Below, piece after piece: positions 1-64,000 of a stretch of DNA of 64,000 nucleotides. This DNA comes from Hydrococcus rivularis NIES-593. Lineage in GTDB: Bacteria > Cyanobacteriota > Cyanobacteriia > Cyanobacteriales > Microcystaceae. The DNA is taken from NCBI RefSeq assembly GCF_001904635.1, contig NZ_MRCB01000018.1, positions 1-64,000 on the forward strand, read 5' to 3'. The translations under genes were made by a program, and so were the position numbers. The stretch's first letter is position 1. Every line of letters starts with the position of its first letter. The notes below the pieces were generated by a model. That model made no database searches. It was not told where the DNA came from and worked only from the letters and a program-made list of their open reading frames with translations.

Positions 1-44
1 TGATAGTTAAAGCTAGTAAGCAATAGTTAGCGTTTAATTAACTA

Positions 45-2015
45 TTAAAGAACCCCCAAAAAGCCGACAATGTGACCCTTCCGGCGCAGTAACTTGACAA
101 TCCTGGCTTTTTGCAGCGGAGAGAGTTTGGCAAAAATCGTTGTTGTTACTGCTATCTCTGCCAATTCATCATCGGATAAAGCATCGATTTCGCTACCCAA
201 GAGGATGTGATGAACGTACAAGCCAACATCTTTGCAAGTCTTGCGGGCGATAATCTCATTGTCGCCAGTTAACACTTTTACTCGTACGCCATTGCGATCG
301 AGGGCGGCAATTGCCTGAGCAGCAGATTCTTTGGGAGGATCGAGAAAAGCAATATAACCTAACAGGATCAGATTGCACTCGTCGGCAACGGAGTATGTGA
401 GTTGCTCTGTGGACAAATCTTTGTAGGCAACAGCAATAACCCGCAATCCATCTTCATTGAGTTCTCGATCCAACTGGAGTACTTGCGCTTGGATTGACTC
501 GCCCATTGGCAAAATTTGCTCTTGGACTTTAACCCGCGTGCTGACCCGAAGAATTTCTTCGGCTGCGCCTTTGCAAATCAGTATATGCTTATGATGGGTT
601 TCTTCCACCACAACTGACATCCGACGGCGCACGAAATCGAAGGGAATCTCATCAATTTTACGGAAGTCTTTTTCGACTTTCAAATCTTCGTGCAATTCGA
701 TGTGTTCGAGGACGGCGATATCTAGCAGATTCTTTAGTCCAGTCTGATAGAAGCTGTTGAGATAGGCATACTCCAGAACTTCCTCGCTTTCTTCGCCATT
801 AATGTCCAGGTGCATCTCTAGCACGATCCGGTCTTGAGTGAGGGTTCCGGTTTTGTCGGTACACAGAACATCCATTGCGCCAAAGCTCTGAATGGAGTCG
901 ATGTTTTTGACGATGACTTTTTTCTCGGACATGGCGATCGCGCCCCGCGCTAAATTAGCCGTTACAATCATGGGGAGCATCTCCGGTGTTAACCCCACGG
1001 CAACTGAGAGGGCAAAAAAGAATGCCTCAGTCCAATTGCCTTTGAGAAAACCATTGATCGTAAAAACCGCAGGAGCAATTACCAGCATGAAGCGCAGCAG
1101 CAGCAAGCTAACATCATTCACCCCCCGATCGAAACTTGTCATCGCTTTTTGACCGACAACGGTTTTGGCTATCGCACCCAGGTATGTATTGCTTCCCGTT
1201 TCTATTACCACTGCGGTACCCGTACCGCTAACAATGGTGGTGCCTAGAAAACAAATATTCGCAAGTTCCAATGGGTTTGCGATCTGGGTTTGACTATCAG
1301 GTAAGGTTGGCTGTTTCTCGACTGGCAGAGACTCCCCCGTCAGCGCTCCCTGGCTGATAAACAAATCTTTGGCTGAAATAAGCCTTATATCCGCTGGGAT
1401 CATATCTCCAGCGGACAGATAAATGATATCTCCAGGAACTAAGAACTTGATAGGAATTTCTTTTCTTTTTGGAGGACGTGAATGGAGCGCGACTTTGTAT
1501 TTTTGCAGGACTTCTGAGGAAATATCCGGACTCAACTCTCTCCGACTTACAGTTGCAGTTGTTCTGACCATTTCCCGCAGTTTTTCCGCCGCAAGGCTGG
1601 AGCGAAACTCCTGAGAGAAACGCAGAATTACGCTGAAAATCACCATTATTAAGATGATGGCTGATGCTTCGAGATCGCCTGTCACCCAAGAAATAATTGC
1701 CAGCGATATCAAGAGAATGACTAAGGGATTGTGAAACGTTTTTAGGAACTGGATATACCACTTGGGGGGCTTTTCGCGGGCAATCTCATTTAAACCGCAT
1801 TCCTCTAAACGATCGCGGGATTCTTCCTCGGTCAAACCGTCTGGAGAGGTATCGAGCGATCGCAAGACAGTGGGAACATCCTGACGAGCAATATCGAGAA
1901 GTTTTGCTGATAGTGCTGTAGGGAATGCCGGCGTTGCTTGAGAAACTCTTCTTGAGCGAGGCAGCCGTTCTAGAAATCGATGCAAAACCGCTCGGTTAAG
2001 CCAATTAAATCTCAT
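45..2015 (-). pseudogene. mgtA: Truncated Mg2+-translocating P-type ATPase (MgtA/MgtB type)
   Basis: This is the N-terminal 656 residues of a P3B-type Mg2+ importer; full-length family members are roughly 850-900 residues. The first membrane pair lies at about residues 97-132. The actuator motif TGES is at 226-229, the membrane motif PEM at 344-346 and the phosphorylation motif DKTGT at 387-391. Nucleotide-binding KGAA is at 482-485 and TGDN at 583-586. The frame stops right after GFLG, exactly where the DGIND hinge motif should begin, and AT-rich non-coding sequence follows to the window edge. The hinge and the last membrane helices are therefore missing. By family knowledge such a protein should not transport. 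It is most likely a 3'-deleted pseudogene, although the missing part could lie elsewhere. Confidence 0.85.
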
Positions 2016-2322
2016 AGGAAAAGCCTTTTCCTAATTTCTCCAATTTTAATTGGCAACTGCTATGACCTCTTTATGCTTAAACAATATTTAGGTTAAATCC
2101 CCATGTAAATTTAGCTTCAATCGCTTCTATTGCAGAAAAATTTGAGACAATATCCACAGAAGCGATCGCATCAAGAAAAACCTCGGATAACAACAAATCG
2201 CGCCCGACTTTTTCCCCACTGACCGAGATTGCTCGAAACAGCCCGGAAGCGATCTGAGGAAAAACCACTAACGACTAACCAATAACTGATAACTAATTGA
2301 CGAATAGTTGATAACTGATTAG
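2016..2322. other. Intergenic region between divergent mgtA and 495-aa gene
   Basis: It must contain the promoters of both divergent genes. The right end (about 2266-2320) is a low-complexity run of short AT-rich words such as ACTAACCAATAACTGATAACTA, a type common in cyanobacterial spacers. I see no Mg2+-sensing riboswitch that I can support. Confidence 0.4.
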
Positions 2323-3810
2323 ATGTGGAAAAGCTTACAACCGATCGATAAGATTGCACTTACCCTAATTTTAATTCTCAGCCTAGTCATCGGCGGAGTA
2401 GTTTTAGGAGGGCAAGCTTGCGGAACGAATTGTGTTTTCGGAATGAAACCGCGAGTGCGCGAGTTTAGTTGGCACAATAAAGCAGTCGGGGCGGAAGATA
2501 AAGCATTTATCCTGGATTTCGATCGCCCGATGGATCGAGAAAGCGTCGAAAAAAATCTCGTCATCGATCCTCTGCTACCGGGTAAGATAAGCTGGGCAGG
2601 ACGAAGACTTGCCTATACCCTAGACGCGCCCGTTCCCTACGGAGAAGCCTATCAAGTTAAGCTCAAGAATGCCAGAGAGCATTTTCGAGGCAAAAAGGAA
2701 GCAGGACAAGAAATACAGCCTTTCATCGGTCAATTTCGCAGTCGCGATCGCGCTTTTGCTTACATCGGAACTTTGGGGCACGAACGGGGTAGATTAATTC
2801 TCTACAACCTAACTCAAAACAAAAAAGCGATCCTTACCCCTCGCGATTTAGTGGTAGTGGATTTCAAATTCTATCCCGAAGGCGATCGCATTTTATTTTC
2901 AGCCGCCCAACGCCATCGAGGCAACGACACCTTAAGGAATCTTCAGCTTTATCGCGTATCTACTCAGATACCGGAAAATGTCTCCGAACGCTCCCAATCA
3001 GTAGAGTTAATCCTAGACAATAAAGATTATCAAAATAATCAATTCGATTTGTCCTCCGATGGAAAAACCATCGTCGTTGGGCGAGTCAATCGCAAAAATC
3101 CGGCGGATTTTGACTTGTGGGTCCTCAAAAAAGGCAATAAGCCAGAACGCCTCAATGCCCCAGGCGGAGAATTTCTGATTGCGCCTGACGGACAAACGCT
3201 AGCGGTAGCACAAGGACAGGGAATTGGCATTATTCCCTTGCAATCAGACGCTCAAGCGATCGAGTTTTTGCCCAAATTTGGTAAAGTTCTCAGCTTTTCG
3301 CGGGATGGTTCGGCGGCGGCGATGGTGAATTTTAATATGGATAATGCTAAATTGCGCTATACGCGATCGCTTTTTTATGTCAACAACCAAGGCGTACAAA
3401 AAGAACTCCTCAATATCAAAGGTTCGATTCTCGATTGTCAGTTCGATCCCACAGCTACCCATCTCTTCTGCTTGTTAACTCAGTTAATCGAAGGAGAAGA
3501 ATATCGGGAAGAACCCTACCTTGTCAAAATCGACATCAAGACCTCTCAAGTCATACCCTTAGTAGCCTTACCCGATTATCGGGATATGAAAATTAGTCTT
3601 GCCCCCGATGGACTCGGCATTCTTTTCGATCGCATCGTTACCGCCAATAGTAACCATTCAGCCGACCCATTAATAACCAGTTCGGGAGAAACGATTCGCG
3701 AGAGTCGTCTTTGGTTGCTGATTCCTCCCCCTGCGGATGCGCCTGGCGGTGCCGAACCCAAATTAGAGGAATTGCCGATAGGGGGTTTTCGTCCCCAGTG
3801 GTTGCCGTAG
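2323..3810 (+). CDS. Membrane-anchored Ig-like / beta-propeller protein of unknown function
   Basis: This 495-residue protein has one N-terminal hydrophobic segment (about residues 10-30), suggesting export or anchoring. A region at about 45-140 resembles a bacterial Ig-like domain (a strand containing FILDFDRPMD). The rest carries repeated blades with TolB/WD40-like phrases such as FYPEGDRILFS, LSSDGKTIVVG, IAPDGQTLAVA and LAPDGLGILFD, spaced about 50-60 residues apart. This is consistent with a six- to seven-bladed propeller. I recognise no catalytic motif. The ATG start lies directly before the membrane segment. The function is unknown; a periplasmic binding or scaffolding role is inference. 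Confidence 0.7.
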   Translation: MWKSLQPIDKIALTLILILSLVIGGVVLGGQACGTNCVFGMKPRVREFSWHNKAVGAEDKAFILDFDRPMDRESVEKNLVIDPLLPGKISWAGRRLAYTLDAPVPYGEAYQVKLKNAREHFRGKKEAGQEIQPFIGQFRSRDRAFAYIGTLGHERGRLILYNLTQNKKAILTPRDLVVVDFKFYPEGDRILFSAAQRHRGNDTLRNLQLYRVSTQIPENVSERSQSVELILDNKDYQNNQFDLSSDGKTIVVGRVNRKNPADFDLWVLKKGNKPERLNAPGGEFLIAPDGQTLAVAQGQGIGIIPLQSDAQAIEFLPKFGKVLSFSRDGSAAAMVNFNMDNAKLRYTRSLFYVNNQGVQKELLNIKGSILDCQFDPTATHLFCLLTQLIEGEEYREEPYLVKIDIKTSQVIPLVALPDYRDMKISLAPDGLGILFDRIVTANSNHSADPLITSSGETIRESRLWLLIPPPADAPGGAEPKLEELPIGGFRPQWLP

Positions 3811-3881
3811 AGATGCTCCTATTGCTCAGCGTTTCGAGCGAAATTGCGATCGCTGTCCTGCCCTGTTAAACTCATACCATT

Positions 3882-4120
3882 GCTAAAAAAGAGCGCTACA
3901 GAGGCTCCATGAAAAAGCCTTATACCAATTTTCAGGTTTTCGCGATCGACATTCTTCTCCCCTCTCCCTATTTGGGAGAGGGGTTGGGGGTGAGGGCGAT
4001 CGACTATCTGTGTCATTAATGAATGAAAAATGGTATTACACAAAAAGCTTTAGCTAATTGCTGATTGTCAATTGTGAACCGCCCCGCAGGACGTTAGTCC
4101 GAGGAGCGGCGAATTGGTAT
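3882..4120. repeat. Composite intergenic repeat L-M-R (nested MITE)
   Basis: It has three parts. L (3882-3919) and R (about 4055-4120) recur together without the middle at 61680-61807. The middle M (about 3922-4036) recurs alone at 49723-49836. M has inverted ends ATACCAATTTT / AAAAATGGTAT and an internal hairpin (CCTCTCCC / GGGAGAGG). The most economical reading is that M is a small mobile element inserted into an older L-R repeat at a TA, with 61680-61807 showing the empty site. Confidence 0.65.
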
Positions 4121-4774
4121 CACTCTCTTTCTTCTAGGCAACTTTGACTTGCCCAACTCGATTTGACGGGAATGTTCGGACAGACAAATCCAGTCCAGAT
4201 CTTTTAAACGATGGATGAGATTAGAAATGGTAACGCCTAACTCTTCGGCAATTTCGTATAAATGCGACCATTTGGTTAAATCTCGCCCTTGTCTAACTTC
4301 TTCTAATTTGTATTGCGGCATCAACAGGCAACTGGCAAAATGTTGCGCCTGCCATTCTATCCCGTTTAAATGAGTATCGCTGCGGCACAATAACGGTTCT
4401 ACTCGTATGTCTTTTCCTCGCTCGTGCAACTCTAAGCACCGCTTTACCGCTTCTGGATTGACGTGCAACACCCAATGTCCGATTTCATGGGCAATGGTGG
4501 ATTCCCCAAACCCTCCTCGCAATTTGGGAATATCTTCATTGATTTCGATCAAGCGTTCTAGGGGGAGAATCCTTGCTGCTATCGTACCATCGCGATCGCT
4601 CGGTATGCTGTCCCAAACTACATCTAATCCCAGAAATTCAGCTACTCGACTCGCATCTAAAGCCCATTTGGGAGAATAGTTAGGCGTTTGCTGCATTCTG
4701 CGCAAGATCTCGGTTGCCTCAGCTTCAATCTCTTGTTTGGAAATGAAACGATACGGTCTGAAGATGTTTGTCAT
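4094..4774 (-). CDS. ImmA/IrrE-family metallopeptidase
   Basis: This 226-residue protein carries the zinc-protease motif HEIGH at residues 96-100, inside TIAHEIGHWVLH, and the downstream family motif QHFASCLLMP that follows the third ligand region. Family members (ImmA of ICEBs1, IrrE of Deinococcus) cleave an XRE-type repressor to switch on mobile-element or stress genes. It lies 8 bp downstream of an XRE gene on the same strand, the usual operon arrangement for such a repressor/anti-repressor pair. The C-terminal 45 residues look like a winged-helix segment and end in a basic tail. The gene's 3' end lies in the right edge of the composite repeat. Confidence 0.85.
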   Translation of the reverse strand: MTNIFRPYRFISKQEIEAEATEILRRMQQTPNYSPKWALDASRVAEFLGLDVVWDSIPSDRDGTIAARILPLERLIEINEDIPKLRGGFGESTIAHEIGHWVLHVNPEAVKRCLELHERGKDIRVEPLLCRSDTHLNGIEWQAQHFASCLLMPQYKLEEVRQGRDLTKWSHLYEIAEELGVTISNLIHRLKDLDWICLSEHSRQIELGKSKLPRRKRVIPIRRSSD

Positions 4775-4782
4775 AGTAACTC

Positions 4783-5124
4783 CTATTGGTCTGCTTCTTG
4801 CGCTGCTTGAAACACCTTTTGAGCAAATTCAGGGTTTTCTCGCATTCTCCGAAACAGAGTAGGCATGTTTTTATAGTGTTGTTTGAGAACTTCTTCATCG
4901 TTTTGGGGGATGCGTCCGGACAAGAAGATTAATTCTTCAGCATCTAAATCTAAATGAGTTGCTAGCGCTCTGATTACCTCTTCTTTTGGCGGATAATCGG
5001 CTCGGTTGTTCTCTAGTTTGGATAAATAGGTGAAATCTAGCCCCAATTTTTCGGCTAGTTCCCGCTGGCTATATCCCTTGTCTTTTCGTGCTTGACGAAT
5101 CAGATGACCAAAGCTTTGATTCAC
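4783..5124 (-). CDS. XRE-family helix-turn-helix repressor
   Basis: This 113-residue protein has an N-terminal HTH_XRE domain (about residues 7-65, with ARKDKGYSQRELAEKLGLD followed by YLSKLENN) and a short helical tail. It is transcribed away from the coiled-coil genes and directly precedes the ImmA-type protease, its probable proteolytic partner. Two copies of TTGAYGAAAAAATCAA begin 38 bp upstream of its start and are the obvious candidate operators. The promoter region also faces the divergent gene at 5306. I infer that it represses both directions. Confidence 0.85.
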   Translation of the reverse strand: MNQSFGHLIRQARKDKGYSQRELAEKLGLDFTYLSKLENNRADYPPKEEVIRALATHLDLDAEELIFLSGRIPQNDEEVLKQHYKNMPTLFRRMRENPEFAQKVFQAAQEADQ

Positions 5125-5161
5125 GTTTTTTTCCTTAATCTATTTTTTATTTTAATCTTGC

Positions 5162-5213
5162 TTGACGAAAAAATCAACAAGGGATATGATAGTTTTGTTG
5201 ATGAAAAAATCAA
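5162..5213. promoter_or_regulatory. Two direct copies of a palindromic operator (TTGA-N8-TCAA)
   Basis: TTGACGAAAAAATCAA (5162-5177) and TTGATGAAAAAATCAA (5198-5213) lie 36 bp apart start to start. Each is a TTGA-N8-TCAA palindrome with imperfect outer arms (CTTGC..CAAG and TTG..GCAAG). They sit between the divergent XRE gene and the coiled-coil operon, where an XRE repressor would be expected to bind. Confidence 0.65.
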
Positions 5214-5305
5214 GCAAGCTCTGCAATTCATTTTCAGTCAATCGTGGCAATCAAAAAGATTGCCCGCAAAACAAATTTTTTGACAATTTTTGGAGAATTA
5301 TTCTT

Positions 5306-6295
5306 ATGGGTAACCTTGCTCCCAAAGAGAGCAAAGAGCAAATTATGGCAGCTTTTGCCAAACTGTTATCCGAACAGAAAAAAGTTGAATCGAAAGTCGC
5401 AACCAAAGAAGAAGAAGCCGAAAAAGAAAAGAGCAAACAACTACTAGAAAAAGCTACTGACTATACAGTTGACAACATAGTCAATACAATGGCTTCTCTG
5501 CAATTAGATTTTGGTCGTACTATTAATAATCTTTCCGATCGCTTAGTCGAGGAATCTTCTAAATTAGATGAACTCAAGCGAGCCATAGCAGTCAAAAAAG
5601 AACAGTTAGAGCAAGTTCATAAAGTGCGTTTAGTAGCTGATGCATTGTATCTTTTAAGACAAGAGCATCAAGAACAGCTAAAAATCCTAGAAAATAAGAC
5701 CAATAGCCAGCGAGAATCCCTAGAGAAAGAAATAACTCAAACTCGCAAAGCTTGGGAAAAAGAACAGCAAGAATTCGAGGCAAGAGTCTCAGAAGCAGCC
5801 GAATTAATTGCGAAACAAAGAGAACAAGAAGTAGCCGATTATCAATATCAAATTGAGCGCGATCGCAAGATCGAAATGAATGAGTACGAAGAATTCAAGC
5901 GACAACAAGAAAGAGAACTACAAGAGGCTAATCAAGACAAAGAAAAAGCTTGGCAAGAGCGAGAAAAATTCTTAGCAGATAATGAAGAAGAATTTAAAGC
6001 CAATCTCAAGAAAATAGAAGGCTTTGAAGAAACTATTAAACAGGAAACCAATAAAGCTAGAGCAGAAGCCATTAAAGAGACAGAAAGAGATGCCAAAGTT
6101 AAAGCCGATCTCTTTGAAAAAGAGTGGGAATTAACTAAACAAGGATATGAATTCAAGATTCAAGCTCTTGATGCCACCATTCAAAAACAAGTCGAACAGA
6201 TAGCCGAACTCACTACCGAATTACAAAAAGTCACGACTCAAGCACAGAACTTGGCAATAAGAGCATTTCAAGGCAATGGAACCGCTGCTAATTAA
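5306..6295 (+). CDS. Coiled-coil-rich protein, paralogue A
   Basis: This 330-residue protein starts at the ATG preceded by GGAG 10 nt upstream; an in-frame ATG at 5162 lies inside the operator and is unlikely. It is highly charged and almost entirely helical. A first helix ends at about residue 50, followed by a core with LQLDFGRTINNLSDRL and then Glu/Lys/Gln-rich coiled coil. The last block (IQALDATIQKQVEQIAEL) is shared with the next gene. It has no membrane segment and no enzymatic motif. It lies 27 bp upstream of its paralogue, so they probably form one transcript. A filament- or scaffold-forming role is plausible but is inference from composition only. Confidence 0.75.
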   Translation: MGNLAPKESKEQIMAAFAKLLSEQKKVESKVATKEEEAEKEKSKQLLEKATDYTVDNIVNTMASLQLDFGRTINNLSDRLVEESSKLDELKRAIAVKKEQLEQVHKVRLVADALYLLRQEHQEQLKILENKTNSQRESLEKEITQTRKAWEKEQQEFEARVSEAAELIAKQREQEVADYQYQIERDRKIEMNEYEEFKRQQERELQEANQDKEKAWQEREKFLADNEEEFKANLKKIEGFEETIKQETNKARAEAIKETERDAKVKADLFEKEWELTKQGYEFKIQALDATIQKQVEQIAELTTELQKVTTQAQNLAIRAFQGNGTAAN

Positions 6296-6325
6296 CTTGA
6301 TTAACATTCACTAGGAGATTTATTG

Positions 6326-7414
6326 ATGGTTGCTAGAGTAACGTCCAAGAGTACAAAAGCTGAATTAATGGAAGCTTTTGAAGAATTAAAAAAAGAGAAA
6401 ACAGCCCTAGAATCGCAACTCAAAAAAATTGAACGAGAAAGAAAAACTGAATCTCAAGAATCTTCAATAGCCCATAAGGATAAAGAAGAAAAACAAAAAA
6501 TCATGAGTTCGATAAACCAAAATAACATTAACCAAATTATTCAAAATCTAGAAAAACTGCAAGTAGGATTTGGTAGTGCAGTTAGTCATTTATCAGAACA
6601 ACTTATCGCCGAAGCTTCATCCCTTGAAGAACTGCAAACTGAGGTAGCCGAAGAACTAAAAAAATTAGAAGAATTACACGAGATAGAATCAGTCAAAGAA
6701 GACACTTTAGATACTTTAGTTGCATCCTATGAAGAAAGTGCAAAAGCATTTGAAGAAGAAATTAGCCAGCGGCGAGAGACGCTAGAACAACAAATTATAG
6801 CCTTAAAAAAATCTTGGCAAAAAGATCAAGAAACTTATGCTCGCCAGCTCAAAGAACGCAATGAATTTTATCAAAAAGCACGCCAGCGAGATGAAGAAGA
6901 ATATTGGTATAACTTGGAATTGGAAAGAGATTTAAGCGAAGAAGAATATCAGCAGCAAAAGAAAAATCTCTACAAAGAATTAGACGAAGCTCGTCAAGCA
7001 CAAGAAAAGCAGTGGAAACAAAGAGAAGAAAGCATTGCCGAGAAAGAAAAACAATATGCAGAGACAAAACAAAAAGTAGAAGCTTTCGAGCAAGAACTCA
7101 AGAAAAAAATCGAACAAGCTCAAGGAGAAGGAAAAGGTATTGGCAACTATCAAGCCAAAGTGAGAGCCGATTTGCGAGCTAAAGAAATTGAAGGAGAAAA
7201 ACGCAATTACGAACTGCGAATTGGAGCGTTAGAACAAACCATTCAAAATCAGCAGGCTAGAATTCAAAACTTGTCTCAACAACTCGATGCCGCACTCAAA
7301 CAAGTACAAGATTTGGCAGTTAAAGCGATTGAAGGTGCTTCCAATCGCAATTCATTCGAAGCTATTAAAGAAATTGCTCTGGAACAAGCTAAAAATCAGC
7401 AAAAAAACAAGTAG
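6326..7414 (+). CDS. Coiled-coil-rich protein, paralogue B
   Basis: This 362-residue protein has an ATG preceded by AGGAG 8 nt upstream; a TTG one codon earlier is less likely. It has the same architecture as the gene before it. The segment LQVGFGSAVSHLSEQLIAE aligns with LQLDFGRTINNLSDRLVEE there, and the C-terminal IGALEQTIQNQQARIQNL aligns with IQALDATIQKQVEQIAEL. The pair therefore arose by duplication. Conservation of both copies side by side suggests that the proteins form hetero-oligomers. Function unknown. Confidence 0.75.
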   Translation: MVARVTSKSTKAELMEAFEELKKEKTALESQLKKIERERKTESQESSIAHKDKEEKQKIMSSINQNNINQIIQNLEKLQVGFGSAVSHLSEQLIAEASSLEELQTEVAEELKKLEELHEIESVKEDTLDTLVASYEESAKAFEEEISQRRETLEQQIIALKKSWQKDQETYARQLKERNEFYQKARQRDEEEYWYNLELERDLSEEEYQQQKKNLYKELDEARQAQEKQWKQREESIAEKEKQYAETKQKVEAFEQELKKKIEQAQGEGKGIGNYQAKVRADLRAKEIEGEKRNYELRIGALEQTIQNQQARIQNLSQQLDAALKQVQDLAVKAIEGASNRNSFEAIKEIALEQAKNQQKNK

Positions 7415-7452
7415 TTTAACCTGAGTTTTGAATAACTTAACTCAGACCTTTT

Positions 7453-7488
7453 TATGCCTGGGCACGAGAAAAGTGGCGCTCAGGCATA
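7453..7488. other. Stem-loop between coiled-coil gene B and the helicase gene
   Basis: An 11-bp stem (TATGCCTGGGC / GCTCAGGCATA, one G-U) encloses a 14-nt loop. No U-run follows on the + strand, so it is not a canonical terminator. It could protect or separate the transcripts of the flanking genes. Confidence 0.5.
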
Positions 7489-7643
7489 AGATCGACTCGC
7501 TTGCTGTAAATATTACAATGAACATGAAATCTATCGAGGAGCTTTGTCAAACAAAACACTAGGCATCGAATCTGTTTCTAAAAATAGTAATTTCTTGCTC
7601 TTCGTTGGGAATACTTAAAGGAAACACTATGCGGAGAAATTAA

Positions 7644-9239
7644 ATGGTTGAGAATACTGTTGCGGAAACTCTACCTTCCGGATCTTGTCGTCAAATCCCA
7701 GAAGGAATGCCTGTTGATAGTCCACTTAGAGTCATTTGCCATCTCGAATCTTCCCTCAAAGTATTAGACGAGCAGCAACAAGAAATTGCTTCTAAATATC
7801 CCGATGGGCCGCAGCGCATTCGAGGATTGGCAGGTACGGGGAAAACGATTCTTTTAGCCAAACGCGCAGCCAAAATCCATTACGAACATCCCGACTGGCA
7901 ACTTGCTTTTGTCTTTTTTACGCGATCGCTTTACAACCAAATCAAAGAACGCATTAGTACATATTATGGCGAACTCAGCGAGGGAAGAGAACCCAATTGG
8001 GATAATTTAAAAGTCTTACATGCCTGGGGAGGCAAAGAACGAGATGGCTTTTATCGGCGGTTAGCCATTGAGTGTGGAATGCAACCCAAAACCGTCAAAG
8101 ATGTTGAAAATGAAATTGGCAAAGTTTCTCCTGGAGGAGCTTTTAAATATGTTTGTAATATTCTCGAAATAGAAATTACAAATTTTCCTATTCTCTACGA
8201 CGTTATCTTAATCGATGAAGCTCAAGATTTACCAGCGTCATTTTATCGACTTGTTCGCAATACTTTGAGCGAACCCAAACGACTCTATTGGGCGTATGAT
8301 GAAGCTCAAGGAATAGACTCTTTAATCGTTCCAGATGCCACTAAAATTTTCGGTCGCAATCCCGACGGAACTCCCGTAGTCGATCTGGGATTGGCAAGTA
8401 ACGGTTCCTTCTTTTATGAAGGAACCAATATCCGCAAGTCAGAAAATTTAAATCGGTGCTATCGAACACCTAAATCGTTACTAATGGCTGCCCATGCCGT
8501 CAATATGGGACTTTTGCGTCAAGGAGGCGTATTGCAGGGAGTTAGCAATCAGCAAGAGTGGAAAAAATTAGGCTATAACGTACTCGAAGGTGACTTCAGC
8601 GATGCCAGCGTCAAAGCCAGAAAACAAGTCAAAATCGAACGTCAAGTTGAGAAAAGCCCTCATCCGATCGATCGCGATAATTTTGAAGTTCGAGAAGGAA
8701 TAAAAGATCTGCTCGCGCTCCAAACTTTTCATGACGAGTCAGAAGAACAGGAATGGATTGCCCAGCAGGTTGCCAAGGACTTGCAAGCGGGACTCGCTCC
8801 GTCAGACCTAATGATAACAGCGATCGCCGCAGAAAAAGAGCAGGATTATTTCTGTCGCCTGCAAGAGGCTCTAAAATATTACGGCATCAAAAGTTGCATT
8901 GTCGGCACGGATAGCGACCCTAGCGAGTTCGGCAAACCGGGTTGCGTCACGATTGCTAACATTTATCGCGCTAAAGGAAATGAAGCTTGGAAAGTGTATG
9001 TCTGTCGCTTCCACTACGCTACTCAGCCTTCGGCATGGAAGAAAGAAAACGAACTGCAAAAGCGCAATGAAGCCTTTGTTGCTATGACTCGCGCCCGCGT
9101 TTGGTGCGTAGTGACAGGATTAGAAAATCCGATTTTTGACGAGCTGCGGACGGCAAAAGAACAATTCCCCTTTCTAATTTTTCCAGCTTTTAACAAAAAT
9201 TCGCTCAAACGAGTCATCGACGAACAAGAGAGCGAATAA
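7644..9239 (+). CDS. Compact UvrD-like superfamily 1 helicase/ATPase
   Basis: This 531-residue protein has Walker A GLAGTGKT at residues 61-68, DEAQD (motif II) at 191-195, a motif V-like block TIANIYRAKGNEAWKVYV, and motif VI with MTRAR at about 481-485. These are hallmarks of UvrD/PcrA/Rep SF1 enzymes. At 531 residues it is much shorter than UvrD (about 720), so most of the 1B/2B accessory subdomains are reduced. GGAGA lies a few bases before the ATG. It follows the coiled-coil pair by 229 bp on the same strand and is probably part of the same cassette. A nucleic-acid translocase role is secure at family level; the target is unknown. Confidence 0.8.
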   Translation: MVENTVAETLPSGSCRQIPEGMPVDSPLRVICHLESSLKVLDEQQQEIASKYPDGPQRIRGLAGTGKTILLAKRAAKIHYEHPDWQLAFVFFTRSLYNQIKERISTYYGELSEGREPNWDNLKVLHAWGGKERDGFYRRLAIECGMQPKTVKDVENEIGKVSPGGAFKYVCNILEIEITNFPILYDVILIDEAQDLPASFYRLVRNTLSEPKRLYWAYDEAQGIDSLIVPDATKIFGRNPDGTPVVDLGLASNGSFFYEGTNIRKSENLNRCYRTPKSLLMAAHAVNMGLLRQGGVLQGVSNQQEWKKLGYNVLEGDFSDASVKARKQVKIERQVEKSPHPIDRDNFEVREGIKDLLALQTFHDESEEQEWIAQQVAKDLQAGLAPSDLMITAIAAEKEQDYFCRLQEALKYYGIKSCIVGTDSDPSEFGKPGCVTIANIYRAKGNEAWKVYVCRFHYATQPSAWKKENELQKRNEAFVAMTRARVWCVVTGLENPIFDELRTAKEQFPFLIFPAFNKNSLKRVIDEQESE

Positions 9240-9305
9240 ATTAGACCTATCTTAGATTATCGACGCAAGAATTTAAGTAGAAGCGGCAGAAATGGGATCG
9301 AGGTT

Positions 9306-9456
9306 AGGACTTACCCAGTCACCTGTCATGCAAGGGCGATAGTGAAGCATCTGGGACTCCTGCGAGATTCTTCCCCTTCGCTATCGCTAGGGGCTACGCT
9401 GCGCTTCGGCTCACATCGCTCTCCAATGACAAATTAGGTTTGAGTGCGTAACTCCT
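9306..9456. repeat. MITE-like element with AGGACTTAC / GTAACTCCT ends
   Basis: The outer sequences AGGACTTACCCAGTCA and, reverse-complemented from the right, AGGAGTTACGCACTCA match with few differences. They enclose about 150 bp with no coding capacity and an internal GC-rich palindromic block. This end sequence type is common in cyanobacterial small insertion elements. It lies downstream of the helicase gene. Confidence 0.6.
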
Positions 9457-9479
9457 GGGGGTTTCCCTGGCTTCTAAAT

Positions 9480-9629
9480 GATAAGTAGGTAGGCAGAATT
9501 AAATACACGTAGTGCGCTCATCGTAGCGTGCGCTCGCCATTAGCGCATACGTCCTGCTCGCGCGAGCGGGACGCTCGCACTACCTCGCGCTACAACGATC
9601 TGGAGATTAATTCTGCTCATCTATTTATC
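9480..9629. repeat. MITE-like element with 23-bp inverted ends
   Basis: The left end (9480-9502) and the right end (9607-9629) are inverted repeats matching at about 19 of 23 positions, with the core GCAGAATTAA / TTAATTCTGC. The interior is GC-rich with a strong hairpin around GCTCGCGCGAGC. The right end runs into the stop codon of the DUF3370-like gene, so the element forms that gene's 3' boundary. Confidence 0.65.
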
Positions 9630-11037
9630 AACGCAGGGGAGCCATGAAGTAATCCATCGTTTGCACCGTCAATACCTGGGGCGGCGTGGCATCGGGAGGA
9701 TAAAGTAAGTCTATATTCACTTCGCGCGACTCTCCCGGCTGCAAATTTAGAGTTAAGAATGGCTGTCCTTGCTGTCCCTGTCGCTGGACGATATGGAAAT
9801 ATCTTCGCTCGATTAGCCCGCTATCGCCTTTATACTCAACTCGTATCGTTCCTCGGAAAAATACTTGTCCTCTTGGCGCTTTTAGGAAAAATAGACGATC
9901 CGAATACTTATCCTGTTTGAGCGGCGTTTGTATCGATAGCGCTACGGTTTGCCGTTTATCGGTGTTGTTAATTAGCGGTAGGGTCAAATTGTAGTGCACT
10001 GCATAATTGCCGTGAGCGCGGAAAGCTGTATCGGGATAGCGTACTTGCATTGGGGCGCTTTGTATCTGTCGAGTTCCGTGAGTGCCTCGATTGACCGTAC
10101 TCAGGGGATAGGAAAAGGCTTTTCCTCGTTCGGGGATGCTCAGATTGGACGTACCCGGATCGACTAACGTGCCTATCCATTCCGAACCGACAGAGATACC
10201 AGCCACGCGACCGTAAATGATTTTCTCGATCCGAGGATCGTCTATAGCGTGTAGTGGCGTTGGCGGTCTGTCTCTGGGGACGACTAATCTTCCTTCAACC
10301 AGGATTTTCTGCCATTCCTCTAAAGTCGGGGCGCGGAAAGAAGTCGTGCGGGCGTTGCTCCTATCCTTGGTCTTGGATGCCGTTTCGGGAAGGTTGGGAA
10401 CCTGGTACATGGATAAATTCGCCATGTACACGGGACCGTCGCTTTCCAAGCGCATGAAGGTAGAACGGGCGCTACCAGTCGTAATCGGCAAGTTAAAGAG
10501 CATGCGAGTCTGATAGGGAGGAATCAAGATTTGAGTGGGAAAATTCGAGTGCCCGATCCCTCGCAAAATATCTCCCATCAATCTAGATCCCGGTCCGGAA
10601 AACACTCGACCCCAGCGATCCTCAACAATAGCAGGGAGATTGATGAAAGGCGCATCGGGTTCGGTCAGATAGCTAGCCCCTTGCAAAACTCTCAGCCTTA
10701 CCAGTTGTTCGCTAGGGTTGTAAACGATAACGCCTTGATAAAGCGTCCGCCTCTGTTCCTGTGGTCTGGCGATGTGATGGGTAAAGAGATCGAAACGTCC
10801 TTCTAGGGTAAGTCCTAGGTGAGCGCTAGGAAATTGCATGCCAGCCGATGGAAAGGTGGACAAGAGAATGCCTTCAGTTTGAACGACTTCGGGACTGTTG
10901 CTGTTGAAGACTAAAACGTCATTCAGTTTTCCGGGTAAGGAGCGGATCTCCTGGGATTGTATGATATATTGCTGCTGCGTTAAGGATGGCGGCGTAGCAG
11001 CTTGAGCGATTATGACTGAGGAGAGTAAGGGCAGCAT
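9628..11037 (-). CDS. DUF3370-like exported protein
   Basis: This 469-residue protein has an N-terminal signal peptide (hydrophobic LPLLSSVIIAQAATPP, about residues 2-17). The body is beta-rich, with phrases such as LPGKLNDVLVFNSNSPEVVQTEGILLST and QTRMLFNLPITTGSARSTFMRL that I associate with the cyanobacterial DUF3370 family. No catalytic motif is seen. It is probably periplasmic or outer-membrane associated. It is transcribed divergently from the flavodiiron operon, sharing a 256-bp spacer. Its stop codon lies within the end of a MITE-like element. Function unknown. Confidence 0.65.
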   Translation of the reverse strand: MLPLLSSVIIAQAATPPSLTQQQYIIQSQEIRSLPGKLNDVLVFNSNSPEVVQTEGILLSTFPSAGMQFPSAHLGLTLEGRFDLFTHHIARPQEQRRTLYQGVIVYNPSEQLVRLRVLQGASYLTEPDAPFINLPAIVEDRWGRVFSGPGSRLMGDILRGIGHSNFPTQILIPPYQTRMLFNLPITTGSARSTFMRLESDGPVYMANLSMYQVPNLPETASKTKDRSNARTTSFRAPTLEEWQKILVEGRLVVPRDRPPTPLHAIDDPRIEKIIYGRVAGISVGSEWIGTLVDPGTSNLSIPERGKAFSYPLSTVNRGTHGTRQIQSAPMQVRYPDTAFRAHGNYAVHYNLTLPLINNTDKRQTVALSIQTPLKQDKYSDRLFFLKAPRGQVFFRGTIRVEYKGDSGLIERRYFHIVQRQGQQGQPFLTLNLQPGESREVNIDLLYPPDATPPQVLTVQTMDYFMAPLR

Positions 11038-11293
11038 TAACCCGAAAATTCACCATTTTTAAGTTTCCTTTAAGCTTGTGCTGTCTTACTCGCGTTTGTC
11101 AAGCCTTTTAATAGATGACAAACCCATCTAGATCTATAGATAACTTAAAAGCAACTATTGCGTTTAAATATATAATTATTGCTAATAAGTATCTTTACGA
11201 ATTGACATTTTACAAATTCAGTGTTCTGGGTAAGGATAAAGAAAGATTAAGCCAACTTACGATCGCTCGCTCAAGTTTTGGAGACAACACTTT

Positions 11294-13024
11294 ATGGTTG
11301 CACTGACTGCGCGTTCTCAAAGTACTCGTCCGTCAAGTCGCTTGACGATGCAAACCGTCGAGATCGGCGACCAAACGATCGCCATTCGCTCGCTCGACTG
11401 GGATCGCGATCGCTTCGACATCGAATTTGGTCTGCGGAACGGAACGACTTACAATTCTTTTCTGATTCGGGGAGAGAAAACCGCTCTCATCGATACCTCT
11501 CATCGCAAATTCGAGCAATTGTACCTGGATGTCCTGAGTGGGCTAATCGATCCTGCTACCCTAGATTATCTCGTTGTCAGCCATACCGAACCCGACCACA
11601 GCGGCTTGGTCAAAGAAATCTTGCAACTAGCGCCAAACGTTACCGTGGTCGGGGCCAAAGTGGCGATTCAGTTTCTAGAAAACATGGTGCATCAGCCTTT
11701 CAAATACCAAATGGTCAAGAATGGCGATCGCATCGACTTAGGCAACGGACACGAGTTAACATTCGTCTCTGCCCCTAATTTACACTGGCCCGATACAATC
11801 TTTACCTATGATGCCAAGACACGAATCCTCTTCACCTGCGACGTGTTTGGCATGCACTATTGCGACGACTATACGTTTGACGAGGAGCCAGATCTTATCG
11901 AAGAAGACTTTAAATATTACTACGATTGCCTAATGGGTCCCAATGCTCGTTCGGTGCTGTCCGCCTTAAAACGGATAGAAAAACTGGAGCTAGCAACGAT
12001 CGCCACCGGACACGGACCGCTGCTGCAACATCACATCCCAGACTGGGTAGAGCGCTATCAAGGTTGGAGTCAAGAGCAGGCAAAAACGGATACGCTCGTG
12101 GCTCTATTCTATGTCGAAGATTACGGTTTTAGCGATCGCGTCGCGCGAGCAATCGCCCAGGGTATTACCAGGACTGAGGTAGCCGTAGAGCTGGTAGATT
12201 TGAATGAAGTAGACCCCCATGAAGTGCGGGAATTAGTCAACCAGGCGAAGGGATTGGTCATCGGCATGCCTCCCCAGTCTTCGAGCGCAGCCCATGCCGC
12301 CCTGAGTACGATTTTAGCCGCCGCGCACAGCAAGCAATCTGTCGGACTGTTTGAGTCCGGCGGCGGTGAAGACGAGCCGATTTTTCCCCTGCGCAACAAG
12401 TTTCAGGAAATTGGATTAACAGAAGCGTTTCCGCCGATTTTGCTCAAACAAGCGCCCAATCCAATCATCGAGCAAGCTTGCGAAGAAGCTGGAACCCATT
12501 TAGGTCAGTCGCTGACAAGAGATCGTACCATCAAGCAAATCAAATCCCTCGATAACCATTTAGAGCGTGCCCTGGGACGAATCAGCAGCGGACTGTACAT
12601 TATTACCGCTAAAAAAGGCGATCTTTCTAGCGCAATGGTTGCTTCTTGGGTAATGCAAGCCAGTCTCGAACCTTTGGGAGTCGCCATTGCAGTCGCTAAA
12701 GACCGCGCCATCGAGTCAATACTACACGCAGGCGATCGCTTCGTTCTCAATGTCCTAGAGGAAGGCAATTACCAAAAACTGATGAGACATTTTCTCAAGC
12801 GCTTACCCTCCGGTAGCGATCGCTTTACTGGCATCAAAACCTATCCTGCCAGCAATGGTGCCGCGATTTTGGCAGATGCCCTTGCCTATATGGAATGCGA
12901 AGTGAATAGTCGCATGGAGTGCAGCGACCACTGGATTATTTACAGCACCGCGACAACCGGACGAGTGGCGAAACCAGATGCCCTGACTGCCGTCCACCAT
13001 CGCAAAGTCGGAAATCACTATTAG
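11294..13024 (+). CDS. flv4: Class C flavodiiron protein Flv4
   Basis: This 576-residue protein has three domains. The first is a metallo-beta-lactamase-like di-iron domain with intact ligands H97, E99, D101 and H102 in SHTEPDH. The second is a flavodoxin-like FMN domain (about 270-420). The third is the C-terminal flavin-reductase domain specific to cyanobacterial class C proteins (about 430-576). Intact iron ligands identify it as Flv4 rather than Flv2. In Synechocystis, Flv2/Flv4 form a heterodimer that takes electrons from photosystem II under high light and low CO2. It is the first gene of a flv4-sll0218-flv2 operon. Start alternatives are M1 and M19. Confidence 0.93.
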   Translation: MVALTARSQSTRPSSRLTMQTVEIGDQTIAIRSLDWDRDRFDIEFGLRNGTTYNSFLIRGEKTALIDTSHRKFEQLYLDVLSGLIDPATLDYLVVSHTEPDHSGLVKEILQLAPNVTVVGAKVAIQFLENMVHQPFKYQMVKNGDRIDLGNGHELTFVSAPNLHWPDTIFTYDAKTRILFTCDVFGMHYCDDYTFDEEPDLIEEDFKYYYDCLMGPNARSVLSALKRIEKLELATIATGHGPLLQHHIPDWVERYQGWSQEQAKTDTLVALFYVEDYGFSDRVARAIAQGITRTEVAVELVDLNEVDPHEVRELVNQAKGLVIGMPPQSSSAAHAALSTILAAAHSKQSVGLFESGGGEDEPIFPLRNKFQEIGLTEAFPPILLKQAPNPIIEQACEEAGTHLGQSLTRDRTIKQIKSLDNHLERALGRISSGLYIITAKKGDLSSAMVASWVMQASLEPLGVAIAVAKDRAIESILHAGDRFVLNVLEEGNYQKLMRHFLKRLPSGSDRFTGIKTYPASNGAAILADALAYMECEVNSRMECSDHWIIYSTATTGRVAKPDALTAVHHRKVGNHY

Positions 13025-13058
13025 TCATTGGTCATTAGCCATTTATTGGATTTTCATC

Positions 13059-13583
13059 ATGTACGAAAACCTTAAAAACTCTCCACTGGAACGGTATAGC
13101 TGGTTAAGTCTGAGTCGCATCGTCTTTGCCCTCGAACTCGTTCAAGACTTGATTGTCATTTGTCTGTGCATCGGTCTGTTTAGCTTCATGGTGCTGGAGA
13201 TAAGAGAGATGTTTGTCTCCTTGCTGCCACCATTAGAGTTTCAGGCTGTTACTGCCGATATCTTGTTTTTGTTGATTTTGGTCGAGTTATTCCGATTGCT
13301 GATTATTTACCTCAAAGAACGGAGAGTCTCCATCGGCGTTGCTGTAGAAGTCGCTATTGTCTCCGTTCTGCGAGAAATTATCGTGCGAGGCGTACTGGAA
13401 ACCAATTGGAGCCAGGTTTTAGCGACTTGTGCTTTCTTACTCGTGCTAGGAGTATTGCTGATAGTTAGGGTTTGGCTGCCACCAACATTTGATGGAATCG
13501 ACCCAGAGCAAGAGATCGCCAAACGCCATAAGAAGCGCATGACGAAGGAAATGGTCGAATCAAACAGACATTACCAAGACTAA
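13059..13583 (+). CDS. Sll0218-like membrane protein (PsiE-like)
   Basis: This 174-residue protein has about four hydrophobic helices (roughly 22-50, 62-88, 95-115 and 122-142) and a charged C-terminus. It is placed 34 bp after flv4 and 60 bp before flv2, the position and size of Synechocystis Sll0218. That protein is co-transcribed with the two flavodiiron proteins and reported to assist photosystem II stabilisation. The PsiE-like fold is suggested by the helix pattern with LKERRVS. It is most likely a thylakoid membrane protein. Confidence 0.85.
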   Translation: MYENLKNSPLERYSWLSLSRIVFALELVQDLIVICLCIGLFSFMVLEIREMFVSLLPPLEFQAVTADILFLLILVELFRLLIIYLKERRVSIGVAVEVAIVSVLREIIVRGVLETNWSQVLATCAFLLVLGVLLIVRVWLPPTFDGIDPEQEIAKRHKKRMTKEMVESNRHYQD

Positions 13584-13643
13584 GCCGCCCTCAGCTGTCA
13601 ACCATTAAACCTCCCAATCTAAAATCTTAAATCCAAAATTATC

Positions 13644-15386
13644 ATGATGTCCTCCCAAACGTTATCGACTACAACAACTCGTCCTCGCGACGTTCAAGTC
13701 GCCGAAATCGGTAAAGAAACCATCGTTTTGCGATCGCGTACTTGGGATCGCCTCAAGTTTGAAGTAGAATATGCTCGCCAAAGGGGAACGACCGCTAATT
13801 CCTATCTGATTCGATCCGATCGAACTGCCTTAATCGATCCGCCAGGAGAATCGTTTACCCAAATTTACTTACAACAATTGCGGCAGCATCTGGATTTAGC
13901 CGCTTTGGATTACGTCATCCTCGGTCACGTCAATCCCAACCGCATGGCAACTCTAAAAGTTTTGCTCGATGAAGCGCCCCAGGCGAAGTTGATTTGTTCT
14001 CGACCGGGTGCCAACGCGCTCAAAGCTACTTTTCCTGCCTGGGAGTCGAAAATTGAGATCGTTCGTTCGGAAGATAGCCTTGACTTGGGACAAGGACACG
14101 AATTACAGTTCGTCACCGTGCCGACTCCCCGTTGGGCAGACGGACTGTGTACCTACGATCCTCAAACTCGCATTTTATATACCGATAAGTTCTTTGGCGT
14201 TCACATCTGCGACGATGCTATCTGGGATGAAAACTGGAAGCAGCTAGACGAAGATCGGCTTTACTACTTCGACTGCCTCCATGCAACCCAGGCAAAACAA
14301 GTAGAGGCGGCGCTAGACAAATTGACATCTTTCTCGGCGAGGTGCTACGCTCCCAGTCACGGACCACTGGTTCGCTATAGCCTTAGTCGCTTTACCTACG
14401 ATTACCGCGACTGGTGCCAGCAACAGAAAACTAGAGAATTGCGGGTTGCCTTGCTCTATGCTTCTGCCTATGGCAATACGACTGCCCTAGCTAGCGCGAT
14501 CGCGCAAGGACTCCTGCAAGGTGGAGTAGCAGTCGAGTCGATTAACTGCGAACTGGCAGATCCTGCCGAGATTACCCGCGCCGTTGAAGCTTGCGATGCT
14601 TTTATTATCGGCTCTCCCACCCTAGGCGGTCACGCTCCAGTCCAAATTCAGACGGCGCTGGGGATCGTTCTGGCGGCAGCGGCAAAAACTAAGCTAGCCG
14701 GGGTGTTTGGCTCCTATGGCTGGAGTGGAGAAGCGATCGACTTGATTGAGGGCAAGCTGAGGGATGCCAATTATCGCTTTGGCTTTGAAACCATCCGCGT
14801 TCGCTTTAGTCCCACGCCGACAATTTTGCAAGAGTGTGAAGATGCGGGAGCTGAATTTGCCCAGAAGTTGAAGAAAACGAAGAAGCTACAGACTCCTCGC
14901 CAGGGGCTAAGCGAAGCGCAAGCCGATCGCACCGAACAGGCAGTCGCGCGTATCATCGGGTCTTTGTGCGTCGTTACTACCCGACGCGGCGAAACTCACC
15001 ACGGATTCCTTACTTCTTGGGTATCTCAAGCCACATTCAATCCGCCGGGTTTGATGCTTGCCGTCGCCGAAGACCAAAATGCCGAATTGATGATTCATCC
15101 CGGCGATCGCTTCGTCCTCAACATTCTCAAAGAGGGACGCAACCTCAGACGGCATTTCTCCTATCGCGCTACGCCAGGGGAAAACCCGTTTGCCCAGCTT
15201 GACACGCAAACGGCCGAAAATGACTGTCTCATTCTCAACGAAGCACTTGCCTATCTCGAATGCACGGTACAAAATCGGATGCAATGCGGCGATCGCTGGT
15301 TGGTCTACGCCACTGTCAGTCGAGGCGACGTAATCGAATCCGACGGCGTTACCGCGATCGCTCACCGCAAGACGGCGAGTTATTAG
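13644..15386 (+). CDS. flv2: Class C flavodiiron protein Flv2
   Basis: This 580-residue protein has the same three-domain layout as Flv4. The iron-ligand motif is degenerate: HTEPDH of Flv4 is HVNPNR here (H95 kept, then N97, N99, R100). That substitution is typical of the Flv1/Flv2 subgroup, whose members pair with a canonical partner. The order and spacing with flv4 confirm Flv2. The gene ends 10 bp from the convergent GAF gene, and I see no terminator between them. Confidence 0.92.
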   Translation: MMSSQTLSTTTTRPRDVQVAEIGKETIVLRSRTWDRLKFEVEYARQRGTTANSYLIRSDRTALIDPPGESFTQIYLQQLRQHLDLAALDYVILGHVNPNRMATLKVLLDEAPQAKLICSRPGANALKATFPAWESKIEIVRSEDSLDLGQGHELQFVTVPTPRWADGLCTYDPQTRILYTDKFFGVHICDDAIWDENWKQLDEDRLYYFDCLHATQAKQVEAALDKLTSFSARCYAPSHGPLVRYSLSRFTYDYRDWCQQQKTRELRVALLYASAYGNTTALASAIAQGLLQGGVAVESINCELADPAEITRAVEACDAFIIGSPTLGGHAPVQIQTALGIVLAAAAKTKLAGVFGSYGWSGEAIDLIEGKLRDANYRFGFETIRVRFSPTPTILQECEDAGAEFAQKLKKTKKLQTPRQGLSEAQADRTEQAVARIIGSLCVVTTRRGETHHGFLTSWVSQATFNPPGLMLAVAEDQNAELMIHPGDRFVLNILKEGRNLRRHFSYRATPGENPFAQLDTQTAENDCLILNEALAYLECTVQNRMQCGDRWLVYATVSRGDVIESDGVTAIAHRKTASY

Positions 15387-15396
15387 CAGCGTTCGG

Positions 15397-16158
15397 TCAC
15401 TCCCGCGAAAGTCTCTTTTTATACTGGTCGATATTCTTTTGCAGTAAATCGAGGACTTCGGTGGCGATTTCAATAATTTGATTGGCTCCAAAACCCGCTT
15501 TGGTGAGTTCTTTATAAAACGATTTGGCTACGATTTTGGCTAATTTTGTGGGATTGGGAGCGATCGCGATCCCACTTTCTGAGGGAATTTCTGCCAATTC
15601 TCGAACGACAGCCCTCTCGACGAATCTAGAACGCAAGATTGCTTGCATCTGAGCAATATGAATGGATTTTCCGATAAATAAAGCAAAAAGTTTGAGGGTT
15701 TCTAAATCTTGCTCTTTAAAGCTTTTTCCATTTAACGGAATGCTGACATTAATGACGCCAATGGTCTGCTCTCCAAATGGAATGGGGGCAGAAATTAAAC
15801 TCTTATTCGCTTCATTTAGATAGCGGGCAGCCTCAACAAATTGCGACTGGGTAATATCCTCAATCAATAGCGGTGTGCCCGTAGCAGCGACGTAGCCAGC
15901 AATTCCCTCGTTGAGCGACGTTATTTGTTGGTAAGCCGATTGAGGCAGGTTGCCATAGTGAGTAAAAACTCGCAGGTAGTAGCCGTCATTGTCTTGCGTT
16001 GGCGACTCGGACAGCAGCATAATCGAGCAGCGTTGTGCGTCGAGCATTTGGGCTGTTAGAGAGGCAACTTCTCGCAAACCCTGCTCTAGATCGGTTTGCT
16101 CCTCCAGTAAATTGGAAACGCCGAGTAACTGTAAGATAAAGCTGTTGGAATTGTCCAT
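15397..16158 (-). CDS. GAF-domain protein
   Basis: This 253-residue protein has one GAF domain (about residues 20-170, with AQRCSIMLLSE, NEGIAGYVAATGTPLLIED and the closing LKLFALFIGKSIHIAQ). A helical C-terminal region of about 80 residues follows. No output domain is present, and the domain lacks an obvious bilin-attachment Cys. It is convergent with flv2. It is probably a small-ligand sensor or adaptor acting on a partner in trans; the ligand is unknown. Confidence 0.75.
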   Translation of the reverse strand: MDNSNSFILQLLGVSNLLEEQTDLEQGLREVASLTAQMLDAQRCSIMLLSESPTQDNDGYYLRVFTHYGNLPQSAYQQITSLNEGIAGYVAATGTPLLIEDITQSQFVEAARYLNEANKSLISAPIPFGEQTIGVINVSIPLNGKSFKEQDLETLKLFALFIGKSIHIAQMQAILRSRFVERAVVRELAEIPSESGIAIAPNPTKLAKIVAKSFYKELTKAGFGANQIIEIATEVLDLLQKNIDQYKKRLSRE

Positions 16159-16318
16159 ATCTATCGCGATAGGTAGAAAGTCCGGTAAACTCGGATCGTC
16201 TTGGCAAATGGATCGGCTTTGTGAAGAAAAACTTCAGGATTTTGCTACTCTATAGTGTTAGAGATCGAGGATTTTAGGGAACTCTATCATTGTAATCCTT
16301 GCTCGCCGTTAATCTAAG

Positions 16319-18811
16319 ATGACTAATCCGCAGGAAGTTCGTCATATCCTGGTTATTGAAGATCAGAAGTCGAGACGCATTATCTCTCTCAAAGACGAAA
16401 CTTATTCTATCGGTCGCGACCCTAACTGTGCCATTGTTTTATACGATCGCCAAGTCTCTCGCCATCATGCCACGCTCGTTCAAGTAGCCGACCTCGAAGA
16501 TAGCGATCGCTATTTTTATCGAGTAGTTGACGGCGATTCGCAGGGAAAAAGAAGCACGAATGGAATCAGCGTTAATGGCAAGCGCTGCCTCTCTCACGAC
16601 TTGAAACACGGGGATTTAGTCTGGTTTGGCAATAAATCAAAAGCGAGCTATCATATTATATCTACCGCTTCAGAACTTTACTTGCTTAAAGCAGGCGAAC
16701 AAGCTGAAAGACCTAAGCCACCGCTCGCCAATTTTAGCCGAGACACCCAAAGCGATGACATCGATGCAAAAAAGACGATTGCCTTATCCCATCCCTCCGA
16801 ACTCGCCCATCAAAAAGATTTAGCCAGGTTATCTTCTCTAGCAGAATTTAGCCCCAATCCGATTATTGAAATTGATTTTCAAGGAAAAATTAATTATCTC
16901 AATCCGTCCGCTAGCGTCAAGTTTCCCGACCTTCAAGAACGACAACTAGAACATCCCATTCTCAAAGACATTCTCACCCAATCTCAGTGTCGAGAAGGCA
17001 CTTCCCTAATTCGCGAAGTCCAAGTCGATCGCGAAATTTTTGAACAACACATTCACTATCTAATCGACAATAAAGTTATTAGAAGCTACATTTTTGACGT
17101 TACTAAGTATAAAAAACTCGAAGTCGGTTTCAAAAATAGCGAGGAACGATACAAATTCATAGTCCAGCGAGCATCAGAAGGAATTTTCTTAGTAGACGCT
17201 CAAACCAAACAAATTATTGAAGCCAATCCGGCTTATTGTAATTTACTCGGATATTCCCCAGAAGAACTGTCCAAACTGACGCTATACGATATCGTTGGCG
17301 GCGATCGCGAAACTCTAGAAGGCGAACTTCAGCAAATCGGTTCGGATCGACCCCATTTCGTAGCCGAGTCCGAGCATCGTCGAAAAGACGGTTCCTTCGT
17401 TAGCGTCGAAGCCAACATCAGCCGTACCGACAACTACGACAATAAAGAGATTTTCTGCTTCGCCGTGCGGGATATCAGCGAGCGAAAGAAATCGCAAGAA
17501 ATGCTACGCTATCAAGCCTTTCACGATGCGCTGACCAATCTCCCCAACCGTACTCAGTTTACAAAACAATTAGCTGCGGCGATCGATAATGCCAAACAAC
17601 AAGAGCAACTAATGGCAGTCATGTTCCTCGATCTCGACTCGTTTAAGAACGTCAACGATACCCTCGGTCATAGCATCGGCGATCGCCTTCTGCAAAACTT
17701 TTCTCAGCGTCTGGGATCGTGCGTGCGAGAGGGCGATATCATCGCCCGCTGGGGCGGAGATGAATTCACCGTGCTCTTGCCGAAAATCAGAAGTGCCGAC
17801 GATACCGTCAGACTGGCCCAGAGAATTTTTGACGTTCTCAAAAAGCCCTTTGAAATCGATAAGCATCAACTGAATATCAAAACCAGTATCGGGATTGCCG
17901 TCTATCCCCAAGACGGGGAGGATGCAGAAACGCTGCTGAAAAATGCCGATGCTGCCCTCTATCGCACCAAAGATCTAGGGCGAAATCACTATCAGTTCTA
18001 CAATCCCAACATGACCTCCGAAGCTTCCCTGATCGTGAAGCTCGAAACCCTACTGCATCAAGCTCTGGAGCGCAAAGAATTCTATCTGAACTACCAGCCT
18101 CAAGTGCAACTGGCGACGGGCGAAGTGACTGGCATGGAGGCACTCTTGCGCTGGCAGCACCCTGAATTGGGCGTTGTCTCTCCCGCTAAATTTATTCCCT
18201 TAGCGGAAAAAACCGACCTGATGATCCACATCGGCAAATGGGCGATCGAAACTGCCTGCGAGCAAAATCTGGCTTGGCAGCGGGCGGGCTTGCCTCCCAT
18301 CCCCATCAGCGTTAACCTTTCCGCCAGGGAATTAAAACAGCCGAATCTTGCTGAAGTCGTTGCCAGAATCGTTGACAAAACCGGACTCGATCCCCAATGG
18401 CTGGAGTTGGAGATTACCGAAGTCAGGCTAAGAGAAAATCTAGAAGTCGCGCAAACGACGCTGCGAGATCTGCAAAACCTAGGGGTTCGCATTGCCTTAG
18501 ACGATTTTGGCACGGGCTTTTCATCCTTGGGCTATCTCAAGCAATTTGCTTTCCGTACCCTTAAGATCGATCGCACCTTCATTCGCGATCTCAGGGGCAA
18601 TCCCCAGGAACGCGGGATTATCTCGGCAGCGATCGCGCTAGGACGCGGCTTCAATTTGAGAGTGGTTGCCGTAGGAGTAGAAACGCAGCAGCAACTCGAT
18701 TTGTTGCGCAGTCTTCAGTGCGAACAAGCGCAAGGGTATTGGTTCGGTCGTCCCCTGTCTAAAGACGAAGCAACTCAATTGCTGATCGGGGGCAGTGCAT
18801 CCAGAGGATAA
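16319..18811 (+). CDS. FHA-PAS-PAS-GGDEF-EAL c-di-GMP protein with altered EAL site
   Basis: This 830-residue protein has an N-terminal FHA domain (YSIGRDPNCAIV, SRHHATL, about 20-115), a degenerate PAS (about 170-265) and a second PAS with PAC (about 280-395). GGDEF follows at 479-483, preceded by the RxxD inhibitory site REGD, and then EAL (E606). In the EAL domain the motif normally reading AEGVE is AVGVE, with Val785 replacing the Glu assigned as general base in enzymes such as RocR. The cyclase half looks intact while hydrolysis may be impaired. The FHA domain implies control by phosphothreonine partners. It is the first of three tandem paralogues. Confidence 0.9.
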   Translation: MTNPQEVRHILVIEDQKSRRIISLKDETYSIGRDPNCAIVLYDRQVSRHHATLVQVADLEDSDRYFYRVVDGDSQGKRSTNGISVNGKRCLSHDLKHGDLVWFGNKSKASYHIISTASELYLLKAGEQAERPKPPLANFSRDTQSDDIDAKKTIALSHPSELAHQKDLARLSSLAEFSPNPIIEIDFQGKINYLNPSASVKFPDLQERQLEHPILKDILTQSQCREGTSLIREVQVDREIFEQHIHYLIDNKVIRSYIFDVTKYKKLEVGFKNSEERYKFIVQRASEGIFLVDAQTKQIIEANPAYCNLLGYSPEELSKLTLYDIVGGDRETLEGELQQIGSDRPHFVAESEHRRKDGSFVSVEANISRTDNYDNKEIFCFAVRDISERKKSQEMLRYQAFHDALTNLPNRTQFTKQLAAAIDNAKQQEQLMAVMFLDLDSFKNVNDTLGHSIGDRLLQNFSQRLGSCVREGDIIARWGGDEFTVLLPKIRSADDTVRLAQRIFDVLKKPFEIDKHQLNIKTSIGIAVYPQDGEDAETLLKNADAALYRTKDLGRNHYQFYNPNMTSEASLIVKLETLLHQALERKEFYLNYQPQVQLATGEVTGMEALLRWQHPELGVVSPAKFIPLAEKTDLMIHIGKWAIETACEQNLAWQRAGLPPIPISVNLSARELKQPNLAEVVARIVDKTGLDPQWLELEITEVRLRENLEVAQTTLRDLQNLGVRIALDDFGTGFSSLGYLKQFAFRTLKIDRTFIRDLRGNPQERGIISAAIALGRGFNLRVVAVGVETQQQLDLLRSLQCEQAQGYWFGRPLSKDEATQLLIGGSASRG

Positions 18812-18898
18812 ACCCGTTTAACTTTGTAAGTGATAGATTGAAATCAGTTCAGGGAATTCTATAGACAACCCCTTTCTCTTCCCCTTCATCTGTCGTCG

Positions 18899-20998
18899 AT
18901 GGAAAGTCTACAGCCCTTCCGCCATGTTTTAGTCATCGAAGATCAAAAGGCTAGGCGTATCGTTGTTCTGGAGCAATCGACTTATTCGGTCGGTCGGGAG
19001 TCAAGCAACGATATTGTCATTTACGATCGCATTGTTTCTCGCCATCATGCCACTTTATTGCGAATCAAAAAATCTCCCCGTCACGATAGCTATTTCTATC
19101 GAATTATCGACGGAGATTTAGAAGGAAATAAAAGTACAAATGGCTTAATGATTAATGGAAAACGTTGCGAATCCCATAACCTCAAACATGGCGATGTCAT
19201 TTTACTCGGCAACAAGGCAAAACTGAGTTACTATATCCTGTCCAATGCTATAGACATTGCTTTGTTCAACCCCATCGAATCTGCCAAGGTAGAGTCGTTG
19301 AGCGAGGCAACGATTTCCTGGAGTGACAATTATAAATCGACCGCGATCGAATCCGAAAAGCTCGAACAATTCGATCGCGATGACTTGATGCGATTGGCTT
19401 CTTTTCCCGAACTAAGTCCCAATCCCATTATCGAGATCGATTATGAGGGAAATCTCACCTATCTCAACCCAGCTGCCAGCATCAAATTTAGCAACATGCA
19501 GCGGGCAAGTCTCGAACATCCGATTTTGATGGGTTTGCTCGCTCAAGCGCCCAATGTTGAGGGGAACTTGCTGTTGCGAGAGGTAAAAGTTGGGGAGGAA
19601 GTTTACGAACAATACGTTCACTTCCTTTCGGAAAACAAGCTAATTAGAAGTTATCTGTTCGATGTCACCGAACGAAAACGCGCCCAAGAAAACCTTCAGT
19701 ATCAAGCTTTTCACGACTCGCTTACCAATCTGCCCAACCGAGCCTTTTTTAACGAACAACTCGCGATCGCTCTTGCCAATGCCAAACGGAATCGCAACCT
19801 GATGGCAGTTATGTTTCTCGATCTCGATGGGTTTAAAAATATTAACGATACGCTCGGTCACACAATTGGCGATCGTCTCTTGCAAAGCTTTGCCAAACGC
19901 TTGAGTGCCTGTCTGCGGGGAGGAGATACTTTAGCTCGCTGGGGCGGTGACGAGTTTACGATCCTGCTGCCGCAAATTCGTAGCGCCGAGGATACAATCA
20001 AACTCGCCCAACGAATTCTCAACGAATTAAAGCTGCCTTTCGAGATCTCCGAAAATCAAATATACATCAAAAGCAGCATCGGAATCGCGCTTTATCCCCA
20101 GGACGGTCAAGATGCAGAAACCCTCGTCAAACATGCCGATGCTGCCCTTTATCGTGCTAAAGAACAAGGTCGCGATCGCTATCGATTCTACAGTTCTAGC
20201 ATGGCTTCCAAAGCCTCTCTGCTGCTGAAACTAGAAGGACTACTGCGCCAAGCACTAAACAAGAACGAGCTGTCTTTGCACTATCAACCCCAGGCAGATG
20301 TCAAAACCAATGTGCTGACAGGGATAGAAGCGCTTCTGCGTTGGTCTCATCCCGAATTAGGACAGGTTTCGCCGGTCAAATTAATCCCTCTAGCTGAAGA
20401 AACCGACCTCATCGTACCTTTGAGTGAGTGGGTTTTACAGACTGCTTGCAAGCAAAATCGCCTTTGGCAAGAAGCGGGCTTGCAATTGGTGCCTGTAGCC
20501 GTGAATTTCTCGCTTCGCCAGTTTCATCAACCCAATTTCGTCAAAATGGTGATGCGAACCCTAGAAGAAACGAGATTGGAGCCTCAGTGGCTGGAGATAG
20601 AAATTACAGAAGCTGCGATCGCGCACAATCTCGATTATGCTCTTCAGACGCTTCAATCGTTGCGTCAGATAGGCATTCGCTTCGCTCTAGACGATTTTGG
20701 CACCGGGCAGACTTCTCTTAGCTATCTGCAAAAATTTTCTTTTCATACGCTCAAAATCGATCGCTCTCTCATCCAAATCCTAAAGGATAATCCCCACGAT
20801 AGCGCGATGGTTAGGGCGATCGTTGCTTCGGGACGCAGCTTTAATTTAAGAGTTGTCGCAGAAGGGGTGGAAAATCTCCAACAACTCGAAATCTTACAAC
20901 GCCTGCAATGCGAAGAAGTTCAAGGGTATTGGTTTAGCCGCCCTTTGAAGCCAGAAGATGCTACTCAATTTTTAGTCCGCAGTCGGGTGGAAGCGTAA
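18899..20998 (+). CDS. FHA-PAS-GGDEF-EAL c-di-GMP protein
   Basis: This 699-residue protein carries FHA (about 20-115), one PAS-like region (about 165-260), GGDEF at 349-353 with inhibitory-site RGGD before it, and EAL starting at E477. The other EAL determinants are intact (FSLRQF Asn, EITEAA, ALDDFGTG, LKIDRS, AEGVE). Both diguanylate cyclase and phosphodiesterase activity are possible. It is closely similar to the neighbours on both sides but lacks the second PAS of the first. It starts 87 bp after the previous gene and is probably co-transcribed. Confidence 0.9.
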   Translation: MESLQPFRHVLVIEDQKARRIVVLEQSTYSVGRESSNDIVIYDRIVSRHHATLLRIKKSPRHDSYFYRIIDGDLEGNKSTNGLMINGKRCESHNLKHGDVILLGNKAKLSYYILSNAIDIALFNPIESAKVESLSEATISWSDNYKSTAIESEKLEQFDRDDLMRLASFPELSPNPIIEIDYEGNLTYLNPAASIKFSNMQRASLEHPILMGLLAQAPNVEGNLLLREVKVGEEVYEQYVHFLSENKLIRSYLFDVTERKRAQENLQYQAFHDSLTNLPNRAFFNEQLAIALANAKRNRNLMAVMFLDLDGFKNINDTLGHTIGDRLLQSFAKRLSACLRGGDTLARWGGDEFTILLPQIRSAEDTIKLAQRILNELKLPFEISENQIYIKSSIGIALYPQDGQDAETLVKHADAALYRAKEQGRDRYRFYSSSMASKASLLLKLEGLLRQALNKNELSLHYQPQADVKTNVLTGIEALLRWSHPELGQVSPVKLIPLAEETDLIVPLSEWVLQTACKQNRLWQEAGLQLVPVAVNFSLRQFHQPNFVKMVMRTLEETRLEPQWLEIEITEAAIAHNLDYALQTLQSLRQIGIRFALDDFGTGQTSLSYLQKFSFHTLKIDRSLIQILKDNPHDSAMVRAIVASGRSFNLRVVAEGVENLQQLEILQRLQCEEVQGYWFSRPLKPEDATQFLVRSRVEA

Positions 20999-21320
20999 CC
21001 AATTCGGAGTTAGATCGATTACATAAATACGAGAATGAAATAGCCCTAGGTAACGGGTAAGGAGAAAAGGGACATTTTTCTCTTTAACCTTTCCCTGCAT
21101 TTGGATTAGCATCTTTCTCAGTATTTTTACGCAATCACTTAAGCAACTGAAGTCAGCTTCACGAGAAATTTAAAAATTTGGCATAGTAGTTTAAAGATTT
21201 GGTAAAAATTTCAATAAACTCTTACGAATAGCCCCTAAATTTTCTACGATTGAATAAATTAGCATAACAAGATTTTTATTGTTTATCTAATCAGTTAAAA
21301 TCAGCACTCAGGAGACTGGG
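20999..21320. other. Intergenic region between second and third GGDEF-EAL genes
   Basis: AT-rich, with an imperfect hairpin at about 21056-21107 (GGGTAAGGAG... pairing with ...AACCTTTCCC) that could end the upstream transcript. GGAG at 21311-21314 serves the downstream ATG. Nothing else supported. Confidence 0.4.
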
Positions 21321-23120
21321 ATGGTATCGGAACAAGTCCCACAAGTTAGTCATGTATTAATTGTTGAAGATTTACAGGGAAGGCGGAGCATTCCTTTGGA
21401 AGAGTCTCACTATTCGATTGGTCGTCATTCCAGCAATTCAATTGTTATCTATTCCAAACAAATTTCCCGTAGGCATGCCACTTTAATCCTCAAAAAACAT
21501 AGCAATCCCGATAAAAATTCCTTTTTTATTATTGATGGAGACGGAGAAGGTCATCAAAGTCATAATGGCATATTTGTCAATGGGAAAAAAAGTTTATTTC
21601 ACGAACTCCAAGATGGAGATTTAATTAATTTTGGCGGGGATGTTAATGCTAGCTATCACGTTATTGCATCCGGAATTTCAGCCCCCAACCCCAAAGAGAT
21701 TGTTACCCTCGATAGCATCGCGACGGGGATGAATGGTCAATTGGCTCAAAGCCGTCACAACCAAGCAACGCTGAGGCTATCGGATACTTTACCAGAAACC
21801 TCGGACGGAGAAGACACCATTCTCAAACCCGCGCACCAGGATTGGTTGACAGGGCTATCGGATCGCACCCTATTCAACGAACACCTTTCCATCGCCTTGA
21901 CGAATGCCAGAGAAAAACAACAGCAACTCGCCGTCATCTATCTCGATTTAGAACACTTTGAAACGATTAATAACAAGTTCGGCTATTCTGTTGGCGATCG
22001 CTTACTCAAAGAGTTTTCCAAACGATTGCATGACTGCCTGCGTGCAGGCGATATTGTCGCTCGCTGGGGAGGCGACGAGTTTACGGTTCTTCTGAGGCAG
22101 ATTAAGACTCCAGACGATCCCGTTAGAGTCAGTCAGAGAATTCTCAATACGCTCAAAGCCCCCTTTACCATCGAAAAACATCAAGTTTATCTCAGATGTC
22201 ATATCGGGATCGCCATCTATCCTCAAAATGGAGAAGATAGCGCAACCCTGATCGAGACCGCAGAACATAACTTAGACGACAATAAGAAACAGAATAACCA
22301 TGGTAGGCGATCGCCCAGCGCTCCCCCAATCGATCCCAAACTATTGAGAGTAGAATCGCTGTTGCGCAAAGCGCTTGAAAGAGAGGAATTCTCTCTTTAT
22401 TACCAGCCCCAAGTCAATATCAACACGGGGGAAATCTATGGCATGGAAGCCCTAATACGATGGCACCATCCCAAGCTGGGAATAATTTATCCCCATCAAT
22501 TTCTTCCTTGGGCAGAGAAAACGTCTCTCATTGTCTCCATTAACCAGTGGGTACTACAGACAGCCTGCCGTCAAAATCGCGCTTGGCAAGCGGCTGGGTT
22601 GCCCCGTCTGCCCATGTCAGTTAACCTGTCTCCCCGACAATTTCAACAGCCCAATTTGACGCAGATAGTAGCTCAGGTGTTGGACAAAGCCAAGTTAGAA
22701 CCCTATTGGCTGGAGTTGGAAATTACAGAGAGGGCGATCGTGCAAAATGGGAACTTGGCTCGCCAGCTTTTCCATCAATTATCCCAGCTAGGAGTTCCCG
22801 TTGCCATCGACGATTTTGGTACGGGGTATTCTGCCATTGGCTATCTGCAAGAATTTCCTTTCAATAAACTCAAAATTGCTCAATCGTGCGTCAACAAACT
22901 CAAAGATAACCCGAAGAAGACGGGGATAATTTCTGCCGCGATCGCTTTGGGACGGGCGTTTAACCTAAGAGTAGTAGCAGAAGGCGTAGAAACCCAACAG
23001 CAACTGGACTTACTGCGCCGACTTCAATGTCAAGAGATACAGGGGTATCGATTCAGCAAGCCATTGAGCGACACGGAAGCCACTCAGTTTTTGACCCAGC
23101 ATTGGATCGTTACAAAATAG
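21321..23120 (+). CDS. FHA-GGDEF-EAL c-di-GMP protein, no PAS
   Basis: This 599-residue protein has an FHA domain (about 20-120), GGDEF at 250-254 with RAGD inhibitory site, and EAL from E376. It is a shortened sibling of the two preceding genes without PAS. Divergences from its siblings: the metal-binding stretch reads YLDLEHFETINNKFGY where the siblings have LDLDxFKNVND/GH, and the segment LKID of the EAL domain reads LKIA. AEGVE is intact. It may have weakened activities in both halves. A 322-bp spacer with its own ribosome-binding site suggests separate expression. Confidence 0.88.
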   Translation: MVSEQVPQVSHVLIVEDLQGRRSIPLEESHYSIGRHSSNSIVIYSKQISRRHATLILKKHSNPDKNSFFIIDGDGEGHQSHNGIFVNGKKSLFHELQDGDLINFGGDVNASYHVIASGISAPNPKEIVTLDSIATGMNGQLAQSRHNQATLRLSDTLPETSDGEDTILKPAHQDWLTGLSDRTLFNEHLSIALTNAREKQQQLAVIYLDLEHFETINNKFGYSVGDRLLKEFSKRLHDCLRAGDIVARWGGDEFTVLLRQIKTPDDPVRVSQRILNTLKAPFTIEKHQVYLRCHIGIAIYPQNGEDSATLIETAEHNLDDNKKQNNHGRRSPSAPPIDPKLLRVESLLRKALEREEFSLYYQPQVNINTGEIYGMEALIRWHHPKLGIIYPHQFLPWAEKTSLIVSINQWVLQTACRQNRAWQAAGLPRLPMSVNLSPRQFQQPNLTQIVAQVLDKAKLEPYWLELEITERAIVQNGNLARQLFHQLSQLGVPVAIDDFGTGYSAIGYLQEFPFNKLKIAQSCVNKLKDNPKKTGIISAAIALGRAFNLRVVAEGVETQQQLDLLRRLQCQEIQGYRFSKPLSDTEATQFLTQHWIVTK

Positions 23121-23251
23121 CGATCGAATGGAAAACCATTTCATAAGAAAGTAAAGAAACAGTAAAATCAAGACACAGAACATACCATTGGGCAAACAGA
23201 TGAGTTATGCTAATGGTCGAACTGGCGCTTTGGTAGCAGGCAAAAAAGCGT

Positions 23252-25015
23252 ATGAGAAGGCTATTGTTGTTGGTTTTATTTCTCGTCGGGCTATGGGCTG
23301 CGCTCTCAAACTTTAAGGGATTAGCCAATAAAGGAGAATATAGCTCGATCGTACTCGACTTTCGAGATAATCTGCCAACGACAGTTATTAGCGAGCAATT
23401 ACAAGCGATCGCGCAAAAATATAACAAAACTGCCACGCTTAACAGCATTTTTTCTGTCAGCGACAATATCTACACCCTCGAAGGCGACGAGCAATTACTA
23501 AAAGCCTTGCGGCATTCTCCCCTGAAAAAATTTGTCGAACATATCGAACCTAACTATATTTATCGAGCCTTTGAAGTTCCCAACGACCCAGACTACGGCA
23601 AGCAGTGGAATCTCCGCAGCATTAACATAGAACGGGCGTGGGAAGACACCAAAGGAGCGGGCGTTACCGTTGCTGTCATCGACACGGGAGTCAGCCGCGT
23701 TCCCGACTTGCAGCAAACGGAATTCGTCGAAGGCTACGACTTCGTAAATGACAAAGTTAACGCCACAGATGACAATGGTCACGGCACTCACGTAGCAGGA
23801 ACCATCGCCCAATCCACCAACAACAATTACGGAGTAGCAGGAATTGCCTATAAAGCCAAAATTATGCCCCTTAAGGTTCTATCGGCTGGCGGCAGCGGAA
23901 CCATCTTAGATATTGCTGAAGCCATTCGCTTTGCAGCAGATAGGGGTGCCGACGTAATTAATATGAGCTTGGGTGGCGGTGGCGAAAGTCTGGTGATGAA
24001 AGAAGCTATTGACTATGCCCATCAAAAAGGCGTAGTTATCGTGGCGGCAGCGGGGAACTCCAACCGCAATGCGGCAGAATATCCCGCTCGCTATCCTCAT
24101 GTTATCGGCGTTGCTGCCACCGATTTAGCTGGAAAAAAAGCCCCTTATTCCAACTATGGAGCAGCGGTAGATATTGCAGCTCCTGGTGGCAGCAATGAGG
24201 GTAAAATCCTGCAAGAGACAATCGATCCCAGAACCAACCAACCCGTCTTTATGGGTTTTCAGGGAACGAGTATGGCAGCTCCGCACGTCGCCGGGGTAGC
24301 AGCTTTGATTAAAGCTTCTGGCATCTCCAACCCCGATGAAGTCTTAAGCGTCCTCCAAAAGTCGGCTCGAACTGTCTCGGAAGATCCTTTCAATCATTTT
24401 GGGGCAGGTCACTTAGATAGTACGGCAGCCGTCAAATTAGCCCTGAAAGGTAAAATAACTTGGAAAGACTTTTTCCGATGGCTGCGCGATAATGGCTATC
24501 TCAATCCTCGTTTCTGGATTGATGGCGGGGTGGTGGCGCTGTTGCCTAAAATTCTGATGGTGATAGGGTCTTATCTACTCTATTGGTTTTTGCGCAATTA
24601 CCTGGGTTGGAGTTGGTCGCTCAATAGCGGACTGATTTTAGGAAGTTCTGGATTGTTCTTTCTCCGAGGCGTGTATATCCTCGATCTCCCTCAATGGCCC
24701 TTCCGATTGGCGAGTAGTTCGATTCCAGAATTAGGCAATACGATTGTTGGCTCCCCGATGCTGAATCCCCTCTTTGCCAGCGTCTTGATTCCCTTCCTAC
24801 TAATCGCTCTGTTGTTGGGACATCCCAAGTGGAAGTGGTTTGCCATCGGAACGACTCTCGGCGTTGCTTCTTGTCTGGCGGTGAGTGCTGTTATGTCTCC
24901 GGCTGTTTTATGGTTGGGGACGGGAGCGATCGCCCGCATCTTCCTGATCGTCAATGCCCTACTCTGCTTTGGGTTAGCCTATCTAGCAAGTCAAGGAGAA
25001 AAACGACTCGCATGA
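23252..25015 (+). CDS. Subtilisin-family (S8) serine protease with C-terminal membrane domain
   Basis: This 587-residue protein has an N-terminal signal/anchor (residues 3-20) and a short inhibitor-like prodomain (about 30-105). The S8 catalytic domain has D144 (AVIDTG), H177 (GHGTHVAG) and S340 (GTSMAAPH). After about residue 410 come roughly five hydrophobic helices to the C-terminus, which is unusual for subtilases. The catalytic domain should face the periplasm or thylakoid lumen. Its stop codon overlaps the start of the next small gene (ATGA), so the two are translationally coupled. Substrate unknown. Confidence 0.9.
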   Translation: MRRLLLLVLFLVGLWAALSNFKGLANKGEYSSIVLDFRDNLPTTVISEQLQAIAQKYNKTATLNSIFSVSDNIYTLEGDEQLLKALRHSPLKKFVEHIEPNYIYRAFEVPNDPDYGKQWNLRSINIERAWEDTKGAGVTVAVIDTGVSRVPDLQQTEFVEGYDFVNDKVNATDDNGHGTHVAGTIAQSTNNNYGVAGIAYKAKIMPLKVLSAGGSGTILDIAEAIRFAADRGADVINMSLGGGGESLVMKEAIDYAHQKGVVIVAAAGNSNRNAAEYPARYPHVIGVAATDLAGKKAPYSNYGAAVDIAAPGGSNEGKILQETIDPRTNQPVFMGFQGTSMAAPHVAGVAALIKASGISNPDEVLSVLQKSARTVSEDPFNHFGAGHLDSTAAVKLALKGKITWKDFFRWLRDNGYLNPRFWIDGGVVALLPKILMVIGSYLLYWFLRNYLGWSWSLNSGLILGSSGLFFLRGVYILDLPQWPFRLASSSIPELGNTIVGSPMLNPLFASVLIPFLLIALLLGHPKWKWFAIGTTLGVASCLAVSAVMSPAVLWLGTGAIARIFLIVNALLCFGLAYLASQGEKRLA

Positions 25016-25236
25016 GTATTACCCTTACAGGTACGATCGCGCGGCAAGACTTTGGTTTCGGAATTTGGGCTATAGTCACCGAAGCTGGCGAAACCTACGA
25101 ACTCAAAGATCCCCCGCAGGAGTTGTGTCAAGAGCGAGCCAAGGTTAGAGTCGAAGGTCGAGTTCGAGACGACGTAATGACCATGGCGATGATTGGTCCG
25201 GTTCTGGAAGTAAGCGCTTTTGAATTTTTGGACTGA
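25012..25236 (+). CDS. Small OB-fold-like protein coupled to the protease gene
   Basis: This 74-residue protein starts at the ATG overlapping the protease stop. The beta-rich pattern (GTIARQDFGFGIWAIVTEAGETYEL, then RAKVRVEGRVRDDVMTMAMIGPVLEV) resembles a small OB-fold. No signal peptide is seen, so it is probably cytoplasmic. The overlap implies co-expression with the membrane protease. Function unknown. Confidence 0.7.
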   Translation: MSITLTGTIARQDFGFGIWAIVTEAGETYELKDPPQELCQERAKVRVEGRVRDDVMTMAMIGPVLEVSAFEFLD

Positions 25237-25270
25237 GATGCATTTTGGGGCTAATGGCTGTCGCTAGCGG

Positions 25271-25615
25271 CTAGAACCTTACCTTCGTTTGCAACCAATT
25301 AGTAACCAGTCGCGGACAGTTTTTTTTAACCCAACGCAGAGCATAGATTTTCGCGACTGGCTTGAATATGCGTGCTATAGATTTCATCATCCTTCTCTGG
25401 CGGGGTCGATTGGGAAACTTTTTGTTGATTAAATTAACCGAACCCACATCGTAGAGACGGTCTATGATAAGTTTGAGGGTTGTCTCCTCTCGTTCTACTA
25501 AATGCTCCAGCAACACGAGAACGTCTCGCATGCGCTCTTGTTCCATGCGTTCTTCCTCTGAGAGAATGGGAAGACGTTTGGGAGCGTCTACTGTTTTTTT
25601 TCGGGATGTCAGCAT
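25271..25615 (-). CDS. Small basic hypothetical protein
   Basis: This 114-residue protein is rich in Arg/Lys. It has an acidic helical stretch (ILSEEERMEQERMRDVLVLLEHLVE) and a basic C-terminal half. No recognised domain or membrane segment. It lies 39 bp downstream of uppS on the same strand and could be the last gene of the lysA-cdaA-uppS group. Its regular codon use supports a real gene. Confidence 0.6.
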   Translation of the reverse strand: MLTSRKKTVDAPKRLPILSEEERMEQERMRDVLVLLEHLVEREETTLKLIIDRLYDVGSVNLINKKFPNRPRQRRMMKSIARIFKPVAKIYALRWVKKNCPRLVTNWLQTKVRF

Positions 25616-25654
25616 CAGTTATTGAGTTTTTCTCGCTTCTTCTAGATTATTCCC

Positions 25655-26404
25655 TCAAACTTTCCCAAAACGTCGCTCTCTTTGCTGATAAGCCGATAGG
25701 GCTTGGTGAAATTGAGCGCGATCGAAGTCGGGCCAAAGGGTTGGTGTCACGTAAATTTCGGCATAAGCCATTTGCCAGAGCAAGAAATTACTGATGCGCA
25801 TTTCTCCGCTCGTGCGGATAAGTAAGTCTGGAGAGGGAAGACCACAAGTATAGAGATGGCGTTCAACTAAGGCTTCGTCGATTTCTTCAGGCTCGATCGC
25901 TCCTTGCCGAACTTTAGCCGCGATCGCCCGACAAGCTTGGACGATTTCCTGCCGTCCGCCATAATTAGTCGCCACCGTAAACTGAATTCCTAAATTATCT
26001 TTCGTTTCTTCCATCGATCGCTCGATCTCTGCCTGAAGCGATGGCGGTAGCGATTCTAAATTTCCCACAAAGCGAATGCGCACGTTTTCTTCCATCATCT
26101 CCTTGAGTTCTTTGCGCAAAACTCGCTCGAACAGCGTCATAAGAAACTCGACTTCTTCGAGCGGTCGTCCCCAATTTTCCGTTGAAAACGCATAAGCTGT
26201 GAGCGCTGGAACGCCCCAATCCCTACAGCAACGCAGCAAATCTTTCAAGGTATCTACCCCTCTTTGATGTCCCATAATTCGGGGAAGTCCTCGCTGCTTT
26301 GCCCAGCGACCGTTGCCATCCATAATGACTGCAACGTGCCCAGGCAAACGACTTTTATCGAGATCGGCAGGTAACTCTTGTAACGCGATTGGCTTAGTTG
26401 TCAT
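25655..26404 (-). CDS. uppS: Isoprenyl transferase (undecaprenyl diphosphate synthase family)
   Basis: This 249-residue protein has the cis-prenyltransferase signature [16 protein letters not shown] (DGNGRW at 29-34), the helix motif [10 protein letters not shown] and the C-terminal [20 protein letters not shown]. It condenses isopentenyl diphosphate with an allylic diphosphate to make the cis-polyprenyl carrier for peptidoglycan and glycan synthesis. Its start overlaps the stop of cdaA by 4 bp (ATGA), so the pair is translationally coupled. Confidence 0.95.
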
Positions 26405-27318
26405 TTCTTCTGTTCTTTTGACTTCGATGACGGAAGATGAAATATACGCTCTAATAATATTCGTCCTTGTAAGCCAATTGTACGGCTTAATACGCCCAAA
26501 CTAGGCGCAACAACGACTTCTCTCTCTACTGATGGAGAAAACCTCTCCTCTAATAGCTCTTTGAGTTTACTGCTAGTTAAGGGTCGGTTGAGATTGCCCC
26601 TCTCTGCTAAAGAAATCGAACCCGTTTCTTCCGATACGACTACACAAATACAATTTTCAACTCGCTCGGTAATTCCCATCGCTGCGCGGTGGCGCGTCCC
26701 CAACTGCCGCGAGGCAGTACGTTCCGACAGCGGTAAAATTACGCCAGCCGAAACAATGCGAGAGCCGCGAATAAAAACGGCTCCATCGTGGAGTAGGGTT
26801 TTGGGTTGAAAAATGGTTTGCAAAAGTTCTTTAGAAACTTCACCATTGAGACTTACCCCCGGATTCACAAATACTCGCATATCGATAGTTCCTGATGTTT
26901 CGAGAACCATTAAAGCTCCGGTTCGATTTTGCGAAAGTTCTTTGACAGCATCGACAATTTCATCGATTACGTTGTTGGGTTTGGGCAGAGAACGCTGGCG
27001 CTGAAACAATTGGAGAATCTGTCCTCGTCCTAACAACTCCAAAAATCGACGGAATTCTGACTGGAAGATCACTGCCATGGCGACAGCCGCTCCTAGCACT
27101 AGCTTCTCCAGTACAAACTTGAGCAGTTCTAGCTTAAGTCGCTCGCTAAGTACTGCTGCCAACATTAAAATAATGAGTCCTCGCACCATCCATAGGGTTC
27201 GCCGCTCTCCAATAATGAGGAGCATTAGATAAGTGAGTATTAGGACTAATCCAATATCGAGACCGTTATGGATTAGCCAAGATACAATCCAGCTTTGACC
27301 AGGAGCAGAACCCGACAT
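26401..27318 (-). CDS. cdaA: Diadenylate cyclase CdaA
   Basis: This 305-residue protein has three N-terminal membrane helices (about 20-95) and a DisA_N/DAC domain with the catalytic motifs DGA (178-180, in [11 protein letters not shown]) and GTRHR (207-211). It makes c-di-AMP from two ATP; in bacteria this messenger controls potassium, osmotic balance and, in cyanobacteria, night survival. It is coupled to uppS and downstream of lysA, a gene neighbourhood repeated in cyanobacteria and linking it to cell-wall precursor supply. Confidence 0.95.
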
Positions 27319-27466
27319 GGGTAATGATGAATTTTAGAGAATGAATTATGAATTAGTAAAGGTTGGCGAAGTAGGAGGAATGCGATCGATCGCCCAATCC
27401 AGGAGATCTTTCCCAACGAGGGGGTCTGAAAGTATGCTTCTAGAAAGCGCACGCCACCCTTTCACC

Positions 27467-28906
27467 TTAAAAATGCGTGGACGAAGTATCTTCCACTAAT
27501 CTGGCTGGTAGGCGATCTTGTCGAATGAGATCCTCGTAAGTTTCTCGCTCAAGAATTAGATTGGCTTCTCCTTCATTGACCAAAACGGCTGCCGGACGGG
27601 GCAAGCGATTGTAATTGGAAGCCATACTATAGTTATACGCTCCCGTGCCCATTACGACCAGAATATCTCCCGATCGCGTCTTGGGCAATCGAGCATCTTT
27701 AATCAGAATATCTCCCGATTCGCAGTGTTTGCCAGCAATAGTCACAGTCTCTTCCAAAGGCGCTGACATCCGATTGGCTACAACAGTTCGATAGAGCGAC
27801 TGATAGGTAATCGGACGCGGGTTGTCTGACATGCCGCCATCGACGGCTATATAAGTGCGAATTTCAGGAACTTCCTTGCGGCTACCAATGGTATAAGCCG
27901 TGACGCAAGCCGAACCAATTAGCGAACGCCCCGGTTCGGCAATTAATTTTGGCAAGGGCAACTGCTGGGCTTTGCAAGCCTTCTCAACTGCTTGAGCGGC
28001 AGCTTTAACCCATTCCTCGATACTGGAAGGATCGTCTGCTTCTGTGTAGCAAATTCCCAATCCTCCGCCAATGTTTAATTCTCGGACGGACAAGCCATAT
28101 TCGCTTGCTTTTTTCGACCACTCTACCAAGACTTCTGCCAAGTCTTGATGGGGTTGGCGCTCAAAAATTTGCGAGCCGATATGAGCGTGTAAGCCGATAC
28201 AATCGAGCTTCGGTTGCTGGCTCACATAGGTAAAGACGGCTTCTAGTTGGTTGGGATCGAAGCCAAATTTGCTGTCTAGGTGTCCGGTGCGAATATACTC
28301 GTGGGTGTGGCACTCGATTCCGGGTGTCAGCCGCAGCATCGCGCGAATCGGTTTTTGGGTATTTGCGCCTAATTTGGCCAGCGTTTCTAATTCCAGCCAA
28401 TTGTCGATAATAATTGTGCAGTTGGTCGCGATCGCAAACTCTAGTTCGGCAACCGACTTATTATTTCCGTGCAGGTAAATTTTATCTCCCGCACGCTCTT
28501 TTATGCCCATCTGTTCGAGTGCCTGTAGGGTTGTATACAGTTCTCCCCCCGAAACCACATCGAATCCTAATCCCTCACTGGCAACGATACTGCAAACAGC
28601 CAGACAACTCCAAGCTTTAGATGCATAAATGACTTGAGATTCGCCGCTATAATACTGCTTGAAGGCATCTCGATACTGACGGCAAGCGGTTCTTAGAGTA
28701 AATTCATCTAAAACATACAAAGGAGAACCAAATTGCTCTACTAAGGTAACGAGATCGCAGCCGCCGATTTCTAGACAGTCACGACTGTTGACTTTGGCAG
28801 TGAGAGGTAGTAATTCTTGATTGGGCGATCTTGACGTTAGCTCTGCCGTTGGTTGTGGCAAGTATCGTTGTCCAGAATTCTGCGTTCCGAGATCCGTTGA
28901 TATCAT
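27467..28906 (-). CDS. lysA: Diaminopimelate decarboxylase
   Basis: This 479-residue fold-type III PLP enzyme catalyses the last step of lysine synthesis, converting meso-diaminopimelate to L-lysine. The PLP lysine is K97 in VIYASKAWS. The phosphate-binding GGGLGICY and the CESGDIL motif of the second active-site half are present. The N-terminus carries about 45 extra residues before the conserved start, as in several cyanobacterial LysA proteins. It is upstream of cdaA on the same strand with a 148-bp gap. Confidence 0.95.
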   Translation of the reverse strand: MISTDLGTQNSGQRYLPQPTAELTSRSPNQELLPLTAKVNSRDCLEIGGCDLVTLVEQFGSPLYVLDEFTLRTACRQYRDAFKQYYSGESQVIYASKAWSCLAVCSIVASEGLGFDVVSGGELYTTLQALEQMGIKERAGDKIYLHGNNKSVAELEFAIATNCTIIIDNWLELETLAKLGANTQKPIRAMLRLTPGIECHTHEYIRTGHLDSKFGFDPNQLEAVFTYVSQQPKLDCIGLHAHIGSQIFERQPHQDLAEVLVEWSKKASEYGLSVRELNIGGGLGICYTEADDPSSIEEWVKAAAQAVEKACKAQQLPLPKLIAEPGRSLIGSACVTAYTIGSRKEVPEIRTYIAVDGGMSDNPRPITYQSLYRTVVANRMSAPLEETVTIAGKHCESGDILIKDARLPKTRSGDILVVMGTGAYNYSMASNYNRLPRPAAVLVNEGEANLILERETYEDLIRQDRLPARLVEDTSSTHF

Positions 28907-29964
28907 AGGATAATCTTGTCAGTCGATTAGTGTTCGATTGCAACTTTTTATCGGCCGGTTAGCGGCGAGCGGCTAAATTCGCGGCCGACAGTCGGGAGAC
29001 AGAAAGTGCCCCGTTCTTTAGTGTACAATCGAACCTTGCCTCTCTTGGCAAAATCATAGGAATTAAAAAGGATAGAGCACATAAATAATTTCTATTTTTA
29101 TGCGATCGCCACTTTTAGTAAGAGACAGAAAAACAGCTTAAATAGTTCCATCCCGACCGAACTTTAAGTAAATCAAACTAGCTCTAAAATTTAGAGCAGT
29201 CCACCAAGAATTAGCAAAATAGCTTTTTTACTATATCTATCAGTATCAGTATAAATGGCAGTTCCAGCCGAGATTTCATGACTTTCTCTAGCAAAACTAA
29301 AGTGTGAATCAAGCCAACTTTCATATTAGAATTATACGTTTTCCCTAGTGAAGACAGTGGTAAAAGATTCGATCGCAAAAATGTGTTCCGCAATCATGAT
29401 AAATTCTGACCAGATGCTATATATAATTAATAATTATTTTTTCCCTTTAACCTTTCCCCGCTTCGCGAAGACCCTTTTCCCAATCGATAAAAATTTCGTC
29501 TTTCATCTAACTCAAAAGTGCAATAAGATGTTTTTAAGTTAGCCATCCTTTCCAAACTAATTCTGCTTTAACCGTATACTTATTCGCTTAAAATATAATT
29601 CTTGGGAGAGTCTTGTGAATCGCTCTCACTATTTTTTAAATTTAAAACCTGTCAGTAAAACTCTTCTCGCAATATTTTTTATATTTAATTTGTTTCTCAA
29701 TTTACTTTTTTAAAAAAACAGTTTTTTTGTATAGAGATATCTTATTAAAGATTTATTTTGGTTATAAAAATATGAATGCTAAAAATAATATTGATTGATA
29801 TAATTTCGTAATTTAAATCGAAAAATAGTGTAATTTTTTTGATAGTCGTTTTTTTCATAAGAAATGTAATTACTCAAAAGAGCTGTGGCTCAGACTCGTT
29901 TACTTCCTCTGAAAACTTTAAAGTACAATTGTACTGAGAACATTGACCGAAAAATGTGTTATCG
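28907..29964. other. Long AT-rich intergenic region
   Basis: About 1 kb without a supported gene. The middle (29080-29870) is strongly AT-rich with A/T runs and only short chance frames. Near 29441-29481 is a pyrimidine-rich block (AACCTTTCCCCGC) similar to other cyanobacterial spacers. The right end carries a LexA-like palindrome listed separately. I recognise no tRNA or structured RNA. Confidence 0.4.
29922..29935. promoter_or_regulatory. LexA-like box upstream of rimI
   Basis: AGTACAATTGTACT is a perfect 14-bp palindrome ending 29 bp before the rimI ATG. It fits the cyanobacterial LexA-site consensus RGTACNNNDGTWCB described for Anabaena. Binding is inference. Confidence 0.5.
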
Positions 29965-30618
29965 ATGGAACTCAAGCTCAAACCTCCTCAAACCGAACAG
30001 CTCACACAGGTACTCGAACTGGATCGACTTTGTTTGGGCGGACTGTGGACGTTAGAAGGATATCAGCGAGAATTAGCCAGTCCTAATAGCAGCCTAATAG
30101 CCTTATCAGTCCTAGATCGTGCAAGACAAGAAGATAAGACTCTTTTATCATCCCATCCCTTAGCATCCTTATCTCCTCGTCTCCCTGCCTCTTCATCCTC
30201 CCCTTCCTCTGTATCTACAATCGCCTCTGAGGAATCAATAATCGGATTCGGTTGCTTTTGGGCAATTTTAGAAGAAGCTCACATTACCTTGTTGATGATT
30301 CATCCAGACTATCAAAGACAAGGACTAGGACAACTACTGCTGTACGCTTTGCTAAAAGACGCATGCAAGCGCAAACTGGAACGCGCTACATTAGAAGTTA
30401 GAGTATCCAATCAAGTAGCCATATTTCTTTACAAAAAATTTGGTTTTAAAGTAGCAGGACGACGCAAAAATTACTATCAAAAAACAGGGGAAGATGCTCT
30501 AATTCTCTGGCGAGGCAATTTGCATCGACCAGAATTCTCTAAAGAACTAGAAATATGGCACGAACGAGTTGGCGCTCGCCTCGCCCAAAATCACTGGACG
30601 CTTAAGGAGGAAACGTAA
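29965..30618 (+). CDS. rimI: Ribosomal-protein N-acetyltransferase-like GNAT
   Basis: This GNAT acetyltransferase has the acetyl-CoA loop HPDYQRQGLGQLLL and the C-terminal NQVAIFLYKKFGFKVAGRRKNYY, both typical of RimI, which acetylates the N-terminal alanine of ribosomal protein S18. A Ser/Pro-rich insert of about 45 residues separates strand 1 from the core. I prefer the ATG at 29965 (217 aa) over the GTG three codons upstream. A LexA-like box lies just upstream, unusual for this gene. Confidence 0.85.
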   Translation: MELKLKPPQTEQLTQVLELDRLCLGGLWTLEGYQRELASPNSSLIALSVLDRARQEDKTLLSSHPLASLSPRLPASSSSPSSVSTIASEESIIGFGCFWAILEEAHITLLMIHPDYQRQGLGQLLLYALLKDACKRKLERATLEVRVSNQVAIFLYKKFGFKVAGRRKNYYQKTGEDALILWRGNLHRPEFSKELEIWHERVGARLAQNHWTLKEET

Positions 30619-30778
30619 AGACAACAGAGAAACCAAGAGAAGGAACTAGAAACTAACTGTTCGCGGAGAACGACTTATTAACGAGAGTTCGCCGATAAGT
30701 AATAAACCAACAGATTTTTCAAAAGACTTTTGCTAAAATCAGCTTACACGGGCAAGCAGCAGGTGATGGATATAGGTT

Positions 30779-33244
30779 ATGTTTGAACGCTTCACAGAAA
30801 AAGCTATAAAGGTGATCATGCTCGCCCAAGAAGAAGCTCGTCGCTTGGGACATAATTTCGTAGGCACGGAGCAAATCCTTCTTGGGTTAATTGGCGAAGG
30901 AACTGGCGTCGCCGCCAAAGTTCTAAAATCTATGGGGGTCAATCTCAAAGATGCCCGAATTGAAGTCGAAAAGATCATTGGTCGCGGGTCCGGTTTCGTG
31001 GCGGTGGAAATTCCGTTCACCCCAAGAGCCAAGAGAGTTCTCGAACTTTCCCTCGAAGAGGCTCGTCAACTCGGTCACAACTACATCGGCACAGAACACT
31101 TACTTCTCGGCTTGATTCGGGAAGGAGAAGGGGTTGCCGCTAGAGTTTTGGAAAATCTAGGAGTTGACCTCGCCAAAGTTCGGACTCAGGTGATTCGGAT
31201 GCTGGGCGAAACGGCTGAAGTTTCGACGACACCGGGCGCTCAAGGACGCACGAAAACGCCAACCTTGGACGAATTTGGCTCTAACCTCACTCAAATGGCA
31301 AGCGAGGGCAAGCTAGATCCCGTTGTAGGACGGCAAAAAGAAATCGAGCGCGTGATCCAGATTTTAGGTCGCCGTACCAAGAACAATCCCGTTCTCATTG
31401 GCGAACCGGGGGTAGGAAAGACCGCGATCGCAGAAGGTCTGGCACAGCGCATCGCCAACAAGGACGTTCCGGATATCCTAGAAGACAAGCGAGTCGTCAC
31501 GCTCGATATTGGCTTGCTGGTCGCCGGAACCAAGTATCGCGGAGAATTTGAAGAGCGCCTCAAGAAAATTATGGACGAAATCCGTCAAGCCGGAAACGTG
31601 ATTCTGGTAATTGACGAAGTTCATACCCTAATTGGCGCAGGTGCTGCCGAAGGCGCGATCGACGCGGCAAATATCCTCAAACCCGCTCTGGCGAGAGGAG
31701 AATTGCAATGCATCGGCGCGACCACCCTCGACGAGTACCGCAAGCACATCGAACGCGATGCAGCGCTAGAGCGACGCTTCCAGCCAGTGATGGTGGGCGA
31801 ACCTTCCGTAGAAGAGACGATCGAAATCCTCTACGGCTTGAGAGAGCGCTACGAACAACACCACAAGCTGAAGATTTTGGACGAGGCATTAGAGGCAGCA
31901 GCCAAGCTTTCGGATCGCTACATCAGCGATCGCTATCTGCCAGATAAAGCGATCGACCTCATCGACGAAGCCGGATCGCGCGTGCGCTTGATCAACTCGC
32001 AACTGCCCCCAGCCGCTAAGGAACTCGATAAAGAACTGCGTCAGATCCTCAAGCAAAAAGACGATGCAGTTAGGGCGCAGGACTTCGATCGCGCGGGAGA
32101 ACTGCGCGATCGCGAAATGGAAATCAAGGCACAAATTCGGGCGATCGCCTCTTCTAAGAAGAACGAAGGCGAAGGAGACGAACCCGTCGTCACCGCAGAA
32201 GAAATCGCCAACATCGTCGCCTCTTGGACTGGCGTTCCGGTTAACAAGCTCACAGAAACCGAATCCGAGAAGCTGCTGCACATGGAAGATACCTTGCACC
32301 AGCGTCTCATCGGTCAAGAAGATGCCGTCAAAGCCGTGTCTCGCGCCATTCGTCGCGCCAGAGTCGGTCTGAAGAACCCCAACCGACCCATTGCTAGCTT
32401 CATCTTCTCCGGTCCTACGGGAGTCGGTAAGACAGAACTGACCAAGGCCTTGGCTGCTTACTTCTTCGGTTCCGAAGAGGCAATGATCCGTCTGGATATG
32501 TCGGAGTACATGGAACGCCATACCGTATCCAAGCTGATCGGTTCGCCGCCGGGATATGTCGGGTATAATGAAGGCGGTCAACTTACCGAAGCCGTGCGTC
32601 GCCGTCCTTATACTGTCGTTCTCTTCGACGAAATCGAAAAGGCGCATCCCGATGTCTTCAACATGTTGCTGCAAATCCTCGAAGACGGTCGTTTGACCGA
32701 TGCCAAAGGTCGGACGGTAGACTTCAAAAATACGCTGCTAATCATGACCTCGAACATCGGCTCGAAGGTGATTGAAAAAGGCGGCGATCGCTTGGGATTC
32801 GAGTTTGAAGTAGACCAAGCCGAAGCCCAATACAATCGGATTCGCTCCTTAGTTAACGAGGAACTCAAACAGTACTTCCGTCCTGAATTCCTCAACCGGA
32901 TCGACGAAATCATTGTCTTCCGTCAACTGACCAAGGAAGAGGTCAAGCAAATCGCCGATATCCTCCTCAAGCAGGTCTTTGCACGACTGACGGAACAAAA
33001 TATCAACCTAGAAGTAACCGAGAAGTTCAAAGAACGTCTGGTCGAAGAAGGTTACAACCCCGCTTATGGGGCAAGACCCTTACGTCGAGCTATTATGCGT
33101 CTGTTAGAAGACGTGCTGGCTGAAGAAATCCTTTCCGGTCGCATCCAGGAAGGAGATACAGCTGTCGCCGATATCGACGAGGAAGGCAAAGTGAAGATCG
33201 TTCTTGGCGAAAGGCAGCAGCTTTTAGCTCAAGCAACTGATTGA
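30779..33244 (+). CDS. clpC: AAA+ chaperone ClpC
   Basis: This 821-residue protein carries two Clp N-terminal repeats (about 1-145), a first AAA+ module with GEPGVGKT, a UVR-type middle segment ([18 protein letters not shown]) and a second AAA+ module with GPTGVGKT. It ends with the C-terminal D2-small domain. It unfolds proteins for the ClpP/ClpR peptidase and is essential in cyanobacteria and chloroplasts. A ribosome-binding-like GGTG lies before the ATG. A rho-independent terminator follows. Confidence 0.96.
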
Positions 33245-33292
33245 GGTTGCGATCGCGCTTTTAGCTACAAGCCTAACCTTAATAGTTAATTT

Positions 33293-33329
33293 AAAAACGG
33301 TAGGAGTTGAATTTCTCTTACCGTTTTTT
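33293..33329 (+). terminator. Rho-independent terminator of clpC
   Basis: The stem AAAAACGGTAGGAG / CTCTTACCGTTTTT with one mismatch and a short loop is followed by a run of T. It lies 49 bp after the clpC stop codon. Confidence 0.8.
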
Positions 33330-33545
33330 AACACGGGTCGCATTTTAAGCTTTTGAGCTAATATTTTTCATTACTTAAACTTAATGGAAAAGAAGGCGTT
33401 GTCAAACAAGCCAGTGACTTCTTGACACACTAGCAACAATCTGAATAATATTTAGGAGTCCTAACTATTATCCCAAAGGATTTATAAAAAAAGTAGTTTT
33501 CTACCATGCTGATTAAGATTTGGAGCTTCTGCCTGCTCGAAAACA
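33330..33545. other. Spacer between clpC terminator and HPP gene
   Basis: AT-rich; presumably holds the promoter of the HPP-marR pair. No further structure recognised. Confidence 0.4.
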
Positions 33546-34220
33546 ATGAAAATTAATTTTTTATCTGTGTTACGGCAGCACTTGAAAAGTCTGCTATCAA
33601 AATTTTCTTCACTCAGTCAGCAACCAAGCCCGATCCCCCACCAAACCTCAACTCCTTCGAACAAAAGGAAAAATAAGTTTTTCAGAGACATTAAGGCATA
33701 TCGAAGATTAATAGTTCATTCCCGTAAATCTTATCGCCGAGGTTGCGCCTATCAACCTCGGTTTTCCTTTGCTCAGGCTCTCATTTCTTGGCTTGGCAGT
33801 CTGGTGGCAATTGAACTGTTGGCTTATCTTTCTCTTTATACCCACTATCCGTTAATTGCTGCACCTTTTGGGGCAACAGCAGTTCTAGTATATGGCATAC
33901 CTGAAAGTCCTCTAGCTCAACCCCGTAACGTGATTGGCGGGAATTGTCTGGGGGCGTTGGTGAGTATCGTGTTAGTCCAATATTGTGGTTCGGAGCCTTG
34001 GGTTATGGGTTTAGCCGTGGCAACCGCTATCAAGCTGATGAAACTAACGAGAACCCTTCACCCACCAGGTGGCGCGGTTGCTTTGGTGGGTGTAATGAGC
34101 AATGCATCTTGGAGTTTTTTGTTTACTCCCGTGTTTGTTGGCTCCGTTATTATGGTCTTGTGGACTTTTGTATTCAATAACACAGCACCTGGTAGAAGCT
34201 ATCCCAGACATTGGTTATGA
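33546..34220 (+). CDS. HPP-family membrane protein
   Basis: This 224-residue protein has about 70 basic N-terminal residues followed by four hydrophobic helices (roughly 78-200) and the name-giving HPPGGAVAL motif. Some cyanobacterial and chloroplast HPP proteins have been linked to nitrite transport; here the substrate cannot be told. It lies 23 bp upstream of a MarR-family regulator on the same strand, which probably controls it. Confidence 0.8.
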   Translation: MKINFLSVLRQHLKSLLSKFSSLSQQPSPIPHQTSTPSNKRKNKFFRDIKAYRRLIVHSRKSYRRGCAYQPRFSFAQALISWLGSLVAIELLAYLSLYTHYPLIAAPFGATAVLVYGIPESPLAQPRNVIGGNCLGALVSIVLVQYCGSEPWVMGLAVATAIKLMKLTRTLHPPGGAVALVGVMSNASWSFLFTPVFVGSVIMVLWTFVFNNTAPGRSYPRHWL

Positions 34221-34243
34221 ATAGTTCGTGACTGCCAACCCCT

Positions 34244-34879
34244 ATGAGTACAAATGAATCTAACAACCCTTCTGACTTTTGTCACGACTCTACGGAACAA
34301 CGGATTCTAGTCGGGCTATCTAAAGTGAGTCTTGCCCTCAAAAGTCAATCTTGGCAAGATGCCGGACGGTATGGACTCTCCCCAACTCAAGTTCAAATTC
34401 TCTCGTTGTTACAAACAAAAGGGCATGAAGGAATGGGTTTGTCTGCTGTGGCGGAAGGTTTAGCCGTAACGCCAGCGACTGCCAGTGATGCGGTACGGGT
34501 ATTAGTAGAAAAAGGCTTAGTGCAAAAAAAACCATCGCCAGAAGATAAACGGGCGATCGCAATTACCCTGACTGCGAAAGGACAACAGCTAGCCATTAAA
34601 ACCGCTTGCTGGTCTGACTTGTTACTAGATGCTGTGGGAGAACTGTCGGAATTGGAGCAAACAGTTTTCTTGCGGGGACTGATTAAAATGATTCGCAAGC
34701 TACAAGAAGCAGGTCAAATTCCCATTTCGAAAATGTGCGTGACTTGCCGTTTTTTCCAGCCCAATCGCTATCCTAATAGCGATCGCCCCCATCATTGTGC
34801 ATTGGTCGATGCTCCTTTCGGCGATCGCCATTTGCAAATCGACTGCCCCGATCAAATTATGATTAATTCAAGAGATTGA
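34244..34879 (+). CDS. MarR-family regulator with C-terminal Cys4 tail
   Basis: This 211-residue protein has a MarR winged helix (about 20-155, with LSAVAEGLAVTPATASDAVRVLVEKGLVQKK and the wing SPEDKRAIAITLT). A tail of about 50 residues holds C165, C168, C185 and C201 (CxxC-x16-C-x15-C). That tail could bind zinc or an iron-sulfur cluster, or sense redox state. It is co-oriented with the HPP gene just upstream. The ligand is unknown. Confidence 0.85.
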   Translation: MSTNESNNPSDFCHDSTEQRILVGLSKVSLALKSQSWQDAGRYGLSPTQVQILSLLQTKGHEGMGLSAVAEGLAVTPATASDAVRVLVEKGLVQKKPSPEDKRAIAITLTAKGQQLAIKTACWSDLLLDAVGELSELEQTVFLRGLIKMIRKLQEAGQIPISKMCVTCRFFQPNRYPNSDRPHHCALVDAPFGDRHLQIDCPDQIMINSRD

Positions 34880-34983
34880 CAGCTTTAAACGACTACGCTA
34901 CCTGTAATTTAAGGAATTTTTACTGAAGAGTCTTATTTGCCCAAAGAATAAACTCTTCTAGAGAAAAAATATTAATATTCTTT

Positions 34984-35823
34984 TTAATAGTTGGTAATTA
35001 TCACTTCAGGAATTTTACCTCGCTTATAACCTTTAGAATTAATCGCTCTGGTTGCATAGACAAACTCGATTTTGTAATGGTTGTAGAGATCGAGAATCAG
35101 TGGGGCGTTGGAGTTAGAAACCATAAATCGAACGCCCTTAGCATCAAGGCGATCGCACAGATCTCGCAGGCTCGATTGCATCGCTAAATCGAACCCATCC
35201 TGACTGTATCCTGTAAAGTTAGACGTAGCGTTTAGCGGGGCATAGGGAGGATCGAAATAGACAAAATCGTCCCTGGTAATTTTTTCTTCAACTTTAAGGA
35301 ATGAACCAGTGATAATCTGCGCTTTTTGAAGTGCTTGGCTACAAGCTCTTAAATTAGTCTCGTCAACAATCTTGGGATTTTTATACTTCCCCATAGGCGT
35401 ATTAAATTGACCTTTAGAGTTCACGCGGTATAATCCGTTAAAACAGGTTTTATTTAAGTAGATCAGTCGGCTTGCTTTTTTTACTGCTGACCAAGACTTA
35501 TATTCGTCGGTGCGATCGATATTTCTGATTTGGTAATAGTAGTCTTTTTCGTAAATGTGTTGCTTTAGATCGGCAATCAGTTCTTCAACTCGCTCTCTAA
35601 TGACTCTGTAAGTTAAGGTCAATTCCTCGTTGATATCGATGAGAACGGATTGCTCTGGTAAAAGATGAAAAAATAATGCCCCGCCACCCACAAACGGTTC
35701 AAAATATCGAGAGAAATCGCGAGGAATTCTTGCTGTTAGTTCGCTCAGCAGTTGAGTTTTACCACCAACCCATTTAACGAAAGGTTTAGCTTGAATATTT
35801 ATGTCTATTTCTCTAATCTTCAA
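34984..35823 (-). CDS. dam: Dam-type DNA adenine methyltransferase (D12 class)
   Basis: This 279-residue protein has the SAM-binding motif FVGGGA (44-49, after KWVGGKTQLL) and catalytic DPPYAP (about 190). This is the alpha-class N6-adenine methylase layout of E. coli Dam, which acts on GATC. No restriction enzyme is adjacent, so it is probably a solitary methylase. The host genome is rich in GCGATCGC (HIP1), which contains GATC, so nearly every HIP1 site would be a substrate. Confidence 0.9.
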   Translation of the reverse strand: MKIREIDINIQAKPFVKWVGGKTQLLSELTARIPRDFSRYFEPFVGGGALFFHLLPEQSVLIDINEELTLTYRVIRERVEELIADLKQHIYEKDYYYQIRNIDRTDEYKSWSAVKKASRLIYLNKTCFNGLYRVNSKGQFNTPMGKYKNPKIVDETNLRACSQALQKAQIITGSFLKVEEKITRDDFVYFDPPYAPLNATSNFTGYSQDGFDLAMQSSLRDLCDRLDAKGVRFMVSNSNAPLILDLYNHYKIEFVYATRAINSKGYKRGKIPEVIITNY

Positions 35824-35849
35824 TTGATGCGATCGAACTCCTCTCTTAG

Positions 35850-36047
35850 TCTGTCAAGGATTATAGATAATTTTGTCAGCAGACAGAGCGATCGCGTCTC
35901 ATTCATGGGCTGTCGCATGTTGGGAAAAAGCGGAACTGAGAGAAGCATTGACAGGGTGCGATCGCATTCTCAACGACGAGTTTTCTGACTATCCAGAGAA
36001 ATCTCTGTACGCGATCGGCATAGTTGACGAGGCGAAAAAGCTTTAAT
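35850..36047 (+). pseudogene. Gene remnant containing a duplicated 51-bp segment
   Basis: An open stretch without a start reads ...AIASHSWAVACWEKAEL, continues with CDRILNDEFSDYPEKSL and ends in KKL. The composition is protein-like. Its first 51 bp (35887-35937) recur nearly identically at 42381-42430, where the frame soon ends. I take both as fragments of a lost gene family; the parent is not recognised. Confidence 0.4.
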
Positions 36048-36087
36048 AATCTCAACTCAGGTTAATTATTTGCTTCTTTCTCATTTT

Positions 36088-37086
36088 TTAAGAAGCTTTG
36101 AGTTCCCTGGGGAAGACAATGCCCTTACCAGCCAAACTTGAGAACGCCTGACAATATCCCTGGCTTTCTTTGAGCAAATAATCCAGAAAGGTACGAGCAA
36201 CGAGCGAAAGTTTTTTCTCCTTGAGGAAGATGACGTGCCATTGGCGATGAATGGGAAAGCCCTCTACGTTAAGAATTGCCAGTTGATTCATGTCAGTGGC
36301 ACTCAGGCTATGCAGCGATAAAACTGCTAGCCCCAAACCTTCAACAACAGCCTGCTTGATAGCTTCATTACTATTCAGTTCTAGCTTGATCTGTACTGAG
36401 ACCCCCTGCTGGCGCAATAACTGTTCTACTGACTCGCGAGTTTGAGAACCTCGCTCTCTCACGATCAAGGATTCCTTTTCTAGAGACTCTAGAGGAAGAC
36501 GACATTGGCGTGTTAGGGGATGGCGTTTGGGCGCAACTAAGACTAACGGATTACAAAGAAATGACTCTGCTTCAATTTTTTCTTGTTCTGGCAAGCGACT
36601 GAGGATATAGAGATCGTCAAGGTTTTTATTGAGCCGCTCTAAAACCTCATTATGATTGGTAAACTCAAGAGAAATGCCGATATTGGGGTAGCGTTGGCAG
36701 AAGGAATTGAGTAGCTTAGGAATAAAGTACTTCGCAGTGGTTGCCGCAGCTAGGCGCAAGTGACCCTGTTCCATACCTCTAAACTCAGCTAGATTCGCCT
36801 CTAACTGCTCCAGTCGCTTAAAGATGATTTGACAGGCATCGAAAACTTCCTGACCTGCTGGTGTCAAATATACCTGCTTTCCTACCTGCTCAAATAGGGG
36901 CATTCCGAGCGCAGTGGAAAGATGTTTGATTTGAGAAGATACGGTGGGTTGTGAAAGATATAACTGTTTGGCTGCATGAGTGAAGCTACTGTGCTGCGCT
37001 GTTGTCTTAAAAACCTGTAATTGATTGAGCGTAATTGATTTCCAGAGAGGATTGGTTGGAAAACTGTCAGGGAAATTTGGTTTCAT
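36088..37086 (-). CDS. LysR-type transcriptional regulator (CbbR/CcmR-like)
   Basis: This 332-residue protein (start at ATG 37086; the upstream extension would read through its own operator) has an N-terminal winged HTH (TLNQLQVFKTTAQHSSFTHAAKQLYLSQPTVSSQIKHL) and a periplasmic-binding-protein-like effector domain. Resemblance to carbon-fixation regulators (CbbR, CmpR, CcmR) is suggested by both sequence style and context. It lies beside a SulP transporter and a carbonic-anhydrase-like gene on the same strand. Two copies of a palindromic site lie 26-94 bp upstream. Confidence 0.85.
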   Translation of the reverse strand: MKPNFPDSFPTNPLWKSITLNQLQVFKTTAQHSSFTHAAKQLYLSQPTVSSQIKHLSTALGMPLFEQVGKQVYLTPAGQEVFDACQIIFKRLEQLEANLAEFRGMEQGHLRLAAATTAKYFIPKLLNSFCQRYPNIGISLEFTNHNEVLERLNKNLDDLYILSRLPEQEKIEAESFLCNPLVLVAPKRHPLTRQCRLPLESLEKESLIVRERGSQTRESVEQLLRQQGVSVQIKLELNSNEAIKQAVVEGLGLAVLSLHSLSATDMNQLAILNVEGFPIHRQWHVIFLKEKKLSLVARTFLDYLLKESQGYCQAFSSLAGKGIVFPRELKAS

Positions 37087-37111
37087 GATGCTGTCAGATT
37101 GTATCTTAAAA

Positions 37112-37180
37112 ACTTTAACAATATTGATGTTGCTCAATTTAAGTTATATTCTACTTTAACAACATTAATGTTGTTAAAGT
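37112..37180. promoter_or_regulatory. Double LysR-type operator
   Basis: The second site, 37153-37180, is a perfect 28-bp palindrome with half-site ACTTTAACAACATT. The first, 37112-37139, is an imperfect copy starting ACTTTAACAATATT and lies 41 bp from the second, start to start. They sit between the LysR gene and its upstream neighbour. Autoregulation by LysR is the natural inference. Confidence 0.7.
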
Positions 37181-37271
37181 CGAGACAAACATCACAATTG
37201 CGCCGAGATTTAAGTCAAATCAGACGACATCATGCAAAAAGCTTTCCTCTGACAGCGGTTCGAGTTTCAGA

Positions 37272-37523
37272 TTAGCCGATCGACTCCAAGAGCAGGGATT
37301 GAATTTGTTTGGAAGCAAGAATTTTCCCCTGACAGATGATTTGACCGTTAACGATTAAAGCTGGGGTGCATCTAAGTCTTCGTCTATTTATTTCTCCGAG
37401 ATCGGAATTACAGTTCACCTTAGCGGGAACGCCAAGTTTGGCAACAGCCGTGCAAACGTTATTTTCCAGAAGACGACGACTCTCGGTATTTAAACCAATA
37501 ATTTCAATGTTAAGCGTATCCAT
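37272..37523 (-). CDS. Thioredoxin-like mini-protein lacking CxxC
   Basis: This 83-residue protein has the same fold pattern as the CxxC mini-thioredoxin at 43415. It has IEIIGLNTESRRL where that one has VEILGTGCKKCHQL, and CTPALIVNGQIICQGKILA where that one has RTPALAIEGKVVSQGKVIA. The redox CxxC is replaced by NTES. Three Cys elsewhere (VCTAV, VNCNS, RCTPA) plus one in IICQG are not in the thioredoxin position. It overlaps the 3' end of the carbonic-anhydrase-like gene by 14 bp, so the two are coupled. It may act as a binding or regulatory protein. Confidence 0.75.
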   Translation of the reverse strand: MDTLNIEIIGLNTESRRLLENNVCTAVAKLGVPAKVNCNSDLGEINRRRLRCTPALIVNGQIICQGKILASKQIQSLLLESIG

Positions 37524-38127
37524 AATTGACTTTTAGCTTTTCAGCCATTTGGGGAATTTCATTCGCGGGGAGAATTGATTTAACTTCTCGATCGAGTTTA
37601 AGAAAATAAAGCTCGACGTTAAGTTGTGGGTAGCGTTTTTTAATTGCCGAGTAAGCCCGATTTAAGTAATCTTTGTGAACCTGTTCTTCCCGGTCAGGAT
37701 TTTTACTTAATTGAGGGTCTATTAGACTGGCATAAGCCCCACAGTCCTGATGGTCGAAAATGATGACCTTTTCAACGTGGTGCAGTCGATAGGACAAATC
37801 CAGTTGATCCCAAAAAGCAGCAGCATCCGCTTGATGGGGAAAGCCCGCTAGCGCCAAAGAAGCTCCGGCTAGTGCCGTCCAGTCATACTGTTGGGCAAAA
37901 GTTGGCTCTAAAAACTGTTGTAATGCCGTTACAAAGCGGAAATCAATGCAACTAAGCACTAAAGCTTTAGGCTGATGAGCGGCGGCAATAGCAGGCTGAG
38001 TAACTGGGAGGAAAGGGAAAGCGATCGCCCCAGCCAGAAGCGATCGCATAAACGTGCGTCTCGCCATTTGATGGGATTGACCGCAGGGACAGGCTTTTAA
38101 CTTACAAGTGGGAGAGATTTGCTCCAT
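37510..38127 (-). CDS. Tat-exported beta-carbonic-anhydrase-like protein
   Basis: This 205-residue protein has a Tat signal (ARRTFMRSLLAGA, about 22-50) after a Cys-rich leader (CKLKACPCGQ). The beta-carbonic-anhydrase zinc and catalytic residues are present: C60, D62 and R64 in SCIDFRF, and H126 and C129 in DHQDCGAY. It probably interconverts CO2 and bicarbonate in the periplasm or lumen. The usual middle helices are shortened, so it belongs to a divergent branch and activity is not certain. It is grouped with a SulP transporter on the same strand, which supports a role in inorganic-carbon supply. An internal start at the second Met (38067) is possible. Confidence 0.8.
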   Translation of the reverse strand: MEQISPTCKLKACPCGQSHQMARRTFMRSLLAGAIAFPFLPVTQPAIAAAHQPKALVLSCIDFRFVTALQQFLEPTFAQQYDWTALAGASLALAGFPHQADAAAFWDQLDLSYRLHHVEKVIIFDHQDCGAYASLIDPQLSKNPDREEQVHKDYLNRAYSAIKKRYPQLNVELYFLKLDREVKSILPANEIPQMAEKLKVNYGYA

Positions 38128-38138
38128 CGCTGTTCGCT

Positions 38139-38303
38139 CTATCTCTCCAGAAACCCTTTATGAGTCAACGATTTCGTCTCCACAGGCACTTCTTGAAGGT
38201 TCAAAGCTGTTTTGGGGAATAGCAATTGGTACAAATCTCCTATCTGGGAAATAAGTTCTTGCCAGAGAGCTGTTAAAGATTTGAGAATGGTTTGGCGTTT
38301 CAT
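38139..38303 (-). CDS. Candidate 54-aa small ORF
   Basis: The frame from ATG 38303 encodes 54 residues, beginning MKRQTILKSLTALWQ and ending FLER. It is amphipathic, without Cys or membrane segment. AAGGA lies 8 nt upstream of the ATG. It fills the gap between the SulP and carbonic-anhydrase-like genes on the same strand, with 11 bp to the next start, as expected of an operon member. No family recognised. Confidence 0.5.
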   Translation of the reverse strand: MKRQTILKSLTALWQELISQIGDLYQLLFPKTALNLQEVPVETKSLTHKGFLER

Positions 38304-38397
38304 GGACTTTTTCCTTAATTAAAGTTAATGTGGGTTATGGTTTCACTCCCCTCAATCGAAGGGCTAAGCAGAAAATCTAAGAACCAAGGGACTTTCT

Positions 38398-40059
38398 TTA
38401 CCGCTCCATCAAAGCGGATGGCTGGCGGCATTCTTCAAGATTTGGGTTGAGCGAGCAAATAGCGGCATCAGTAGTCTCAAAACAGTTTTCTTGACCGATC
38501 TTGTCTAGCAAACCACTGCGTTCTAATCTTTGTTGAACTTGAGGCTGTAAACCACTGAGCAGCAAGCGACATCTTCGACGGGTCAAATCCTGATAGATAT
38601 CTTCTAGGGCAACTAAACCCGTCGTATCTATATTCGGCACAAACCGCATCCGCAAAATCAGATACTTAACTTGGGGTTCATCCCGCAAAAAGGTAACAAA
38701 CCGTTCGGCAGCCCCAAAAAATAGCGGTCCATCAACCCGGTAGACGGCAATTTCTTGAGTCAGTTCTAGCGGTACGCCCGGAGGAAAGGCTTCGGTTTCG
38801 GGAACTTTGGCTAAGTTGAGGTCGCTCATCCGTTTAATCAATAACGCTCCCGCCGCTATCAATCCTACCTCCACGGCGAGGATCAAGTCGAAGCCAATCG
38901 TAACCAGCCAAGTCAGCAGCATGACGGCTAAGTCGGCGTAACTGGCACGCACCAGTAAGCCGATCGCTTCCCACTCGATCATCCGAACGCTAGTCACCAT
39001 GAGAATCCCCGCTAGTGCCGCCAGAGGAATTTGAGAGGCTAAAGGAGCCAACGCCAGCACGATCGACGCTAAGGCTACTCCATGAATGATTCCAGAGAGG
39101 CGGGTTTTGCCTCCAGAGCGCACATTGACCGCCGTGCGAGCGATCGCCCCAGTGGCTGGAATTCCTCCAAAGAAAGGCACCACAATATTCGCCAGTCCTT
39201 GACCGATGAGTTCGCGGTTGCTGTCGTGCTTCTCGCTGACCGTCATGCCATCGGCGACAACAGCAGACAGTAAAGATTCGATACTGCCTAGTGCAGCTAA
39301 AGCAAGGGCTGGATTAATCAGTTCTCGCAACAGCCCCCAGTCTTGCCAGTGGGGAATGGTTTGCGGCAGGGGCAGCGATTGAGGGATCTCGCCAATCGTA
39401 GGAACATTGAGGTGGAATAAAGAAGCCAATCCGGTTGCCAATACCAATCCCACCAGAGAACCGGGAATGGCAGTGGTAATTCTTGCCCAAAATAACTTGG
39501 TCGCGATGACCGTAGCGGCTACAACTACGGCTGCCCAATCGATGTTGTCCAGATGGGTGAGAGTTGCCCAGAGTCCGGGCAGAAAATGTTCGCTGCGCGG
39601 TAAGTGCAACCCAAAAAAGTTATTGAGTTGACCGCAAAAAATAATGACAGCGATGCCGTTGGTAAAGCCTGCTGTCACGGGGTAGGGAATAAATTTAACC
39701 AGTTGACCTAATTTGGCAATTCCCAGGGCGACTTGAATGATTCCAGCCATCACCCCAGCTATCCATACCTTCTCAATGCCGTACTTGGCAACAATCCCTA
39801 CCAGGATAACTGCCATCGCCCCAGTTGGTCCGGTTATCTGTACGGGAGAGCCGCCAAATACCGCCGCTACAATTCCCGCCACAATTGCCGTATAGAGTCC
39901 GGCTTTGGGTTCTACTCCACTTGCTACTGCAAATGCCAGTGCCAGGGGAAGCGCAACCACTGCCGCCGTCAGCCCTCCGGTCAGGTCGCCCCGCCAGTGG
40001 GCAAAGAAGCGACTGAACCGCAACCATTGCTCGCCACTGAGAGTAATTGTTACTGTCAT
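38398..40059 (-). CDS. SulP-family anion transporter (BicA-like) with STAS domain
   Basis: This 553-residue protein (ATG 40059; a TTG three codons upstream is nearer the AGGAGG) has a transmembrane SulP core of 10 or more helices, with PLALAFAVASGVEPKAGLYTAI and GPTGAMAVILVG near the N-terminus. A C-terminal STAS domain (about 430-553, with IDTTGLVALEDIYQDL) follows. The closest known cyanobacterial role is BicA, a low-affinity Na+-dependent bicarbonate importer; sulfate transport is the alternative. The linked carbonic-anhydrase-like and LysR genes favour bicarbonate. Confidence 0.85.
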   Translation of the reverse strand: MTVTITLSGEQWLRFSRFFAHWRGDLTGGLTAAVVALPLALAFAVASGVEPKAGLYTAIVAGIVAAVFGGSPVQITGPTGAMAVILVGIVAKYGIEKVWIAGVMAGIIQVALGIAKLGQLVKFIPYPVTAGFTNGIAVIIFCGQLNNFFGLHLPRSEHFLPGLWATLTHLDNIDWAAVVVAATVIATKLFWARITTAIPGSLVGLVLATGLASLFHLNVPTIGEIPQSLPLPQTIPHWQDWGLLRELINPALALAALGSIESLLSAVVADGMTVSEKHDSNRELIGQGLANIVVPFFGGIPATGAIARTAVNVRSGGKTRLSGIIHGVALASIVLALAPLASQIPLAALAGILMVTSVRMIEWEAIGLLVRASYADLAVMLLTWLVTIGFDLILAVEVGLIAAGALLIKRMSDLNLAKVPETEAFPPGVPLELTQEIAVYRVDGPLFFGAAERFVTFLRDEPQVKYLILRMRFVPNIDTTGLVALEDIYQDLTRRRCRLLLSGLQPQVQQRLERSGLLDKIGQENCFETTDAAICSLNPNLEECRQPSALMER

Positions 40060-40083
40060 CGGGTTCAATGAACCTCCTTGCAA

Positions 40084-40380
40084 TTTAAAACTGATTGGAA
40101 TTGCCGATCTCCTTCCAGTTGCTCCAAACTGTTACGAATTTCAACCAGGCGGAAGTAACTTGCTTTGAAGGGCATCGGTCAGATTTATAAATCTATGTAA
40201 TCGTTTATCTTTGTATCTATTAATCTGCAAAGTCTTGCATATAATTTATCACCCGTGTTAAGATATGGCAAGCAGCGATTGATTGAGAGCTTTCATTCAG
40301 TTGAGTTGCCGCATTTGCCATGCCCACGAGCATTAGCCATCGACGCTAATGCTCGTACATTCCTGAACTCTCAATAAAAT
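40084..40380. promoter_or_regulatory. Divergent promoter region with two palindromes
   Basis: AGATTTATAAATCT (40181-40194) is a perfect 14-bp palindrome on the SulP side. ACGAGCATTAGC / GCTAATGCTCGT (40326-40337 and 40345-40356) forms a perfect 12-bp stem with a 7-nt loop, 25 bp before the 73-aa gene. They could be operators or an attenuator-like structure. Confidence 0.45.
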
Positions 40381-40602
40381 ATGCAGACTGAGACTAATCG
40401 CATTGAGCGCAATTTGTCCGATGGCACTGAAGCTTCACGTCCCCTCTGGTATCTTGTCCGCCATCTTCCCAATTTTCAGCGCGTCACGATCGCCCGGTTT
40501 CTTTCTCGCGCAGCTGCCGAAGCACATTTGCGGTTTCTAGCGCAGAGGTTTCCAGAGGCTTCATACGCCGTCGTGTTCGACCGACCAGTTGTCGATCGAT
40601 AA
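40381..40602 (+). CDS. Small hypothetical protein (73 aa)
   Basis: This 73-residue Arg-rich protein has a compact alpha/beta-looking core (RPLWYLVRHLPNFQRVTIARFLSRAAAEAHLRFLAQRFPEASYAVVFDRP). It is divergent from the SulP gene and 27 bp upstream of the ComEC-like gene, so probably co-transcribed with it. No family or motif recognised. Confidence 0.65.
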   Translation: MQTETNRIERNLSDGTEASRPLWYLVRHLPNFQRVTIARFLSRAAAEAHLRFLAQRFPEASYAVVFDRPVVDR

Positions 40603-40629
40603 TTCTTTGGCTCAAAGGGGAAAGAAGAA

Positions 40630-41472
40630 ATGCTAGACATCAAAATTTTTAACGTCGATCGCGGGTTTTGCGCCGCGGTCGATCGCCACGACCATCACGC
40701 GATCGTCATTGATTCCGGTTACAATTCTCGCACCGGATTCAGACCCTCACAATACATTTTTCAAAAGCATTTCAGGACTCTAGACTGCCTGATTGTCTCT
40801 GCCTATACCGAAGATCATTTGGCAGGCATCCCCGATTTACTCGACCAGTGTTTAAAACACGGCTTGCCCGTCAATTTTTTCGTCTCAAATCCCTCAATTA
40901 ATCCCGAACACTTTCCTGGATTGAAGAGTGTCAATCGGCAGCTTGGCAATGCACTAACATTTACAACAGCACTGCATCCAGAATGTGAAAAGATCGGTCA
41001 AACGATGACCATTGATGAGGTCAGTCTCTCGTTTTTCTGGAACCATAACCGAGATTTTCAAGATCTCCACAACTTGAGCCTGGTTACTTTTCTGTCCTAT
41101 CGGGATATTAACATTATCTTTCCTAGCGATCTCGAAACAGAGGGCTGGCGTGCCCTTCTCAAATGCAATGACTTTCGCGATCGCCTGCGTCGCGTTAATA
41201 TTTTTGTAGCATCTAATCACGGACGAGAAGATGGGTATTGCCCGGAAGTTTTTGACTACTGTAGACCAGAGCTAATCATTATCTCGAACGAGTCAGATCG
41301 ACGCATTTCCCCCTTAATGCTCGATCGATATAATAGCCATGCCAAGGGGACTTCATTCGGAGTCTGCGAGAAAAAACTGCTAACTACCTACGATGATGGA
41401 ACCATTACTATCTCAAAATATTTGGATAGGCTGCGACAAGTGACAACGCAGTCTCAAGCTTACCGGCACTGA
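40630..41472 (+). CDS. ComEC/Rec2-like metallo-beta-lactamase-fold protein
   Basis: This 280-residue protein has the fold of the soluble C-terminal domain of ComEC. It shows an early beta-hairpin (IKIFNVDRGFCAAV, IVIDSGY), then LIVSAYTEDHLAGIPDLL in the place of the HxHxDH metal motif, and VASNHGRED late. Only the DH pair of the first motif is kept. It has no membrane channel domain. Nuclease, phosphodiesterase or a non-catalytic role are all possible. It is flanked by a 73-aa protein and a receiver domain. Confidence 0.65.
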   Translation: MLDIKIFNVDRGFCAAVDRHDHHAIVIDSGYNSRTGFRPSQYIFQKHFRTLDCLIVSAYTEDHLAGIPDLLDQCLKHGLPVNFFVSNPSINPEHFPGLKSVNRQLGNALTFTTALHPECEKIGQTMTIDEVSLSFFWNHNRDFQDLHNLSLVTFLSYRDINIIFPSDLETEGWRALLKCNDFRDRLRRVNIFVASNHGREDGYCPEVFDYCRPELIIISNESDRRISPLMLDRYNSHAKGTSFGVCEKKLLTTYDDGTITISKYLDRLRQVTTQSQAYRH

Positions 41473-41533
41473 GGTTTTATCAGAACGCTTATTCGGAGTC
41501 ATTTTTATCTCTAGTCAAGCCAAGGAGAGATAT

Positions 41534-41896
41534 ATGAAAAGGATTCTGATTATCGAGAAACATCCCCTCTACCGAGCCGAGATTTGTAGATTGCTTCGGT
41601 TTGATAAATATCAAGTTCTTCAAGCCGAGAATGGCATAGAGGGTCTCAACCTCGCACGAGAAAAGCATCCGGATTTAATTCTTTGTGATGTTGAAATCCC
41701 TGGATTAGATGGATATAAAGTTCTAGAAAGCTTACGGGCAGACACTACTGCCTCTAAAATTCCTTTTGTTTTTCTAGCAGGCCGCATAGATGTCGACAGC
41801 CATTCTCGCGCTATGAAGCTAGGAGCATCTGCCTATCTTAGTAAACTCGTCTCACCGAGCGAATTATTGCGAGTTATTGCTACTAAACTCAAATAA
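41534..41896 (+). CDS. Single-domain response regulator (degenerate receiver)
   Basis: This 120-residue CheY-like receiver has phosphoacceptor D52 (LILCDVEIPGLDGY) and K104. Unusual features: the conserved Thr/Ser at position 82 is Ala (FVFLAGR), the Lys is followed by Leu instead of Pro, and the N-terminal acidic pair is E8-K9. Phosphorylation may still occur, but signalling is probably altered. Preceded by AAGGAG. No kinase is adjacent. Confidence 0.8.
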   Translation: MKRILIIEKHPLYRAEICRLLRFDKYQVLQAENGIEGLNLAREKHPDLILCDVEIPGLDGYKVLESLRADTTASKIPFVFLAGRIDVDSHSRAMKLGASAYLSKLVSPSELLRVIATKLK

Positions 41897-41984
41897 CTAC
41901 TTTTCTGCAACACAGTTTACTAACCTAAAAAAAATTAAGGAAGCGACCCGATTCAAGCTATCGCTTGTGACATCAGAACCTAAA

Positions 41985-41999
41985 ATGTTAAGTTAACAT
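41985..41999. promoter_or_regulatory. Palindrome upstream of arsR-like gene
   Basis: ATGTTAAGTTAACAT is symmetrical around a central G, 29 bp before the ArsR-family start. It is a candidate autoregulatory operator. Confidence 0.5.
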
Positions 42000-42028
42000 A
42001 AAAGTTTTGAAGATACGAAGATATTCAG

Positions 42029-42349
42029 ATGACATTTAAGCCCAGTTACTTTAAAGCCGATCTTTTTAAAGTGTTGTCTAATCCAATCCGGATTCAGATT
42101 CTCGATACCTTGCGGCTGGGCGAACAAAGCGTCAATTATATTGCCGATTGGCTCGATGTCGAGCCTTCTTCAGTCTCTCAGCAGCTGGCAGTGCTGCGGA
42201 GTCGCAACCTAGTCACAAGCCGCAAGCAAGGTAACTACGTTTTTTATTCGGTGAGAGATCCAGCACTTTTTAAGGTACTCGATGCCGCCTTGGAGGTGTT
42301 TAACAACCATCTAGTAGAGATGCGCGATACCTTAGAACAAATGGAATAA
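42029..42349 (+). CDS. ArsR-family regulator without cysteines
   Basis: This 106-residue winged HTH protein (LFKVLSNPIRIQILDTLRLGEQSVNYIADWLDVEPSSVSQQLAVLRSRNLV) has no cysteine at all, so the classical ELCVCDL metal site is absent. Cys-free ArsR proteins sense non-metal signals or use other residues. Its neighbours suggest links to the carbon-transport or metal cluster; the target is unknown. Confidence 0.85.
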   Translation: MTFKPSYFKADLFKVLSNPIRIQILDTLRLGEQSVNYIADWLDVEPSSVSQQLAVLRSRNLVTSRKQGNYVFYSVRDPALFKVLDAALEVFNNHLVEMRDTLEQME

Positions 42350-42445
42350 GTGAGAACTGTATTTTTAGATACGCTGCGATAGCGATCGCGTCTCATTCAT
42401 CGGCTGTCGCATGTTGGAAAAAGCGGAACTTTGTGGCAACCCTTG

Positions 42446-42467
42446 ACCTTATACCAAGGTATAAGGT
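42446..42467. promoter_or_regulatory. MerR-type operator
   Basis: ACCTTATACC-N2-GGTATAAGGT is a perfect 10-bp inverted repeat overlapping a TTGACC -35 box (42443-42448). With the long spacer typical of MerR promoters, the -10 would lie near 42469 (TACCAT). This fits autoregulation by the MerR gene that begins here. Confidence 0.65.
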
Positions 42468-42472
42468 TTACC

Positions 42473-42928
42473 ATGAAGACAACAGAAATAAATATCCAAC
42501 TTAAGATGCTACACATCAGTGAAGTTGCCCGCCAGTTGGGATTGAATCCCCAAACTATCTACTTCTGGGAGCGGATCGGACTGATCGTGCCGCCGCAGCG
42601 CACGGAGTCGGGCTACCGTCTCTTCAGTCAAGAAGATGTCGATCGCCTCGCTTTCATCACTCGCGCTAAGTCCCTGGGCTTAACCCTGGAGGAAATTCGC
42701 GAGATTCTGGCACTCAAAAACGGGCGATCGCTGACTTGTCAAGCACTCTACGAGCGACTCCTGAAAAAATTAGAGCAGATCGACCAAAATATTCGCCATT
42801 TACAAGCGTTGCGCCAGGAACTTTTACCGCTATTAAATCGCTGTCGCCAAAACCGCGATCGCGCCGAACTCACTCAAGAGTGTGTCGTGCTAGAAGAAGC
42901 TGCGGCGGCGAGAAATTACCCTAAGTAG
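42473..42928 (+). CDS. MerR-family metal-type regulator
   Basis: This protein has 151 residues from ATG 42473; an in-frame ATG at 42506, directly before LHISEVARQLGL, gives a more usual MerR N-terminus and would fit a promoter overlapping the operator. The N-terminal MerR HTH reads HISEVARQLGLNPQTIYFWERIGL. The dimerisation helix is flanked by Cys 35 residues apart (LTCQ and NRCRQ), with a third Cys 13 residues on (QECVV). The 35-residue spacing matches the MerR/PbrR/ZntR metal-binding arrangement. It probably senses a soft metal. Confidence 0.8.
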   Translation: MKTTEINIQLKMLHISEVARQLGLNPQTIYFWERIGLIVPPQRTESGYRLFSQEDVDRLAFITRAKSLGLTLEEIREILALKNGRSLTCQALYERLLKKLEQIDQNIRHLQALRQELLPLLNRCRQNRDRAELTQECVVLEEAAAARNYPK

Positions 42929-43005
42929 TCATGCTGGGACTAAAAATTGTATCTGAAAAGGTTCCGAAACAATGCTGAAAACCATTGGCTTGAGCAACTC
43001 TATTT

Positions 43006-43335
43006 TTACCCTCTGGGAAAATACATAATAACTCCCACGCCTAACAAAACGATCGCACAGCCGATGACATCAAAGCGATCGGGAGGAATGCGATCGATCT
43101 GCCAACCCCACAGGAGGGACAAGAGAATGAAAAATCCGCTATAAGCAGCATAAACTCGCCCAAAGTGGGCGGGTTGTAGAGTGGGGACAATGCCGTAAAG
43201 CATCAAAATTACCCAACCCAGAAGCGCAAAATGGAAACTTCTGCCTTCCCGCAGCCACAGCCAAACTAAATAACCGCCTCCGATTTCACACAGTCCCGCT
43301 AGGATGAAATAAACCAGCGATCACGCTACATCCAT
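43006..43335 (-). pseudogene. UPF0060 (YnfA-like) membrane protein with early in-frame TGA
   Basis: A 104-residue frame from 43320 reads [20 protein letters not shown] and on to the end, matching the full UPF0060/YnfA protein with four helices. Immediately before it the frame is ATG-GAT-GTA-GCG-TGA (43335-43321), so a stop codon separates the only ATG from the body. No ATG, GTG or TTG lies between the TGA and the conserved start. An internal start near 43206 would lose the first helix. It is probably a recently inactivated gene, or starts at a rare CTG. Confidence 0.65.
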
Positions 43336-43414
43336 TATCTGTCCTTTGAGGTTACAGACCGTTCATTTTAGCAGCTTTTTCAATTATCAGTTGCATCGCA
43401 GGAGATCTAAGACT

Positions 43415-43660
43415 ATGAATACTATTAAAGTTGAAATTTTAGGTACGGGTTGTAAGAAATGCCACCAGCTAGAAGCCAATGCTAAAGAAGCGATCGCGGC
43501 GGCTGGTCTGGAAGCGGAAGTACAACACATCACCGACACGATGGAAATTATCAAACGCGGCGTAATGCGGACTCCAGCCCTAGCCATCGAAGGCAAAGTC
43601 GTCAGTCAGGGCAAGGTCATCGCGCCGGAAGAAATCCAACCCTTGTTGCCGACTAAGTAA
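43415..43660 (+). CDS. CxxC mini-thioredoxin
   Basis: This 81-residue protein (ATG 43415 after AGGAG) has the thioredoxin-like fold with the redox motif GTGCKKC near the N-terminus and the cis-Pro region MRTPALAIEGKVVSQGKV. It belongs to the small family often encoded next to UPF0718/ArsP permeases and ArsR regulators, as here. It is probably a thiol-disulfide or metal carrier for the permease downstream. Compare the CxxC-less relative at 37272. Confidence 0.85.
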   Translation: MNTIKVEILGTGCKKCHQLEANAKEAIAAAGLEAEVQHITDTMEIIKRGVMRTPALAIEGKVVSQGKVIAPEEIQPLLPTK

Positions 43661-43702
43661 CGCGATCGCTGGCACAATTTACTCCGCAAAGCAAGGCTGC
43701 CA

Positions 43703-43868
43703 TGTACACACAAGTGAACCAATCTAGCCAAAGTCCCTGCCAAATTGCCCCCCAGCCCCCAAATTTGGGGGAGCAAGAGTCACAAATTGATTCTCAAAGC
43801 CCCCAGAATTGGGGGTTTGGGGGCTTCGATTTTAAGCAAATCGATAGACAGATCGACTTGTGTGTACA
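43703..43868. repeat. MITE-like inverted-repeat element upstream of permease gene
   Basis: TGTACACACAAGT (43703-43715) and its exact complement ACTTGTGTGTACA (43856-43868) enclose about 140 bp. The interior contains CCCCCAAATTTGGGGG-type hairpins common in cyanobacterial spacers. It lies between the mini-thioredoxin and the permease, ending 27 bp before the permease start. Confidence 0.6.
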
Positions 43869-43895
43869 CCGTAACTAAAACAAGGAGGAGCAACG

Positions 43896-45212
43896 ATGCA
43901 TTTTTGGAAAGAAGAATGGAAACCCCTTGCCCTGATTGTGGCAGTTTTTCTGGTCTGTTTTTACCTGCCCGTAGAAGCGATCGCCAATTCCGAACGGCTG
44001 AGAAATGCCTTCTTTGAATCGCTGTATCTGGTGCGCTGGTATGCTCGAGAACACGTTTTGCTGTGTCTGATCCCAGCGTTTTTCATTGCCGGAGCGATCG
44101 CGGTTTTCATCTCCCAAGAGTCGGTAATGAAGTACCTGGGAGCCAGGGCAAACAAGGTACTCGCCTATGGCGTAGCCTCGATTTCGGGAACGATTTTAGC
44201 GGTCTGTTCCTGTACCGTACTGCCGTTGTTTGCCGGAATTTATCGCATGGGTGCGGGATTGGGACCCGCCACCGCCTTTCTCTATTCTGGTCCGGCGATT
44301 AACATCTTGGCAATCATTCTCACGGCGCGGGTATTAGGGCTGAAACTGGGGATCGCCAGAGCAGTCGGGGCAATTCTCTTCAGCATTATCATTGGCTTGG
44401 CAATGGCGTTCATTTTCCGCAAGGAAGAACTGGAGAAAATCGAAGCCCAAGCGGGAATGCCAGAACCCGAAGTAGCTCGCCCTCTGTGGCAAAACGTGCT
44501 ATTCTTTGCCGTCTTGGTGGGCATTTTGGTGTTTGCTAACTGGGCAAAACCTGGCGCACCTGTAGGACTCTGGGCTAGCATCTATGCAGTTAAGTGGTTA
44601 ATTACAGGGTTATTGGCGATCGCTCTAGCAGCAATCCTCATCTTCTGGTTTCAGTTAAATGCCGGTAAGGTTATCTTAATCGCAGGCGTTACCGCGATTC
44701 TTGCCCTGCGCTTTTCCCAGGAGCCACTGATTCCCTTTGCTGCCGGAGTTGTCGGTCTTTCCTGGCTCACCAGCACCAACAAAGACGAAGCCGGGGAATG
44801 GTTTTCCTCTTCCTGGGACTTTGCCAAGCAGATTTTGCCCCTTTTACTGATGGGAGTGCTGGTGGCGGGAGCATTGCTCGGTCGTCCCGGTCACGAAGCC
44901 TTGATTCCTTCAGAATGGGTAACGCTGGCAGTTGGCGGGAACTCGCTGCTGTCTAACTTCTTCGCTGCTTTCGCGGGAGCCTTCATGTACTTTGCCACCC
45001 TCACAGAAGTTCCCATCCTCCAAGGGTTGATTGGCAGTGGCATGGGGCAGGGTCCAGCCCTGGCACTTTTGTTGGCGGGTCCGGCGCTGTCGCTGCCGAA
45101 TATGCTGGTCATCCGCAGCATCATGGGAACGCAGAAAACCGTCGTCTTTATCTCGTTAGTCGTCGTCATGGCAACGATTACAGGGATGGCTTACGGGGCT
45201 ATCTGGGGCTAG
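43896..45212 (+). CDS. UPF0718/ArsP-like permease
   Basis: This 438-residue integral membrane protein has about 10 helices and the conserved VCSCTVLPLFAGIYRMGAGLG motif, in which the paired Cys mark ArsP-type organoarsenical exporters and relatives. A second half repeats the pattern (ALLLAGPALSLPNMLVIRSIMG). GGAGGAG precedes the ATG. With the mini-thioredoxin and ArsR/MerR genes upstream it forms a probable metalloid or thiol-metabolite export group. The substrate is not determined. Confidence 0.82.
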   Translation: MHFWKEEWKPLALIVAVFLVCFYLPVEAIANSERLRNAFFESLYLVRWYAREHVLLCLIPAFFIAGAIAVFISQESVMKYLGARANKVLAYGVASISGTILAVCSCTVLPLFAGIYRMGAGLGPATAFLYSGPAINILAIILTARVLGLKLGIARAVGAILFSIIIGLAMAFIFRKEELEKIEAQAGMPEPEVARPLWQNVLFFAVLVGILVFANWAKPGAPVGLWASIYAVKWLITGLLAIALAAILIFWFQLNAGKVILIAGVTAILALRFSQEPLIPFAAGVVGLSWLTSTNKDEAGEWFSSSWDFAKQILPLLLMGVLVAGALLGRPGHEALIPSEWVTLAVGGNSLLSNFFAAFAGAFMYFATLTEVPILQGLIGSGMGQGPALALLLAGPALSLPNMLVIRSIMGTQKTVVFISLVVVMATITGMAYGAIWG

Positions 45213-45248
45213 AAACAGTTAGCTAAAATCTCGTAAAATCTCTTATAA

Positions 45249-45596
45249 TCTCTAACTCTGGAAAACAGATTTGTCAAGATTGAAGCAGCAGCTAACTTGC
45301 TAGGCGTATCAGTAGAAACGTTGCGTAAGTGGGCAAAGACAGGTGAGTTACTACCAGATAGGAAAACTAAAGGTGGTACTCGCTTTTATGATGCTGCGAA
45401 ACTCTTGGCTCTTGGCGATGGAGATTCGCCTACTGTATGTTATGCGAGAGTTAGTAGTTCTGACCAGAGATCTGACCTAGATAGACAGCAAACAATGTTG
45501 GAGACATATTGTGCTGCTAAAGGTTGGAAATCAGAAGTTATTACTGAAGAAGGTGACAAACTGTTTGAGGAAACCAAGAAAAATGTTGAGCTTTAA
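45249..45596 (+). pseudogene. tnpA: Truncated IS607 TnpA serine recombinase
   Basis: The frame has the MerR-like helix-turn-helix (AANLLGVSVETLRKWAKTGELLPDRKT, then GGTRFYD) and the catalytic serine segment CYARVSSSDQRSDLDRQ. It ends after EVITEEGDKLFEETKKNVEL, about 80 residues short of the usual roughly 190. No ATG, GTG or TTG lies before the conserved start. The end overlaps tnpB by 14 bp. It is non-functional in transposition as it stands. Confidence 0.8.
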
Positions 45597-46750
45597 GACT
45601 GAATTACAACTAAATAACAAACAACAGTCAAAAATGGCTCAACACGCTGGTTGTGCTAGATTCGCCTTCAACTGGGGACTAGCTGTTACTAAAGAAATTC
45701 TCGACCACAATAAAACTAATCCAGACATTCCCAACAGCTATTGACCTTCATAAAAGATTTGTGGCTGAGGTTAAATCAGTTAACCAATGGCTTTATAAGT
45801 CATCTAAATGCGCTCCACAGCAAGCTCTACGAGACCTTAGATTAGCTTGGGATAGATGTTTTAAAAAGATAGCTAAACCGCCTAAATTCAAGAAGAAGTA
45901 TCGCAAAGATGGCTTTTATCTTGAAGGTTCTATCAAGGTTGAGTCTAACCGTATTCGATTACCTGTAATAGGTTGGGTCAAGACTTATGAGACCTTACCA
46001 ACTGGAATTATTAAGAATGTTAGACTAACTCGTCAAGCTAACCGTTGGTTTGTTGCTTTCAAGCTTGACCATACACCACCAGTACCTATTAAAACAAGTA
46101 ACGTCATAGGTATTGACTTAGGTGTTAAGTCATTGGCTGTATGCTCCGACGGAACTACTTTTGAAAACCCTAGAGCGTATAGAAGATTAAAGCGGAAGCT
46201 AGCTAAGTTACAACGCACCTTTAGTCGTAAGGTTAAAGGCTCTAACAATCGTAAGAAAGCTGGTTTGGCTGTTGCTAAACTTCACTATCGAATTAGTTGC
46301 ATTCGTAAAGACACCATTCATCAACTCACATCATGGTTAACCAAGAACCACGGAACCATAGTTATTGAGGATTTGAATGTTAGCGGAATGCTTAGAAACC
46401 ATCGCTTAGCTAATGCAATAGCTGATAGTGGTTTATCTGAATGTCGTCGTCAACTGGAATATAAATCTAAGTTGTATGACACGAAATTAATCATAGCTGA
46501 TAGATACTATCCTTCTAGTCAGTTGTGTTCTAGATGTGGGCATCGTCAGAAGATGCCTCTCCAAGAACGTATATTCAATTGTCAAAAGTGTGAGATGAGC
46601 TTAGACCGCGACTTCAACGCAAGTCTTAACCTAGCATCTCTGGCGGTAAGCTCTACCGTCATCGCTTGTGGAGCAGTACACAAACCTTCAACCCAGGTTG
46701 AAGGACTGTTGAGAAACAAGAATGAGACAGATAGTTACAGATTAGTGTGA
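45583..46750 (+). pseudogene. tnpB: TnpB RNA-guided nuclease, single frameshift
   Basis: It starts MLSFKTELQLNN. The first frame stops at 45744, and the protein continues in another frame (IDLHKRFVAEVKSVNQW) to 46750, so one frameshift near 45725-45740 breaks it. The RuvC residues are intact (GIDLGVKSLAV, VIEDLNVSG, DRDFNASLNLA), as is the zinc ribbon LCSRCGH / FNCQKC. TnpB proteins cut DNA guided by an RNA from the element's right end. The first 50 residues are split from the nuclease body here. Confidence 0.85.
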
Positions 46751-46786
46751 TTATCATAGGTTCTCAAGAGCGGTTGAGAAGTTAAG

Positions 46787-47170
46787 ATGAGACTCAAGGT
46801 TATGCTCCCAACGAAAATTCTGGTGGATGAAGAAGTCACCAAAATCATTGCAGAGGCGGAAAACGGTTCCTTTTGCCTGCTACCCCATCACATTGACTGG
46901 GTTAGCGCTTTGGTTCCGGGGCTGCTATCCTTTGTTTCTGTTCGGGGACAGGAAAAATTTCTCGCTGTGGACGAAGGCATTCTGGTAAAGTGCGGCACCC
47001 AAGTGCTAGTATCAACTCGACAGGCAGTGCTGGGCGACAATCTAGGAACGTTGCGGGACACGGTTGCCAGCCAGTTTCGCGCGATCGACGAGCGAGAAAA
47101 GTTAGCTCGTTCGGCTCTGGCAAAACTCGAAGCCAGCGTTATCCGGCACTTTATCGAGCTAGAGGAATGA
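46787..47170 (+). CDS. atpC: N-ATPase epsilon subunit
   Basis: This 127-residue protein has the epsilon beta-sandwich (MRLKVMLPTKILVDEEVTKIIAEAENGSFCLLPHH) and a helical C-terminus. It is the second gene of the canonical atpDCQRBEFAG N-ATPase order, but here it is the first gene left of the operon. Its ATG lies just after the right end of an IS607-type element, in the place where atpD should end. Its stop overlaps atpQ. Confidence 0.9.
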   Translation: MRLKVMLPTKILVDEEVTKIIAEAENGSFCLLPHHIDWVSALVPGLLSFVSVRGQEKFLAVDEGILVKCGTQVLVSTRQAVLGDNLGTLRDTVASQFRAIDEREKLARSALAKLEASVIRHFIELEE

Positions 47171-47520
47171 TGGACGATCCTGAAGTTCCCAAAAACCGAC
47201 ACCAACTCCAGAGAGACTTTACCCACAAGGTAGGAGTCAAGGAGAAGCACAAGCTGAGAGCTAGGCGAGAAAAGAGCAAGAGCGTCTGGTTTGGGTTGGG
47301 TCTGCTGGGACTGATCGGCTGGTCGGTAGTCGTGCCGACTTTGCTGGGAGTGGCGCTAGGAATTTGGCTCGATAGGCGAATGCCCAGTCGCTTTTCTTGG
47401 ACGCTGACGCTCATGTTTGCGGGGTTAATTCTGGGCTGTCTGAATGCTTGGCAGTGGGTAACTCGCGAGCAGGCATCGATACAGCGAACTGACGAGGAGG
47501 ACAGACAAGATAATGAATGA
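47167..47520 (+). CDS. atpQ: N-ATPase accessory membrane protein AtpQ (AtpI-like)
   Basis: This 117-residue protein has a charged N-terminal half and two hydrophobic helices (about 43-68 and 75-97). It is the AtpI-like assembly protein specific to N-ATPase operons. It overlaps atpC (ATGA) and atpR. Confidence 0.85.
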   Translation: MMDDPEVPKNRHQLQRDFTHKVGVKEKHKLRARREKSKSVWFGLGLLGLIGWSVVVPTLLGVALGIWLDRRMPSRFSWTLTLMFAGLILGCLNAWQWVTREQASIQRTDEEDRQDNE

Positions 47521-47815
47521 ACTTTTTCCCTTAACTTTTGCTCTAGCAGCAGGGAGCGGACTGGGTTTATTTTACTTCGGCGGTTTGTGGCTGACGGTAA
47601 AGCAGTTGCCAACGACGCGCCATCCGATCGCTTGGACGCTAGGCAGTCTTTTGGTACGGCTGGGCGTTGTCCTGGTCGGCTTTTATCTGATTATGGGCAG
47701 CCATTGGGAACGACTCTTGGCTTGCCTGCTGACTTTCCTGTGGGTGCGAAACTTAATGATACGCCGCTTGCAGGTTAAAGGACGCAAGGTCTCTGTTCTC
47801 GGTCGTCCCAGGTAA
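47513..47815 (+). CDS. atpR: N-ATPase accessory protein AtpR
   Basis: This 100-residue protein has three hydrophobic helices. It is the family-specific AtpR, of uncertain role, probably assembling the c ring. It overlaps the 3' end of atpQ by 8 bp. Confidence 0.85.
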   Translation: MNELFPLTFALAAGSGLGLFYFGGLWLTVKQLPTTRHPIAWTLGSLLVRLGVVLVGFYLIMGSHWERLLACLLTFLWVRNLMIRRLQVKGRKVSVLGRPR

Positions 47816-47819
47816 AACG

Positions 47820-48575
47820 ATGCAGATTACTCCCGATGCGATAATTATCTGGCAATGGGGAGCGGTGAAGTTGAATGCCACGCTGCTATTTACTTGGCTG
47901 GTGATGGTTCTGTTGGTATTTGGCTCTTGGCTGATAACGCGCCGACTATCTAATGGCGATCGCCGGAGGCGCACCTGCGGTGAGCGCTTGTCGCGGGGAC
48001 AAAATCTCCTGGAAGTTTTGGTAGAAGGGATTAGAGAGCAAATTCGTCAAATCGGCTTGTCCGATCCAGATCCTTATTTGCCCTTTCTCGGCACGCTTTT
48101 TATTTTCATTGCTGCCTGCAATATTTTGAGTATCGTACCCGGCTATCAACCGCCAACGGGTTCGATTTCTACTACGGCAGCCCTGGCAATCTGCGTCTTC
48201 GTTGCCGTTCCTTTTTATGGCATTCGCCGACAGGGGTTGGTCAGATACTTAAAACAGTATTTAGAGCCGAGTCCCTTGATGTTACCCTTTAATATTATTG
48301 GAGAGTTGTCGCGCACCCTGGCACTGGCAGTGCGGCTCTTCGGCAACGTGATGAGCGGTTCGACTGTCGCGGCGATCTTGCTATCCCTCACGCCACTATT
48401 TTTCCCGATTCTCATGCAGGCATTGGGATTGTTAACCGGAGTGCTGCAAGCTTATATTTTTTCCGTCCTCGCCTGCGTGTACATTGCCGCAGCCAGCCAG
48501 GTACAGGATGAAACGGGACGGCGATTGCCCTCCGGGCAGCGCCCTCAAGGGCGATCGCGCCAGCCTTCTCAATAA
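47820..48575 (+). CDS. atpB: N-ATPase subunit a
   Basis: This 251-residue membrane stator subunit has five to six helices. The essential Arg lies in SRTLALAVRLFGNVMSG, the stretch facing the c ring. It forms the ion half-channels. It lies 4 bp after atpR and 11 bp before atpE. Confidence 0.92.
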   Translation: MQITPDAIIIWQWGAVKLNATLLFTWLVMVLLVFGSWLITRRLSNGDRRRRTCGERLSRGQNLLEVLVEGIREQIRQIGLSDPDPYLPFLGTLFIFIAACNILSIVPGYQPPTGSISTTAALAICVFVAVPFYGIRRQGLVRYLKQYLEPSPLMLPFNIIGELSRTLALAVRLFGNVMSGSTVAAILLSLTPLFFPILMQALGLLTGVLQAYIFSVLACVYIAAASQVQDETGRRLPSGQRPQGRSRQPSQ

Positions 48576-48586
48576 AAATATATCGC

Positions 48587-48865
48587 ATGGATAATATTAG
48601 TCTGATCGGAATGGTATCGATTTTTACAGCCGGATTGACGATGGCGGTCGGTTCGGTGGGACCCGCCCTGGGAGAAGCGAGGGCAGTCGCCCAGGCATTG
48701 ATTTCTCTGGCGCAGCAGCCCGATGAAGCCAATACTATCACTCGCACCTTGTTTGTCGGCGTAGCCTTTATCGAAACAACTGGGATTTACTGCTTCGTCA
48801 TCAGCCTGATTTTAATTTTTGCCAATCCCTTCTGGAATTACGTGACGACTAAGGCGGGAGGCTGA
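48587..48865 (+). CDS. atpE: N-ATPase subunit c, Na+-type binding site
   Basis: This 92-residue hairpin of two helices has a Na+-type site: E30 (VGPALGE), E63, T64, T65 and Y68 (IETTGIY). These correspond to Q32, E65, S66, T67 and Y70 of the Na+ ring of Ilyobacter tartaricus. This is the sequence basis for calling the complex a sodium-translocating N-ATPase. Confidence 0.92.
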   Translation: MDNISLIGMVSIFTAGLTMAVGSVGPALGEARAVAQALISLAQQPDEANTITRTLFVGVAFIETTGIYCFVISLILIFANPFWNYVTTKAGG

Positions 48866-48868
48866 TCC

Positions 48869-49666
48869 GTGCAAATCGACTGGTTTACCCTTGTCGCCCA
48901 GATCGTCAATTTTCTGATTTTGCTGGCACTGCTCAAGCGCTTTCTCTACGGTCCGATCGTGCGAGCGATGGAGCGACGGGAGCAAAAAATCGCTGGCTAC
49001 ATGCAAGAAGCGCGAGAGAAAGTACGAATTGCCGAACAAGAAAGCGATCGCTATCGCCAACTGCAACAGGCGTTGGTCGAACAGCGAGAAGCCGCGATCG
49101 CCCAAATGAAAGCCGAAGTAGAGCAAATGCGAGAGGTTTTGTTACAAAATGTCCGCGACGAAGTAAATGCCATGCAATCTCGCTGGCACGAGGCGATCCA
49201 ACGCCAGCAAAGTGCTTTTCTGCGAGAGTTGCGCTATCGATCGCTTCAGGAGATTCAGACTGCAATCCGCCAAGCCTTGCGGGACTTAGCCGATGCCGAT
49301 CTAGAGCAACAGGCGATCGCGGTTTTCCTACGGCGCATCCAGAAACTGACTGGGGAAGAGCGACAGGCGCTTTGTAGCGTTGCTTCTCCCAGAAACCACA
49401 ATGCCCCGGAGGTAGTGGTAGCAAGTAGTTTTGCGCTCCCGGAAGCCTTGCGACAGGATATTGCCCAGGTATTGCGGGAACAGCTACCTAACGATGTCAG
49501 GCTGCGGTTTGAGACGACGGAGGACTTAATCTGCGGCATCGAGCTAAGATCGGCAGGTTGCAAGCTTGCCTGGAGTCTGGAGAATTACTTAGCTAGCTTG
49601 GAAAATAACTTGTCTGCTGTTTTTGCCCAAAAGACTGACAAGAAAATTAGGGAAATCATGAAGTAA
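48869..49666 (+). CDS. atpF: N-ATPase subunit b with delta-like C-terminus
   Basis: This 265-residue protein starts at GTG. One N-terminal membrane helix is followed by a long coiled-coil stalk and a C-terminal region (about 165-265, with ALPEALRQDIAQVLREQLP) similar to delta. This is usual for N-ATPase operons, which lack a separate delta gene. In intact operons atpA follows at once; here it does not. Confidence 0.9.
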   Translation: MQIDWFTLVAQIVNFLILLALLKRFLYGPIVRAMERREQKIAGYMQEAREKVRIAEQESDRYRQLQQALVEQREAAIAQMKAEVEQMREVLLQNVRDEVNAMQSRWHEAIQRQQSAFLRELRYRSLQEIQTAIRQALRDLADADLEQQAIAVFLRRIQKLTGEERQALCSVASPRNHNAPEVVVASSFALPEALRQDIAQVLREQLPNDVRLRFETTEDLICGIELRSAGCKLAWSLENYLASLENNLSAVFAQKTDKKIREIMK

Positions 49667-50032
49667 TGCTCGCCATTGACCTACTCTCCTCATCTGTAGC
49701 AAGATTAAAGAGAAACGATATAATACCAATTTTTATGTTTTCGCGATCGACATTCTTCACCCCTCTCCCTATTTGGGAGAGGGGTTGGGGGTGAGGGCGA
49801 TCGACTATCTCTATCATTAATGAATGAAAAATGGGATAAGATGTTTTGCTTCGCTATCGCTACTCTCAACATGACGAAGTGCAAGATATCTCTCTTGTCT
49901 GCCTTCTTTATTTTTTTTTAAAACAGCCTCCGATCGTATCAAATCTGGTTGAACGACCACAATAACAAGTCCCGCTCGCGACTCCTGTTGGTCGCACTAC
50001 GTATTATGACTAATTAAACAGATTTGATATTA
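49667..50032. other. Spacer after atpF holding a MITE copy; probable inversion breakpoint
   Basis: The MITE copy M (49723-49836) matches the middle of the composite repeat at 3.9 kb, with ends ATACCAATTTTT and AAAAATGGG. The rest is AT-rich without a gene. Position and orientation of atpA at 61.6 kb make this one edge of a possible inversion. Confidence 0.6.
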
Positions 50033-51013
50033 TTAAGTGGTTACTTGGCTCGATCGCAGCACGGTTAGGTGTAAATCTTTTCGATTTTTAGAATTGAGAA
50101 ATTTACGCTGCAATTCTTTCCATTCTTGCCATTTATGGTAGCGAATGTCTGCTAGTTTCTCAGTAAGAGTTGGCATTTTAGTAGAATAATCTTTTTCAAA
50201 TACTTCGGTGATAAACTCTGCTAAAATAAAACTATCTTGCATATCGCCAAGCACAGTTTGTAAATCTTTGATATCTTTGACATAATTTTGATAAGCGTCG
50301 CTATAAAACTGGGTAAATAGTTCCATGTTATAGCGCGATCGCTTGGCTTCTTTTCTCAAATCATGAAGCATTGTACCTTGACGATTTAAAATTTCTTCTA
50401 CTTGTTTCTTGTCCCATTCATCAGGAAATTTAACTTCTCCCTCTTGAAATTTTATCCCTACTAACCAACCTGGATTCAGTAGCAATTTGCTAATTTGAGG
50501 CAACAAGAGATCGGGTAAAATGTTATTGATATCAATCTCGGCAATTTCTTGATAGGTAGGATTTTCTAACCAATTTTGAAAAGCTTCTTTGAGGTTAATA
50601 TAAATTCGATCTTCTAAAATTTCTCTAACTTGTTTGAAAGTAGATTTTCGTTGCTTGGTCAAAACCTCTAAGGCTTTGTCTAGTTGTTTTTTTTCGTTTT
50701 GGGGTAAATCCGACTGATACCAATGTTTGAGAATATCTCCTAAAACATCAATGTCTCGCAATTTTCCTAGGATTCGCGCGACTTGACCGACCTTTTTTTC
50801 ATCTGCATTTTTAGGGAAATTTAAAGCGGGAGAAAATCCAACGATCGCGCTTCTCAAGCGTCGCATTCCTACCCGCATTTGATGTAATTCTTCTGGATCT
50901 TTGTCTTTGAGAACTTCATTTTCGTGTTTGAGGATTTTATTAAAGTGTTTAGCGATCGCTAAATATGCCCAGTCGCCAAAAGTTTTTGCTTCGCGATCTA
51001 AATATTTTTTCAT
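50033..51013 (-). CDS. CHAD-domain protein
   Basis: This 326-residue, entirely helical protein has the CHAD signatures HQMRVGMRRLRSAI and LGKLRDIDVLGD near the N-terminus and LRKEAKRSRYNMELF later. The repeated conserved His/Arg/Lys bind polyphosphate in this family. It is probably a polyphosphate-associated protein. It lies 24 bp downstream of ribBA on the same strand. Confidence 0.85.
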   Translation of the reverse strand: MKKYLDREAKTFGDWAYLAIAKHFNKILKHENEVLKDKDPEELHQMRVGMRRLRSAIVGFSPALNFPKNADEKKVGQVARILGKLRDIDVLGDILKHWYQSDLPQNEKKQLDKALEVLTKQRKSTFKQVREILEDRIYINLKEAFQNWLENPTYQEIAEIDINNILPDLLLPQISKLLLNPGWLVGIKFQEGEVKFPDEWDKKQVEEILNRQGTMLHDLRKEAKRSRYNMELFTQFYSDAYQNYVKDIKDLQTVLGDMQDSFILAEFITEVFEKDYSTKMPTLTEKLADIRYHKWQEWKELQRKFLNSKNRKDLHLTVLRSSQVTT

Positions 51014-51037
51014 TATCTAACCATCAATTGAATCGAT

Positions 51038-52708
51038 TTACCGAGCAAAACTATAAATTGTTTGCCGTTCTAATTGAGAACAAAGTTCGGAAGGTTTTTG
51101 AGTGAGAGAAAAAGTATGTCGGTCTAACTTGACTTGTAATCCCATCATGGGATCGTCTCCTGAAGAAATTAGAAATTCAAGACGTTTAATGTGCTTCCAG
51201 GTGACTAAATCGTCCAAAATATTGTTAATTGCTTGTACGTAGGGATGACGGCTATTTTTGTACCAATTTGGGGCGACGAGATTAGCGCGATCGAAACCTA
51301 AGTGAAAAATAAGAGAAGGATTGCCAAACAGCGCGATCGCGACTGGTCTGACTTCTTCTTGTAGCACCAACTGCGCCGATTGGCTTAAATAGCGCAATTT
51401 TTCTAGCCTTTCATACCGTTGTGCGATCGATCGCACTTCCGGTTCCCACTCGATCGCTACTGTAATTAGATAAGTTTGCAATAGCAAATGACCTAACTTT
51501 TGGGCTTTGGTAGCTAAATAACCAGAATTATAATCATTTGCCTCAATTAGTAGGGGCACTCGTTCTACCACTTCCAACCCATACCCCTTTAACCCGGCAA
51601 TTTTTCGAGGATTATTGGTGATCAGGCGAATTTTTTTCACGCCCAGATCGTTGAGCATTTGCGCCCCCATACCATAATCGCGCAAATCTGCCGGAAAGCC
51701 GAGGCGTTCGTTAGCCTCCACCGTATCTAAACCCAAATCTTGCAGGGAATACGCCTTCAGCTTATTAATCAAACCAATGCCGCGTCCTTCCTGCCGCAGA
51801 TAAACGACTACGCCCAAACCAGCATTCTCGATCATTTTTAGGGCGGCGTGTAATTGCATGCGACAGTCGCAGCGCAGCGATCCCAAAGCATCGCCCGTCA
51901 AACATTCCGAGTGCATCCGCACCATTACCGGATGGTCTTGAAATTGAGACGGATCGCCTTTGACGATCGCAACGTGTTCCGTCCCATCTAGGGTATTGCG
52001 ATAGGCATAAAGCACGAAAGTGCCGAACTGAGTGGGAAATTGACACACCGCTTCTCGATAGACAAAGCGATCGTATTTGAGACGATAGCTAATTAAATCG
52101 GCAATGCTAATCAGCTTTAGATCGTGCTTCTTGGCATACTCGAATAGCTGGGGCAATCGCGCCATCGAACCGTCGGAGTTTTGGATTTCGCAGATGACTC
52201 CTGCCGGGTACAGCCCCGCCAGTCTTGCCAAATCCACTGCTGCTTCGGTATGTCCTGCCCGTTTCAGGACGCCCCCTTCCTTAGCACGGATGGGAAAGAT
52301 ATGACCGGGACGAGTCAGATCTTCTGGGCGCGTTGCCGGATTGATAGCTACTTGAATGGTGCGGGCGCGGTCTTCTGCCGAAATTCCCGTAGATACACCC
52401 AAATGAGGGGCAGCGTCGATACTGACGGTAAAGGCGGTTTGATTGCTATCGGTATTTTTGGTAACCATCAGGGGTAAGTCTAGTTGGTCTAGACGTTCTC
52501 CCGTCATCGCCAGACAGATCAGTCCCCGCGCTTCCACTGCCATAAAATTGATCGTCTGCGGCGTGGCGAACTGGGCAGCACAGATGAGATCGCCTTCGTT
52601 CTCTCGGTTTTCGTCGTCAACAACGACAACCATACGCCCCGCTTTGATGTCTGCGATCGCTGCGTCGATGGGGTCGAATTCAATTGGGACGTTTTGAAGC
52701 GCTTCCAC
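51038..52708 (-). CDS. ribBA: Bifunctional DHBP synthase / GTP cyclohydrolase II
   Basis: This 556-residue protein has an N-terminal RibB domain (1-205: [35 protein letters not shown]) that makes the four-carbon unit. A RibA domain (about 210-400) follows, with the zinc site [14 protein letters not shown] and EGRGIGL, for the first step from GTP. An extension of about 150 residues is usual in cyanobacterial RibBA. Together they feed riboflavin synthesis. I see no FMN riboswitch upstream. Confidence 0.95.
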
Positions 52709-53176
52709 TATTAGTCAATTGTCAGTTATCAGTTATCAGTTTTAGAAAGCAGGAGAGTTAACAATGGGCCTGCTATACCAAAAACTGAGGGTTGTTCGAG
52801 ATTTCTACCTCTGATTGTAGCTCTAGGAGGCGTATCAATTAGTAGAGAGTCGCAAACATTGAGATGAAAAAAGCGCAGTGACAAACGTCACAGGGAGTTA
52901 GTGTCGCTTCTCGTTGGCAAATCGCTTTTGAGGCAAGAAACTGGTCGAATACCCCAAATTTACCAAGCGTTCTTATACCATTTTGGATGAAAGGATTGGG
53001 AAACCCTTTCTACGATTGAATTGTGTAAATTCATCTGTCGCCTTCTTATTTCAAATTGGTATTACTTGCGCCAAGATCGCTAAACTTTATTAAAAAATTT
53101 CGATTTTAAGTTTTGATTTGATACTAAAATGCAGCCAACGCTAAACTATATGGGCGGTGACTAGGAAGTCGGAACT
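52709..53176. other. Spacer between divergent ribBA and argC, with MITE-like element
   Basis: Short repeated words (CAGTTATCAGTTATCAG) lie next to ribBA. An 88-bp element with inverted ends ATACCATTTT / AAATTGGTAT spans 52975-53062 and shares end sequences with the M repeat. The remainder presumably holds both promoters. Confidence 0.5.
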
Positions 53177-54235
53177 ATGAGGGATTCAGACAAAATAGCA
53201 GTAGGAATTATCGGGGCTTCTGGATACGGTGGCGTGCAACTGGTGCGGCTGTTGCTAGATCATCCCAAGGTAGAAATTGTCTATCTTGGGGGCGATAGCA
53301 GTGCTGGGAAGCCGTATTCCGAACTTTATCCCCATCTCGGTCACTGCTTCAATTTAACCATCGAGCCGATCGATTTGGATAAGGTTACTTCTCGCTGCCA
53401 GGTTGTCTTTCTTGGTTTACCTAATGGTCTTGCTTGCGAGATAGCGCCTACGCTGATCGAAAAAGGCTGTAAAGTCTTGGATTTATCGGCTGACTACCGT
53501 TTTAGCAATTTGGAAACCTATAGCGCTTGGTACAAAAAAGAACGCAGCGATCGCGCTACGGCAGCTATGGCAGTTTATGGCTTACCAGAATTATATCGAG
53601 ACGAAATTCGACAAGCGCAATTGATTGGCTGTCCCGGTTGTTATCCCACTGCCAGTCTTCTAGCATTAGCTCCTTTGCTCAAACAGGGGCTAATCGTCCC
53701 AGAAACGGCAATTATCGACGCTAAATCGGGCACTTCTGGCGGCGGTCGTCAGGCAAAAACGAATTTATTGCTAGCAGAAGCCGATAATTCTCTGGGGGCT
53801 TATGGTGTGACCAAGCACCGCCATACCCCAGAAATCGAGCAAATTTGCAGCGAGTTAGCCGGACACGAGATCAGAGTCCAGTTTACTCCCCATCTAATTC
53901 CGATGGTGCGGGGCATTCTGTCAACCGTCTATGCGACGATGCGAGATCCGGGATTGGTTCGAGAAGATCTGATTACGATCTATACTGCCTTATACCGCTC
54001 GTCTCCCTTTATCAAAGTATTGCCCACTGGGGTATATCCTCAAACTAAGTGGGCTTGCGGGACAAATCTCTGTTACATCGGCATTGAAGTCGATCCCCGC
54101 ACCGATCGCGTCATTGTTTTGTCTGCTATTGACAATTTAATTAAGGGTCAGTCGGGACAAGCGATACAATGCTTGAACTTAATGATGGGGTGGCAGGAAA
54201 CTCTGGGCTTGCCTCAGCTCAGTTTTTATCCCTAA
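53177..54235 (+). CDS. argC: N-acetyl-gamma-glutamyl-phosphate reductase
   Basis: This 352-residue protein has the NADP-binding [13 protein letters not shown] at the N-terminus and catalytic C155 in [10 protein letters not shown]. It reduces N-acetyl-glutamyl phosphate to the semialdehyde in arginine synthesis. Confidence 0.96.
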
Positions 54236-54400
54236 TGCAAGCGAAAAAAACGTTGAGCGAAACAATTGCTAATGGCTTCAATTGAACTTTAACTGGTTCA
54301 CTTTTCATGACAAACCCAAAAACTCGTTACTTTTGGGATTAAGATAGAAGCAAAGTTAATTAACACAAAAACGATTGGGTTAAAGGTCGGTTAAATTCCT

Positions 54401-55174
54401 ATGAATTTAGCGAGAATCTGGACGATTGCCAATAATGGATTTAGAGAGACAATTCGCGATCGCATATTCTATTTTGTGGGATTTTTTGCTCTGCTGCTCG
54501 CGATCGCCCTCCGTTTGTTGCCAGAAATTTCTGTCGGCACCCACGAAAAAATTTTCCTAGATTTGGGACTCGGTGCTATGGCACTTTTGGGTGCTATTGT
54601 CGCTATCTTCGTTGGTACGGGACTAATCAACAAAGAAATTGAAAAGCGTACCGTCCTAGTGTTGATTCCAAAACCTCTTAGTCGAGCAGAATTAATTCTT
54701 GGCAAACACCTGGGACTATCTGCTGTATTGACTGTCATGTTAGCCATCATGACAGTTATTTATTTAGCGCTTTTGAGCCTATCGAAAATTTCCTATGCTT
54801 TAAACACGATTCTGGTATCTCAACTGTTTTTATTAGTTGAATTAGCGTTACTGATTGCCGTTGCCATACTTTTTGGCACTTTTACCAGTTCGATTTTGGC
54901 AACGCTTTTTAGCTTCGGCATCTATTTAATGGGACATATTAGCAGTAATTTACTCAAACTCGGTGCCTTGAGTAAAAATGCCACAGTAGAATCGATTACT
55001 AAAGCGATTTACTTAATTTTGCCAGATCTTGAGCGATTAAACCTCAAAAATCAAGCTGTATATGGCTTGTTGCCCAGTTCTGAAGAACTGGTTAGTAACG
55101 CCGCATACGGAATTTTGTATGCAGCACTCCTTTTATCAATTGCAATCTTGATATTTTCCAGACGAGAATTTTAA
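54401..55174 (+). CDS. ABC-2 type transporter permease
   Basis: This 257-residue protein has six predicted membrane helices and the ABC-2 pattern (NNGFRETIRDRIFYFVGFFALLLAI; LINKEIEKRTVLVLIPKPLSRAELILGK). No ATPase gene is adjacent; it must be encoded elsewhere. Substrate unknown. Confidence 0.8.
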   Translation: MNLARIWTIANNGFRETIRDRIFYFVGFFALLLAIALRLLPEISVGTHEKIFLDLGLGAMALLGAIVAIFVGTGLINKEIEKRTVLVLIPKPLSRAELILGKHLGLSAVLTVMLAIMTVIYLALLSLSKISYALNTILVSQLFLLVELALLIAVAILFGTFTSSILATLFSFGIYLMGHISSNLLKLGALSKNATVESITKAIYLILPDLERLNLKNQAVYGLLPSSEELVSNAAYGILYAALLLSIAILIFSRREF

Positions 55175-55311
55175 AGTAAGACTCTCTTGCTTAAGGCTCC
55201 AGAATACTCTAAATTACATAGCGGAAGAATAAGAACTTGTGAAAATGAAATTCCCGATCGCGCTTCCAAAAACTTCATCAAAACTTTATCTTTGACTTAG
55301 AAAAGACTAAA

Positions 55312-57039
55312 ATGCAAGCGGCTCCAATTGAGAAAAAATCTAAAAGTTACTCGCCAGATGAAGCAACACAAGACCCCCAAGGTTTAGACGAACCCCTTCA
55401 AAGTCTAGTCAATTTATTAAATGAAACCTTTGAGGTTAGTTACTGTTTGATGTTGTGTTTTGATGGCGAGAAAAATAGTAAACTTTGCTACCGCTCGCAA
55501 ACAACATTCGTATCGGACAACTTGCTCGATCTCTCCTATAGGATTGTAGACGATTATCAACCGATACTTCTCCAAGGCAGACCGATCGTTTTTTACGATC
55601 GCGATTGCCTGTTTCCTTTATTCGTGCAACATCCCGTTAAAACGGAGCGAATTCGTTCGCTTTTACTCGTTCCCATCATCTATCAGTATTCCTATTTAGG
55701 AGAAATTTTTCTCTATTCGTGCGATCGCGATCGTCAATGGAGCGAACATCAATTAGAGTTAGTACGCCTTCTAGTCGAGCAATGCGCGATCGAAATCGTT
55801 CAATCCCAATTAAAGCGGCAAATCCAACAGCAGAAATCACGACAAAAATTACTTTGGCAAATCGAGCGAAAACTAAACTCTAATCTCGCTCCAGAAATCG
55901 CCATAGCAGAAACGCTTGCCCTAGTCGGTGAAAACTTTCAGGTCGATCGCGTCGTTCTTTTCCGACTAGATGAAAAGACCAGTCAAATTGAAAAAGAATG
56001 GTGCAGTAGCGATAAAATTCCTCTTCTATCAACTTTAAACATATCTCTGTGGGAAGAATTGAGAATACTGACTTTTAAAAAACGAGGCAAAGTCAGCCAA
56101 TTTGATTGCAAGTTAAACGAACTAATAGTTTCTTTCGCCAACGTTCCTATTTTTATTAAAGAACAACTTTTTGGATGTTTAGCCTTACAACAATCGATTT
56201 CTAGAAAAACTTTTACGCTTGAAGAAATTAATATTCTGAAATCTATTGCCGAACAAATTGCGATCGCTCTCTATATCGCTCAAACTCAAAAAAACCTGAA
56301 AAAACTAGAAGAACGCGCTAAAAACCTAGAATTAGAAAAGCAACAATCTGAAGCTGCCAATCAAGCAAAAAGTGAATTTCTCTCTCATATCAATCACGAG
56401 CTACGCACGCCTTTAACAGGAATTTTAGGCTTTGCTCGCATGTTAAAAGATGAAATTTATGGGTCTCTCAATCCAAAACAGCAGCAATACGTAAGTGCTA
56501 TTGCCTCTTCTGGGGAACACTTATTGTCTTTAGTCAATGATTTCTTAGATATTGCAAAAATTGAAGCCAATCGCGAAGAACTTTTTCTAGAAACATTACC
56601 AGTTGAGGACTTGTGTATCGCTTCCCTCTCTATGGTAGAATCGCGAGCAAGAGAACAAGGGTTAGACTTGCGACTAGAAATCTGCCCCGGCGTCGATTTT
56701 TGCCATGCCGATCGCCGTCGCATCAAGCAGATTTTAGTCAACCTACTTTCTAATGCCATCAAGTTCACTGAAGTCGGTTCGGTTACGCTCAAAGTTCAGC
56801 GCCAAGAAAATAGGCTGGAGTTTTGCGTAATCGACACTGGTATTGGGATCGAACCAGCCGATCGAGAAAAGCTATTTCAACCGTTTCAACAAATTAACAA
56901 TCCTTTGAGTCGCAAGCATAAAGGCACTGGTTTAGGATTAACCCTTTCCCGCAAGCTGGCGCAACTCCATAACGGCGATATTACCCTAGTTTCAGAAGAA
57001 GGTAAAGGAAGCTGCTTTACCTTGCATTTGCCGATTTAA
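55312..57039 (+). CDS. GAF-GAF sensor histidine kinase
   Basis: This 575-residue protein has two GAF domains (about 25-170 and 180-325), a short coiled coil, HisKA with phosphoacceptor H362 (INHELRTPL) and a HATPase_c domain (N box NLLSNAIKF, G boxes GIGI and GTGLGL). No membrane segment is seen, so it is soluble. No response regulator is next to it. Signal unknown; one GAF contains Cys but no clear bilin motif. Confidence 0.9.
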   Translation: MQAAPIEKKSKSYSPDEATQDPQGLDEPLQSLVNLLNETFEVSYCLMLCFDGEKNSKLCYRSQTTFVSDNLLDLSYRIVDDYQPILLQGRPIVFYDRDCLFPLFVQHPVKTERIRSLLLVPIIYQYSYLGEIFLYSCDRDRQWSEHQLELVRLLVEQCAIEIVQSQLKRQIQQQKSRQKLLWQIERKLNSNLAPEIAIAETLALVGENFQVDRVVLFRLDEKTSQIEKEWCSSDKIPLLSTLNISLWEELRILTFKKRGKVSQFDCKLNELIVSFANVPIFIKEQLFGCLALQQSISRKTFTLEEINILKSIAEQIAIALYIAQTQKNLKKLEERAKNLELEKQQSEAANQAKSEFLSHINHELRTPLTGILGFARMLKDEIYGSLNPKQQQYVSAIASSGEHLLSLVNDFLDIAKIEANREELFLETLPVEDLCIASLSMVESRAREQGLDLRLEICPGVDFCHADRRRIKQILVNLLSNAIKFTEVGSVTLKVQRQENRLEFCVIDTGIGIEPADREKLFQPFQQINNPLSRKHKGTGLGLTLSRKLAQLHNGDITLVSEEGKGSCFTLHLPI

Positions 57040-57137
57040 GTGTCGGTTAGTAATTAGTAATTAGTTATTAGCCATTGGTTTCGACGAAAGAGATAAGATC
57101 GATTTATAAATACCAACTAACTGCCGGCCAATCTAAA

Positions 57138-57983
57138 ATGCTCGAACAAAAGTTAGCACGACTCAAAGCCATTTTTGCTGAAATGGATCGGGCTTTAATC
57201 GCATATTCTGGGGGCATCGATAGCAGCTTGGTTGCTAAAGTTGCCTACGATGTCTTGGGCGATCGCGCTTTAGCCATAACCGCAGTTTCTCCCTCCCTGC
57301 TGCCAGAAGAACTAGATGACGCGCAAATTCAGGCAGATGAAATTGGCATTCGCCACGAGTTGGTAGAAACCCACGAAATAGAAAATCCCAACTACACTGC
57401 CAACCCCGTCAACCGTTGCTACTTTTGTAAAAGCGAACTCCACGACACCCTAAAACCGCTTGCCCTAGAGCGAGGCTATCCCTACGTCGTCGATGGAGTC
57501 AATGCAGACGACCTCAAAGACTATCGACCGGGAATCCAGGCAGCAAAAGAAAGAGGTGCGCGATCGCCCCTAGCAGAAGCAGGGATCGCTAAAGCAGAAG
57601 TTCGTCAACTGTCTAAACAATTGGGATTGTCTTGGTGGGACAAACCCGCCCAACCCTGTCTTAGTTCGCGTTTCCCCTATGGCGAAGAAATCACCATTGC
57701 CAAACTGCAACGAGTCGGTCGAGCAGAAGTTTATTTGCGCAAGTTAGGCTGGAAGAATCTGCGCGTTCGTTCCGAAGGCGATACCGCCCGAATAGAATTA
57801 CTGCCAGAGCAAATTAAAGAGTTTGTTTTCACTACCGACTTACCTCAACTGGTATCGACTTTTCAAAGCTATGGATTTGTCTACGTTACCCTAGACTTGG
57901 AAGGTTATCGCAGTGGCAAGCTCAATCAAGTTCTTAATCCCTCCGTTCTTCAGTCGGCTACCCATCAGGTCGTTAGTGGTTAG
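57138..57983 (+). CDS. larE: LarE-like ATP-dependent sacrificial sulfur transferase
   Basis: This 281-residue protein (ATG 57138) has the PP-loop SGGIDSS (24-30) and the segment WWDKPAQPCLSSRFPYG, in which C174 matches the sulfur-donating Cys of LarE. NRCYFCK (93-96) adds further Cys. It makes the nickel-pincer cofactor precursor for lactate racemase and relatives; larB and larC are not in this window. It is upstream of the threonine aldolase gene. Confidence 0.88.
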   Translation: MLEQKLARLKAIFAEMDRALIAYSGGIDSSLVAKVAYDVLGDRALAITAVSPSLLPEELDDAQIQADEIGIRHELVETHEIENPNYTANPVNRCYFCKSELHDTLKPLALERGYPYVVDGVNADDLKDYRPGIQAAKERGARSPLAEAGIAKAEVRQLSKQLGLSWWDKPAQPCLSSRFPYGEEITIAKLQRVGRAEVYLRKLGWKNLRVRSEGDTARIELLPEQIKEFVFTTDLPQLVSTFQSYGFVYVTLDLEGYRSGKLNQVLNPSVLQSATHQVVSG

Positions 57984-58041
57984 TAGAAAGTAGAAATACT
58001 ATCCACTAACAATGAATGACTAATAACGAATTTTAAATAAT

Positions 58042-59067
58042 ATGATAATCGACCTTAGAAGCGACACGATTACCAAACCCACCCCCGCCATGCGCGAAGC
58101 AATGGCGAAGGCAGAAGTTGGGGATGATGTCTTTGGCGACGATCCAACAGTTAATGCCCTAGAAGCCTACGTCGCCGAACTCTTGGGCAAAGAAGAAGCG
58201 GTTTATATGCCCTCTGGCACCATGACCAATCAAGTCGCCTTGCGAGTTCATACCGAACCGGGCGATGAGGTTATTCTGGAGTCTGAAGCCCATATTTACT
58301 ACTATGAAGGTGGTGCGCCAGCCGCATTGTCGGGGGTAATGTGTCGGTTAATTAAGGGCAATGAAGGGATCTTTTCGGCAACTGATGTAGAAAGGGTGTT
58401 GCGTCCCGACAACTATCACTTTCCCAAGACCAAGTTGGTGTGTCTGGAAAATACGCACAATCGCGGCGGAGGGCGGATTTTTCCCTTATCCGAGATTGAA
58501 GCGATCGCTCGCATTTGTCAAGAGCGCAATCTCAAGCTGCACCTCGACGGAGCGCGCTTGTGGAATGCCTGCGCGGCAACAAGTATCTCAGAAGCCGATT
58601 ATGCCAAGCCATTCGATACCGTCAGCATCTGTTTCTCAAAAGGATTGGGAGCGCCCGTAGGTTCGGCATTGGTAGGTTCTCAAGAGTTAATGAAACGAGC
58701 GCGGCGGTTTTGCAAGATGTTTGGCGGCGGGATGCGGCAGGCAGGGATTATTGCGGCGGGGGCATTGTACGCGCTAAAACACCATCGAGAACGATTGCTA
58801 GAAGACCACCTTAACGCCAAGATTTTGGCAAAGGGATTGCAACAAATCGATGGAATTGCGATCGATCCCGAAGACGTGCAAACCAATATTGTTATTTTTC
58901 AAACTAAAGCGATTCCAGCACAAACCTTAGCCCAGAAGCTTCAAGAGAAGGGAGTCGCACTTTTGGCCATTGGTTCGCACTCGCTGCGAGCCGTTACGAA
59001 CTTGATGGTGACTCAGGAGCAAATTCAAGCCGTTCCCGAATTGGTTGAAGCAGCCATGCGATCCTAA
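58042..59067 (+). CDS. ltaE: Low-specificity L-threonine aldolase
   Basis: This 341-residue fold-type I PLP enzyme begins [21 protein letters not shown]-binding K200 lies in [13 protein letters not shown], and [10 protein letters not shown] is present. It cleaves threonine/allothreonine to glycine and acetaldehyde. It lies tail-to-tail with atpG (17 bp apart). Confidence 0.93.
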
Positions 59068-59083
59068 TTAATAATTAGTATCA

Positions 59084-59989
59084 TCAAAATTGCGCGATCG
59101 CCTCGGCACCTGCGACAATTTCCAGGATCTCTTGAGTAATTGCCGTCTGACGCTCGTGCTGAAATTGAGCGTTCAATCGTGCCAGTCGCTCTTCGATGTT
59201 TTGCTCGGCTACCTGCATCGAGGCAAGACGGCTAGCATTCTCACTCTTGAGAGACTCGGCGAAGGCGCGATACAAGCAGACAAAGAAATATTGGCGGATT
59301 AGCGCAGCCAATAACTGAGTCCAGTCCATCGTAAAGGTAGGTAGGGTACGGGAGTGCCATCGCTCCTGCTGCAAATGCTCCAACCAGGCGCGATCGAGGG
59401 GGAATAAATGATGGAGGTGAGGTTCGCAAGCGGTGTTAGAGCGAGGCTGGTTGTAGAGGAGGACAATAGGACCGATTTGCTCTTGGGAGCGCCAGGCTTC
59501 GAGGTATAGTAACAGTTCTTGAACCATTGGGGTAATGCCTGCCAGAGAACTGGGCATGGGAAAACTAGCAGCGATCGCCACTCCCCGCGCTTCTAGAGGC
59601 GCAACGATCCGAGTACCGACGACTATGACAGTTCGCTCCGCTGGCTGGGGAGCGAGATGGTTGAGGCAATCGACGCTGTAGCGGGCAATTTGTTCGTTGA
59701 ACTGACCGCACATTCCCCGATCCGAACCAAAGACGATCGCGCCCAATCGCTGGTGCTTTTCGGCTGCCGCCCAGTCAATCCCTTTGAAGCCAGCATTTTC
59801 CGCCCGGGCGCGTTCTTTCAGTACCACTTGCAGTCCCAAATCGATGGTACGGGAGTATTCGGCTAAAGATTCTACCGCTCGCTCGTACTGGCGAATGCTG
59901 GCAGCCGCCAGGACTTTCATCGTCTTAACCACGGATTGAAGTTCTCGGGCGATCGCGATCTGGCGCTGGAACGACTCAAGGGCGGTCAT
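59084..59989 (-). CDS. atpG: N-ATPase gamma subunit
   Basis: This 301-residue rotor protein has the N-terminal helix (RELQSVVKTMKVLAAASIRQYERAVES) and C-terminal helix (ASRLASMQVAEQNIEERLARLNAQFQHERQTAITQEILEIVAGAEA). The central region is divergent from the housekeeping gamma, as in N-ATPases. It is 106 bp downstream of atpA, and both are on the opposite strand from atpCQRBEF. Confidence 0.92.
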   Translation of the reverse strand: MTALESFQRQIAIARELQSVVKTMKVLAAASIRQYERAVESLAEYSRTIDLGLQVVLKERARAENAGFKGIDWAAAEKHQRLGAIVFGSDRGMCGQFNEQIARYSVDCLNHLAPQPAERTVIVVGTRIVAPLEARGVAIAASFPMPSSLAGITPMVQELLLYLEAWRSQEQIGPIVLLYNQPRSNTACEPHLHHLFPLDRAWLEHLQQERWHSRTLPTFTMDWTQLLAALIRQYFFVCLYRAFAESLKSENASRLASMQVAEQNIEERLARLNAQFQHERQTAITQEILEIVAGAEAIAQF

Positions 59990-60095
59990 AAGTACCTGTG
60001 CAAAATTAATTTAACCTTGCGAAGGCAGGCATGCATGCAAGAAGCAAGAGGCAAAAAAGGTAAATAATTTTACCTACCTACATCGCAGTATCATT

Positions 60096-61634
60096 CTACA
60101 CACTCAAACCAGTATAGTTGCGAATCGCTTGCTTGACGATGCGGACGAGGCGATCGCGCTCCTTTTCCGTTAGCGTTTCTCCCGACTCGATGCGATCGCA
60201 CAGGGCTGGCAACTCCTTCCTTACGGTCGTACAGACGGCTTTTTCCGCCGTCCTAATTCGTTCGATTGGTAGTTCGTCAAATGTCCCTGCCGTCACCGCC
60301 AGCAAAACGGCAATCTGATCGGCTACTGGCATTGGTTCGTATTGATTCTGTTTGAGGATTTCCCGCACGCGGCGACCTCTTTCGAGGGTTTGGCGAGTCG
60401 CTTCATCCAAGCGAGTGCCAAAGCGGGAGAAGATTTCCAACTCTTCAAACTGGGAATAGGAGAGGCGCAAATCCCCAGCAACAGCTCGATAGGCGCTTAA
60501 CTGGGTTTTTCCTCCGACCCGCGATACTGATTTGCCGACATCGACGGCAGGTAATATGCCTTTTTGAAATAAAGTGGGGGAGAGATAAATCTGTCCGTCG
60601 GTAATCGAAATAAGATTGGTGGGAATGTAAGCCGCAATATTCTGTGCTTCGGTTTCGACGATGGGCAGGGCGGTTAAAGAACCCCCGCCCCGTTCGGCAT
60701 TTAAGTGGGTAGCCCGTTCCAACAAGCGGGAATGGATGTAGAAGATATCGCCGGGAAAGGCTTCGCGACCGGGAGGACGGCGCAACAGGAGCGACAGTTC
60801 TCGGTAGGCGCGGGCGTGGGCAGTTAAATCGTCGTAGACAATTAAAACATCTCGTCCCTGCTCCAGGAAATATTCTGCCATAGCGGTGGCGGCGTAGGGA
60901 GCAACGAATTGGAGTCCTGGCGGTTCTTCTCCGGCGGCAACCACCACCAGGCAATAATCCATCGCCCCGTGCCTTTGCAGGTCGGCGATTAGTTTGGCGA
61001 CGGCGGAACTGCGCTGTCCGATGGCACAGTAGATGCAGATAACCTCTCGACCTTTTTGGTTGAGGATGGTGTCGAGGGCGATCGCGGTTTTTCCTGTCTG
61101 GCGATCGCCTAAAATTAGTTCCCGCTGTCCCCGACCAATGGGAATCAAGGCATCTATGACTTTCAGCCCCGTTTGCAAGGGGACGGTGACGGGAGCGCGA
61201 TCGCGAATGGCAGGGGCTTCCCGTTCTGCCGGATAGCGTTGCGCCACTCGCACGGTTCCCCGTCCGTCTAGGGGGCGACCCATCGGGTCGATTACCCGCC
61301 CCAGCAGCGTCTCGCCTACGGGTACGTCCAGCACCCGTCCGGTACGGCGCACCTCGCATCCGGCTTTCAAGCGATCGCTTTTGTCGAGCAAAATAATGCC
61401 CACCTCATCGGGATCGAGGTTGAAGACCATGCCTAGCCCATCGCCACCGAATAGCACGACTTCTTCCGACTGCACCCCGGGCAAACCGGATACGCGGGCA
61501 ATGCCGTGACCGACCGAGCGAACAATGCCGATTTCCTGGGATTTTAGTTCCATTCTCAGATCTGCCAGGACGCGATCGAAGGTGCTAAAAGTATCATCTA
61601 GGAGTAATTGCAGTATGTTGTCATCCGGATTCAT
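60096..61634 (-). CDS. atpA: N-ATPase alpha subunit
   Basis: This 512-residue non-catalytic F1 subunit has Walker [39 protein letters not shown] and the C-terminal helical domain. It belongs after atpF in N-ATPase operons but lies about 12 kb away in reverse orientation. A purine-rich GAGAGAGCAGG precedes its ATG. Confidence 0.93.
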
Positions 61635-61973
61635 TGTGCCTGCTCTCTCGCGTAGAAAGTGAATAATGGTTACTCATTTCTAAAAAAGAACGCTACAGAT
61701 ACTCAATGAAAAAGCTTGATACACGGAGCTGCTGATTAATTGCGAACTGATAATTGCGAACCGACGCGGACTCCCACGAAGTGGAGGAGCATCGGCGAAT
61801 TGGTATAAGTATGACAGCGATTGCCAAAATTCGGGTTTCGGTAAAAGTACGGATGGATATAAATCGTTTCTACGGAAAAAATTCCGCGAAAATACGCAAA
61901 TAATTCGGAATTTGAACGGGGAAGTCTAACTGATAGAAACCTTTAATTCTGTTAGTTAGAAAACCTCTCTAAA
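61635..61973. other. Spacer upstream of atpA with L-R repeat; probable inversion breakpoint
   Basis: Segments L (61680-61716) and R (61729-61807) match the outer parts of the composite repeat at 3.9 kb but lack its middle M. The rest (to 61973) holds the promoter region of the SNF2 gene. No gene seen. Confidence 0.6.
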
Positions 61974-64000
61974 ATGGTAGCTTCAATCACCCCAGGTTCC
62001 ATCGTTTCCTGTCGCCAACGCCAATGGGTCGTCCTGCCATCGACGAGTTCGGAAATCATCCGTTTACGCCCTCTCAGTGGAAATGAAGAGCAGATTTGTG
62101 GAATCTTCACTCCCTTAGAAGGAAGCGTCGAACCCGCTCATTTCCCACCTCCTGTTGCCGAAGCGATCTCCGACCATACTGCCGCTCATCTGCTAATAGA
62201 AGCCGCGCGGTTGAGTTTGCGGAGTGGGGCGGGGCCTTTTCGCTGTCTGGGGCGTTTGTCGGTTCGTCCTCGTCCCTATCAACTCGTGCCGCTGTTAATG
62301 GCACTGCGGTTAGAAACAGTACGATTGCTGGTTGCCGATGATGTGGGAATTGGCAAGACAATTGAAGCTGGATTGATTGCCCGCGAGTTGTTAGACCGAG
62401 GCGAAGTCAAGCGACTGGCAGTTTTATGTCCTCCGCAACTGTGCGACCAGTGGCAGCGAGAACTCAAGCAGAAGTTTAACATCGATGCGGTCGTCATTCG
62501 CTCTGGCACGATCGCTAAACTGGAACGGGGCTTGCCATCGGTCAATAGCCATATCTTCAGCTATTATCCTCACCTCATCGTCAGTCTCGACTATGCTAAA
62601 TCAGATCGCCGCCGCGCTAGTTTTCTGACACACTGCCCCGACTTGGTAATTGTCGATGAGGTGCATACAGCGAGTTCGACGGGAGATCGCGCCACCCAAC
62701 AGCAGCGCTATCAGTTAGTTAAAGAAATTGCCCAAAAAGGCGATCGCCATTTGGTGTTACTCACTGCTACGCCCCATAGCGGCATCGAGGCTTCTTTCAC
62801 GTCTATTTTAGGGTTGCTCAAACCCGAATTTGAAGAGTTGGATTTGAATGCTTTAACGGAACCTCAACGTATCGAATTGGCGCGTCACTTCGTTCAACGT
62901 CGTCGGGCTGATGTCAAAAATTGGTTGGGCAACGATACGCCTTTTCCGCAACGAGAATCATTGGAATCCCCTTACCAACTCTCTGCTGAGTATCGCGCCT
63001 TGTTCGAGCAGGTGTATGACTTGGCACGAGGATTAGTCAACACAGCCGATGCCAGTCTCAGCTATGCCCAACGTCGAGGACGCTACTGGTCGGCACTGGC
63101 AATTATTCGGTGCGTGATGTCATCTCCCGCCGCCGCGATCGCAACTTTATCTCGTCTGAGTGGCAAAGGTGCAGGTGCAGATTCTTTAGCTGAGGAGTTG
63201 GACGAGGAATTAGCAGCGACTTACGTTTACGATCCTACCGAGCAAGAAACGGCGATCGATGTGTCTCCCACTGTCGTTGTCGAACGAGGACAATACAGTT
63301 ATGGAGAATCCCAAAAACGGAAGTTAAGAGAATTTGTCAAAGCTGCCGAGCAACTAAAAGGAAGTAAAGATGCTAAATTACAACAGCTTATTGCTCTGGT
63401 TAAAGACTTACTCAAAGAAGGGTTAAACCCGATTGTTTGGTGTCGCTACATTGCCACTGCTAACTACGTCGCCCAATCGCTTAGAGATGAACTAGAGAAG
63501 AAGAAAGGCAGCAACGTCTGAGTCATTGCCATTACTGGAGAACTTTCGGAAGACGAACGAGAAATCCGCTTGGATGAATTAAAAGCCTCTCCCCAACGGG
63601 TAATGGTAGCGACGGATTGCTTGAGCGAAGGGGTGAACCTACAAGAGCATTTTACCGCAGCCATTCACTACGATCTGCCTTGGAATCCAAATCGTCTAGA
63701 ACAACGAGAGGGACGGATCGATCGCTACGGACAACCCTCGCCCACTGTCAAGTGTATCTTGCTCTACGGACAAGATAACCCCGTCGATGGGGCAGTGTTG
63801 GAAGTCTTGATCCGCAAAGCCGTCACCATTCACCGCACGTTAGGAATTACCGTTCCCGTGCCGATGGATAGCGCCACCGTACAGGAAGCCGTCTTCAAGT
63901 CTTTATTTGAGAAAGTCCCCGCTACTCGTCAGCTAAGTCTGTTCGATTTGCTGCAAGATACTCAATCCCCCGTCGCTACTGTACATCAAAACTGGGACAG
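61974..64000 (+). pseudogene. SNF2-family helicase, in-frame TGA, cut by window edge
   Basis: The 515-residue first part has an N-terminal region of about 95 residues (PGSIVSCRQRQWVVLPSTSS), Walker A ADDVGIGKT (121-129), DEVH (228-231) and LTATPHSG. It stops at TGA 63519-63521. The same frame then continues to the window end with VIAITGELSEDEREI, VATDCLSEGVNLQEHF and REGRIDRYGQ (motifs V-VI). A C-to-T change in a CGA codon would explain the stop. The layout resembles large SNF2 helicases such as DrmD of DISARM defence systems, but partners would lie outside the window. Confidence 0.75.

What the first reader, a model, noticed from the sequence alone, without database searches (positions are those of the whole stretch)
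45213..46790. N-ATPase beta subunit (atpD) is absent and an IS607 element lies where it should be
atpD normally sits just upstream of atpC. Here the space from the permease stop to the atpC ATG holds only a degenerate IS607-type element, and no beta subunit is visible anywhere in the window. The enzyme would lack its catalytic subunit unless atpD is elsewhere or the housekeeping beta is borrowed.
Basis: partly seen in the sequence, partly recalled or inferred. Interest (0 to 1): 0.7.

Follow-up and report, generated by a model that had tools for sequence, protein, structure and literature searches.

The report
Three-piece sodium-type ATPase, beta gene moved
A cyanobacterium's second rotary ATPase looked as if it lacked its catalytic subunit, but an intact gene for that subunit lies elsewhere in the genome, so the enzyme is most likely complete but encoded in three separate pieces; in a sister species with the same moved gene the other pieces are broken or missing from that place.

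Summary
The local observation holds: between the permease stop (45212) and the atpC ATG (46787) lies only a broken IS607-type element. That the enzyme lacks beta does not hold. An intact N-type atpD (TIGR03305, 815.7 bits, cut-off 752) lies on contig C4 between pntA and crtE. The genes form three blocks: atpC-Q-R-B-E-F (46787-49666), atpA-G inverted (61634-59084), and atpD in trans. The one-contig congener G002 has the same relocated atpD and remnant, so this is no assembly artefact; but there C, Q, R, B and E are missing from the neighbourhood and F, A and G are broken. G002's atpD has six residues never seen in 91 other N-type betas; G000's has none. Trees of D and A put G000 in the same clade, so the moved gene looks cognate. 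D is not next to C in 8 of 39 cyanobacterial genomes examined (at least four changes on a tree; in G002 C is gone) and in 1 of 60 non-cyanobacterial loci. Verdict: a fragmented, probably functional N-ATPase; a new variant of a known kind.

The parts
46787..47170 (+). atpC (N-type epsilon), first gene of the remaining C-Q-R-B-E-F block
   Evidence: TIGR03166 145.8 bits, cut-off 100.1
47170..47520 (+). atpQ (ATPase gene 1)
   Evidence: TIGR02230 134 bits, cut-off 46.7
47513..47815 (+). atpR
   Evidence: TIGR03165 80.9 bits, cut-off 55.5
47820..48575 (+). atpB (N-type subunit a)
   Evidence: TIGR03306 358.9 bits, cut-off 302.1
48587..48865 (+). atpE (N-type subunit c; Glu30 and Glu63-Thr-Thr-x-x-Tyr68 read from the sequence)
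   Evidence: TIGR03322 146.4 bits, cut-off 130.85
48869..49666 (+). atpF (N-type subunit b with a weak delta-like C-terminal part)
   Evidence: TIGR03321 251.1 bits, cut-off 224.7; delta model NF004402 matched at 176-249, E 5.9e-6 but only 26.4 bits against its cut-off of 115
59084..59989 (-). atpG (N-type gamma), in the inverted A-G block
   Evidence: TIGR03323 318.4 bits, cut-off 282.35
60096..61634 (-). atpA (N-type alpha), in the inverted A-G block
   Evidence: TIGR03324 846.4 bits, cut-off 750.5
35933..36046 (+). remnant of an N-type atpD, matching residues 419-454 of 455. The intact atpD lies outside the window at G000:C4:16025-17392 (+), equal to L038:8026-9393
   Evidence: E 4.4e-8 to TIGR03305 positions 416-449; 80.6% aa identity over 36 residues; 87% DNA identity over 117 bp to the 3' end of the C4 gene
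45297..45596 (+). truncated tnpA of the IS607-type element
   Evidence: MerR HTH plus positions 2-40 of 145 of the resolvase model
45583..46750 (+). tnpB of the IS607-type element, broken into two frames (first piece to 45744, second 45761-46750)
   Evidence: PF12323 on the first piece; PF01385 and PF07282 on the second
43896..45212 (+). ArsP_1-type permease upstream of the gap; in Myxosarcina its homologue lies upstream of atpD-atpC
   Evidence: PF03773 247 bits; L080 gene order
35887..35937 (+). direct repeat copy that abuts (overlaps by 5-6 bases) the start of the atpD remnant
   Evidence: sequences printed and aligned; G002 matches
42381..42430 (+). second copy of that direct repeat, just upstream of a MerR gene
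   Evidence: 54 bp at 94% shared with a G002 repeat copy; sequence

Best explanation
This is a genuine N-type rotary ATPase whose nine-gene operon was broken into three gene blocks before this species split from its congener G002. The blocks are atpC-Q-R-B-E-F, an inverted atpA-G pair about 10 kb away, and an intact atpD relocated between pntA and crtE on another contig. Beta is most likely made from the atpD(-crtE) locus and assembles in trans with alpha, gamma, epsilon and the membrane part, giving an ATP-driven ion pump. The IS607 remnant is a later or incidental occupant of the gap. Shown: presence, open frames, positions, the relocation and the A-G inversion shared with G002, cognate phylogeny of D and A. 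Inferred: transcription, assembly in trans, Na+ pumping, order of events.
For: All nine subunit frames are open and each exceeds the curated cut-off of the NCBIfam model named in the parts list (atpD: TIGR03305). The genome search for PF00006 found four proteins: housekeeping alpha and beta, N-type alpha and N-type beta. G002, a one-contig genome, has the same pntA-atpD-crtE order, the same D remnant and the same A orientation relative to F. In a 386-genome phylum sample, 20 genomes have N-beta, and the same 20 have N-epsilon and N-alpha. The D tree and the A tree both put G000 in one clade with the same relatives. In G002, C, Q, R, B and E are missing from the neighbourhood, F, A and G are broken, no N-epsilon is found genome-wide, and its D has six residues never seen in 91 others, including E253G where all 91 have E; G000's D has none. 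Housekeeping beta differs at none of 482 positions between the two. So D seems to lose constraint when the rest is lost.
Against: No expression or protein data exist here. dN/dS of D between the two species (0.085) is like its neighbours (pntA 0.076, pntB 0.103, crtE 0.134), so the relaxation in G002 rests on a few radical changes. At two of the 13 differing positions (52 and 194) it is G000 that has the rarer residue. No second genome with this intact three-way split was found. No promoter-like site was found on the + strand between pntA and the atpD ATG (5 sites in the whole 2-kb stretch, shuffles 2.6 +/- 1.3), and sites round the gap are at chance level (4 found, shuffles 3.6 +/- 1.8).
Confidence: 0.82

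Rival explanations
1. The enzyme is already dead or dying: fragmentation is the first stage of decay, further advanced in G002, and the intact ORFs are merely young pseudogenes.
For: G002 shows the same layout with C, Q, R, B and E missing from the neighbourhood and F, A and G broken; an atpD remnant and a broken IS element lie in the region.
Against: All nine frames are open in G000. None of the 13 D differences gives G000 a residue unseen in 91 others. D and C are apart in six further cyanobacterial genomes that have both genes.
Confidence: 0.13
2. The N-type complex borrows the housekeeping beta subunit, and the C4 gene serves something else.
For: A housekeeping beta is present (C21). G002 keeps a full-length N-type atpD although other N-type genes are missing or broken.
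Against: A cognate N-type beta is present and intact, so borrowing is not needed. In G002 that beta has collected odd residues such as E253G and L240P. In the 386-genome sample N-beta is never found without N-alpha and N-epsilon.
Confidence: 0.03
3. The C4 atpD came by lateral transfer from another N-ATPase and replaced the native gene, whose remnant is at 35933. (This concerns the origin of D and can be true together with the best explanation.)
For: The remnant and the C4 gene differ at 13% of 117 bp, more than the two species' D loci do (95.5% DNA identity over the 9.1-kb segment that holds D).
Against: D and A fall in the same clade. The remnant in G002 resembles the C4 gene for about 15 bp past the stop codon, with some mismatches, which suggests a copy within the lineage. 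The trees cannot exclude transfer from a close relative.
Confidence: 0.12

Closest known systems
N-ATPase operon (beta-epsilon-Q-R-a-c-b-alpha-gamma), as described in PMC4154653 and PMC5376962 (passages read)
   Same: All nine subunits with N-type sequence profiles, AtpQ and AtpR, long b subunit, housekeeping F-type alpha and beta also present
   Different: Not one cluster: beta is on another contig and alpha-gamma are inverted about 10 kb away
Split F-type loci of cyanobacteria (beta-epsilon apart from the rest), PMC4154653 passages
   Same: A rotary ATPase made from separate loci in the same phylum
   Different: There the split is between gamma and beta, and beta stays with epsilon; here beta is parted from epsilon in the N-type enzyme
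[quoted passage not shown]
   Same: A split N-type locus is already in print
   Different: Two N-ATPase copies there; here one set, with atpR, in three pieces
IS607-type insertion sequences (tnpA serine resolvase plus tnpB; family traits recalled)
   Same: MerR-HTH/resolvase piece followed by TnpB domains
   Different: tnpA is truncated and tnpB frameshifted; single remnant in this genome

Membership tests
N-ATPase | Subunit sequences match the N-type ('alternate F1F0') profiles above curated cut-offs | tested here: met
   alpha, beta, gamma, epsilon, a, c and b all above their TIGR033xx/TIGR03166 cut-offs
N-ATPase | AtpQ and AtpR present between epsilon and a | tested here: met
   TIGR02230 and TIGR03165 above cut-off, in order C-Q-R-B
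N-ATPase | No separate delta; delta absent or fused with b | tested here: inconclusive
   b is 265 aa and its C-terminus hits a delta model far below that model's cut-off (26.4 bits against 115). A separate N-type delta was not searched for in the genome; no ORF for one was seen within the C-F or A-G blocks
N-ATPase | All genes in one cluster in the order beta-epsilon-X-X-a-c-(b delta)-alpha-gamma (ProAD's working rule, PMC11738941, passages) | tested here: not met
   Three separate loci. It is an N-ATPase by sequence and is called here a split variant, not a canonical N-ATPase operon
N-ATPase | Occurs beside a housekeeping F- or A-type enzyme | tested here: met
   Housekeeping beta on C21, alpha on C65
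N-ATPase | ATP-driven ion pumping | not testable with these tools
   Needs biochemistry
IS607 | TnpA with MerR-type HTH and serine-resolvase domain | tested here: met
   Both domains hit in the 99-aa piece, the resolvase over 39 residues only
IS607 | Downstream tnpB | tested here: met
   PF12323, PF01385, PF07282 over two frames
IS607 | Intact element able to move | tested here: not met
   tnpA truncated, tnpB frameshifted

The most novel reading that the evidence does not exclude
Cyanobacterial N-ATPases have repeatedly and perhaps adaptively uncoupled the catalytic beta gene from the rest: at least four changes on the tree, among 8 of 39 genomes examined, against one interrupted locus among 60 non-cyanobacterial loci. 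Beta supply in trans, here in front of crtE and beside the transhydrogenase genes, could then act as an independent control over assembly of the pump.
Probability: 0.2. Interest if true: 0.55.

Novelty: new variant of a known kind. Interest (0 to 1): 0.4.

Why it matters
It turns an apparent loss of a catalytic subunit into a case of a multi-subunit machine kept in three loci, with a sister species in which the other loci have decayed. That pair is a natural test of whether a detached subunit stays under selection only while its partners exist. It also warns that searches which look for N-ATPases as one gene cluster in a fixed order may overlook such enzymes; whether any database does so here was not checked.

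Tried and rejected
Assembly artefact: rejected, because the one-contig genome G002 has the same atpD site and remnant.

Empty site in congeners: G001 and G003 have crtE-DUF212, but neither atpD nor pntA was found in the DNA held upstream of crtE (1.7 kb in G001, 6.4 kb in G003). So no clean pre-insertion site was seen, and the insertion boundary is not mapped.

IS607 as the cause: not supported. The element is a single remnant and the D remnant is not beside it. TnpB genes also lie next to broken junctions in G033 (L049) and G416 (L147), but no background rate was measured, so this is only a lead.

Strong relaxed selection on G002 atpD: not seen in dN/dS; seen only as six private residues. A control on housekeeping beta gave 0 differences, with 19 other sequences aligned.

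Not searched genome-wide in G002: Q, R, B, E, F, G and the permease; only N-type epsilon and the beta/alpha family were.

The look-up of Dibrova et al. 2010 found nothing held. What is said of that paper comes from citing papers and recall. Papers were seen as search listings and passages only, none whole.

Full report
What is at the reported place. Between the stop of an ArsP_1-type permease (43896-45212) and the ATG of atpC (46787) there are only the remains of one IS607-type element. A 99-residue tnpA piece carries a MerR-type HTH and 39 residues of the resolvase domain, and tnpB is spread over two frames. A search of the window's own genome with this 1574-bp stretch found only itself and a 63-bp, 76% match. 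So the description of the gap is right.

The beta subunit is not missing from the genome. A search of the whole assembly (5.14 Mb, 67 contigs) for the ATP-synthase alpha/beta domain found four proteins: housekeeping alpha (C65) and beta (C21), an alpha in the window at 61634-60096 on the minus strand, and a beta on contig C4. The C4 beta is N-type: 815.7 bits to TIGR03305 against a cut-off of 752. The window alpha is N-type too, with an N-type gamma after it. The enzyme is therefore encoded in three places: atpC-Q-R-B-E-F, atpA-G inverted about 10 kb downstream, and atpD between pntA and crtE on C4 (pntA and crtE named by eye). All nine proteins are above the cut-offs of the NCBIfam models named in the parts list.

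A remnant lies in the window. The profile search also hit 35933-36034 (E 4.4e-8, profile positions 416-449): residues 419-454 of 455 of a second N-type atpD, 80.6% identical to the C4 protein and 87% identical in DNA over 117 bp. It abuts a direct repeat of about 50 bp whose other copy lies at 42381-42430 beside a MerR gene. In the G002 copy of the remnant, similarity to the C4 gene runs about 15 bp past the stop codon, with some mismatches. This suggests, weakly, that the remnant and the C4 gene are copies of one gene that had already been parted from atpC.

The congener G002 has the same layout in decay. G002 is one contig of 4,986,817 bp. Its atpD sits between pntA and crtE and is 97.1% identical. 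The C10 neighbourhood is largely collinear, in segments of 86-97% DNA identity, but the MerR gene, the repeats and the D remnant are arranged differently. C, Q, R, B, E and the permease have no match in the 30 kb taken there, F is in three pieces, A matches only over residues 1-185 and G is broken. No N-type epsilon was found anywhere in G002 and no full-length N-type alpha; the other subunits were not searched genome-wide. Of 13 amino-acid differences between the two atpD proteins, G002 has a residue never seen in 91 other distinct N-type betas at six positions, including E253G where all 91 have E; G000 has none, though at positions 52 and 194 G000 has the rarer of the two residues. Housekeeping beta differs at none of 482 residues, with 19 others aligned. 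Against this, dN/dS of atpD between the two species is 0.085, like its neighbours, so the loosening in G002 is recent or mild. An earlier count with 96 other rows, before identical rows were removed, gave E in 96 of 96 at position 253 and, among 157 near-invariant positions, one departure for G002 and none for G000.

The relocated gene belongs to this enzyme. In trees of D (46 rows) and A (46 rows), G000 falls in one clade with the same relatives: L065, L061, L054, L067, L045, L046 or L047 (one genome) and L055/L064. The rows were G000 and the 45 most similar in each case. The D clade also holds L062 and G002, for which no full A was available.

How rare is it? In a sample of 386 cyanobacterial genomes drawn evenly from the phylum, 20 have N-type beta, and the same 20 have N-type epsilon and alpha. 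In 19 of these 20 the D and C matches lie within 160 bp of each other; G000 is the exception. Adding four relatives (G002, G025, G033, G057) and 15 further cyanobacterial loci gives 39 genomes: 31 with D next to C, and 8 without (G000, G002, G033, G057 and the genomes of L069, L072, L079 and L086). In two of these (G416, and one of two epsilons in G418) the contig ends within about 600 bp of C, so a second D next to it cannot be excluded. The loci were chosen by likeness to the C4 protein and are not a random sample. On a D tree of 35 rows (33 cyanobacterial; six of the 39 genomes were not fetched) the separated state needs at least four changes, which starred branches also force. Among 60 non-cyanobacterial loci (at least two from one assembly), 59 have C within 189 bp of D and one (L131, Thiothrix) has a gap of 3.8 kb.

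Ancestral place of D. In Myxosarcina (L080, the same contig as G052's) the order is Trx-permease-three ORFs of 178, 170 and 85 aa-D-C-Q-R-B-E-F-A-G, with the permease 85% identical to the window's. So the gap where the IS607 lies is a likely former seat of D. That the IS element removed D is not shown.

How it most likely works. Beta from the C4 locus joins alpha-gamma and the epsilon-a-c-b set after translation; this is inference. The c subunit has Glu30 and Glu63-Thr-Thr-x-x-Tyr68, read from the sequence; the Burkholderia N-type c ring has Glu30, Glu61, Thr62, Met63 and Tyr66 and predominantly binds protons (PMC5376962 passages). The Thr at the Met position is as in Na+ rings as I recall, so Na+ is a guess. 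In Synechococcus sp. PCC 7002, N-ATPase transcripts did not rise at high salinity (PMC3468840 passages).

What is in print. Split F-type loci and one split N-type locus (Nitrosococcus halophilus) are described in PMC4154653 (passages). ProAD identifies N-ATPases by a single gene cluster in a fixed order, then checks by trees and by hand (passages). Four searches of the held library (which listed 8 of 8, 15 of 75, 12 of 305 and 12 of 300 papers) showed no title on split N-ATPases in cyanobacteria; the founding paper was not held. So absence from print is not established. The size of G002 is, as I recall, that of Pleurocapsa sp. PCC 7327; this was not checked.

Noticed in passing
window 42029-45212: ArsR, MerR, thioredoxin and ArsP_1 permease genes in a row; a Trx-permease pair also lies beside N-ATPase genes in Myxosarcina (L080) and in two loci of one Syntrophobacteraceae MAG (L116, L137).
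   Followed up: partly
L147, L148, L151: In Pleurocapsales relatives the detached atpC-Q pair is followed by a large transporter ORF; in L147 it is a Na_H_Exchanger (PF00999), and those in L148 and L151 look alike by eye but were not scanned. This would fit a sodium circuit.
   Followed up: partly
L049:9111-9608 and L147:3178-4329: TnpB genes next to broken N-ATPase junctions in G033 and G416, as in the window; no background rate measured.
   Followed up: partly
window 36088-40083: LysR-type regulator, small thioredoxin-like protein, carbonic-anhydrase-like protein and SulP-type transporter, between the two copies of the ~50-bp repeat; names by eye.
   Followed up: no
L131:10001-15532: 3.8-kb gap between atpD and atpC in Candidatus Thiothrix singaporensis, the only such gap among 60 non-cyanobacterial loci.
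   Followed up: no
L061:4461-7057 and L072:155-1219: A 2.6-kb gap between atpB and atpE in a Nostocaceae MAG, and atpG in two pieces in Xenococcus sp. MO_188.B8.
   Followed up: no
G335:C127:2388-2666 and G418:C323, C412: A second, partial N-type epsilon in G335 and two N-type epsilon genes in G418: second N-ATPases, remnants or mixed assemblies.
   Followed up: no
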